Source: Cryomorphaceae bacterium
Lineage (GTDB): Bacteria > Bacteroidota > Bacteroidia > Flavobacteriales_D > Crocinitomicaceae
NCBI GenBank assembly: GCA_021299335.1
Contig: JAJTGF010000009.1
Span: 1 to 36,814 of the forward strand
DNA length: 36,814 nucleotides
Reading direction: 5' to 3'
Numbering within the stretch: position 1 is the stretch's first letter; the number at the start of each line of letters is the position of its first letter. The position numbers and the translations under genes were made by a program. Shown piece by piece: positions 1-36,814 of this stretch. The notes under the pieces were generated by a model, which did no database searches, was not told the DNA's origin, and saw only the letters and a program-made list of their open reading frames with translations.

Positions 1-426
1 GAATTCGAGCGTCCGCCGAGTGCAGAAGAACTCGCCGAAGCATTAGAGGTTCCTGAAGATAAAATCAAAGAAAGCCTCAATGTATCGGGACGTCACGTAT
101 CCATGGACGCACCCCTCACCACCAACGACGACGGCGGTACCCTCATGGATGTCATGGCCAACCAAGATTCTCCCCGCACTGACCACATGCTCATGGCAGA
201 GTCATTACAAAAAGAAATTGAACGCTCGCTCAGCACGCTCACCGACAAAGAACGCGAAATCATCCGCTTGTTTTTCGGCATCGGCATGAACCACGGCCTT
301 ACCTTAGAAGAAATCGGCGCCAAGTTCAACCTCACTAGAGAGCGCGTCCGACAGATCAAAGAGAAAGCCATTCGCCGACTCCGACACACCTCTCGAAACA
401 AACTTTTGAAGTCTTATTTAGGCTAA
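1..426 (+). CDS. rpoD: Primary sigma factor RpoD, C-terminal part (5' end outside window)
   Basis: The reading frame is open from base 1 and ends at TAA 424-426, leaving 141 codons of a sigma-70 factor, which directs RNA polymerase to housekeeping promoters. The start of the fragment (EFERPPSAEELAEAL) resembles region 3. Region 4 follows: LSTLTDKEREIIRLFFGIG, then the -35-recognising helix-turn-helix LTLEEIGAKFNLTRERVRQI, and the tail ending KLLKSYLG that is usual for Bacteroidota RpoD. The ATG at 103 is internal and not a start. The gene is followed by a strong intrinsic terminator. Its being the primary sigma factor rather than a close paralogue is inferred from the tail and the intact region 4. 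Confidence 0.93.
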   Translation, partial: EFERPPSAEELAEALEVPEDKIKESLNVSGRHVSMDAPLTTNDDGGTLMDVMANQDSPRTDHMLMAESLQKEIERSLSTLTDKEREIIRLFFGIGMNHGLTLEEIGAKFNLTRERVRQIKEKAIRRLRHTSRNKLLKSYLG

Positions 427-432
427 AAATTC

Positions 433-467
433 AAGGCTACCTACATGTGAGGTAGCCTTTTTCTTTT
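433..467 (+). terminator. Rho-independent terminator of rpoD
   Basis: A perfect 10-bp stem (AAGGCTACCT at 433-442 with AGGTAGCCTT at 450-459) encloses a 7-base loop and runs into a T-rich tail. It starts 7 bases after the rpoD stop and separates rpoD from gap. Confidence 0.93.
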
Positions 468-507
468 CATCAGTAATCAATTATCCACATCAATCAACAT
501 CAACAAC

Positions 508-1953
508 ATGGAAACCAAAGACGGTTATGAAAAAGAGCTCAATTTGCACATTGAGCGAGAAAGAGCAGCTGTTAAATTACAGAGTAAAGTAGGAGAACTC
601 CTATACGACAAAGGAATCGAATTGGTCTTATTCAGAAATCACCTCACGGACATTACCATTTCAGAAATCCTCAACTTACATGAATACGCCAAGCAGGTGG
701 TCAACAAACCCATTGACGTCTTTACCACCGCTGCGTTGGCCGAAACCCTCATGACCCTCGATATTCCAGCTTCCAAACTCGATATCGGGCTTTTGGCCAG
801 TGAATGGTTAGCCGGAAACACCGAACAAAGCGGCATGGCGCGTTTCTTAATGGAGAAACTCGGCGACCTTCAAACACCGCAGGCAATCGAACCGCGTGAC
901 GTCGTACTCTACGGTTTTGGCCGCATTGGTCGTTTGGCTGCGCGCGAGCTCATTAAACAAGCGGGTAAAGGTCAGCAATTGCGTTTGCGTGCCATTGTAA
1001 CGCGCGGTTCCTCTGATGCCGACATCATCAAGCGCGCATCACTTTTGCGCAACGATTCTGTTCACGGTGCATTTAAGGGTTCTGTGATCGAAGATCTAGC
1101 CAACAAAAGCCTGATCATCAATGGTCAAATTGTACACATGATCGACGCAGCAAACCCTGAAGACATCGACTACACAGCGTACGGAATCCACAATGCCCTG
1201 ATCATCGATAACACGGGTGTTTTTACCAACCGTGAGGCGTTGTCTCGTCACATGCAAGCGAAAGGGGTTGGGAAGGTTCTATTAACTGCGCCTGGTAAAG
1301 AAATCCCAAATGTTGTTTACGGCATCAACCAACATACCCTTGACGTCGAAAACGAAACCATTTTCTCGGCAGCGTCTTGCACCACCAATGCCATCTCGCC
1401 TATTTTGAAAGTGATCAATGATCATTTTGGCGTGGTGAAAGGCCATATCGAAACCGTTCATGCCTACACCAATGATCAAAACCTCCTGGACAACATGCAT
1501 AAAAAGCCGCGTCGTGGACGTTCGGCGGCTGTCAATATGGTCATTACCTCTACCGGAGCTGGTTCAGCGGTTACAAAAGTGATACCAGAACTCAAGGATA
1601 AACTCACTGCCAATGCTGTGCGCGTGCCTACACCAAACGGTTCTTTGGCTATTTTGAGCCTCGAACTCAACTCACAAGTAAGTCTTGAGCAGGTCAATGC
1701 GGCCATCAAAGACGCGGCCCTACACGGCGAGTTGGTCAATCAGATTTATTATTCATTCGATCCAGAACTTGTTTCTTCTGATATCATTGGCAACACTTGC
1801 TGTAGTGTATTTGATTCCAACGCCAGCATTGTTTCGGTCGACGGTAAAAATGTGGTCTTGTACGCCTGGTACGACAACGAATTTGGCTATACCAAACAAG
1901 TGATCCGTTTGGCTAAATACGTCACGCAAGTTAGACGCGCGATTTACTATTGA
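508..1953 (+). CDS. gap: Glyceraldehyde-3-phosphate dehydrogenase, long form with N-terminal extension
   Basis: This 481-residue protein converts glyceraldehyde 3-phosphate to 1,3-bisphosphoglycerate with NAD(P). Residues 1 to about 130 form a helical extension absent from the usual roughly 335-residue enzyme; the long form is familiar in Bacteroidota. The Rossmann motif YGFGRIGRLA lies at 135-144, the catalytic Cys in SAASCTTNAISP is C291, the partner His is H318 (VHAYTNDQ), and the C-terminal motif WYDNEFGY is present. The ATG at 508 has no clear ribosome binding site, as is common in this phylum, and I see no TAnnTTTG box before it. The stop overlaps the start of cmk (TGATG), so the two are probably translated together. 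NAD versus NADP preference cannot be read from the sequence. Confidence 0.95.
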   Translation: METKDGYEKELNLHIERERAAVKLQSKVGELLYDKGIELVLFRNHLTDITISEILNLHEYAKQVVNKPIDVFTTAALAETLMTLDIPASKLDIGLLASEWLAGNTEQSGMARFLMEKLGDLQTPQAIEPRDVVLYGFGRIGRLAARELIKQAGKGQQLRLRAIVTRGSSDADIIKRASLLRNDSVHGAFKGSVIEDLANKSLIINGQIVHMIDAANPEDIDYTAYGIHNALIIDNTGVFTNREALSRHMQAKGVGKVLLTAPGKEIPNVVYGINQHTLDVENETIFSAASCTTNAISPILKVINDHFGVVKGHIETVHAYTNDQNLLDNMHKKPRRGRSAAVNMVITSTGAGSAVTKVIPELKDKLTANAVRVPTPNGSLAILSLELNSQVSLEQVNAAIKDAALHGELVNQIYYSFDPELVSSDIIGNTCCSVFDSNASIVSVDGKNVVLYAWYDNEFGYTKQVIRLAKYVTQVRRAIYY

Positions 1954-2633
1954 TGCAAAAAAAAATCACCATAGCAATTGATGGCTACGCTGGCTGCGGC
2001 AAAAGCACGCTCGCCAAAGCCCTGGCTAAAGCCTTAGATTACACTTTTATAGACTCCGGCGCGATGTATCGCGCCGTTGCTTTTTATTGCCTGGAAAACA
2101 ATCTAGTACTCGAACAAGATGAAATTGCCGAAGCAACGTTGATCCAGCAACTCGACCAAATATCGATACAATTGGGTTCAGATCAAAGGGTTTGGCTCAA
2201 TAATCAAGACATCACAGAGGTCATTCGTTCGCCTCGCGTTGCAGGGATTGTTTCAAAAGTTGCTGCCATTAAAGCGGTGCGCGTCAAGCTAGTTGAACTT
2301 CAAAGACAAATGAGCGCAGCCGGTGGAATTGTAATGGATGGCCGCGACATTGGAACGGTCGTTTTTCCTGATGCAGAGCTGAAAATATTTGTCACCGCTT
2401 CTATTGAAGTCAGAACACAGCGCCGTTTGGAAGAATTGAGAGCCAAAGGAGAAGTCGTTGACCAACTTGCCGTAGAGGAAAATTTAAAATCAAGAGATCA
2501 CCAAGATAGCACCAGAGCAGAGAGCCCACTCAAACAAGCTGCTGATGCGGTGGTGTTAGATACCTCCGCACTGAGCCGTGAAGAACAATTGTCTTGGGCG
2601 CTAGCGCGCGTCGCTTTACTCGTAACCGATTAA
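1953..2633 (+). CDS. cmk: Cytidylate kinase
   Basis: The product phosphorylates CMP and dCMP with ATP in pyrimidine nucleotide salvage. The 226 residues match the family length. The P-loop GYAGCGKST lies at 11-19, followed by DSGAMYRAVAF for nucleotide binding, DGRDIGTVVFPDA in the middle, and the lid arginines in RRLEEL and DSTRAESPL. I chose ATG 1953, which shares its A with the gap stop codon (TGATG); an in-frame TTG at 1950 is possible but adds only one residue. The 3' end overlaps the convergent DUF2891 gene by 18 bases, and no hairpin terminator is visible there. Confidence 0.95.
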   Translation: MQKKITIAIDGYAGCGKSTLAKALAKALDYTFIDSGAMYRAVAFYCLENNLVLEQDEIAEATLIQQLDQISIQLGSDQRVWLNNQDITEVIRSPRVAGIVSKVAAIKAVRVKLVELQRQMSAAGGIVMDGRDIGTVVFPDAELKIFVTASIEVRTQRRLEELRAKGEVVDQLAVEENLKSRDHQDSTRAESPLKQAADAVVLDTSALSREEQLSWALARVALLVTD

Positions 2634-3731
2634 AGCAAATACCGAGAACGACGACAACCAGTGATCGATGTCGTAGTTTCCTTTACCGATACTTTCTTGT
2701 GCGTAGTCCCACATGTCATTCATGCTGTTGACCCACGCCTCTTTTGTCGCTGCATCGATGCTTTCTGCAGGTAAACTCTTGAGCATGCCATTTAAACACC
2801 AAATGCGGTTGAGGTGGTAGCCATCCCAGTGAGACTCATAGCCGTCGTGTTTGTCAGTTTTCTTGATCTGTAAGTCTTTGGTAGCTGTTTGGGCTGCAAA
2901 AAGGCCTGGCGCAAATTGTTGTACCCACTTGAGGTAGTCTTCTTGATCATATACTTTTCGCATGAGGTCTGTGACCAGTAACGAAGCAGACATGAAGTCG
3001 TATTCAAATGGCTCCGCGCGCAATGGCGCTTTGGTCATTTTACCAAAATAACGCTTGCTGGCTTTGAGCGCTACTTTGAGTAGGTCTTCGTCGCCAAAAG
3101 TACGCGCGTAGTCGATGGCAAAAGAAAGATTCAAAGATGGTGCGTCATGCGAACCCGATAGCTTCACTTCTTTGATGTCTTTCCAAATCACTTGGGCTGC
3201 AGCAGCACACAGGCGGTGTAGCGGCCCTAAATTTTGTAGCCAACGTTCAGCATCTGGATCATTCCATCGGGCTAATTCATCGGCAACCTTGAGTAACCAA
3301 CCTTGGCCATAAGGGAATTCAAATACATAACGCTCTTTGTTGGTATCAAAGTACTGGTATTCTTTGAGGATATTCTCTTCACTAAAGCTTTCATTGAGTT
3401 TAGCGCGAATAGCTGCCGCTTCGGGAATATCGGGATAGGTTTTGAGGATTTTAACCAAAGCCCAGTGGTTGTGGACGGCGCTGTGCCAGTCATAGCAGCC
3501 ATAAAATGCTGGCCAAATATCGGGAGGTGTTTGGGTATCTCCGGGCTGGCGCAATGCCTGATAGTAGTAGTGCGGAGTTGGTTTGGAAGTACATTCCAAT
3601 GAAAGTTTAGCAAAATAAGAAGCGCCTTCTGCCGAAAGTGTATAACGGCCATCAGGAGTTTTGTCAACCAATTGTGCAAATAGGAGACCAACGCTTAAAA
3701 AAGCACCAAGGAAGGAAGTGAGTTTGATCAT
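2616..3731 (-). CDS. Exported DUF2891 family protein
   Basis: A 371-residue protein with an N-terminal signal peptide (hydrophobic FLGAFLSVGLLFAQ, likely cleavage near residue 20), so it acts outside the cytoplasm. The DUF2891 hallmark AFYGCYDWHSAVHNHW lies at about 75-90, and further aromatic and His-rich blocks occur near 293-310 (SHWDGYHLNRIWCLNG) and at the end (DIDHWLSSF). The helical, Trp/His-rich pattern resembles alpha/alpha-barrel proteins, but no activity is known to me for this family. It follows the membrane protein gene by 21 bases and is probably in its operon. It overlaps cmk convergently over 2616-2633. Confidence 0.85.
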   Translation of the reverse strand: MIKLTSFLGAFLSVGLLFAQLVDKTPDGRYTLSAEGASYFAKLSLECTSKPTPHYYYQALRQPGDTQTPPDIWPAFYGCYDWHSAVHNHWALVKILKTYPDIPEAAAIRAKLNESFSEENILKEYQYFDTNKERYVFEFPYGQGWLLKVADELARWNDPDAERWLQNLGPLHRLCAAAAQVIWKDIKEVKLSGSHDAPSLNLSFAIDYARTFGDEDLLKVALKASKRYFGKMTKAPLRAEPFEYDFMSASLLVTDLMRKVYDQEDYLKWVQQFAPGLFAAQTATKDLQIKKTDKHDGYESHWDGYHLNRIWCLNGMLKSLPAESIDAATKEAWVNSMNDMWDYAQESIGKGNYDIDHWLSSFSVFALIGYE

Positions 3732-3752
3732 AGGGACGCGTAAAATAAATAA

Positions 3753-5120
3753 TTAGGATTTGATGGGTTTTCTGAATCCATTTTTGAAAATCGAAAGCGA
3801 TTCGGTCCCGATGCCAACTATAGAGACAATATTAAGTGGAAACTCGAGCAAAACATGTGAAAAGCTCAAGAAGAACAACAAACTAAGACCTAGAGAGTAG
3901 TCATAGGCATAAAATACAGATGAGGCAATCCAGGTAATGATGACCAAGATAAAACGCACTTTTGGAACTTTATGCCAACGAATGATTTCTGTTTTGCTGA
4001 ACCAATTGAGGTAATGATATAAATAGGCAAAAGCAATAAAGCGCATGAGCATGATACCCACTTCTGAGAAATAGATGAGTCCGTCAATTTCTTTCTTGGT
4101 ACGCGATTTCATGACTTTTCTAGGCAATGGTTCAAAGCGGTATTCATTGATGCTATTGATATACCTACTCGAGGTATCAAAGAAATACAGTAAGTGATCG
4201 TATTGAAACTGCGGGGCTAAATTAGCGGTATTGATAGCCATCGGCTTGACCACAAAAGGACGGTTTGCAATTTTAGAAAGGGAATCTGTATGAGCGTTAA
4301 ACGCCGCTGTATCAATGAGCCCCTGGCGCAAGAAATAACTCTTGTTGCCTTCTTTAGTAATGATGTCTAGGTATTCTTTATTGGTGAGTTTTTGTTCTTC
4401 AATGAGATCAAAATGATCCAAAATGAGGTAGTTGGTATTGTAAAAGCCGTCGCCTTTGGCGTAGTAAGCATCTTTGCCATAGTTCGATAAAAATGCATTT
4501 TGGGTATCGACAGGCAAGCTAAAAACCAAGAGTAATGGTATGGCGACGAAACCAACCATTTGCCACATTCCGGAAACACTGCGCGCTTTGAGCGAGCCGT
4601 AAAGCATGAACAAACCCGTAAAAACATAGACGTGAATAAGCGTGGGAATGAGTGCGGTTAAGGCAAAAATGGTGGTGCTTTCGGCATTTTCTTGTGCACG
4701 CTCAGGACTGAGCCAGCCACCGACAAAGATGTAAAGGACAAATATGGCACCTAACTTGATCCAAAGACTTTTCACGAGTGCAAAGAGAATGGATGCAAAT
4801 AAGGCAAAAACCAAGAGTTTGTCAAAGAGATTCATTTCGACGAAGTAATCGTAAACGTCTTTGCTGAAGCCGAAGTCTTTGGCAAAAGCAGCATAGGAAA
4901 GGAGGATACCGACAATGAGCAGCACCATGAAATCCCATTTCCCTTTTGCAAAGTATTGGCGATCGTGGAGCCAACTGATTTCAGTAAGGTAGTGCAGCGG
5001 CCCAAGATATGCATAGGCGAGAAGAAAAGTTTCAAAAGGAAAGTAATACGCCAACACTGCCGTGATGAGCATAAGGCCGATGTTGAGGTAATTGACGCGG
5101 TCTTCTTTAAGCAAGTTCAT
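3753..5120 (-). CDS. Polytopic membrane protein of unknown function
   Basis: I do not recognise this 455-residue protein beyond its resemblance to uncharacterised Bacteroidota membrane proteins. It has about ten likely transmembrane segments: seven in residues 10-202, then a soluble loop of about 140 residues (205-345), then three more near 347-368, 390-408 and 410-433. Histidines sit in or beside membrane segments (LGPLHYLTEISWLHDR near 39-54, H163, YHYLNWF near 368, SHVLLEFPLN near 421), which could suit a metal or heme site, but this is speculation. A promoter box lies 22 bases upstream of the ATG. The DUF2891 gene follows 21 bases downstream, so the two may work together at the envelope. 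Confidence 0.8.
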   Translation of the reverse strand: MNLLKEDRVNYLNIGLMLITAVLAYYFPFETFLLAYAYLGPLHYLTEISWLHDRQYFAKGKWDFMVLLIVGILLSYAAFAKDFGFSKDVYDYFVEMNLFDKLLVFALFASILFALVKSLWIKLGAIFVLYIFVGGWLSPERAQENAESTTIFALTALIPTLIHVYVFTGLFMLYGSLKARSVSGMWQMVGFVAIPLLLVFSLPVDTQNAFLSNYGKDAYYAKGDGFYNTNYLILDHFDLIEEQKLTNKEYLDIITKEGNKSYFLRQGLIDTAAFNAHTDSLSKIANRPFVVKPMAINTANLAPQFQYDHLLYFFDTSSRYINSINEYRFEPLPRKVMKSRTKKEIDGLIYFSEVGIMLMRFIAFAYLYHYLNWFSKTEIIRWHKVPKVRFILVIITWIASSVFYAYDYSLGLSLLFFLSFSHVLLEFPLNIVSIVGIGTESLSIFKNGFRKPIKS

Positions 5121-5142
5121 TTGCTGCTGTTTTAGGTATTTA

Positions 5143-5169
5143 CAAAAATAAGCAAAGCACTTTGGCCAA
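5143..5169 (-). promoter_or_regulatory. Likely promoter of the membrane protein gene
   Basis: On the minus strand TATTTTTG (5143-5150) fits the Bacteroidetes -7 consensus TAnnTTTG, with a TTG at 5167-5169 as a -33 element at a slightly short spacing of 16. The box lies 22 bases before ATG 5120. Confidence 0.5.
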
Positions 5170-5202
5170 AAAAATGATATTGCTCATTTATTTCGAGCTT
5201 AT

Positions 5203-6072
5203 TTAGTCGGCTTCGGGTTCTTCTTCAAAAAGCGGAATTTGGTCGGGGTTTTCATCCTCTTTTTTGGAGAGGTCCCACTCCATGCTAGCTGGCTCAGCTT
5301 CTTCCTCAGCAGATTGATCTACGAGTTCAGGTTCTTCTTGTTGTGGCCAAGGCTCTGGGCTTTCATCTATGGGGTGAGTCAAGACGATTTCCTTCACTTT
5401 CATTTTGGTCATTTGATTGCCTTGCGCTTTCATGCCCTTCACTTCGATGAGATCGGCGAGATTGAGCACTTGATCGGGTAAATTCTTCGTTTCTTTGAGC
5501 AGTTTGTTAAAGATGATTCTGGCCTCTGGGCGGTAAGCCGTAGAAACGACATCGAGGTAAGAGCCTGGCGCTTCAGAAATATAGCTCACGCGTTTGTCTT
5601 GTGTGACCTCACAAGTAAAGCGTTTGACGTAGTGCAATTCTTTTTCTGCGTCGTAGTAAACGGCAGAAATAGGACGGTCTTGGATCCACTTTTCGATGTG
5701 GATCATGTCTTCGTCGAAATGCGTAGCTAAATCAAAACTACTCAGTCGGTACTCGCCGTTTTTGTAAAGCGTTAGGATGCGGTCTTCGCCTTTGAAGGAG
5801 CCCAAGAACTTGCCACGACCTTCGTCGTTGAGACGCCCCACGACGGTGTCATACCAAATTTTGCGCGCGGCGAGTGTAGAGCCCCCTACCTCCTTTTGGA
5901 CAATTTTTTGAATGATTTCTTTGGTGACCCGATTGCCTGCAGAATTGCGTCCTTTGATGAGCAAAGCACCTAAGTCGATGTCGAAACGCAAGCGCTTGAG
6001 GTGCGGACGCGGACGCAAAAGCACACTCACGACTTCGCGCTCGCCATTCGGATGCACACTGAAATACAGCAT
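5203..6072 (-). CDS. parC: Topoisomerase IV subunit A, C-terminal fragment cut off by an in-frame stop
   Basis: This 289-residue frame starts at ATG 6072 but is the direct in-frame continuation of the upstream parC reading frame: only TAA (6082-6084) and GGT TCC AAA separate them. It contains the remaining blades of the C-terminal beta-pinwheel that wraps DNA, rich in short strands such as FLGSFKGEDRILTLYKNGEYRL, followed by an acidic tail (EEPELVDQSAEEEAEPASMEW) ending at 5203. With the stop read through, the protein would be 897 residues, a normal length for Bacteroidota subunit A. Reinitiation at ATG 6072, 9 bases after the stop, is conceivable, but the pinwheel would be split in the middle. 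I regard it as part of one interrupted gene, or of an intact gene with a base-call error. Confidence 0.85.
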   Translation of the reverse strand: MLYFSVHPNGEREVVSVLLRPRPHLKRLRFDIDLGALLIKGRNSAGNRVTKEIIQKIVQKEVGGSTLAARKIWYDTVVGRLNDEGRGKFLGSFKGEDRILTLYKNGEYRLSSFDLATHFDEDMIHIEKWIQDRPISAVYYDAEKELHYVKRFTCEVTQDKRVSYISEAPGSYLDVVSTAYRPEARIIFNKLLKETKNLPDQVLNLADLIEVKGMKAQGNQMTKMKVKEIVLTHPIDESPEPWPQQEEPELVDQSAEEEAEPASMEWDLSKKEDENPDQIPLFEEEPEAD

Positions 6073-6075
6073 TTT

Positions 6076-6090
6076 GGAACCTTAGGTTCC
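6076..6090 (-). other. In-frame TAA in parC held in the loop of a perfect hairpin
   Basis: On the minus strand GGAACC and GGTTCC form perfect 6-bp arms with the three bases TAA as the loop. TAA is in frame with parC on both sides. One base change (for example AAA to TAA) would restore a lysine codon, which fits a KGTKGSK-like sequence; the expected residue is from family memory. Confidence 0.85.
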
Positions 6091-7896
6091 TTTGGTGAGG
6101 TCATATTCGGTATCGCGGGTGATGGAATTGACGTAAAAACGCTTCATCATGGTAGGGCCGCCCGCACCGTCTTGATAGAAAAGGTGATAGATGGTACGCG
6201 TATCGCCTTTTTTCCAGACATTGGCATAAATAAGGCCTTTGCCAATGAATTTCTTGTCGGCAACTTTGGTAATCATGAGTTTACCAGAAGAGAAAAAGCA
6301 AATGATGTCGTCAATTTCAGAACAATCGCAAACAGGCTCGTTCTTTTTGAGACCGTAGCCGATAAAGCCTTCTTCGTAATCCACGTATAGTTTGCGATTG
6401 GCAATGATGACTTTGGTAGCAGAAATGGTATCAAAAGTTTTGATTTCGGTCTTGCGCTCGCGACCTACACCAAAGCGTTTTTTGAGGTCTTTGAAGTAAT
6501 CGATGGCGTATTCAACCAAATTGGCCAAATGATGCTTCACCTGCTGCATCTCCTCTTCTATCTTGAGCAAAGCTTCGTCGGCTTTATCGGCATCGAAGCG
6601 CGTGATGCGGATCATGGGGATCTGCGTGAGCTTGTGTAAATCCTCGTCTTGGATTTCGCGGAGCAATTGCTTTTTAAATGGCTTGAAACGATCATAGAGG
6701 TAAGCATAGAGCGCTTCGCGATCGCTGTAATGCTTGAAATCGATGTACATTTCGTGGTTAATGAAGAGCTTTTCTAGAGTCGAGAAATGCCATTGGCGTT
6801 CGAGTTCGTCTAGCTTGATTTCTAGTTCGAGTTTGAGCAGCGCAACGGTGTGGTCGGTATTGACTCTTAGGATTTCACTCACGCCCATGAAACGCGGACG
6901 CTCGCCGTCGATGATCGAGGAGTTCGGAGAAACCGAAACTTCGCAATCGGTGAATGCATATAGCGCGTCGATGGTTTTGTCTGGAGAAACACCTGGGGCC
7001 AAATGCACGATAATTTCTGCTTCTGAGGAGGTGTTGTCTTCGATTTTTTTGATCTTGATCTTGGCTTTATCGTTGGCTTTGATCACGGATTCAATTAAAG
7101 AAGTGGTGGTAGTTCCGAAGGGTATTTCGTTGATGATCAGGGTTTTGTTATCAACCTTTCTGATTTTGGCGCGAATGCGCACCCGACCACCGCGCAAGCC
7201 ATCGTTGTAACCCGAGAAATCGGCCATTCCACCGTTTGGAAAGTCTGGTAAAATCTCGACCTTTTTGCCGCGCAAGTGATTGATCGACTGATCGATGAGC
7301 TCAATAAAGTTGTGGGGTAAAAATTTACAGGCCATCCCGACCGCGATCCCTTCTGCTCCTTGAGCGAGCAACAAAGGAAATTTCATGGGCAGTTGCTGCG
7401 GCTCTTTGTTGCGGCCGTCATAGGAAGACAACCAGTTGGTGGTTTTAGGGTTGAATGCGACATGCAAGGCAAATTTGGAAAGACGCGCCTCGATGTAGCG
7501 CGGTGCTGCTGCGCCGTCGCCGGTGAGGGTATTGCCCCAGTTTCCTTGGCAATCGATGAGTAAGTCTTTTTGACCAATTTGCACTAAGGCATCGCCAATG
7601 GAGGCGTCGCCATGCGGGTGGTATTTCATGGTGTTGCCAATGATGTTGGCGACTTTGTTGTAGCGGCCGTCTTCCATTTCGCGCATGGAGTGCAAAATGC
7701 GGCGTTGTACAGGTTTGAGGCCATCGTACAAACTCGGGACAGCGCGCTCCAAGATGACATAACTGGCATAATCCAAAAACCAGTTTTGGTAGAGGCCGTT
7801 GAGTGGTACGATTTTGTCGTCCACGTGCTGCTTTTCAAATGGATTATGCCCGCTTTCTTCTTGTGGCATTTGGTCTTCGATTTCGTCTTCTGCCAT
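6082..7896 (-). CDS. parC: Topoisomerase IV subunit A, N-terminal part ending at an in-frame stop
   Basis: This 604-residue frame holds the DNA breakage-reunion core of the type II topoisomerase that unlinks chromosomes. It begins with the helix-turn-helix region (LYDGLKPVQRRILHSM), then KYHPHGDASIGDAL near 91-104, the active-site Tyr Y134 in APRYIEARL, a coiled-coil arm, and the first blades of the C-terminal pinwheel (TISATKVIIANRKLYVDYEE). It ends at TAA 6082-6084, inside the pinwheel. At the position of the GyrA Ser83 quinolone hot spot the residue is Ala (A98), while the Asp87 equivalent is kept (D102). The start is one base after the parE stop, so the two subunits form one operon. The catalytic core is complete, but a truncated pinwheel should weaken function. 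Confidence 0.92.
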   Translation of the reverse strand: MAEDEIEDQMPQEESGHNPFEKQHVDDKIVPLNGLYQNWFLDYASYVILERAVPSLYDGLKPVQRRILHSMREMEDGRYNKVANIIGNTMKYHPHGDASIGDALVQIGQKDLLIDCQGNWGNTLTGDGAAAPRYIEARLSKFALHVAFNPKTTNWLSSYDGRNKEPQQLPMKFPLLLAQGAEGIAVGMACKFLPHNFIELIDQSINHLRGKKVEILPDFPNGGMADFSGYNDGLRGGRVRIRAKIRKVDNKTLIINEIPFGTTTTSLIESVIKANDKAKIKIKKIEDNTSSEAEIIVHLAPGVSPDKTIDALYAFTDCEVSVSPNSSIIDGERPRFMGVSEILRVNTDHTVALLKLELEIKLDELERQWHFSTLEKLFINHEMYIDFKHYSDREALYAYLYDRFKPFKKQLLREIQDEDLHKLTQIPMIRITRFDADKADEALLKIEEEMQQVKHHLANLVEYAIDYFKDLKKRFGVGRERKTEIKTFDTISATKVIIANRKLYVDYEEGFIGYGLKKNEPVCDCSEIDDIICFFSSGKLMITKVADKKFIGKGLIYANVWKKGDTRTIYHLFYQDGAGGPTMMKRFYVNSITRDTEYDLTKGT

Positions 7897-7897
7897 A

Positions 7898-9790
7898 TTA
7901 AGATGCTAATTCGGTAGTCTCGGCTTCTTCTGGGGTGTCTGCCGATGGGGTTTCGGGAAGGTCTTTTTCGACGCGCAAGTTATCGATGATGAAATCTTGA
8001 CGCTCTGGGGTATTTTTCCCCATGAAATAAGATAAAATGGAGTCTATAGAGGCATCTTTGGTGAGGATAACAGGTTCCAAACGGATGTCTTCACCAATAA
8101 AATGAACGAATTCGTCTGGAGAGATTTCACCAAGACCCTTAAAGCGTGTGATTTCAGGATTTTTGCCGAGCTCGGCCATGGCGGCACGGCGCTCCTCCTC
8201 GGAGTAACAGTAAATGGTTTTCTTTTTGTTGCGGACCCTGAAAAGTGGCGTTTGCAATACATAGACATGGTTGCGCTTCACGAGATCGGGAAAAAACTGC
8301 AAGAAAAACGTCAATAGGAGCATGCGAATGTGCATGCCGTCGACGTCGGCATCGGTAGCGATGACAATGCGGTTGTAGCGCAGGTTGTCCATGTCTTCTT
8401 CGATGTCGAGGGCGGCTTGGATCAGGTTGAATTCTTCGTTTTCGTAGACCACTTTTTTTGTGAGGCCGTAACAATTGAGCGGCTTACCGCGCAAAGAGAA
8501 AACCGCCTGCGTGTTGACGTCTCTGGACTTCGTGATCGAGCCACTCGCAGAATCACCCTCCGTAATAAAAAGCGTGGTGTCTTCGCGGCGTTCGTCTTTT
8601 AAATCGGTGAGATGCGTTCTGCAATCGCGCAGCTTTTTATTGTGCAAACTTGCTTTTTTGGAGCGGTCACGGGCCAATTTACGGATGCCTGCGAGGTCTT
8701 TGCGCTCTCGCTCGGATTGCTTGATTTTTTTCTCGATGGTTTCTGCCACATCTGGATTGCGATGGAGGTAGTTATCGAGTTTATCTTTGAGAAAATCGTT
8801 GACAAAGGCGCGCATCGATTTGCCACCGGGCTCAATTTCTTGAGAGCCTAACTTGGTTTTCGTCTGAGACTCAAAAACGGGCTCGATGACCTTTACGGCA
8901 ATTGCGGCCACAATAGACTGACGGATGTCAGAGGCTTCGTAGTTTTTATTGTAGAAATCCCGGATAACCTTCGCTACCGACTCTCTAAATGCGCTTTGGT
9001 GCGTACCACCTTGTGTGGTGTGCTGGCCATTGACAAAGGAGTAGTAGTCTTCGCCGTAGGTACGGCCATGAGTGAAAGCTACTTCGATGTCGTCGTCTTC
9101 GAGGTGAATAATGGGATACAGCGGATCGCCATCCATGTTGTTCTCGAGCAAATCTTTGAGACCATCTTTGGAATTGAACTTTTCGCCGTTGTAATAGATA
9201 GATAAACCGCGGTTGAGGTAGCAATAGTTCCACATCATTTTGTCGAGGTAAGCCGTTTTAAAGGCATACTTCTTGAAGATGGTGTCGTCTGGAATAAATT
9301 CTACGTAAGTACCGTTTGTTTCGTCGGTTTTTTCAATGGGGAGTTCTGAAACGAGCTCACCGCGCTCGAAGATTGCGGTTTTCTTTTCGCCATCGCGCAC
9401 GGCGTAGACCATAAAGTATGATGACAGCGCGTTTACAGCCTTTGTACCCACCCCATTCAAACCAACAGACTTCTTGAAGGCTTTGGAGTCGTACTTTCCG
9501 CCGGTGTTCATTTTGGAGACCACCTCAACGACCTTTCCAAGCGGAATTCCTCGGCCGTAGTCGCGGACAGAAACCTTGCCATCTTTGACTTTGATATCGA
9601 CACGCTTTCCGTTGCCCATGACGAATTCGTCAATACAGTTGTCCACAACTTCTTTAACTAAGATGTAAATACCGTCGTCGGCAGCGGCACCATCGCCAAG
9701 CTTGCCAATGTACATCCCGGGGCGCAAACGAATGTGTTCTTTCCAGTCTAGGGAACGTATGTTGTCTTCGGTATATTGATTTTCAGCCAT
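7898..9790 (-). CDS. parE: Topoisomerase IV subunit B (ATPase)
   Basis: The 630-residue protein powers strand passage by ATP hydrolysis and pairs with ParC. The GHKL ATPase motifs are [12 protein letters not shown] near 22-33, [11 protein letters not shown] near 46-56 (Mg-binding Asn), DYGRGIPLG and [13 protein letters not shown]. The TOPRIM domain has [12 protein letters not shown] and [18 protein letters not shown], with the metal-binding acidic residues. The tail is rich in Glu and Thr. A gyrB paralogue cannot be excluded from the B subunit alone, but a single adjacent parE-parC pair in this form is usual for topoisomerase IV of Bacteroidota. A -7 box lies 25 bases upstream, in the spacer shared with divergent efp. 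Confidence 0.93.
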
Positions 9791-9815
9791 GTAGCGCTAC
9801 AAAATTTGGAACAAA

Positions 9816-9823
9816 CAAAAATA
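9816..9823 (-). promoter_or_regulatory. Candidate -7 box for parE-parC
   Basis: TATTTTTG on the minus strand fits TAnnTTTG and lies 25 bases before ATG 9790. No TTG is seen at the proper -33 distance, so this is a weak call. Confidence 0.4.
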
Positions 9824-9878
9824 ACAATCTAATGCGCTCGTACGCCGCCTATCCGATGGAAATTATAAACTAAATGTG

Positions 9879-9908
9879 TTGATAACAATAGGAATTCGGC
9901 TATATTTG
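9879..9908 (+). promoter_or_regulatory. Promoter of efp-gcvT (Bacteroidetes -33/-7 type)
   Basis: TTG at 9879-9881 and TATATTTG at 9901-9908 are separated by 19 bases, an excellent match to TTG-N19-TAnnTTTG. The box lies 21 bases before ATG 9930, giving a short leader. Confidence 0.75.
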
Positions 9909-9929
9909 CGCTCAAATTGAATCAGAATT

Positions 9930-10496
9930 ATGGCAACTACCGCAGATATCCGCAACGGATTGTGTATCAAGCACAACGAAAAACTCTTTCAAATCATCGA
10001 ATTTCAACACGTCAAGCCAGGTAAAGGACCCGCATTTGTGCGTACCAAAATGCGCCAAATCGAGTCTGGTAAAGTCCTAGACCACACCTTTTCTGCCGGT
10101 CATAAAATTGAACCTGTTCGCATCGAAAACAGAGAATACCAATACCTCTATCAAGAATCTGACGACTATATCTTCATGAATAACGAGACTTTTGAGCAAG
10201 TGAATATTCCACTCAAAATGGTCGAAAAACCAGGCTTCTTGCAAGAAGGCATGGTGGTAAATATCTTGTATCATGCCGAAGAAGAAGCGCCACTTGTCGT
10301 TGAACTTCCGATGTACATTATTTCTGAAGTGACCTACACAGAGCCAGGTGTCAAAGGTGACACCGCTACCAACTCCATGAAACCTGCAACTATTGCAACC
10401 GGAGCCGAAGTTCGTGTTCCGTTATTCATCGACAATGGAGAAGTCATTAAAATCGATACCCGCACAGGCGTTTACGTAGAACGCGTCAAAGGATAA
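9930..10496 (+). CDS. efp: Translation elongation factor P
   Basis: EF-P binds between the P and E sites of stalled ribosomes and helps form peptide bonds in polyproline stretches. The 188 residues match the family length, with an N-terminal KOW-like domain, a central OB domain and the C-terminal OB domain ending in the signature [18 protein letters not shown] (151-190 region). The loop residue at the tip of domain I is K32 in KPGKGPAF, the site equivalent to the modified Lys34 of E. coli; I see no modification enzyme in the window. A good promoter lies directly upstream, and gcvT begins one base after the stop. Confidence 0.97.
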
Positions 10497-10497
10497 C

Positions 10498-11580
10498 ATG
10501 AAAAATACAGCCCTCACCCAGAAACACATCGATCTCGGCGCCAAAATGGTGCCCTTCGCTGGCTACAACATGCCCGTTCAATACGAAGGCGTTAATGCAG
10601 AACACGACACTGTCCGCAATGGCGTCGGTGTTTTTGACGTATCACACATGGGTGAGTTCTTGTTAAAAGGACCAAATGCCTTGGCGCTTATTCAAAAAGT
10701 TTGCACCAACGATGCAGCGGTTCTTTTTGACGGCAAAGCCCAATACAGCTGTATGCCAAATGGCAAAGGCGGAATTGTAGACGACCTCATCATTTATAGA
10801 ATCGACGCCGAAACTTACTTTATCGTTGTCAATGCATCTAACATCGAAAAAGACTGGAACTGGATTTCGAGTCATAACGACCTCGGCGTAGAGATGCAAA
10901 ATTTATCAGACGCCTATTCATTGCTTGCTATTCAAGGACCAAAAGCAGCTGAAGCCATGCAAAGCCTCACTTCAATTGACCTAAGCAACATGACCTACTA
11001 CACTTTTCAATATGGCAACTTTGCAGGTATTGAAAACGTGATGGTTTCTGCAACGGGCTATACAGGTTCTGGTGGTTTTGAAGTGTACGTTAAAAACGAA
11101 GATGCCGAAAAACTATGGGATGCCGTGTTTAGTGCTGGTGCCAACTGGGGCATCAAACCAATTGGTTTGGCCGCCCGCGACACCCTTCGTTTGGAAATGG
11201 GTTTTTGCTTGTACGGCAACGACATCGACGACAGCACTTCGCCTCTAGAAGCAGGCCTCGGCTGGATCACCAAATTCACCAAAGACTTCACAGATTCAGA
11301 ACGTTTAAAAGCTCAGAAAGAAGCAGGAGTCAAGCGCAAACTTGTCGCTTTTGAAATGGTGGAGCGCGGTATTCCACGCCACGACTACCCTATTCTCAAT
11401 GCAGACGGCAATACCATCGGAAAAGTAACTTCCGGAACAATGTCGCCAAGTATGAAAGTAGCAATTGGCCTGGGTTACGTAAGCACCTCACACAGCGCAT
11501 TAGACTCCGAAATTTTCATCGAAATCCGAGAAAAAGGAATCAAGGCCAAAGTGGTCAAGCTACCATTTTACAAAGCGTAA
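10498..11580 (+). CDS. gcvT: Aminomethyltransferase, glycine cleavage T protein
   Basis: The T protein transfers the C1 unit from aminomethyl-lipoyl-H protein to tetrahydrofolate, releasing ammonia. The 360-residue length is normal. Visible features are the N-terminal [19 protein letters not shown], the [10 protein letters not shown] segment that holds the catalytic Asp region, the folate-binding [14 protein letters not shown], and the C-terminal barrel with [19 protein letters not shown]. The start is one base after the efp stop, so it shares the efp promoter. Transcription probably ends at a hairpin located inside the end of the convergent phosphodiesterase gene. Confidence 0.96.
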
Positions 11581-11583
11581 AAA

Positions 11584-12390
11584 TCAATCTCTAATGACCA
11601 ACGCACCACGCGGGTCATCTGCCAAAATTGCCGAGGGCTGCTTTTGTAAAGCGGCCCTTTGTTTTTTGCTCGAACGCATCTCGAAAATATAACTTTCTTT
11701 ATTCATCGCTTTGAGCGCTGCAATTTGTTCGGCAGTAATGTCTTTACTACGCATCATGAGACCAGCAAGCGTTGGTACTTTCTCGAGTTGCTTTAGACCT
11801 TCTTCAAAAGTTACTGTAGAAAACACCACTTTGAAATCCTGACTTATTTGAGCGAGCCAATTTGGATTTGAGGAGTCTAAAATGATGCGCTCTCGGTATT
11901 CAATTGGAAGCGCATAGATTGCATCCTGAAAAAGTGCCATATCGACATAACCGGCCGTACATTCATTCCAATGCTTGAGATCTAGAATCAGTTGCTGTTT
12001 TGTTCCGAGCAAAGGCCAAATTTGATCTAGGCGAGCCAGTTTTTCGCGGTGCAAGCTTTTGTAGCGCACTTTTTCGAGTTCTTCGTCCGTCTTTTCAAAA
12101 ATGCAACCAAAGCCGTCTGTATGTGCCTCTAATTTATTTTCGTGGTAGAGCCACAGCGTTCCATCTTTGCTCATGCGGACATCGACCTCAACACCATCCA
12201 TGGTAGGCAAACTCAAGGCCAATTCAACCGCCTCTAGCGAATTGTCGTGAAAGGCACTCATGCCGATGTCCATTCCCATACCCGCATGACCAAACACCTG
12301 TACATCTGGATAACTTTCTTGCTTGCGACAACTCGAAAAGAGCATGCTCAAGATGAAAAGAAGAAGCGAATGTTTGAAGAATTTACTCAC
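11584..12390 (-). CDS. Glycerophosphodiester phosphodiesterase-like lipoprotein
   Basis: This 268-residue protein is related to enzymes that split glycerophosphodiesters into glycerol 3-phosphate and an alcohol. I place the start at GTG 12390, which overlaps the upstream stop by 8 bases and gives a lipoprotein signal (SMLFSSC, lipid-bearing C21); longer frames only read through the neighbouring gene. The family pattern is partly kept: first His H35, N50 in NSLEAVELAL, E68/D70 in DGVEVDVRMSKDG, and H83 in LYHE. The usual HRG motif is HAG, so the first conserved Arg is missing and activity may be altered. The last codons also encode a hairpin that fits a terminator for gcvT on the other strand. 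Confidence 0.82.
   Translation of the reverse strand: MSKFFKHSLLLFILSMLFSSCRKQESYPDVQVFGHAGMGMDIGMSAFHDNSLEAVELALSLPTMDGVEVDVRMSKDGTLWLYHENKLEAHTDGFGCIFEKTDEELEKVRYKSLHREKLARLDQIWPLLGTKQQLILDLKHWNECTAGYVDMALFQDAIYALPIEYRERIILDSSNPNWLAQISQDFKVVFSTVTFEEGLKQLEKVPTLAGLMMRSKDITAEQIAALKAMNKESYIFEMRSSKKQRAALQKQPSAILADDPRGALVIRD
11634..11667 (+). terminator. Terminator of efp-gcvT inside the convergent phosphodiesterase gene
   Basis: An 11-bp stem (11634-11644 with 11648-11658, one G-T wobble) with a TGT loop is followed by TTG and six T. It lies 54 bases after the gcvT stop and within the 3' coding part of the minus-strand gene. Confidence 0.75.
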
Positions 12391-12868
12391 GGAATAAAAA
12401 GTAATGTAATTGGAGTTGAGGGTTAAAAAAGATGGGCTTGTGATCATAGTTAAGTCCGGATAAGGATTCCATTGCCAAACCTGCAAAAAGTCCAACTCCC
12501 CATTCATGTTTTGGACCAAATGCCAAACCTAAACCACCATAAATACCTTGATGAATGTCTAAAAAAGTAGTTTTTTGAATATCGCACTGGTAGCGAAACG
12601 AATAAAAGGGCAAAACCTTATTGAAAGTCTTCTTGGTGAGCGCATCTATCCAAAAAAGACCTACCGCAGGAGCCAAAGCGCCTTGCAAACTGCGTTCAAT
12701 TCCCAAACCAAGATCTAGACCTAAGCCACCTAAATCAAAGGACTTCAATACTTTAACACTCAGCACCTGATCATAACGATGTATGGATGCACCACCGCCA
12801 ATAAATTGCTGAGCGCGAGTAGTTAAACACAAGCTTAGAAACAAAAAAATCAGGAGTCGAGACATCAT
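12383..12868 (-). CDS. Small exported protein of unknown function
   Basis: A 161-residue protein with a clear signal peptide (MSRLLIFLFLSLCLTTRAQ) and many Gly-rich alternating hydrophobic stretches (SFDLGGLGLDLGLGIERSL, GIYGGLGLAFG, WGVGLFAGLAM), a pattern seen in small outer-membrane beta-barrels. I do not recognise the family. The start is ATG 12868 or the second ATG at 12865. The stop overlaps the GTG of the lipoprotein gene downstream, so the two are translationally coupled. The start lies directly behind the T-run of the gdhA terminator, so its transcript must start there or come from readthrough. Confidence 0.75.
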   Translation of the reverse strand: MMSRLLIFLFLSLCLTTRAQQFIGGGASIHRYDQVLSVKVLKSFDLGGLGLDLGLGIERSLQGALAPAVGLFWIDALTKKTFNKVLPFYSFRYQCDIQKTTFLDIHQGIYGGLGLAFGPKHEWGVGLFAGLAMESLSGLNYDHKPIFFNPQLQLHYFLFRE

Positions 12869-12873
12869 GGTGC

Positions 12874-12906
12874 AAAAATAAAAAAGGCCCTCGAGTGAAG
12901 GCCTTT
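12874..12906 (-). terminator. Rho-independent terminator of gdhA
   Basis: Arms AAAGGCC (12883-12889) and GGCCTTT (12900-12906) enclose a 10-base loop, followed on the minus strand by a run of T. It lies 22 bases after the gdhA stop. Confidence 0.8.
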
Positions 12907-12928
12907 ATGGATCAAATTATTGAACTGA

Positions 12929-14287
<1,359 letters not shown>

Positions 14288-14314
14288 TTAGGTGTTTTGT
14301 GTTTGAAACTTGGG

Positions 14315-14322
14315 CAAAAATA
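14315..14322 (-). promoter_or_regulatory. Candidate -7 box for gdhA
   Basis: TATTTTTG on the minus strand fits TAnnTTTG and lies 30 bases before ATG 14284. No well-spaced -33 TTG is seen. Confidence 0.4.
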
Positions 14323-14363
14323 AGCCAAAATTAGGTCCAAAAACCATCTTTTTTCAACATTTT

Positions 14364-14386
14364 ATTAGTGTCAATTTGACACTAAT
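14364..14386. promoter_or_regulatory. 23-bp perfect palindrome, possible operator
   Basis: Arms ATTAGTGTCAA (14364-14374) and TTGACACTAAT (14376-14386) are exact inverted copies around one base. It sits 41 bases upstream of the gdhA -7 box and 94 bases upstream of the box for the cell-surface gene. There is no T-run, so it looks like a binding site for a dimeric regulator rather than a terminator. Confidence 0.6.
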
Positions 14387-14480
14387 TTGAGGTGCGCGTG
14401 AATTCCTCTAATTCAAATTTGAAACCCTTCAAAAAAGTCGTTATTTTTACGCGCTAGAAAGCAACCCTCAATACAGATTT

Positions 14481-14488
14481 TACGTTTG
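14481..14488 (+). promoter_or_regulatory. Candidate -7 box for the cell-surface protein gene
   Basis: TACGTTTG fits TAnnTTTG and lies 32 bases before ATG 14521. No well-placed -33 TTG is visible. Confidence 0.45.
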
Positions 14489-14520
14489 AGTGGAGTACCT
14501 TTACTAAGAATACAACCTAC

Positions 14521-17253
14521 ATGAAAATAAAAACAACTCTACTAGCCCGCCTTTCAGGTATTTTTTTCGTAGCTCTTCAATTATTGAACGCCACTGCATC
14601 CTTTGCTCAAGCACCTGTAACACTCTGCTTGGGTCAAGATGCTACAGTTTGCCCAGGGCAAGCGGTGATCATCAATAATTGCAATACCGGAACCACTCCC
14701 GGAACAGCTGCCGGTTTGTATCTCAATGCACCAACCAACGTCACCCTTTCCGACGATTCTTGGTCTGGCGTCGTGAATATCGGTTTCCCGTTCAGCTTTT
14801 ATGGCAACACCTACACGCAATGTGTGATTGGCTCCAACGGGCTCGTTTCCTTCAACCTTACAAACGCTGGTGGCTATTGTCCTTGGGCTTTGTCAGGTGT
14901 GGGGCCACTACCCAATGCTGGATTTACAGCTGCAAAAAACACCATCATGCTCACCTACCAAGATATCAATCCATCTTTGGGTGGTCAAATTCAATACCAA
15001 ACGCTCGGTACAGCACCCAATAGAAAGTTTGTAGTTCTCTACAAAAACATCATGATGTTTAGCTGTACTTCGCAGTGTAACTACATGGCTATCGTGATGT
15101 ACGAAACTTCCAATATTTTCGAATTGCACATCGGAAACAAACCCATTTGTGCAGGATGGAACGGTGGCCTTGCCATCCAAGGTTCAGAGAACAACGCACC
15201 TATGCCAACCGCTCATATCACGCCAGGTCGAAACAACACCGTTTGGGGCGCTAATCAAGATGGCCGCAGGTTCTTGCCTACTTCACCAAGCAATACGGCA
15301 TCGTACACAATATCACAAATTCCTTACATAATGGTCAATAGCCCTGGTAGCAACTTTGTATGGGCCAACACCAACGGGCAAACCTTCCCATATAATAACG
15401 GTACCCTCAACGTCAATTTAGTTCCGCCCGGAACAACCGGCTATTTCTTATCGGGTGCCGCTTGCGGAACCAGCATTGGTTCCATTACCCAAGATACTAC
15501 CTGGATTACCCGAGCAAACCCGAGCGTAACTACCACCGTCATCCCCGACGTTTGTACACAAGGAGTTGGTAGTGCTACCGCAATACCAGGAGCGGGCTCA
15601 CCTACGCCTTGCACTTATACCTGGAACCCCGGTGCCATCAGCGGTAACCCAGCCAATAACTTACTCGCCGGCACCTACACCGTCACTCAAATTGACGGCA
15701 ACGGTTGTAGTGCGACCGCAACAGCTATTGTAGGCGACACCCCAGCGAGTTTTAGTGCCACCACCACTCTGGTTTCTTGTCCAGGTGGAAACGACGGGAC
15801 GGCCACAGCAAACGTCACTCCCGCCACAGGTGTCATAACCTATCAATGGAGTAACGGCCAAACAACACAAACGGCCACAGGACTCAGCGCTGGCAACTAC
15901 TGGTGCTATGCCTCTAATACAACCGGTTGTTCAGATACTATTTATGTAACCATTTCAGAAGTACCTGCTATGCAACTCAACATGACGAATGTCATCGACG
16001 CAGATTGCTACACCATTGCCAACGGACAAGCAACCGTGAATGTAACCCAAGGTACCGCACCATACACCTACGATTGGGATATCTCCTCATCATTATCAGC
16101 AACAGCCCTTGACTTGGGCGCCGGACTACATACCTGCACCGTCACCGATGCCAACGGTTGTGTTCAAACCATTACTGTGAATATCAACCAACCAAGCCCA
16201 CTAGACATTACCTTCCTGACGCAAGACACCATGATTTGTTCGGAGTCGAGTATTTTACTTTCGGCAACAGGTGCTGGAGGCTCGAGTACCTACACTTTCT
16301 CTTGGACAGAGAACGGCATTCCTATTGGCAATGGCACAAGTATCACTGTTGATCCTATCAACTCCGGAACGGTTTATTGCGTCACGCTAAGCGAAGCGTG
16401 TGGTTCTCCAACTACTACCGAGTGCATGACCATCATCTTCCCACTTGAAATTATTCCGGTCATCACTGCAGTAGACAACCAAATTTGTACGCCTGGTGAT
16501 TTCCAACACCATAACAATTCAACGAATGGTCAAGATATCGCCAGTACCTCTTACCTCTTTTCTAATGGCGATAGCTACACCGTTCCTAACCAAGATGATT
16601 TATACCACACTATCGTACAACCAGGTGTATATGACTTAAATGTGGTCATTACCTCTATTCACGGTTGTATTTACAACGGCTTCTTCGATGACCACATCAC
16701 CGTCACTGATAATCCAACTGCGAACTTCACCATTTCAAAAAATCCGGTGACTTGGTTTGAAACGACCGTGCAAACAAACGATGTATCACTCGGAAACATC
16801 GCACAATACAATTGGTCATCACCAGGCTCCACAAACATTGCAAGTACGGGCTCAAGTGCCTTAATTACGTTTCCCGAAGGTGTGACCGGAACCTACCCTA
16901 TTCAATTAACCGTCACCACAATAGACGGCTGTTCTGATTCCATCACAATCAATATCGAAGTGGTTTCAGACGTCATCTTCTATGCACCTACTGCTTTTAC
17001 ACCTGACGACGACGAACACAACCAAGTTTGGGCATTCTATCTAGAAGGCATTGACTACGAAAATTTCCACCTCGAAATATACAACCGTTGGGGTGAGGTC
17101 ATCTGGGAAACCTTCGATACTAAAGGTTATTGGGATGGTTATTACAACGGTGTCAAAGTACAACCTGGAACCTACACTTGGAAAGCGTGGTTCAAAGACA
17201 AAGACACCGATGGCAAAACAGTCAAAACTGGCATGATTCATGTGATTCGCTAA
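14521..17253 (+). CDS. Secreted cell-surface protein with SprB-like repeats and gliding-type T9SS C-terminal domain
   Basis: A 910-residue protein probably exported by Sec and then by the type IX secretion system. It has a signal peptide (residues 1-30, ending ATASFAQ). An N-terminal domain (about 65-260) includes IGFPFSFYGNTYTQCVIGSNG and several Cys. Three SprB-like repeats follow at about 340-405, 408-480 and 483-560, each with the pattern TYxW...G...GxY.C.xxDxNGC. An immunoglobulin/PKD-like region (about 640-815) comes next. The gliding motility-associated C-terminal domain begins near 817 with FYAPTAFTPDDDEHNQVW and continues LEIYNRWGEVIWE, WDGYYNG and PGTYTWKAWF. This C-terminal type usually depends on a SprF-like partner; none is in the window. 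It may be an adhesin. It leads an operon with the next two genes. Confidence 0.88.
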   Translation: MKIKTTLLARLSGIFFVALQLLNATASFAQAPVTLCLGQDATVCPGQAVIINNCNTGTTPGTAAGLYLNAPTNVTLSDDSWSGVVNIGFPFSFYGNTYTQCVIGSNGLVSFNLTNAGGYCPWALSGVGPLPNAGFTAAKNTIMLTYQDINPSLGGQIQYQTLGTAPNRKFVVLYKNIMMFSCTSQCNYMAIVMYETSNIFELHIGNKPICAGWNGGLAIQGSENNAPMPTAHITPGRNNTVWGANQDGRRFLPTSPSNTASYTISQIPYIMVNSPGSNFVWANTNGQTFPYNNGTLNVNLVPPGTTGYFLSGAACGTSIGSITQDTTWITRANPSVTTTVIPDVCTQGVGSATAIPGAGSPTPCTYTWNPGAISGNPANNLLAGTYTVTQIDGNGCSATATAIVGDTPASFSATTTLVSCPGGNDGTATANVTPATGVITYQWSNGQTTQTATGLSAGNYWCYASNTTGCSDTIYVTISEVPAMQLNMTNVIDADCYTIANGQATVNVTQGTAPYTYDWDISSSLSATALDLGAGLHTCTVTDANGCVQTITVNINQPSPLDITFLTQDTMICSESSILLSATGAGGSSTYTFSWTENGIPIGNGTSITVDPINSGTVYCVTLSEACGSPTTTECMTIIFPLEIIPVITAVDNQICTPGDFQHHNNSTNGQDIASTSYLFSNGDSYTVPNQDDLYHTIVQPGVYDLNVVITSIHGCIYNGFFDDHITVTDNPTANFTISKNPVTWFETTVQTNDVSLGNIAQYNWSSPGSTNIASTGSSALITFPEGVTGTYPIQLTVTTIDGCSDSITINIEVVSDVIFYAPTAFTPDDDEHNQVWAFYLEGIDYENFHLEIYNRWGEVIWETFDTKGYWDGYYNGVKVQPGTYTWKAWFKDKDTDGKTVKTGMIHVIR

Positions 17254-17259
17254 AGTGCT

Positions 17260-17997
17260 ATGAAAATTCTACTGATTTCTTTTCTTTCACTATTTATTGC
17301 GCAGTGTTCTAAGATTTCTCAAGAACTCTTGACCATGGCCAACGGTGTAGGAAGCGTCACAACAACGCCCACAACACCACCACTCACAAACGCCGAAGTC
17401 ATTTCTGGGTTAAGAGAAGCCCTTCAAGTCGGCATTAAAAATGCAGTAAACAAAAGCGCTGTTTTAGACGGTTTTTTAGGCAACCCTGAAATCCGCTTGC
17501 CGTTTCCACCAGACGCTATTAAAGTGCGTGAAAAAGCCTTGCAATTAGGCATGAACAGCCAAGTCGAGAAATTTGAAACAACCCTCAACCGCGCTGCAGA
17601 AGAAGCTGTCAAAGAAGCTCTTCCGATTTTTACCCAAGCTATCCTCAACATGAGCGTCCAAGATGGTTTTGCCATCCTGAAAGGCGGAAACGGTGCCGCA
17701 ACGCGCTTTCTCCAAGAACAAACAAGTCAGCAATTATACAACGCTTTCTTGCCGAAAGTCAAAGATGCCACTGCCAAAGTGAGCCTCACTGCCTACTGGA
17801 CACCATTGATCAACAAATACAACGCTGCCGTTGCACTGACTGGTGGTGAAAAGATCAATTCCGATCTCGATGCATTTGTCACCCAACGTGCCATAGAAGG
17901 TCTATTTAAATTAGTACAACAAGAGGAAGACAAAATTCGTGCGAATCCTGCTGCGCGCGTGACCGACTTGCTTGCCAAAGTTTTTGGTTCTCTTTAA
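17260..17997 (+). CDS. DUF4197 lipoprotein
   Basis: A 245-residue protein that begins with a lipoprotein signal (SLFIAQC, lipid-bearing C16). The body is helical and matches DUF4197: LTNAEVISGLREALQVGIKNAVN near 45-67, the IRLPFPPDAIKVREKALQLGM segment near 80-100, and AILNMSVQDGFAILKGGNGAATRFL near 127-151. The function of the family is unknown to me. It starts 6 bases after the surface protein gene and ends 2 bases before the nucleoside phosphorylase gene, so the three form an operon. Confidence 0.88.
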   Translation: MKILLISFLSLFIAQCSKISQELLTMANGVGSVTTTPTTPPLTNAEVISGLREALQVGIKNAVNKSAVLDGFLGNPEIRLPFPPDAIKVREKALQLGMNSQVEKFETTLNRAAEEAVKEALPIFTQAILNMSVQDGFAILKGGNGAATRFLQEQTSQQLYNAFLPKVKDATAKVSLTAYWTPLINKYNAAVALTGGEKINSDLDAFVTQRAIEGLFKLVQQEEDKIRANPAARVTDLLAKVFGSL

Positions 17998-17999
17998 TC

Positions 18000-18863
18000 A
18001 TGCACTTTCCTCCTACCGAACTTGTTTTAGATGCAAAAGGTGCAGTCTATCACCTAGGCCTTCAGCCCCACCAATTAGCGGGTAAAGTTATCCTAGTCGG
18101 CGACCAAGATCGGGTGGCTAAAATTTCTCGTTTTTTTGATCAAATTGAATGCACTATTCAGCACCGCGAGTTTGTTAGCCACACTGGAACATATCAAGGA
18201 AAACGCATCACTGCGCTCTCTACGGGCATTGGAACCGACAACATCGATATTTGCATGGCAGAACTCGACGCCTTGGTCAATATCGATCTAGAGCAGCGCC
18301 AAGAAAAACCAAACAAAACAAGTCTTGAAATCATTAGAATAGGAACATGTGGCATGCTTCAAGCAGATATGCCCCTGCACTCGTTTGTAGTCTCGGAGTA
18401 CGCATTGGGCTTAGATAACATCGCGCACTTCTACCCTATCGAATGGCAGCAAGAAGAAACCTTGTTATTAAGGCAAATTAAAAGTCAAGTTGCTTTTCCC
18501 GATCATATACAACCCTACCTGAGTAAAGCCAACCAAGATCTTGTTCAGAAGCTAAATGGCCCTCAGATTAGAAAAGGTATCACCGTCACGAGCTCTGGTT
18601 TTTACGGCCCCCAAGGACGCTCGCTGCGTTTGCCGAGCCTCATGCCTGAAATCCATCTTTCTTTAGGGAATTTTGAGTACCAAGGGCTGCAAATTGTCAA
18701 TTTCGAAATGGAAAGCTCGGCAATTTTTGCATTAGGAAAAGCCCTCGGTCACAGATGCACCAGTATTTGCCTAGGGGTAGCAAATCGTCCAAAAGAAATT
18801 TTTTCGACGGGCATCAATGAGGCAATGGATGAGCTCATTCAGTATGTGCTCAAACGCATCTGA
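18000..18863 (+). CDS. Nucleoside phosphorylase (uridine phosphorylase-like)
   Basis: A 287-residue member of the PNP/UDP phosphorylase family, which splits nucleosides with phosphate into base and ribose 1-phosphate for salvage. Motifs seen are the phosphate-binding VILVGDQDRV near 31-40, ALSTGIGTDNIDICMAEL near 73-90, IRIGTCGML near 112-120, and the ribose-binding NFEMESSAIFALGKALGH near 239-256. The FEMESS form favours uridine or purine phosphorylase over AMP nucleosidase, but the base cannot be named with certainty. The stop abuts the stop of the convergent thioredoxin-like gene with no base between them. Confidence 0.87.
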   Translation: MHFPPTELVLDAKGAVYHLGLQPHQLAGKVILVGDQDRVAKISRFFDQIECTIQHREFVSHTGTYQGKRITALSTGIGTDNIDICMAELDALVNIDLEQRQEKPNKTSLEIIRIGTCGMLQADMPLHSFVVSEYALGLDNIAHFYPIEWQQEETLLLRQIKSQVAFPDHIQPYLSKANQDLVQKLNGPQIRKGITVTSSGFYGPQGRSLRLPSLMPEIHLSLGNFEYQGLQIVNFEMESSAIFALGKALGHRCTSICLGVANRPKEIFSTGINEAMDELIQYVLKRI

Positions 18864-19388
18864 TTATTTCAAAAATTTGTCGAGGGTAATGTGTAGGTTG
18901 AGGCCGCGGAGCTCTGCACCACTCGCCACAATGACGCCATTGGCATCCAAAAGAAAGGCATTCGGGATAGTAGCAACCTGGTAGTTTGCGGCAGCCAAGC
19001 CTTTTGTATCTAAAACATGGTATTTCCAGCTCAGGTGATCCGAAATAATGGCTTGCTTCCAAGCTTCTTGATCGCGGTCTAAGGACACACTAAATACTTC
19101 AAAGCCTTTAGCACCTTTGAATTCTTTGGTATGGTATTTTTGATAGGCCTCCACTACATTTGGGCTTTCCTTGCGACACGGACCACACCAAGACGCCCAG
19201 AAATCGACCAATACCATTTTGCCTCGCAAACTTGAGAGTTTGAGCGTTTTGCCTTTTGGAGATAACAAAGCAATTTCAGGCGCAGTGGCATCTGTTGGCG
19301 CAACAGAAGTTTGTTCTTGTCTAAAACACAGCGCATAGCAAGCAAAAGCCGCAACGAGTGCTATGAAGAGTATACTTGATTTTCTCAT
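18864..19388 (-). CDS. TlpA-like thiol-disulfide oxidoreductase, membrane-anchored or exported
   Basis: A 174-residue protein of the thioredoxin/AhpC-TSA fold acting outside the cytoplasm. Residues 5-21 are a hydrophobic signal or anchor (ILFIALVAAFACYALC). The redox motif WCGPC is at 67-71 in VDFWASWCGPCRKESPN, followed by the TlpA-type SVSLDRDQEAWKQAI segment and the cis-Pro loop VATIPNAFLLD. The ATG overlaps the murA stop (ATGA), making it the last gene of the purL-DUF4290-murA operon. It could reduce cysteines of envelope proteins; the substrate is unknown. Confidence 0.9.
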   Translation of the reverse strand: MRKSSILFIALVAAFACYALCFRQEQTSVAPTDATAPEIALLSPKGKTLKLSSLRGKMVLVDFWASWCGPCRKESPNVVEAYQKYHTKEFKGAKGFEVFSVSLDRDQEAWKQAIISDHLSWKYHVLDTKGLAAANYQVATIPNAFLLDANGVIVASGAELRGLNLHITLDKFLK

Positions 19389-20692
19389 CCGATTCTTCTG
19401 ATGTCAGCTCCGATATTGTTGAGGCGGTATTCGATATCTTGGTAACCGCGGTCTATTTGTTCGATATTGTGAATAACGCTCTTGCCTTTTGCCGATAATG
19501 CGGCAATAAGCAAGGAAACCCCTGCACGAATGTCGGGAGAGGTCATTTCAATACCCCTGAGGTCGTGTTCACGATTCAGGCCAATGACTGTAGCACGGTG
19601 CGGATCACAGAGAATGATTTGTGCGCCCATATCAATGAGTTTATCTACAAAGAAAAGGCGCGACTCAAACATTTTTTGATGAATCAGGACAGAACCCTTC
19701 GCTTGTGTGGCAACCACAAGAATAATGGAAAGTAAGTCTGGTGTAAACCCAGGCCATGGCGCATCGTAGATGGTCATGATGGAACCATCGATGAACGTTT
19801 CGATTTCGTATTTTTCTTGAGCAGGTATAAAGATGTCGTCGCCGCGGCGTTCTAATTTGATACCGAGTCTTTTAAATACATTTGGAATGACACCAAGGTT
19901 TTCCCAAGAAACGTCTTTGATCGTGATTTCGGATTGCGTCATGGCGGCTAAACCGATGAAACTACCAATTTCGATCATGTCGGGTAGAATGCGGTGATAA
20001 CAACCATTGAGGGATTTGACGCCTTGAATTTTGAGCATATTGGAACCTATTCCTGTAATTTGCGCACCCATTGAATTGAGCATTTTGCAAAGTTGTTGGA
20101 TGTAAGGTTCACAAGCCGCATTGTAAAAAGTAGTTTCACCTTCGGCCATAACTGCAGCCATCAAGATATTGGCGGTACCCGTAACCGAAGCCTCGTCTAG
20201 GTGAATATAAGTTCCTTTTAAGTTGGCGGCTTCTACAGAATAGAAGTGCTCGCCGGCGTCGTAATTGAATTTGGCGCCTAAAAGCGCAAAACCTTCGAAG
20301 TGGGTGTCTAGGCGACGGCGGCCAATTTTGTCGCCGCCTGGTTTTGGGATAAATCCGCGTCCGTAGCGCGCAAGCAAAGGACCGACAATCATGATGGAGC
20401 CGCGCAGGGATGAGGCGCGCTTTTTGAAATCTTCAGATTCGAGGTAGGCTAAATCAATTTCTTTCGCTTGGAAAATATAAGTGCCCTTTTCAACCTTTTC
20501 AACTTTGACGCCCATGGTTTGCAACAAGGCGATGAGTTTATTGACATCTACGATGTCGGGAATATTTGAAATCGTCACTTTTTCTGGCGTGAGCAATGGC
20601 GCGCACAAGACTTGCAAGGCTTCGTTTTTCGCGCCTTGCGGAATGATTTCGCCTTTTAATGGTTTGCCACCGTATATTTCAAAAGAAGCCAT
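19385..20692 (-). CDS. murA: UDP-N-acetylglucosamine 1-carboxyvinyltransferase
   Basis: MurA transfers enolpyruvate from phosphoenolpyruvate to UDP-GlcNAc, the first committed step of peptidoglycan synthesis. The 435-residue length is normal. The N-terminal Lys motif GAKNEAL (K22) and the substrate loop are present, and the two inside-out alpha/beta domains are complete. In the active-site loop PGGDKIGRRRLDTHFEG the residue in place of the usual fosfomycin-reactive Cys (Cys115 in E. coli) is Asp (D121), a change known to give intrinsic fosfomycin resistance in other bacteria. It starts 3 bases after the DUF4290 stop and overlaps the next gene by 4 bases. Confidence 0.96.
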   Translation of the reverse strand: MASFEIYGGKPLKGEIIPQGAKNEALQVLCAPLLTPEKVTISNIPDIVDVNKLIALLQTMGVKVEKVEKGTYIFQAKEIDLAYLESEDFKKRASSLRGSIMIVGPLLARYGRGFIPKPGGDKIGRRRLDTHFEGFALLGAKFNYDAGEHFYSVEAANLKGTYIHLDEASVTGTANILMAAVMAEGETTFYNAACEPYIQQLCKMLNSMGAQITGIGSNMLKIQGVKSLNGCYHRILPDMIEIGSFIGLAAMTQSEITIKDVSWENLGVIPNVFKRLGIKLERRGDDIFIPAQEKYEIETFIDGSIMTIYDAPWPGFTPDLLSIILVVATQAKGSVLIHQKMFESRLFFVDKLIDMGAQIILCDPHRATVIGLNREHDLRGIEMTSPDIRAGVSLLIAALSAKGKSVIHNIEQIDRGYQDIEYRLNNIGADIRRIG

Positions 20693-20695
20693 GCT

Positions 20696-21340
20696 TTATT
20701 TTTTGATGAATTTTTTCTTTTTGTTCTTGTTGTTCTTTTGCTTGTTAAAGCGCTGATTTTTTTGCTGGTTTTGACCAATACCCATGGTTTTGAGAAGGGT
20801 GTTGGTATGCACAAGGTCATCGGGGTTCTCTAAGATGAGTTCACCTTTAGACAGTTCTTTGAGTTGTTGGGCGATCACGTGGTTTTCGACGGTATCGTTA
20901 TTGTAGGCCAAAAATTGTTTTTTCATGAAATTAGCCATGGTATTCTTGAGGAATTCTTTTTCTTCAGGAACAGCTACCTCTTTGGAGGCTTCTAGGATAG
21001 ACTGCGTGTATTTACCGTAGTGACCATAGCGAATTTTGCTAGACGGATAAACCATGCGCTGTGGTTTTTCATTGAGCACCTCTTGCTTGGGCTTTTCATA
21101 GGGTGAATCGACATCGAGCTCAAAATTAGACATCACAAACAAGTGTGTCCAAAGTTTGTGGCGGTAATCTTCTACATCGCGCAGGTGCGGATTGAGTTGG
21201 CCCATGACTTCGATGATGGCTTGAGCAGCGCGGTTGCGCTCCGAGCGATCAGGAAGTTGCATAGCATGCGCAATCATGTTTTGGACATTGCGGCCATATT
21301 CGGGCAAAATGAGGTGACCACGCGTGGTGTTGTATTCCAT
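20696..21340 (-). CDS. DUF4290 family protein
   Basis: A 214-residue cytoplasmic protein of a family found in Bacteroidota and typically next to murA. It starts MEYNTTRGHLILPEYGRN and contains KLWTHLFVMSNFELDVDSPY near 63-82 and SSKIRYGHYGKYT near 101-113. The tail is very rich in Lys, Asn and Gln (NKQKNNKNKKKKFIKK), suggesting binding to nucleic acid or another anionic surface. The function is unknown. It lies between purL (2 bases) and murA (3 bases) in a tight operon. Confidence 0.9.
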   Translation of the reverse strand: MEYNTTRGHLILPEYGRNVQNMIAHAMQLPDRSERNRAAQAIIEVMGQLNPHLRDVEDYRHKLWTHLFVMSNFELDVDSPYEKPKQEVLNEKPQRMVYPSSKIRYGHYGKYTQSILEASKEVAVPEEKEFLKNTMANFMKKQFLAYNNDTVENHVIAQQLKELSKGELILENPDDLVHTNTLLKTMGIGQNQQKNQRFNKQKNNKNKKKKFIKK

Positions 21341-21342
21341 GT

Positions 21343-23580
21343 TTATTTTTCTAAGTGTGCGCCGAGGGCGTTATCGTAAATGGTTTTGGCATCGGAGATG
21401 AAACCAAAATGTTGTTCGTCAATTTGTAGTTTTCCTTTGGTTACGTGGCCTAAAAGCGTCATGTTGACACCAGTTGCCACCATGTATTCGACAAATGCTT
21501 CTTCTTGTTCTTCGGTTACAGAAACCACCACTCGGCCCTGCCCTTCGCCAAATAAGAATGCGTCTAGGCGAATGTCTGCATCGCTGACGATATCAAAGCC
21601 TAAACCTCTCGGCATAGACATTTCTACAAGGCTCACGTACAAACCTCCGTCGGAAACATCGTGTACGGCGTTGACCAAATCTTCGGAGATGAGACCCTTC
21701 ACCGCTTGTTGCATTTGGAATTCTTTTTCGAGGTCAAAATAGGGTGCTGGAGACGCTTTGATACCATGGTAAGTAGCGAGGTATTCTGAAGAAGCGATGT
21801 CTTCGGTGTAGTCGCCGATCAAGAAAATGAGATCGCCTTTCTGTTTGAAGTCTAGGGTCATGACCTTTTCTTTGTCTGGGACAATACCAATCATGCCGAT
21901 GGTTGGAGTTGGGAAAACCGGCACTTCTTTGCCATTCATGACGGTTTGGTTGTAGAAAGAGACGTTACCGCCAGTAACCGGCGTTTCAAATTTCAAGCAA
22001 GCTGCAGACATTCCTTTGATGGCGCCCACAAACTGCCAGTAAGATTCTGGATTGTAAGGATTGCCAAAGTTGAGGCAGTTGGTGATGGCGCTCGGGTTTC
22101 CGCCGGCACAGGTAATGTTGCGTGCTGCTTCTGAAACGGCGATCATAGTACCGACCTCTGGGTCTGCGTTGACGTAGCGCGAGTTGCAGTCGACGGTCAT
22201 GGCAAGGGCTTTGTTGGTGCCTTTAATGTGAACGACACCTGAATCTGAAGGGCGGTTGGTGGTCATGTTGCGGGTGCCGACCATAGAGTCATATTGTTCG
22301 TAGACCCAACGTTTAGAAGCAATATTTGGCAAAGCAAGCATGGCATCCGCAACCGCTTTGAGGTCTTGCGGCTCTGCTACTTGGGCAATGTCAAATTTTT
22401 TGAATTCTTGGTAATATGCTGGTTCGGTAAATTCTCTTTTGTACTGTGGAGCGCCGCCACCCAAAACGAGTGATTCTGCTGGTACATCGCCGACGAGCTC
22501 CCCGCTCATGTAGTAGCGGATGCGGCCGGTGTCGGTCACGTGACCGATTTCTTCGGCGTGGAGGTCCCATTTGTCGAAGATGTCTTTAACGATTTGCTCC
22601 TTGCCCTTTTGAACCACGACGAGCATACGCTCTTGTGATTCAGACAATAAGATTTCATAGGGCAACATGTTTTCTTGACGAGTGGGCACGCGGTCGAGGT
22701 AAATTTCCATACCCACATTGCCAGCCGCGCTCATTTCACAAGTGGAGCAAGTGATGCCTGCGGCTCCCATGTCTTGCATCCCGACAATAGCGTCGGTTTG
22801 GGCCAGTTCCATGGTGGCTTCTAAAAGTAGTTTTTCCATGAATGGGTCGCCTACTTGAACCGATGGGAGGTCATTGGCAGATTCTTCGGTGATGTCTTTA
22901 GATGCAAAAGCAGCACCTGCAATACCGTCTTTACCAGTTGCTGAACCGACGATAAATACAGGATTACCTGGGCCTTTTGCCGTAGCGGAGATGATTTTTT
23001 TAGTGTCGATGATGCCGGCAGAAAAAGCATTGACCAACGGATTGGTGTTGTAAGATTCGTCAAAAAAGACTTCGCCACCTACAATTGGAATACCGAAAGC
23101 GTTACCGTAGTCGCCGATGCCTTTTGTGACACCCTTCACCAACCATTTTGTGCGCGCTTCTTCGATGTTACCAAAACGCAAGGAATTGAGCTGTGCGATG
23201 GGGCGTGCACCCATGGTAAAGATATCGCGGTTGATTCCGCCCACACCCGTTGCTGCACCTTGATAGGGCTCTAGTGCACTAGGGTGATTGTGAGATTCAA
23301 TTTTGAAGACGCAACCCAAGCCGTCGCCGATATCAACCAAGCCAGCGTTTTCTTCTCCGGCTTTGACGAGCATGTGTGGACCATCTTTAGGAAGCGTTTT
23401 GAGCCAAAGGATAGAATTTTTATAGGAGCAGTGCTCACTCCACATAACGGAATAAACAGCTGTTTCGGTGAAATTTGGGGTGCGACCAAGGATTTGTTTG
23501 ACGTGTTCAAATTCGTCGGCTCGGAGGCCTAAATCGATGGCTTGTTCTAGCGTAGCTTCTTTTTGATGATTGGTTTCCAT
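21343..23580 (-). CDS. purL: Phosphoribosylformylglycinamidine synthase, small-form subunit II
   Basis: The enzyme makes FGAM from FGAR, ATP and glutamine-derived ammonia in purine synthesis. At 745 residues this is the small form, which needs separate PurS and PurQ; the single 1200-1300-residue form found in many Bacteroidota has extra domains absent here. Motifs include TAVYSVMWSEHCSYKNS, FKIESHNHPSALEPYQGAATGVGG and MGARPIAQLNSLRFG, plus ATP-binding repeats in both halves. I start at ATG 23580 (METNHQKEA); an upstream in-frame TTG at 23634 overlaps the -33 element and adds unrelated residues. A promoter lies 20 bases upstream. It leads the operon purL-DUF4290-murA-thioredoxin-like. Confidence 0.95.
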   Translation of the reverse strand: METNHQKEATLEQAIDLGLRADEFEHVKQILGRTPNFTETAVYSVMWSEHCSYKNSILWLKTLPKDGPHMLVKAGEENAGLVDIGDGLGCVFKIESHNHPSALEPYQGAATGVGGINRDIFTMGARPIAQLNSLRFGNIEEARTKWLVKGVTKGIGDYGNAFGIPIVGGEVFFDESYNTNPLVNAFSAGIIDTKKIISATAKGPGNPVFIVGSATGKDGIAGAAFASKDITEESANDLPSVQVGDPFMEKLLLEATMELAQTDAIVGMQDMGAAGITCSTCEMSAAGNVGMEIYLDRVPTRQENMLPYEILLSESQERMLVVVQKGKEQIVKDIFDKWDLHAEEIGHVTDTGRIRYYMSGELVGDVPAESLVLGGGAPQYKREFTEPAYYQEFKKFDIAQVAEPQDLKAVADAMLALPNIASKRWVYEQYDSMVGTRNMTTNRPSDSGVVHIKGTNKALAMTVDCNSRYVNADPEVGTMIAVSEAARNITCAGGNPSAITNCLNFGNPYNPESYWQFVGAIKGMSAACLKFETPVTGGNVSFYNQTVMNGKEVPVFPTPTIGMIGIVPDKEKVMTLDFKQKGDLIFLIGDYTEDIASSEYLATYHGIKASPAPYFDLEKEFQMQQAVKGLISEDLVNAVHDVSDGGLYVSLVEMSMPRGLGFDIVSDADIRLDAFLFGEGQGRVVVSVTEEQEEAFVEYMVATGVNMTLLGHVTKGKLQIDEQHFGFISDAKTIYDNALGAHLEK

Positions 23581-23600
23581 ATAGTTTGAGAATTCAGGAA

Positions 23601-23634
23601 CAAAAGTAACGATTAATCGGATAGCATCTTTCAA
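23601..23634 (-). promoter_or_regulatory. Promoter of the purL operon
   Basis: On the minus strand TACTTTTG (23601-23608) fits TAnnTTTG, with TTG at 23632-23634 as a -33 element at a long spacing of 23. The box is 20 bases before ATG 23580. Confidence 0.6.
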
Positions 23635-23644
23635 TTTTTCGCCT

Positions 23645-23652
23645 TAAATTTG
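23645..23652 (+). promoter_or_regulatory. Candidate -7 box for lpdA
   Basis: TAAATTTG fits TAnnTTTG and lies 20 bases before ATG 23673, the same distance as for purL and icmF. The -33 element is not clear. Confidence 0.5.
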
Positions 23653-23672
23653 TCCCTTAAAACTTTGAAAAA

Positions 23673-25064
23673 ATGAGTTACGATATCATTGTTGTGGGTA
23701 GCGGCCCGGGCGGTTACGTCACTGCTATTCGCGCCTCACAGTTAGGCTTAAAAACTGCAATTGTAGAAAGAGAATCTTTGGGTGGCATCTGCCTCAATTG
23801 GGGCTGTATCCCGACCAAAGCCTTGTTAAAAAGTGCCAACGTTTATGAATACCTGCAGCACGCTGCAGACTACGGAATCAACGTCAAAGAAAGTAGCGCA
23901 GATTTCGATGCCATGATCAAGCGCAGCCGAGATGTCGCAAACGGAATGTCTAATGGCATTCAATTCTTAATGAAGAAAAATAAAATCGACGTGCTCAAAG
24001 GCAACGGCGTTCTCAAAGCTGGAAAAGCTGTAGAAGTGACCGACGAAAGCGGCAACAAAACAACTTACACAGCAGCAAAAGGTGTCATTGTGGCAACGGG
24101 TGCACGCTCTCGCGAACTCCCTAACCTACCGCAAGACGGCACCAAAATCATCGGTTACCGCCAAGCAATGACCTTGCCAACGCAACCTAAAAAACTAGTC
24201 GTTGTTGGCTCAGGAGCTATCGGTGTAGAGTTCGCATACTTTTACAACGCTATCGGCACTGAGGTTACCATCGTCGAATATTTGCCAAATATCGTTCCTG
24301 TTGAAGACGAAGACGTCTCCAAACAACTCGAAAAATCATTCAAGAAATCAGGTATCAATATCCTCACCAACGCTTCAGTTGAGTCTGTAGACACCAGCGG
24401 CAAAGGCTGTGTGGTAAACATCAAGACGGCAAAAGGCGAAGAAAAAATTGAATGCGATGTCGTACTCTCCGCAGCAGGCGTCGTGACCAACATCGAAAAC
24501 ATCGGCCTCGAAGAACTCGGCATTATCGTAGACAAGGGCCGCATTCTCGTCGACGACTACTATCAAACCAACTTGCCGGGCTATTACGCTATTGGCGATG
24601 TAGTCCCAGGGCCAGCCCTTGCTCACGTGGCCTCTGCTGAAGGCATCATCTGCGTCGAAAAAATCGCAGGGCACCATCCAGAACCGCTCAACTATGGCAA
24701 CATCCCAGGCTGTACCTACTGCTCACCAGAAGTAGCGAGTGTCGGCATGACCGAAAAAGCAGCCAAAGAAGCAGGTTACGAAATCAAAGTCGGTAAATTC
24801 CCCTTCTCGGCCTCTGGTAAAGCAAGTGCAGCAGGTGCCAAAGATGGTTTTGTAAAGCTCATTTTTGATGCGAAATACGGAGAACTCCTTGGCGGTCACA
24901 TGATTGGCGCCAACGTTACCGAAATGATCGCAGAGCTTGTGGCCGTGCGCAAACTTGAAACAACTGGCGAGGAACTCATCAAAACTGTTCACCCGCACCC
25001 AACGATGTCTGAAGCCATCATGGAAGCAGCAGCAGCGGCTTACGGCGAAGTTATTCACTTGTAA
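23673..25064 (+). CDS. lpdA: Dihydrolipoyl dehydrogenase (E3)
   Basis: The flavoprotein reoxidises dihydrolipoamide in 2-oxoacid dehydrogenase complexes and in the glycine cleavage system, reducing NAD. The 463-residue length is normal. It has the FAD motif VVGSGPGGYVTAIRA at 7-21, the redox disulfide C40/C45 in GGICLNWGCIPTKALL, the NAD motif VVGSGAIGVEFAYFYNAIG, the second FAD motif YAIGDV, and the active-site HPHPTMSEAI near the C-terminus. It stands alone between a divergent promoter region and a terminator. It could serve the GcvT encoded in this window, but that link is not shown by position. Confidence 0.96.
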   Translation: MSYDIIVVGSGPGGYVTAIRASQLGLKTAIVERESLGGICLNWGCIPTKALLKSANVYEYLQHAADYGINVKESSADFDAMIKRSRDVANGMSNGIQFLMKKNKIDVLKGNGVLKAGKAVEVTDESGNKTTYTAAKGVIVATGARSRELPNLPQDGTKIIGYRQAMTLPTQPKKLVVVGSGAIGVEFAYFYNAIGTEVTIVEYLPNIVPVEDEDVSKQLEKSFKKSGINILTNASVESVDTSGKGCVVNIKTAKGEEKIECDVVLSAAGVVTNIENIGLEELGIIVDKGRILVDDYYQTNLPGYYAIGDVVPGPALAHVASAEGIICVEKIAGHHPEPLNYGNIPGCTYCSPEVASVGMTEKAAKEAGYEIKVGKFPFSASGKASAAGAKDGFVKLIFDAKYGELLGGHMIGANVTEMIAELVAVRKLETTGEELIKTVHPHPTMSEAIMEAAAAAYGEVIHL

Positions 25065-25084
25065 GATTTCTTTAACATGAATTT

Positions 25085-25113
25085 AAAAAGCGCCCAAAAG
25101 GCGCTTTTTTTTT
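25085..25113. terminator. Bidirectional terminator between lpdA and map
   Basis: AAAAAGCGCC (25085-25094) and GGCGCTTTTT (25100-25109) form a perfect 10-bp stem with a 5-base loop. T-runs follow on both strands, so it can end transcription of lpdA (+) and of map (-). Confidence 0.9.
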
Positions 25114-25156
25114 ATGCGATAAATAGCAATTGAAGAGCTTTGAATGGTCAGGGAAA

Positions 25157-25930
25157 TCACAGCCCTAACGCCTCATAAATAAAATCAAAAGTGGATAAGA
25201 TCACAGGAGCGCCATCGACAACGGCGATGTCGTGCTCAAAATGTGCACTGGGCAGACGGTCTGCCGTTACAATAGTCCATTTATCTTCTAAAGTTTCCAC
25301 TTTTTCGGTACCCATATTGATCATGGGCTCAATGGCAATGGTGAGGCCATTTTGAATTTTTTTACCGCGGCCGCGGCGGCCATAGTTAGGAACTTGTGGG
25401 TCTTCGTGAAGTTCTTTGCCCAAGCCGTGACCAACTAAATCCCGAACCACACCGTAGCCATGGGCCTCAGCGTGCTGTTGGATAGCCCAACCGATATCTT
25501 CGATGCGGTTGGCGGTGGTGGCTTGCTCTATGCCCAAATACAAGCACTCTTTGGTGACCTTACACAATTGTTTTTTCTCGGCACTCACCTCACCAACTTC
25601 AAAAGTATAGGCGTGATCGCCGTAGTATCCTTTATAGACAGAGCCGCAATCTACAGAAACGATATCGCCATCTTGGATGGGTTTGTCGGTGGGCAAGCCG
25701 TGTACAACTTGTTCGTTGACTGAAATCAAGAGTGTACTCGGGCAGCCATAGAGGCCTTTGAAACCAGGAATGGCATTTTGGGTGCGGATGTAGTCTTCGG
25801 CAAGCTGATCTAAAAAACGCGGCGTGACACCCGGCTGCATATGCTTGGCAACTAAACCAAGGGTGCGGCTCACGATTTGCGCTGCTTCGCGCATGATTTC
25901 AATTTCTTGGGGTGTTTTGTAACGAATCAT
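25157..25930 (-). CDS. map: Methionine aminopeptidase, type I
   Basis: The enzyme removes the initiator Met from new proteins. With the start at ATG 25930 it has 257 residues and begins MIRYKTPQEIEIMREAA, like its relatives. Metal ligands are visible in VDCGSVYKGYYGDHAYTF (two Asp), GHGLGKELHEDP (His), AIEPMINMGT (Glu) and FEHDIAVVDG (Glu). An earlier ATG at 25951 adds seven residues (MSLLDQF) not expected in the family and overlaps the upstream gene by 13 bases; a good promoter box ends four bases before it, so that ATG could only be used on a leaderless transcript. The gene ends 48 bases from the shared terminator. Confidence 0.93.
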   Translation of the reverse strand: MIRYKTPQEIEIMREAAQIVSRTLGLVAKHMQPGVTPRFLDQLAEDYIRTQNAIPGFKGLYGCPSTLLISVNEQVVHGLPTDKPIQDGDIVSVDCGSVYKGYYGDHAYTFEVGEVSAEKKQLCKVTKECLYLGIEQATTANRIEDIGWAIQQHAEAHGYGVVRDLVGHGLGKELHEDPQVPNYGRRGRGKKIQNGLTIAIEPMINMGTEKVETLEDKWTIVTADRLPSAHFEHDIAVVDGAPVILSTFDFIYEALGL

Positions 25931-25938
25931 GAATTGAT

Positions 25939-26988
25939 CTAAGAGAGACATGTGGCAAAGTTACCAAGAAATTGCATGGTGTCAATGCCATCGGCATAAT
26001 CGGTAAGTTTCGGGCACTGCGCCAAGCCAAAAGGCAAATAGCCATGCCCAACCACACATTGTATGACTTGTTGCTGCGCTTTTATAAAATCTAGGACTTC
26101 TTCTCTGGACTGATAACGGTGGTAATGCAACATTCCAAGTGGAGAATGAAGTTCGGAGCTTTCTTTTAGTAAAACAAAGTTGTTATCAAGAATCGGGACT
26201 TGATTCATGAGGTGTATGGCCTTGTTGTAATCGTAATTATTGCCGTATTTTTTGTGATGAATAACGTCTGCATAGGGGATTATGGCTTCAAAAAATCGAT
26301 TGAGGTCATAGTCATGGGCAATGAGCAATTGGGTCACATTCCGGCAACCTCTTCCAAAATATTGGAATATATCCTGACCCAGCGCCTCTAGTTCGACACT
26401 TGTTTCGGTGCCGTCTAGAATCGCCACCGAAGTTCTATGACCGCGCAACAAACAAGGATAGGCTTCAAAATATTGCTTGAAGTGCAGCATGCTGTTATTT
26501 GACCCCGTGGCAATTACAGCAGTAAAACCACTCAGTTTGCCTACTACAAATTCAATTCGGGCCTGAAGCTCAGGTTCAAAAAGCACCAATAATTTCGCTA
26601 ACGCGGGCAACAAGCGTGCATCCTCACTACTGAGTTTCACCAACGCTTTGTGCCCTGCACAGAGCACGCACAAGAAATCGTGAAAACCAACGAGAGGAAG
26701 ATTTCCAGGTAGAATAAGTGCAATGGTTTTGGGAACTTCTGCGTAAGAATAGGTGGCTAGCCAATTGTTCAGTTGCACGTTGCTCAACCATGGCGCAATT
26801 TCTTGGAAAGCCATTTTGATGGCGTCTGGTGTAAACCAACCGTTGTGGTGTTGCTCGCGCTCAATAAGCTGCTGAAGGGCCTCCCACTCTGCTTCGGTAC
26901 AAGTTAACGGACGAGGTTGGTCTTTTGCGAGTGCCTCGAGTATTTCACCGAGTGCAGCAAAAGCCGAGATGATTTGGCTTCTTTCCAC
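25939..26988 (-). CDS. Acyl-CoA reductase, LuxC family
   Basis: A 349-residue member of the LuxC family, related to aldehyde dehydrogenases, which reduce acyl-CoA or acyl-protein to the aldehyde with NADPH. The nucleotide-binding region has TIALILPGNLPLVGFHDFL near 88-106 and AGHKALVKLSSEDA near 111-124. The likely catalytic Cys is C215 in FGRGCRNVTQL. The start is GTG 26988 (no in-frame ATG is better placed), and a TACTTTTG box ends only four bases before it. The ferredoxin gene diverges from it with a 90-base spacer, a neighbour pair I know from other Bacteroidota. Here it is not part of a lux operon, and the true acyl substrate is unknown. Confidence 0.87.
   Translation of the reverse strand: MERSQIISAFAALGEILEALAKDQPRPLTCTEAEWEALQQLIEREQHHNGWFTPDAIKMAFQEIAPWLSNVQLNNWLATYSYAEVPKTIALILPGNLPLVGFHDFLCVLCAGHKALVKLSSEDARLLPALAKLLVLFEPELQARIEFVVGKLSGFTAVIATGSNNSMLHFKQYFEAYPCLLRGHRTSVAILDGTETSVELEALGQDIFQYFGRGCRNVTQLLIAHDYDLNRFFEAIIPYADVIHHKKYGNNYDYNKAIHLMNQVPILDNNFVLLKESSELHSPLGMLHYHRYQSREEVLDFIKAQQQVIQCVVGHGYLPFGLAQCPKLTDYADGIDTMQFLGNFATCLS
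25956..25985 (-). promoter_or_regulatory. Promoter of map inside the end of the acyl-CoA reductase gene
   Basis: On the minus strand TTG (25983-25985) and TAACTTTG (25956-25963) are separated by 19 bases, a near-ideal Bacteroidetes promoter. It is 25 bases before ATG 25930 and supports that start. Confidence 0.65.
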
Positions 26989-26992
26989 GGTG

Positions 26993-27000
26993 CAAAAGTA
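26993..27000 (-). promoter_or_regulatory. -7 box four bases before the acyl-CoA reductase start
   Basis: TACTTTTG on the minus strand fits TAnnTTTG and is followed by CACC and then GTG. If used, transcription would begin at or next to the start codon. No well-spaced -33 TTG is seen. Confidence 0.45.
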
Positions 27001-27054
27001 CGATTTTCTTAATTTTTTGTCAGGGAGCGCACAAAAGATTCGCTCAGTCGTTGT

Positions 27055-27062
27055 TATATTTG
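27055..27062 (+). promoter_or_regulatory. Candidate -7 box for the ferredoxin gene
   Basis: TATATTTG, identical to the efp box, lies 16 bases before ATG 27079. A -33 TTG at proper spacing is not seen. Confidence 0.55.
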
Positions 27063-27078
27063 CACAAAAAAAAGAATT

Positions 27079-27426
27079 ATGGCCATCATGATCACCGACG
27101 AATGCATTAACTGTGGCGCTTGCGAGCCCGAGTGTCCAAATAATGCGATTTACGAAGGCGGCGCCGAATGGAAATTTGCCGACGGCACTTCACTCAAAGG
27201 CATCATCCAAACCCTAAACGGCGAAGAAATCCAAGCGGATCATGCTTTTGAGCCGGTTAATATGGATGTTTACTACATTACCCACGAAAAATGCACCGAA
27301 TGTGTTGGTTTTCACGACGAACCACAATGCGCTGCTGTTTGCCCTGTAGATTGCTGCGTCGATGACCCCGACTACCGCGAGTCCGAAGATGAACTGCTCG
27401 CCAAGAAAAACTTCATGCACTTATAA
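27079..27426 (+). CDS. 2[4Fe-4S] ferredoxin
   Basis: A 115-residue electron carrier. The first cluster motif is C9, C12, C15 with C19 (CINCGACEPECP). The second uses C72, C75, C84 and C88 (CTECVGFHDEPQCAAVCP), with an eight-residue gap between C75 and C84 as in Alvin-type ferredoxins, followed by C92 and C93. The inserted loop between the clusters (about 25-65) is long and acidic. Its divergent partner is the acyl-CoA reductase, and its electron partner is unknown. The next gene starts with GTG directly after the stop. Confidence 0.92.
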   Translation: MAIMITDECINCGACEPECPNNAIYEGGAEWKFADGTSLKGIIQTLNGEEIQADHAFEPVNMDVYYITHEKCTECVGFHDEPQCAAVCPVDCCVDDPDYRESEDELLAKKNFMHL

Positions 27427-29088
27427 GTGTTCAAGTACCTCTTACTCACCCTCTTTTTTCTATACAGTTCTCCACGGTTTTTTGCAGCTAACGGCAGGGT
27501 AGTTCATATCGCCTGGACTGAAAATAGCGACGGAAGTATCCAAGAGGCACAAACACCCCAGAATGCCTTTTATTTGTTCGAGCAAAGCAATCAGCTGCTC
27601 AACTACAAAGATCCAAACAACCCTTTTTTTAAAATCCGCTTTACGTGGTTAGGCATCGACTGGACACTCGTCCACTTCTTTGCTATACTCCTAACTATAT
27701 TCCTTCAAATACTGACATTCAGGCGAATCAACCGCCGCATGGCCGAAAGCCGCTTCTTCAGAAGGTGGTCTTATCGCTTTTTAAAACTTTTTTTGTGGGC
27801 TGCGGTCATCGCCGGTAATATTGCTGCGCTTTGGGCAATCGACTTTTACAATACCCAAATCCACTTTCGTTACCACCAACTCACCGATTTTAAAAACGCA
27901 AGCACCGCAGCACTAGATCAAGCACTCAACAACCGGACTTATTTCCAGCCAAAAGAAAGTACGCGCCTTCGTTTTCAATTATTCAGGGAAAACAACGGCA
28001 AATGGCACACCCAAAGAGCACTACCCGTGCTACATTTCAAACAAAACAAGAAAGGCCAGCTCTTTTATACGCATGACAGCCGTTATGTTCGCTTCTACCC
28101 AGATGCCAAGCGCGTAAAAGCACCCACACAACTCGTGGTGATCCATCGCAGAGGTGAAAACAAAAAGATGGAGCAAGCGCTCTTTCAAATTCAAAATGGC
28201 GCATTGGTGCCCTTTCTATCTCAAGCCGAGCGCCCACAGCGCATCCTTTTGTTTGTGAATGGTTACCGCCCTATTTCAAGCAGCCAAGATCCCGAGCAAG
28301 CTCTTCAAGCGATCAATGCAAAAGGACTCGAACGCCCCCGATCCAAAAATCTGATCTACAGCTCAGATCAGTTCGGTTATTGGCCACAAGCAGCATTCAT
28401 TGCCGAAATTCAAAAACGCTTCAAGCCCTACAAAACGTATTATGCAGATGGGCATCACAGTGTATCTACCTCCAACCATGGGTCCTTGCTGCAATTTGTA
28501 AGTAGCGCAGCCCTCTACCCAAAACCCTGCTCGGGCGCGCACCATTGTTCCACCACAAAAATTGCCCATCAGCAGGAAGTCAGAACTTATAGCTTGCTCG
28601 CTACAAAACCGAACTACGAAGGTTTTCGAATCCGTTATTTAGCTGGTAAACAAGCAGGGCGCAATCTGCTTCAAGAGTTGTCTATGAATGGAAATGACCC
28701 GCTGAATGATACACTCTACGCCGTGAGTCACAGCATGGGGCATGCCTACTTCCTGGGCATGGCTAGTATCCTTAAGGGCAAAATTCAATTTGGTGCCTAC
28801 TATGCATTTTCGCCAGAAAACCCGAAAGGAAAAACCATAAAAACCCATTTATGGTCGGCGGTATTTCAATACGGAACCAAGCTCTACGGACCAAAAAGAC
28901 ATGCGCCGTGTCAGCAAGATGGCGTGGCACCGCAGTGGCGGATCAGCGGACTTCCCGCTACACAGCAGTTGAGCTTTCCAAAATCTTTGAAAACGCGCTT
29001 AGGCTATTTCAGTTCACATTATATTGGCTACTACACGTGGGTATTTGACATCCCAAAAGGCATCCCCGGCTACATCGGGCTACCTTAA
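27427..29088 (+). CDS. Unrecognised membrane protein with a possible alpha/beta-hydrolase domain
   Basis: I do not recognise this 553-residue protein. It starts at GTG 27427 directly behind the ferredoxin stop. It has an N-terminal signal-like helix (1-20), two further membrane helices near 75-95 (VHFFAILLTIFLQILTF) and 112-135 (FLKLFLWAAVIAGNIAALWAIDF), and a large soluble C-terminal part. That part has PQRILLFVNGYRP near 271-283, which looks like the first strand and oxyanion turn of an alpha/beta hydrolase, and VSHSMGHAYFLG at 433-444, like a nucleophile elbow with S436 but His where Gly is usual. A hydrolase role is therefore only a guess. The ends overlap convergently with the Smr gene by 4 bases. 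Confidence 0.75.
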   Translation: MFKYLLLTLFFLYSSPRFFAANGRVVHIAWTENSDGSIQEAQTPQNAFYLFEQSNQLLNYKDPNNPFFKIRFTWLGIDWTLVHFFAILLTIFLQILTFRRINRRMAESRFFRRWSYRFLKLFLWAAVIAGNIAALWAIDFYNTQIHFRYHQLTDFKNASTAALDQALNNRTYFQPKESTRLRFQLFRENNGKWHTQRALPVLHFKQNKKGQLFYTHDSRYVRFYPDAKRVKAPTQLVVIHRRGENKKMEQALFQIQNGALVPFLSQAERPQRILLFVNGYRPISSSQDPEQALQAINAKGLERPRSKNLIYSSDQFGYWPQAAFIAEIQKRFKPYKTYYADGHHSVSTSNHGSLLQFVSSAALYPKPCSGAHHCSTTKIAHQQEVRTYSLLATKPNYEGFRIRYLAGKQAGRNLLQELSMNGNDPLNDTLYAVSHSMGHAYFLGMASILKGKIQFGAYYAFSPENPKGKTIKTHLWSAVFQYGTKLYGPKRHAPCQQDGVAPQWRISGLPATQQLSFPKSLKTRLGYFSSHYIGYYTWVFDIPKGIPGYIGLP

Positions 29089-29615
29089 AAAGCTGTAAAA
29101 ACACTCAATACAAGTTCAATTCTAGAAGCGCCAACAGCTCCATTACTCCATTGAGCATCGTGCATCGCTATTCCCGGTCGGGATAAAACAAGCTGTTTGA
29201 TTTCTTGCTTGAGGCGCCCCTCTCCTGCCCCGTGGATGACCAAAAATTTGGTTTGCCTGGAACGGGCCTGTAAATTGCAGAATCGCTTAAAAGCACTCAG
29301 TTGGGCAAGCAAGACATCGTGAGCTGGAAGCTGTGGAGATACACCTAGCTCTTCTGCATGTAAATCTATGCTTGGAAGCGCATTTTCTTTGGTGCTTACT
29401 GGTTTTTGCGCTTTCGGTTTTTGAGCCATCTGCGCATCTTTAACCGTTATTTGCTGTATTTGTATTTCTTGGCGTGCTACCACCATGGATTGGAGGTAAC
29501 GGTAACAAAAACCGTTTTCGTCTTCGAGTTGCAGGGCATCTGCTTCAATCACTTTTACGGTAAACACACCTGCTTCGCGCAATACACTCACTTGTTGCCC
29601 CACCCACCAACTCAT
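29085..29615 (-). CDS. Smr-domain protein (MutS2 C-terminal-like)
   Basis: A 176-residue protein with a short N-terminal beta domain (WVGQQVSVLREAGVFTVKVIEAD), a low-complexity linker (about 60-80) and an Smr domain from about 80. The Smr domain shows IDLHAEEL, FLVIHGAGEGRLKQEI and a final strand. Smr domains act as nucleases on DNA or RNA in known proteins; the IHGxGxG motif is intact, but the substrate is unknown. The ATG overlaps the stop of the permease gene (ATGA), so they are translated together. It overlaps the convergent membrane protein gene by 4 bases. Confidence 0.85.
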   Translation of the reverse strand: MSWWVGQQVSVLREAGVFTVKVIEADALQLEDENGFCYRYLQSMVVARQEIQIQQITVKDAQMAQKPKAQKPVSTKENALPSIDLHAEELGVSPQLPAHDVLLAQLSAFKRFCNLQARSRQTKFLVIHGAGEGRLKQEIKQLVLSRPGIAMHDAQWSNGAVGASRIELVLSVFTAF

Positions 29616-30910
29616 TTGAATTGAATGGCTTTAATGGGAGAAATGCGCGCTACAACCCTACTTGGCAAAAGCAAAGCGATCATGCAAGTACCAAAAGTTA
29701 AGACATTGATAAAGATGAAATTCCAAATGTCAAAAGAAATAGGTACAGCATCTAAGTAATATACTTCTGGATTGAGTCGGAAAATCTCAAAACGAAATTG
29801 TAACCAACATAGCAGCACCGCTAGTAAATTACCGATGAGCAAACCGCGCAACAAAAGATAGGCTGCTTGCCACAAGAAAATCTGGCGAATGGAGCGATTA
29901 TTGGCACCCAATGCCTTGAGCAAGCCGACAAAAGAGGTGCGCACGACAATCAATACGAGTATTGCGGAACCTACATTGATGATGCCAATCAGTAACATCA
30001 GAAAGATGATGATCAAGACATTGAAATCCAAAAAGTGCAGCCAAGAAAATAAATCTGCTTCGGTATCCTGAATATTACTTACCTGCAATAAATGTTGGTT
30101 CACGGGCCGCATCTCGACCGCCTCCTTTAGTGCTTTTTCGGTACTGGCCAACGCGGCAAAATCAGTTACTCCTACTTCAAAACCTGAAATAAATTGAGCC
30201 GCTGTACCCATTCCGTCAAAAAACCGAAAGCGCAGCGGCCCTTTTTGGGTCGCAAAAACTTGCTCATTGGCACCGTCAATCAAACAAATGGGCTCGCTGT
30301 TGTCCTGTTTCAAGTCATTGAAGGCCAGTATTCCGGGTGACTGAATTTGGAGCTGCGCGCTATCGATGAGCTCTACCTTGCTCGAAGAATTGCTGAAACG
30401 GTAAGCGTAAACTTTAAGTGTGGTATCGCTCAGGGTCGTGAAACGCTGCGCCGTGTAGATGTCTTTGCCCATACCCCAATCGAACAATAAATTGGATGCG
30501 TCGCCCGCTACTTCAACTGTTATTAAAAATGACGAGGGACCGTCTAGAATGGGCCTCAGGGAAATTTTAGTGCCGTTGTCACTCATTTGCTGCACCAACG
30601 CTAGGTTCCCAAAAACTAATTTCTGATCGTATTCTAGAAAACCAGTATTGTAAATCCCGACGACTTTCAATTTCTTGAGCAAAGGCTGCTGCTTGATATG
30701 ATAGGCCGATACATCATCATTTAACTTGATATTTAATTTTTGAGCCGTCTCTGACGAAATCAATATTTCATTTATATTTTGCGGCTTAATGACACGGCCC
30801 TGTACCAAATGCTCCTGTAGAAAAGACCAATTGTAGTGAGATTCAACCCCTTTGAGCATGAGCCCAAGCAGATCTTGTCGCTGCACGAGAGAATCTTGTC
30901 CGTTTGCCAT
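29612..30910 (-). CDS. LolC/E-like ABC permease, C-terminal part after a frame break
   Basis: This 432-residue frame starts at ATG 30910 but lacks the first membrane helix of FtsX/LolC-type permeases, which lies just upstream in another frame (30843-31172). It begins QRQDLLGLMLKGVESHYNWSFLQEHLV, typical of the internal LKGV...W segment of the family, continues through a periplasmic domain, and has three C-terminal membrane helices near 288-315, 335-360 and 388-415, ending ARISPIKAIQFK. Intact relatives move lipoproteins to the outer membrane together with an ATPase; no lolD is in the window. The stop overlaps the start of the Smr gene. As it stands it is the larger half of a broken gene. Confidence 0.85.
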   Translation of the reverse strand: MANGQDSLVQRQDLLGLMLKGVESHYNWSFLQEHLVQGRVIKPQNINEILISSETAQKLNIKLNDDVSAYHIKQQPLLKKLKVVGIYNTGFLEYDQKLVFGNLALVQQMSDNGTKISLRPILDGPSSFLITVEVAGDASNLLFDWGMGKDIYTAQRFTTLSDTTLKVYAYRFSNSSSKVELIDSAQLQIQSPGILAFNDLKQDNSEPICLIDGANEQVFATQKGPLRFRFFDGMGTAAQFISGFEVGVTDFAALASTEKALKEAVEMRPVNQHLLQVSNIQDTEADLFSWLHFLDFNVLIIIFLMLLIGIINVGSAILVLIVVRTSFVGLLKALGANNRSIRQIFLWQAAYLLLRGLLIGNLLAVLLCWLQFRFEIFRLNPEVYYLDAVPISFDIWNFIFINVLTFGTCMIALLLPSRVVARISPIKAIQFK

Positions 30911-31172
30911 CTGAATAGATGCGGCGATCTAGCGCTTCTGCTTCAAAAATATGTGAAGAACCCGCCTTAGAAATGAAAAGTGGAGCGTTAAAACCCGTAA
31001 TTTTGTCCTTGATTTTTTGCTGAAAACCGCGTACGATAGCCAGCGTTAAGGAATTGACCAAAATAGCTAGCGCGATGCTCACCACAGAAATCCGAAGCAC
31101 TGGCCTAGAAACCCGAAGCCCGAGGTGCTTTTGACGAATCAGCCTAGAAGATATGAAGCGCTCGAACGACAC
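30843..31172 (-). pseudogene. LolC/E-like ABC permease, N-terminal fragment (frame break near 30910)
   Basis: From GTG 31172 (MSFERFISSRLIRQKHLG) this frame gives the usual N-terminal region and first membrane helix of the LolC/E-like permease (ISVVSIALAILVNSLTLAIV, then GFQQKIKDKITGFNA). After ALDRRIYSD the frame runs into unrelated residues (GKRTRFSRAAT) and stops at 30843, while the correct continuation is in another frame. Judged against relatives I remember, about 15 codons between the two parts are also missing, so a deletion with frame change is more likely than a single base slip. The GTG start overlaps the divergent DUF1343 gene by 20 bases. A TATTTTTG box lies 19 bases upstream. Confidence 0.75.
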
Positions 31173-32475
31173 AAATTTTGTTTTACAAGTCCAAAAATAC
31201 ACAAAGGTTTTGGCATCTGTGGCGCTGCTTACATTTTTGCTTGCATCCTGTGGTATCTTTTCCGACCCGACCTTCAGCCCCAACCCCGTGCAGTTTGCCG
31301 AAACAATTGTCATTGAAGAAGACTCCGTTTCTTTGGCGGGTTTTCCCAACCAACCTGCGCAACAAAAACCGAGCATTGCCGCACCACAGCTCGGCATTGA
31401 TCGCTTGCATCTTTTCACTGATTCCTTAATCGGTAAGCGAATCGCGGTAGTAGCCAATCAAACATCTGTGGTTAAAGACATCCATCTCGTAGATACGCTT
31501 TTGGCCCTGAAGCTCAATATCGTCAAGGTTTTTGCACCTGAACACGGGTTTAGAGGTGATGCAGATGCGGGGCAGCACATCGGACACAGCACCGACGATA
31601 AAACAGGCTTGCCGCTAGTGTCACTTTACGGTTCCAACAAAAAACCCACCGACGAGCAGCTCGCCGATATCGATATCGTCATTTACGACATCCAAGATGT
31701 GGGCGTCCGTTTTTACACCTACATCTCCACCTTGCATTATGTCATGGAAGCTTGTGCCGAAAACAACAAGCAATTGGTGGTGCTCGATCGTCCGAATCCC
31801 AATGGGCATTACGTCGACGGACCAGTTCTCGAGCCCACTTACAAATCTTTTGTAGGAATGCACCCTGTACCAATTGTCTACGGCATGACCATCGGAGAAT
31901 ACGCCATGATGATCAACGGAGAAGGCTGGCTTCCCAATGCCAGACGCTGTCAACTGTGGGTCATCCCTTGTAAAAACTACAAACACAAACTGACTTACAG
32001 TTTGCCTGTTGCGCCCTCGCCAAACTTGCGCACAGATGCCGCCATTGCGCTATACCCAAGTTTGTGTCTATTTGAAGCAACCACTGTAAGTGTTGGACGG
32101 GGCACCGACAAACCCTTTGAAGTCTATGGGCATCCGAAATTTCCGCCGACAAATTACCAATTCATGCCGATTCCGACGATTGGCGCCAAAAATCCATTGC
32201 ACCTGAACAAAATTTGCCAGGGAATGGAACTCAGCCAAAATACGGGTAAAAGAAGCTATCAACTGAATCTCAACTACCTGATTCAAGCCAAAGAACTTCT
32301 AGGAGATAGCATCGAGTTCATTGATCAACCTGCGTTTTTTAATCGTCTGGCCGGAACAGCCAGCCTCAAAGAGCAGCTAGAAAAAGGTTGGTCTGCCAAA
32401 GAAATCAGAGCCACTTGGAAACCTGGCCTTGATGCATTTATGCAAACCCGAAGCAAATACTTGCTTTACGAGTAA
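31153..32475 (+). CDS. NamZ/DUF1343 family lipoprotein (exo-beta-N-acetylmuramidase-like)
   Basis: A 440-residue lipoprotein (signal VALLTFLLASC, lipid-bearing C33) of the DUF1343 family. Characterised members of the family (NamZ) release N-acetylmuramic acid from cell-wall fragments, so a role in peptidoglycan recycling is likely. Conserved blocks are KRIAVVANQTSVV near 94-106, FAPEHGFRGDADAGQHIGH near 128-146, VIYDIQDVGVRFYTYISTL near 175-195, VLDRPNPNGHYVDGPVLEP and TVSVGRGTDKPFEVYGHP. The start ATG 31153 lies inside the divergent permease fragment (20-base overlap). No promoter box of good quality is seen upstream; TGCTTTTG at 31126-31133 has one mismatch. Confidence 0.88.
   Translation: MKRSNDTNFVLQVQKYTKVLASVALLTFLLASCGIFSDPTFSPNPVQFAETIVIEEDSVSLAGFPNQPAQQKPSIAAPQLGIDRLHLFTDSLIGKRIAVVANQTSVVKDIHLVDTLLALKLNIVKVFAPEHGFRGDADAGQHIGHSTDDKTGLPLVSLYGSNKKPTDEQLADIDIVIYDIQDVGVRFYTYISTLHYVMEACAENNKQLVVLDRPNPNGHYVDGPVLEPTYKSFVGMHPVPIVYGMTIGEYAMMINGEGWLPNARRCQLWVIPCKNYKHKLTYSLPVAPSPNLRTDAAIALYPSLCLFEATTVSVGRGTDKPFEVYGHPKFPPTNYQFMPIPTIGAKNPLHLNKICQGMELSQNTGKRSYQLNLNYLIQAKELLGDSIEFIDQPAFFNRLAGTASLKEQLEKGWSAKEIRATWKPGLDAFMQTRSKYLLYE
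31192..31199 (-). promoter_or_regulatory. Candidate -7 box for the LolC/E-like permease
   Basis: TATTTTTG on the minus strand fits TAnnTTTG and lies 19 bases before the GTG at 31172, within the coding region of the divergent lipoprotein gene. No clear -33 element. Confidence 0.4.
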
Positions 32476-32507
32476 AGGCAAAGAGACAAACAAACAAAAA
32501 TTTACAA

Positions 32508-32981
32508 TTACAGCTTAGCGTCAAGCACTTGCTGCGCCATGTCTGCCATATAGGCGTCAAGCTTGGCCTGAAGATCGGCATCAAAGGCACTGATCATGCG
32601 TGCCGCCAAGATACCTGCGTTTTTAGCGCCATTGAGCGCTACTGTTGCCACCGGAATGCCATTGGGCATCTGAAGAATCGATAAGATGGAGTCCCAGCCG
32701 TCTATTGAGTTGGAAGATTTAATCGGTACACCAATCACGGGAAGTGTCGTCATGGAGGCAGTCATGCCGGGTAAATGTGCCGCGCCACCTGCACCTGCGA
32801 TGATCACTTTGATCCCTCTGCTGGCCGCAGATTTGGCGTATGCAAACATTTTGTCCGGGGTTCGGTGCGCAGAAACAACCTCGGCCTCGACACTCACGCC
32901 GAATTGCTCCAAAATCAATTTTGCTTCTTGCATAATTGGCCAGTCAGACTTGCTGCCCATGATGATACCGACTTGTGTCAT
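32508..32981 (-). CDS. purE: N5-carboxyaminoimidazole ribonucleotide mutase
   Basis: PurE (class I) converts N5-CAIR to CAIR in purine synthesis, following PurK. At 157 residues it has family length, with the phosphate and substrate motifs [16 protein letters not shown] at 5-20, [13 protein letters not shown] near 39-51, and [24 protein letters not shown] near 63-86. The ATG overlaps the stop of the tatA-like gene by four bases (ATGA). purK is not in the window. With purL it is the second purine gene here, but the two are not in one operon. Confidence 0.96.
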
Positions 32982-33349
32982 GATGCTGGGTTTGATGTGT
33001 TTTCAATAGGATTTCCGGCAGTAACTTGTTGTTTAACTTGCTTTGGCATGCTGCCGTAGTGAATGGTGTTGTCGATGTCGGTGGTCATTTGATCGAGAGG
33101 TGCCACTAACGTTTCTTCGGTTTCTTTGAGGATGCTTTCAATGTTGAGATCTGCTTTCATCTCTTGACCTGACTTTCTGATTTCTTGTTGCAGCTCATTG
33201 GAAGCATTGCGCACTTGATAAAGTGCCTGCCCAAGTGTTTTGGCAATACCTGGGACACTTTTAGAGCCAAAAAACAACAAAACAACCAATACGATTACGA
33301 TGACTTCAGAGCCAGCGACATCGCTAAGGAAGAGTGGAATGCTATGCAT
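32978..33349 (-). CDS. TatA/E-like twin-arginine translocase component
   Basis: A 123-residue protein with the TatA layout: a short N-terminus, one membrane helix ([16 protein letters not shown], about 14-29), the hinge [14 protein letters not shown] of an amphipathic helix (about 30-44), and a long charged tail. The hinge Phe-Gly (F27, G28) is kept. TatA proteins form the pore that exports folded proteins with twin-arginine signals. TatC is not in the window, and a TatB role is possible. The stop overlaps the purE start. A TAGCTTTG box ends four bases before the ATG. The short-chain dehydrogenase gene ends 24 bases upstream. Confidence 0.88.
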
Positions 33350-33353
33350 ATTG

Positions 33354-33361
33354 CAAAGCTA
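33354..33361 (-). promoter_or_regulatory. -7 box four bases before the tatA-like start
   Basis: TAGCTTTG on the minus strand fits TAnnTTTG and is followed by CAAT and then ATG 33349, the same arrangement as at the acyl-CoA reductase gene. The -33 element is not clear. Confidence 0.4.
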
Positions 33362-33373
33362 CAAAGAAAAGTC

Positions 33374-34147
33374 TTAAGATTGCTGCATTTTAGCAATGAT
33401 CGCAGCGGTGATCTTAGCTGGCATGAAGGGCAAGATGCCTTTGATCAGGAAGGTAAATTTGAATGCTGTAATGCAAATCACTTTTCCTTTCTCCATGGCC
33501 TTATATCCTTTGAGCGCGGTTTGGTAGGCACTTGCGGCGCCATCAAACATTTGTGAACCGCCAAAGCCGGCCACTTGGGCAAATTCGGTCTCGACCGGGC
33601 CAGGGCAAAGCGCGGTAACCGTAACGCCTGTACCTTTGAGCTCATGGGCCAATCCTTGCGTGTGCGAAACCACAAAAGCTTTGGTGGCAAAATAAGTATT
33701 CTGATAGGGGCCAGGTAAAAACCCAGCGGTACTAGCGGTTTGCAAAATCTTGCCTATACCTCTGGTTTTCATGTCTTTTCCAAATAAATGCGTCAATTTC
33801 AATAGGGCCATGACGTTGAGGCGCACCATTTCTACATCGGACTCGAGGTCGCGGTCTAGAAACGCTCCTTTGCCGCCAAAACCTGCGTTGTTGAATAAGT
33901 AGTCCACTTCCCAACCGTTTTGCTTGACCTCATCATAAACTTCATGAGACGAACCCACCACACTCAGGTCTTTTTGAATCAAGTGAACTGGGACATTATA
34001 TTTTACAACGAGTTCTTCTTTTAAGTTCTCGAGTAAGTCAATTCTTCGGGCTACTAAAATGAGGGCGCCTCCTTTTGAAGCGTGAATGCGCGCGAGTTCT
34101 TTGCCGATTCCGGACGACGCGCCGGTGATGAGTGCGGTGTTTTTCAT
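33374..34147 (-). CDS. Short-chain dehydrogenase/reductase
   Basis: A 257-residue NAD(P)-dependent oxidoreductase of the classical SDR type. Residues seen: cofactor motif TGASSGIG at 8-15, ARR at 33-35 (the Arg favours NADP), NNAG at 86-89, catalytic Ser S139 in TASTAGF, and Y152/K156 in YFATK, followed by PGPVETEF. I start at ATG 34147 (MKNTALITG); in-frame codons further upstream add a non-family peptide. The C-terminus has an extra hydrophobic stretch (ITAFKFTFLIKGILPFMPAKI), as in acyl-type reductases. The substrate is unknown. Confidence 0.9.
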   Translation of the reverse strand: MKNTALITGASSGIGKELARIHASKGGALILVARRIDLLENLKEELVVKYNVPVHLIQKDLSVVGSSHEVYDEVKQNGWEVDYLFNNAGFGGKGAFLDRDLESDVEMVRLNVMALLKLTHLFGKDMKTRGIGKILQTASTAGFLPGPYQNTYFATKAFVVSHTQGLAHELKGTGVTVTALCPGPVETEFAQVAGFGGSQMFDGAASAYQTALKGYKAMEKGKVICITAFKFTFLIKGILPFMPAKITAAIIAKMQQS

Positions 34148-34178
34148 AATTAGGTAACGATTGGAGCGGAATGATTGT

Positions 34179-34406
34179 TTAGAGACGTGAATAAATGATT
34201 TCAAATTCATCTTTTTGAACACGAACGAACGGATGACTTCCTTGAAGCATTTCTTGGACGCGCATTAAGTCGGGGAATTGATCGACTTCAAATTGGTAAG
34301 CAAACCACTTTGAACCTATTTGCTGCAGTTCGGTGAATTGATTTGCAGAGGTGATTTTGTAGAGCGACCTCCCATTCTCGAGTTTTCTGAACTGCGGAAA
34401 TTCCAT
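34179..34406 (-). CDS. Small protein of unknown function
   Basis: A 75-residue protein I do not recognise. It begins MEFPQFRKLENGRSLYKI and contains many aromatic residues (SKWFAYQFEVDQFPD) and an ending FEIIYSRL, suggesting a small folded alpha/beta domain with no signal or membrane helix. I start at ATG 34406; an in-frame TTG at 34427 falls within the -7 box and cannot be the start. A strong promoter (TTG-N20-TAACTTTG) lies 18 bases upstream, which supports it as a real gene. The short-chain dehydrogenase gene follows 31 bases downstream. Confidence 0.7.
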   Translation of the reverse strand: MEFPQFRKLENGRSLYKITSANQFTELQQIGSKWFAYQFEVDQFPDLMRVQEMLQGSHPFVRVQKDEFEIIYSRL

Positions 34407-34424
34407 TTTGATTGTATCTTCGTA

Positions 34425-34455
34425 CAAAGTTAACTAGCAATGGGTGAGATTTCAA
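34425..34455 (-). promoter_or_regulatory. Promoter of the small-protein gene
   Basis: On the minus strand TTG (34453-34455) and TAACTTTG (34425-34432) are spaced by 20 bases and the box lies 18 bases before ATG 34406. The -33 element is within the divergent CxxCxxCC gene. Confidence 0.6.
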
Positions 34456-34934
34456 GTAATGACAAGGAAATCTTGGCGTTGGCCAAAACCAATTTCAAGA
34501 GCAACCAGCAACAACTCAAAAAATGGAACAAAAGCAAACCCAAAGACCTCGACCAACGCTTCCATACGGCACATCAAAAAGAATTTGCCAAAAGAGACTG
34601 CCTACAGTGTGCCAATTGCTGCAAAACGACCAGTCCTATATTTCGACAGCCCGATATCCGCAGAATGGCCAAAGCGCTGCGCATGAAAGAAAGCCAATTG
34701 GTTGCGCAATATTTAAAGCGCGATGAAGACGACGACTACGTCTTGCAAAGCTCTCCTTGCTTTAATTTGCTCCAAGACAACACTTGTGCTGTTTACGAAG
34801 ACCGCCCTCTAGCCTGCCGAGAATATCCCCACACCGATCGCAAAAACATGTATCAAATCATGGATTTAACGGCGCAAAACACGCTGATTTGCCCGGCTGT
34901 GGCAAGCATCGTAGAGAAAATAGTGAATGGCTAA
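34440..34934 (+). CDS. YkgJ-type cysteine cluster protein (CxxCxxCC)
   Basis: A 164-residue protein with eight cysteines that suit a metal cluster: C54, C57, C60 and C61 in CLQCANCCKT, then C107, C116 (TCAVYEDRP), C126 (ACREYP) and C151. This matches the UPF0153/YkgJ family, thought to bind an iron-sulfur cluster or zinc; the role is unknown. The N-terminus is a charged helix. The start is 33 bases from the divergent small-protein gene, and the icmF gene follows 45 bases downstream. Confidence 0.9.
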   Translation: MGEISSNDKEILALAKTNFKSNQQQLKKWNKSKPKDLDQRFHTAHQKEFAKRDCLQCANCCKTTSPIFRQPDIRRMAKALRMKESQLVAQYLKRDEDDDYVLQSSPCFNLLQDNTCAVYEDRPLACREYPHTDRKNMYQIMDLTAQNTLICPAVASIVEKIVNG

Positions 34935-34951
34935 AATTGCCGAAAAAAGCC

Positions 34952-34959
34952 TAAATTTG
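34952..34959 (+). promoter_or_regulatory. Candidate -7 box for icmF
   Basis: TAAATTTG fits TAnnTTTG and lies 20 bases before ATG 34980. A TTG at 34937-34939 is too near (12 bases) to be a good -33 element. Confidence 0.5.
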
Positions 34960-34979
34960 CGCATCAATCAATAATACGT

Positions 34980-35717
34980 ATGGAACAGGTTCAGCCTTAT
35001 ATCCCACAACATAAAATTCGCATTGTAACAGCAGCAGCGCTCTTCGATGGCCACGACGCCGCCATCAATATCATGCGCCGCATCATCCAAGCCACCGGCT
35101 GTGAGGTGATTCACCTTGGTCATGACCGCTCTGTTGAAGAGGTAGTGAACTGTGCCATTCAAGAAGATGCTCAGGCCATTGCCATGACCTCCTACCAAGG
35201 CGGCCACATGGAATACTTCAAATACATGCACGATTTACTCCAAGAAAAAGGAGCTCCTCAAATCAAAATATTTGGCGGCGGTGGCGGCACTATCTTGCCT
35301 TCAGAAATTGAAGAACTACAAGCCTACGGTATCACACGTATCTACCACCCAGACGACGGCCGTTCTATGGGCCTTCAAGGCATGATCAACGACCTGATTC
35401 AAAAATGTGATTTTGCGGTGGGGCAAGCCAAAAAAGAGTCTAGCGAAAGTATCTTGGCGGCCGTAGCGCAAAAATCCATTCCAACCTTAGCACACTGCAT
35501 CAGCGCTGCGGAGAACTTTCCAGAAGAAAACTCTGAATTATTGAACGCCTTGCGCGCAGCGGGTGCACAAACAGCTGTTCCGGTATTAGGTATCACCGGT
35601 ACGGGCGGAGCGGGTAAGTCTTCTTTGGTAGACGAGCTCGTGCGCCGTTTCTTGCTCGACTTCCCAGAAAAGCAATGCTCGACTTCCCAGAAAAGCAACT
35701 CGCGGTGGTTTCAGTAG
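34980..35717 (+). CDS. icmF: IcmF fused acyl-CoA mutase, N-terminal part ending at a frameshift
   Basis: IcmF proteins fuse an adenosylcobalamin-binding domain, a MeaB-like GTPase chaperone and the mutase barrel that rearranges isobutyryl-CoA or related acyl-CoAs. This 245-residue part has the B12 domain ([20 protein letters not shown] near 13-32, with the lower-ligand DxHxxx motif, and [16 protein letters not shown] near 98-113) and the start of the GTPase (P-loop [13 protein letters not shown] near 204-216). After FLLDFPEKQ a 23-bp tandem duplication shifts the frame, adds [13 protein letters not shown] and stops at 35717. Removing one copy restores the frame into the next part. A promoter-like box lies 20 bases upstream. 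Confidence 0.88.
35653..35698 (+). repeat. Perfect 23-bp tandem duplication that shifts the icmF frame
   Basis: Bases 35653-35675 and 35676-35698 are identical; each copy begins TGCTCGACTTCC and ends AAAGCAA. Since 23 is not a multiple of three, the icmF frame is lost. Deleting one copy gives an uninterrupted frame [21 protein letters not shown]. The junction also makes a new ATG (35675-35677) in the downstream frame. Confidence 0.97.
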
Positions 35718-36814
35718 ACCCCTCTAAAAGAAAAACAGGCGGCGCACTCCTCGGCGACCGCATCCGCATGAACGCCATCAAGAGCCCGCGCGTTTACATG
35801 CGCTCTTTGGCCACGCGTCAGTCCAACCTTGCGCTTTCAAAGCACGTTGCCGAAGCCATTTCTATCTTGAAAGCGGCTAACTACGACCTCATTATCCTAG
35901 AAACCTCCGGAATCGGGCAGTCCGACACCGAGATTCTAGACCATTCTGACGTGTCTTTGTACGTCATGACGCCCGAATATGGCGCCGCAACCCAACTCGA
36001 GAAAATCGACATGCTCGACTTCGCCGACGTCATTGCACTCAATAAATTCGACAAACGCGGTGCCCTAGATGCCCTGCGTGACGTTCGCAAGCAATACCAG
36101 CGCAACCACAACTTGTGGGATAGCCCAGTAGACGACATGCCTGTTTATGGCACCATCGCATCGCAGTTCAACGACCCCGGCATGAATACCTTGTACAAGG
36201 TCATGATGGATCACGTCGTGAAAAAAACAGGCGGCAACCTCAAATCTACGTTTGCCATCACCCGCGAGATGTCGCAAAAAATTTATGTGATTCCGCCGGA
36301 GCGCACCCGCTACCTTTCCGAAATTTCTGAAAGCAATCGTGCCTACGACAAATGGGTCGACACACAAGTGGTGGTCGCAACTAAACTCCACGGACTTCAG
36401 GTTTCTATAGATACCCTAAAAGCTTCCAATCTAGAAGACAAAGACCGCTTGGTAAAAGGCTTGCAAGAAGCTTTTGAACAAGAAAAACTCAACTTTGACC
36501 CCAAAAATTGGGAAATCTTACAAAACTGGGATGCCAAAAAACAGGCTTTCAAAAACCCTGAGTATCAGTTCAAGGTCCGAGACAAAATTTTAACGATCCA
36601 AACGCACACCGAGTCGCTATCTCATTTACAAATTCCGAAAGTAGCGACGCCAAACTTCGTGAGTTGGGGCGATATCCTGCGTTGGGTTTTGCAAGAAAAC
36701 GTACCGGGCGAATTCCCTTACACGGCTGGCTTGTTCCCATTCAAACGCGAAGGCGAAGACCCTACGCGCATGTTCGCTGGCGAAGGCGGCCCAGAGCGCA
36801 CCAACAAACGCTTT
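35675..36814 (+). CDS. icmF: IcmF fused acyl-CoA mutase, GTPase remainder and start of the mutase domain (3' end outside window)
   Basis: The frame is open from the ATG created at the duplication junction ([20 protein letters not shown]) to the window end, 380 codons. It holds the rest of the MeaB-like GTPase: [34 protein letters not shown] (Mg/switch region) and the guanine-specificity motif [12 protein letters not shown] (NKxD). A helical linker follows, then the start of the mutase barrel ([26 protein letters not shown]), where acyl-CoA binds. Alone it lacks the P-loop and the B12 domain, so it would not work as an IcmF; it is best read as the second half of a gene frameshifted at 35676. 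Confidence 0.87.

Follow-up and report, generated by a model that had tools for sequence, protein, structure and literature searches.

A private in-frame TAA at a small palindrome in a parC-type gene, most likely a consensus error or a fleeting mutation

Results

A parC-type gene cut after its catalytic core

The window, by which we mean the whole stretch of DNA analysed, corresponds to the entire contig C82 (36.8 kb) of the genome assembly G000. This assembly is fragmented, with 107 contigs adding up to 1.8 Mb and a completeness of 81.6%, and presumably represents a metagenome-assembled genome. On its minus strand lies a gene whose profile match is PRK12758 (NF009397), DNA gyrase/topoisomerase IV subunit A, and which is interrupted by an in-frame stop (Table 1). 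The coordinates, the common frame and the lengths of the two parts given in the original prediction (604 codons, a TAA at 6082-6084, then an ORF of 289 amino acids) were all recovered. After the TAA come the codons GGT TCC AAA and then the ATG at 6070-6072 (minus strand); the same-frame opening comprises 292 codons, or 289 when counted from this ATG. Both pieces fit a single PRK12758 profile without overlap, at positions 6-595 and 597-856 of 870, and the split falls at profile position 596. The first part alone scores 1033 bits, above the curated cut-off of 780, and the second, covering the profile from 597 to 856, scores 261 bits.

Table 1. Features at the interrupted parC-type gene (window coordinates)
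Feature	Position	Strand	Remarks
parC-type gene, first part	6082..7896	-	604 codons and TAA; full catalytic core and start of C-terminal domain
In-frame TAA, codon 605 of the parC-type gene	6082..6084	-	
15-bp palindrome	6076..6090	.	7-bp perfect arms GGAACCT/AGGTTCC around one base
parC second part, ORF from ATG	5203..6072	-	289 aa; remaining C-terminal domain and acidic tail
Partner gene just upstream, parE/gyrB-like ATPase subunit	7898..9790	-	intact, 630 aa; context only

The Pfam DNA_topoisoIV match, at residues 51-464, places the catalytic core in the 604-residue part, and the stop lies after the core. The gyrase and topoisomerase IV cores in the PDB match a relative up to about residue 486. 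The part after the stop (5206-6081, minus strand) gave no Pfam match at E 0.1. The model of a full-length homologue was poor (mean pLDDT 44.4) and that of a relative's C-terminal domain was weak (52.5), with the site placed between two strands within the domain. When this weak model was used in a fold search, the 18 best matches were all to gyrase, ParC or type IIA topoisomerase, mostly to their C-terminal domains, and six matches had E values of at most 0.001; given the low query TM-scores (0.16-0.26) and the high rmsd (15-19), only the strand order is supported by this search. The proposed location of the stop inside the C-terminal domain agrees with its position past the core and with these matches.

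A second parC, for which the original prediction had proposed a search, was looked for, and the contigs of the incomplete G000 assembly contained one copy only, with no rescuing one. Likewise, gyrA proper (TIGR01063 above cut-off) was not found among the G000 contigs. This cut-off was passed in 23 of the 26 genus genomes searched, G000 being one of the 26, and the missing gyrA is probably due to assembly incompleteness.

The stop is private to one genome

We compared the site codon over 110 rows, made up of 30 loci from genus genomes (G000 included) and 80 loci from a genome collection, with many contigs common to both sets. The codon was AAA in 102 rows, AAG in 6, AAT in 1 and TAA in 1, the last being G000. 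The lysine that had been expected in relatives is thus encoded in 108 of the 110, and it is invariant in an alignment of 40 orthologues, which does not include the one asparagine row. That row (L063, CAMAPI010000005.1; codon AAT) is the sole relative without lysine among the 110. Across the order, 399 genomes were surveyed and 363 gave a match; among the 150 matches listed G000 alone carried an internal stop. A split common to relatives was not seen in the 110 rows or the 150 listed matches, and no copy of the stop or palindrome site was present in viral contigs. The nearest genome by identity, G022, is only 89% identical over the parC-type gene, so a strain of the same species was not available for comparison. 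The methionine of ATG 6072 is an ordinary codon in the unbroken gene of the relatives, where it is mostly Met, otherwise Leu and once Val.

Internal stops were reported in the matches of some relatives. At the plus-strand loci L017, L020, L021 and L031 these were TAG codons that mark the gene end; they were also reported for minus-strand relative loci and, as TGA, in G052. Separately, the parC homologue of G017 shifts frame near its C-terminal end (L152, G017:C1:228500-235500, at about 3075-3280; tblastn pieces in frames -3 and -1), which is either a tail indel or an assembly error.

The other genes compared are open, and the domain codons past the stop lack private replacements

Each window ORF was compared with its counterparts in one to five of the genomes G022, G034, G020, G011 and G053. 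For 31 of the 32 ORFs this was possible, and an internal stop was present in parC only, the other 30 being open. The exception, the ORF at 34980-35717, had no counterpart row; the first ORF of the window is cut by the contig end. Stops that appeared in some other comparison rows were due to opposite-strand ORFs and to relatives with longer starts.

The changes private to G000 were then counted along the gene. Before the stop there were 35 synonymous and 5 replacement changes, in the 225 domain codons after it 16 synonymous and no replacement changes, and in the acidic tail 9 synonymous and 2 replacement changes. Neutral evolution of those 225 codons along the entire branch would be expected to produce about 53 replacements. 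If the second part were free to drift, the absence of private replacements would confine the stop to the last ~6% of the G000 branch. This leaves three readings: the stop is spurious, it arose very recently, or it does not impair what the second part does.

The first base of the TAA completes a palindrome

The original prediction placed the TAA as the loop of a perfect hairpin. This holds for the RNA, for which a 6-bp stem with a 3-base loop is predicted, whereas in the DNA the perfect arms are 7 bp long and the first base of the TAA, rather than lying in a loop, sits in an arm, pairs across the palindrome centre and completes the palindrome. The longest perfect arm through the site base (loop of at most 3) is 2 with the letter of the relatives and 7 with the new one. 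The predicted fold of a 61-nt RNA stretch, which also contains a second stem, has an energy of -12.5 kcal/mol (z -1.57); of 200 shuffled sequences, 12 gave a fold that was equally stable or more so. The pattern GGAACCNAAGGTTCCAARATG, with any base allowed at the site, was found in only one of 240 family genomes, namely G000 itself.

Such palindromes are not rare in themselves. The window contains 5 with arms of at least 7 and a centre of 1, where random sequence would give about 3.0; for arms of at least 6 and a loop of 3 the count is 4, compared with 8.1 at random. What is unusual is that a nonsense base completes one. Among the 3967 one-step nonsense changes possible in 30 window ORFs, 13 (0.3%) reach an arm of at least 7 with a loop of at most 3, a figure that serves as a guide and not as a probability, the test having been devised after the site was seen. 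That a nonsense base completes the palindrome in this way suggests that it was copied from a template and did not arise by a random slip.

A second codon of the same arm is relevant here. The tips of a 15-row tree differ at this glycine codon, with GGA in G000, GGT in G022, and GGC (11) or GGA (2) in the other 13; a single copying event from the opposite arm could account for both the GGA and the TAA of G000. In this tree G000, G022 and a nine-row clade leave one fork in no resolved order, and G022 is not proven to be the sister. The G022 sequence at the site is GGT ACC AAA GGT TCT, and a parent sequence was not among the genomes compared.

No clear general excess of palindrome completion was seen among the 1974 private differences in the window. 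Arms of at least 6 were reached by 26 of them (1.3%), compared with 1.6% when either of the two remaining letters was placed at these sites, and arms of at least 7 by 12 (0.6%), nominally more than the 0.4% for the other letters.

Discussion

A consensus error or a fleeting mutation

Most likely, the parC-type gene of G000 carries a private stop at a palindrome that is either a consensus error or a fleeting mutation, and it is probably not a new kind of gene. The two leading options of the original prediction, a base-call error and a recent nonsense mutation, are therefore kept. Between them we lean towards a consensus error, of the palindrome-templated copying kind or of another. ParC is essential in the bacteria studied, the gene is otherwise clean and the lysine invariant, all of which favours an error, as does the private nature of the TAA (1 of 110 rows, and the only stop among the 150 matches listed). 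The same reading is favoured by the rarity of palindrome completion (13/3967) together with the pattern seen in 1/240 family genomes, by the GGA in the same arm, which also fits copying from the opposite arm, by the 16 synonymous and 0 replacement changes after the stop against the ~53 replacements expected, and by parC being alone with an internal stop among the 31 window ORFs compared.

If so, the copying error would have occurred in vitro, during library preparation or sequencing of the small inverted repeat; one arm would have been copied from the other, with T replacing the first base of the lysine codon, and the gene in the cell would be an ordinary unbroken parC. Both the in-vitro origin of the event and the templating of one arm by the other are inferred. 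The accessible text of PMC6941819 describes false variants in enzymatic-fragmentation libraries, recognisable by their palindromic context and by substitutions of several nucleotides, and that of PMC10908179 gives such library calls a low allele frequency; artefacts of this kind should therefore rarely win the consensus unless depth is low. Also against an error, the window shows no clear palindrome excess, so the library would be one without a strong general artefact signature.

In the sequence alone, a real template-switch mutation would look identical to the in-vitro error. The TAA could be a real and very recent nonsense mutation that arose in the cell by quasipalindrome template switching, in the strain or in part of the population; we consider this possible although unlikely. 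As the accessible parts of the two reports describe it, such switching brings imperfect inverted repeats closer to perfection in E. coli (PMC7202029), and in yeast it is a source of multi-base changes within coding sequence (PMC8604942). The completion of the palindrome, the 1/240 pattern and the GGA apply equally to a mutation in the cell, and the lack of a clear general palindrome signature in the window speaks for it. Just as tentatively, the cell would then retain a 604-residue A subunit with the full catalytic core and a cut C-terminal domain, and this truncated part, with its whole core, does score above the cut-off of the shorter family PRK09631 (655.5 vs 644 bits). Against a true loss stand the invariance of the lysine in 40 orthologues, the essentiality of ParC, and the lack of private replacements in the 225 codons, which sets the age below ~6% of the branch if these were free to drift. 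Neither is a second parC copy present among the contigs, and gyrA proper is absent too, though relatives carry it.

Two chains, readthrough or another code

Translation might instead end at the TAA and begin again nine bases later at ATG 6072, with the core and C-terminal chains assembling into a two-piece A subunit, which we judge very unlikely. In a scan for same-frame stops over 290,679 bases, with lowered thresholds, we obtained 10 rows: parC itself, six other same-frame junctions at which a TAA is followed by an ATG 2 to 8 codons on, and three TAG rows. The TAG rows are frames unlikely to be genes (6388 and 8315 of the window, opposite parC and parE, and L191 at 2690). The six junctions would make a restart at ATG 6072 geometrically ordinary for G000 and, as judged from the sequence, possible, the restart itself being putative; each of the four that were checked with Pfam joins different genes. 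In the accessible part of a study on Flavobacterium johnsoniae (PMC6847099), initiation is helped by an A at -3 and reduced by structure close to the start. ATG 6072 has the favourable A at -3, but the stem of the palindrome ends just before this ATG. The purifying selection on the part after the stop would also suit two chains, although the split is found in none of the relatives examined, the methionine is an ordinary codon in them rather than a newly evolved start, and the break falls within a domain, between strands predicted by a weak model. Still harder to credit is the specific case of a freshly split topoisomerase IV A subunit working as two chains, in which a templated TAA nine bases before an internal ATG would yield the core and a separate C-terminal DNA-binding chain. 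No split or truncated ParC of a comparable kind was found in a literature search that included the accessible part of PMC4643928.

Readthrough of the TAA, which would give some full-length protein with the stop acting as a damper, is as improbable as that split. In-frame stops that purifying selection conserves have been reported as widespread among bacteria, where they are interpreted as readthrough (PMC7918605, accessible part), and the conservation of the part after the parC stop is in line with it; yet none of the relatives examined has the stop, and the 24 tRNAs found in this incomplete assembly included none that reads TAA (ARAGORN was run on 20 of the loci, whose stretches also contain the other four positions). 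Reassignment of the stop codon or a suppressor tRNA, already held unlikely in the original prediction, was rejected on the same lack of a matching tRNA, as far as the incomplete assembly allows, and because TAA closes 90 of the 128 stop-terminated open frames of at least 300 codons in the 290,679 bases sampled.

Implications and comparison with known systems

If the TAA is an error, an essential gene can come out broken in an assembled consensus because of a small palindrome, a point of importance when pseudogenes and split genes are called. If it is real, an essential enzyme has acquired a nonsense mutation whose mechanism can be recognised, and the case would test directly whether, in this topoisomerase family, the core needs its C-terminal domain attached. 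Were the two-chain reading true, the locus would show the gene of an essential enzyme caught in the act of fission.

With the library artefacts of PMC6941819, as far as its accessible text describes them, the site shares the palindromic context and a possible multi-base change copied between arms; it differs in that the window, as read from the G000 consensus, has no clear excess of such sites. As in the quasipalindrome template-switch mutations of PMC7202029 (accessible part), the change perfects an inverted repeat, here in a single case that is read from the DNA letters. Among protein families, PRK12758 is one uninterrupted chain, whereas the window parC has in its consensus a TAA at codon 605 that is absent from the relatives examined. 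The shorter ParC-type families offer another comparison: the 604-residue part exceeds the cut-off of PRK09631 (profile length 635) by the scores given above and falls below that of PRK09630 (profile length 479). With complete ORFs of 888-918 amino acids in the relatives listed, the window gene is, in contrast to these two families, a cut long form.
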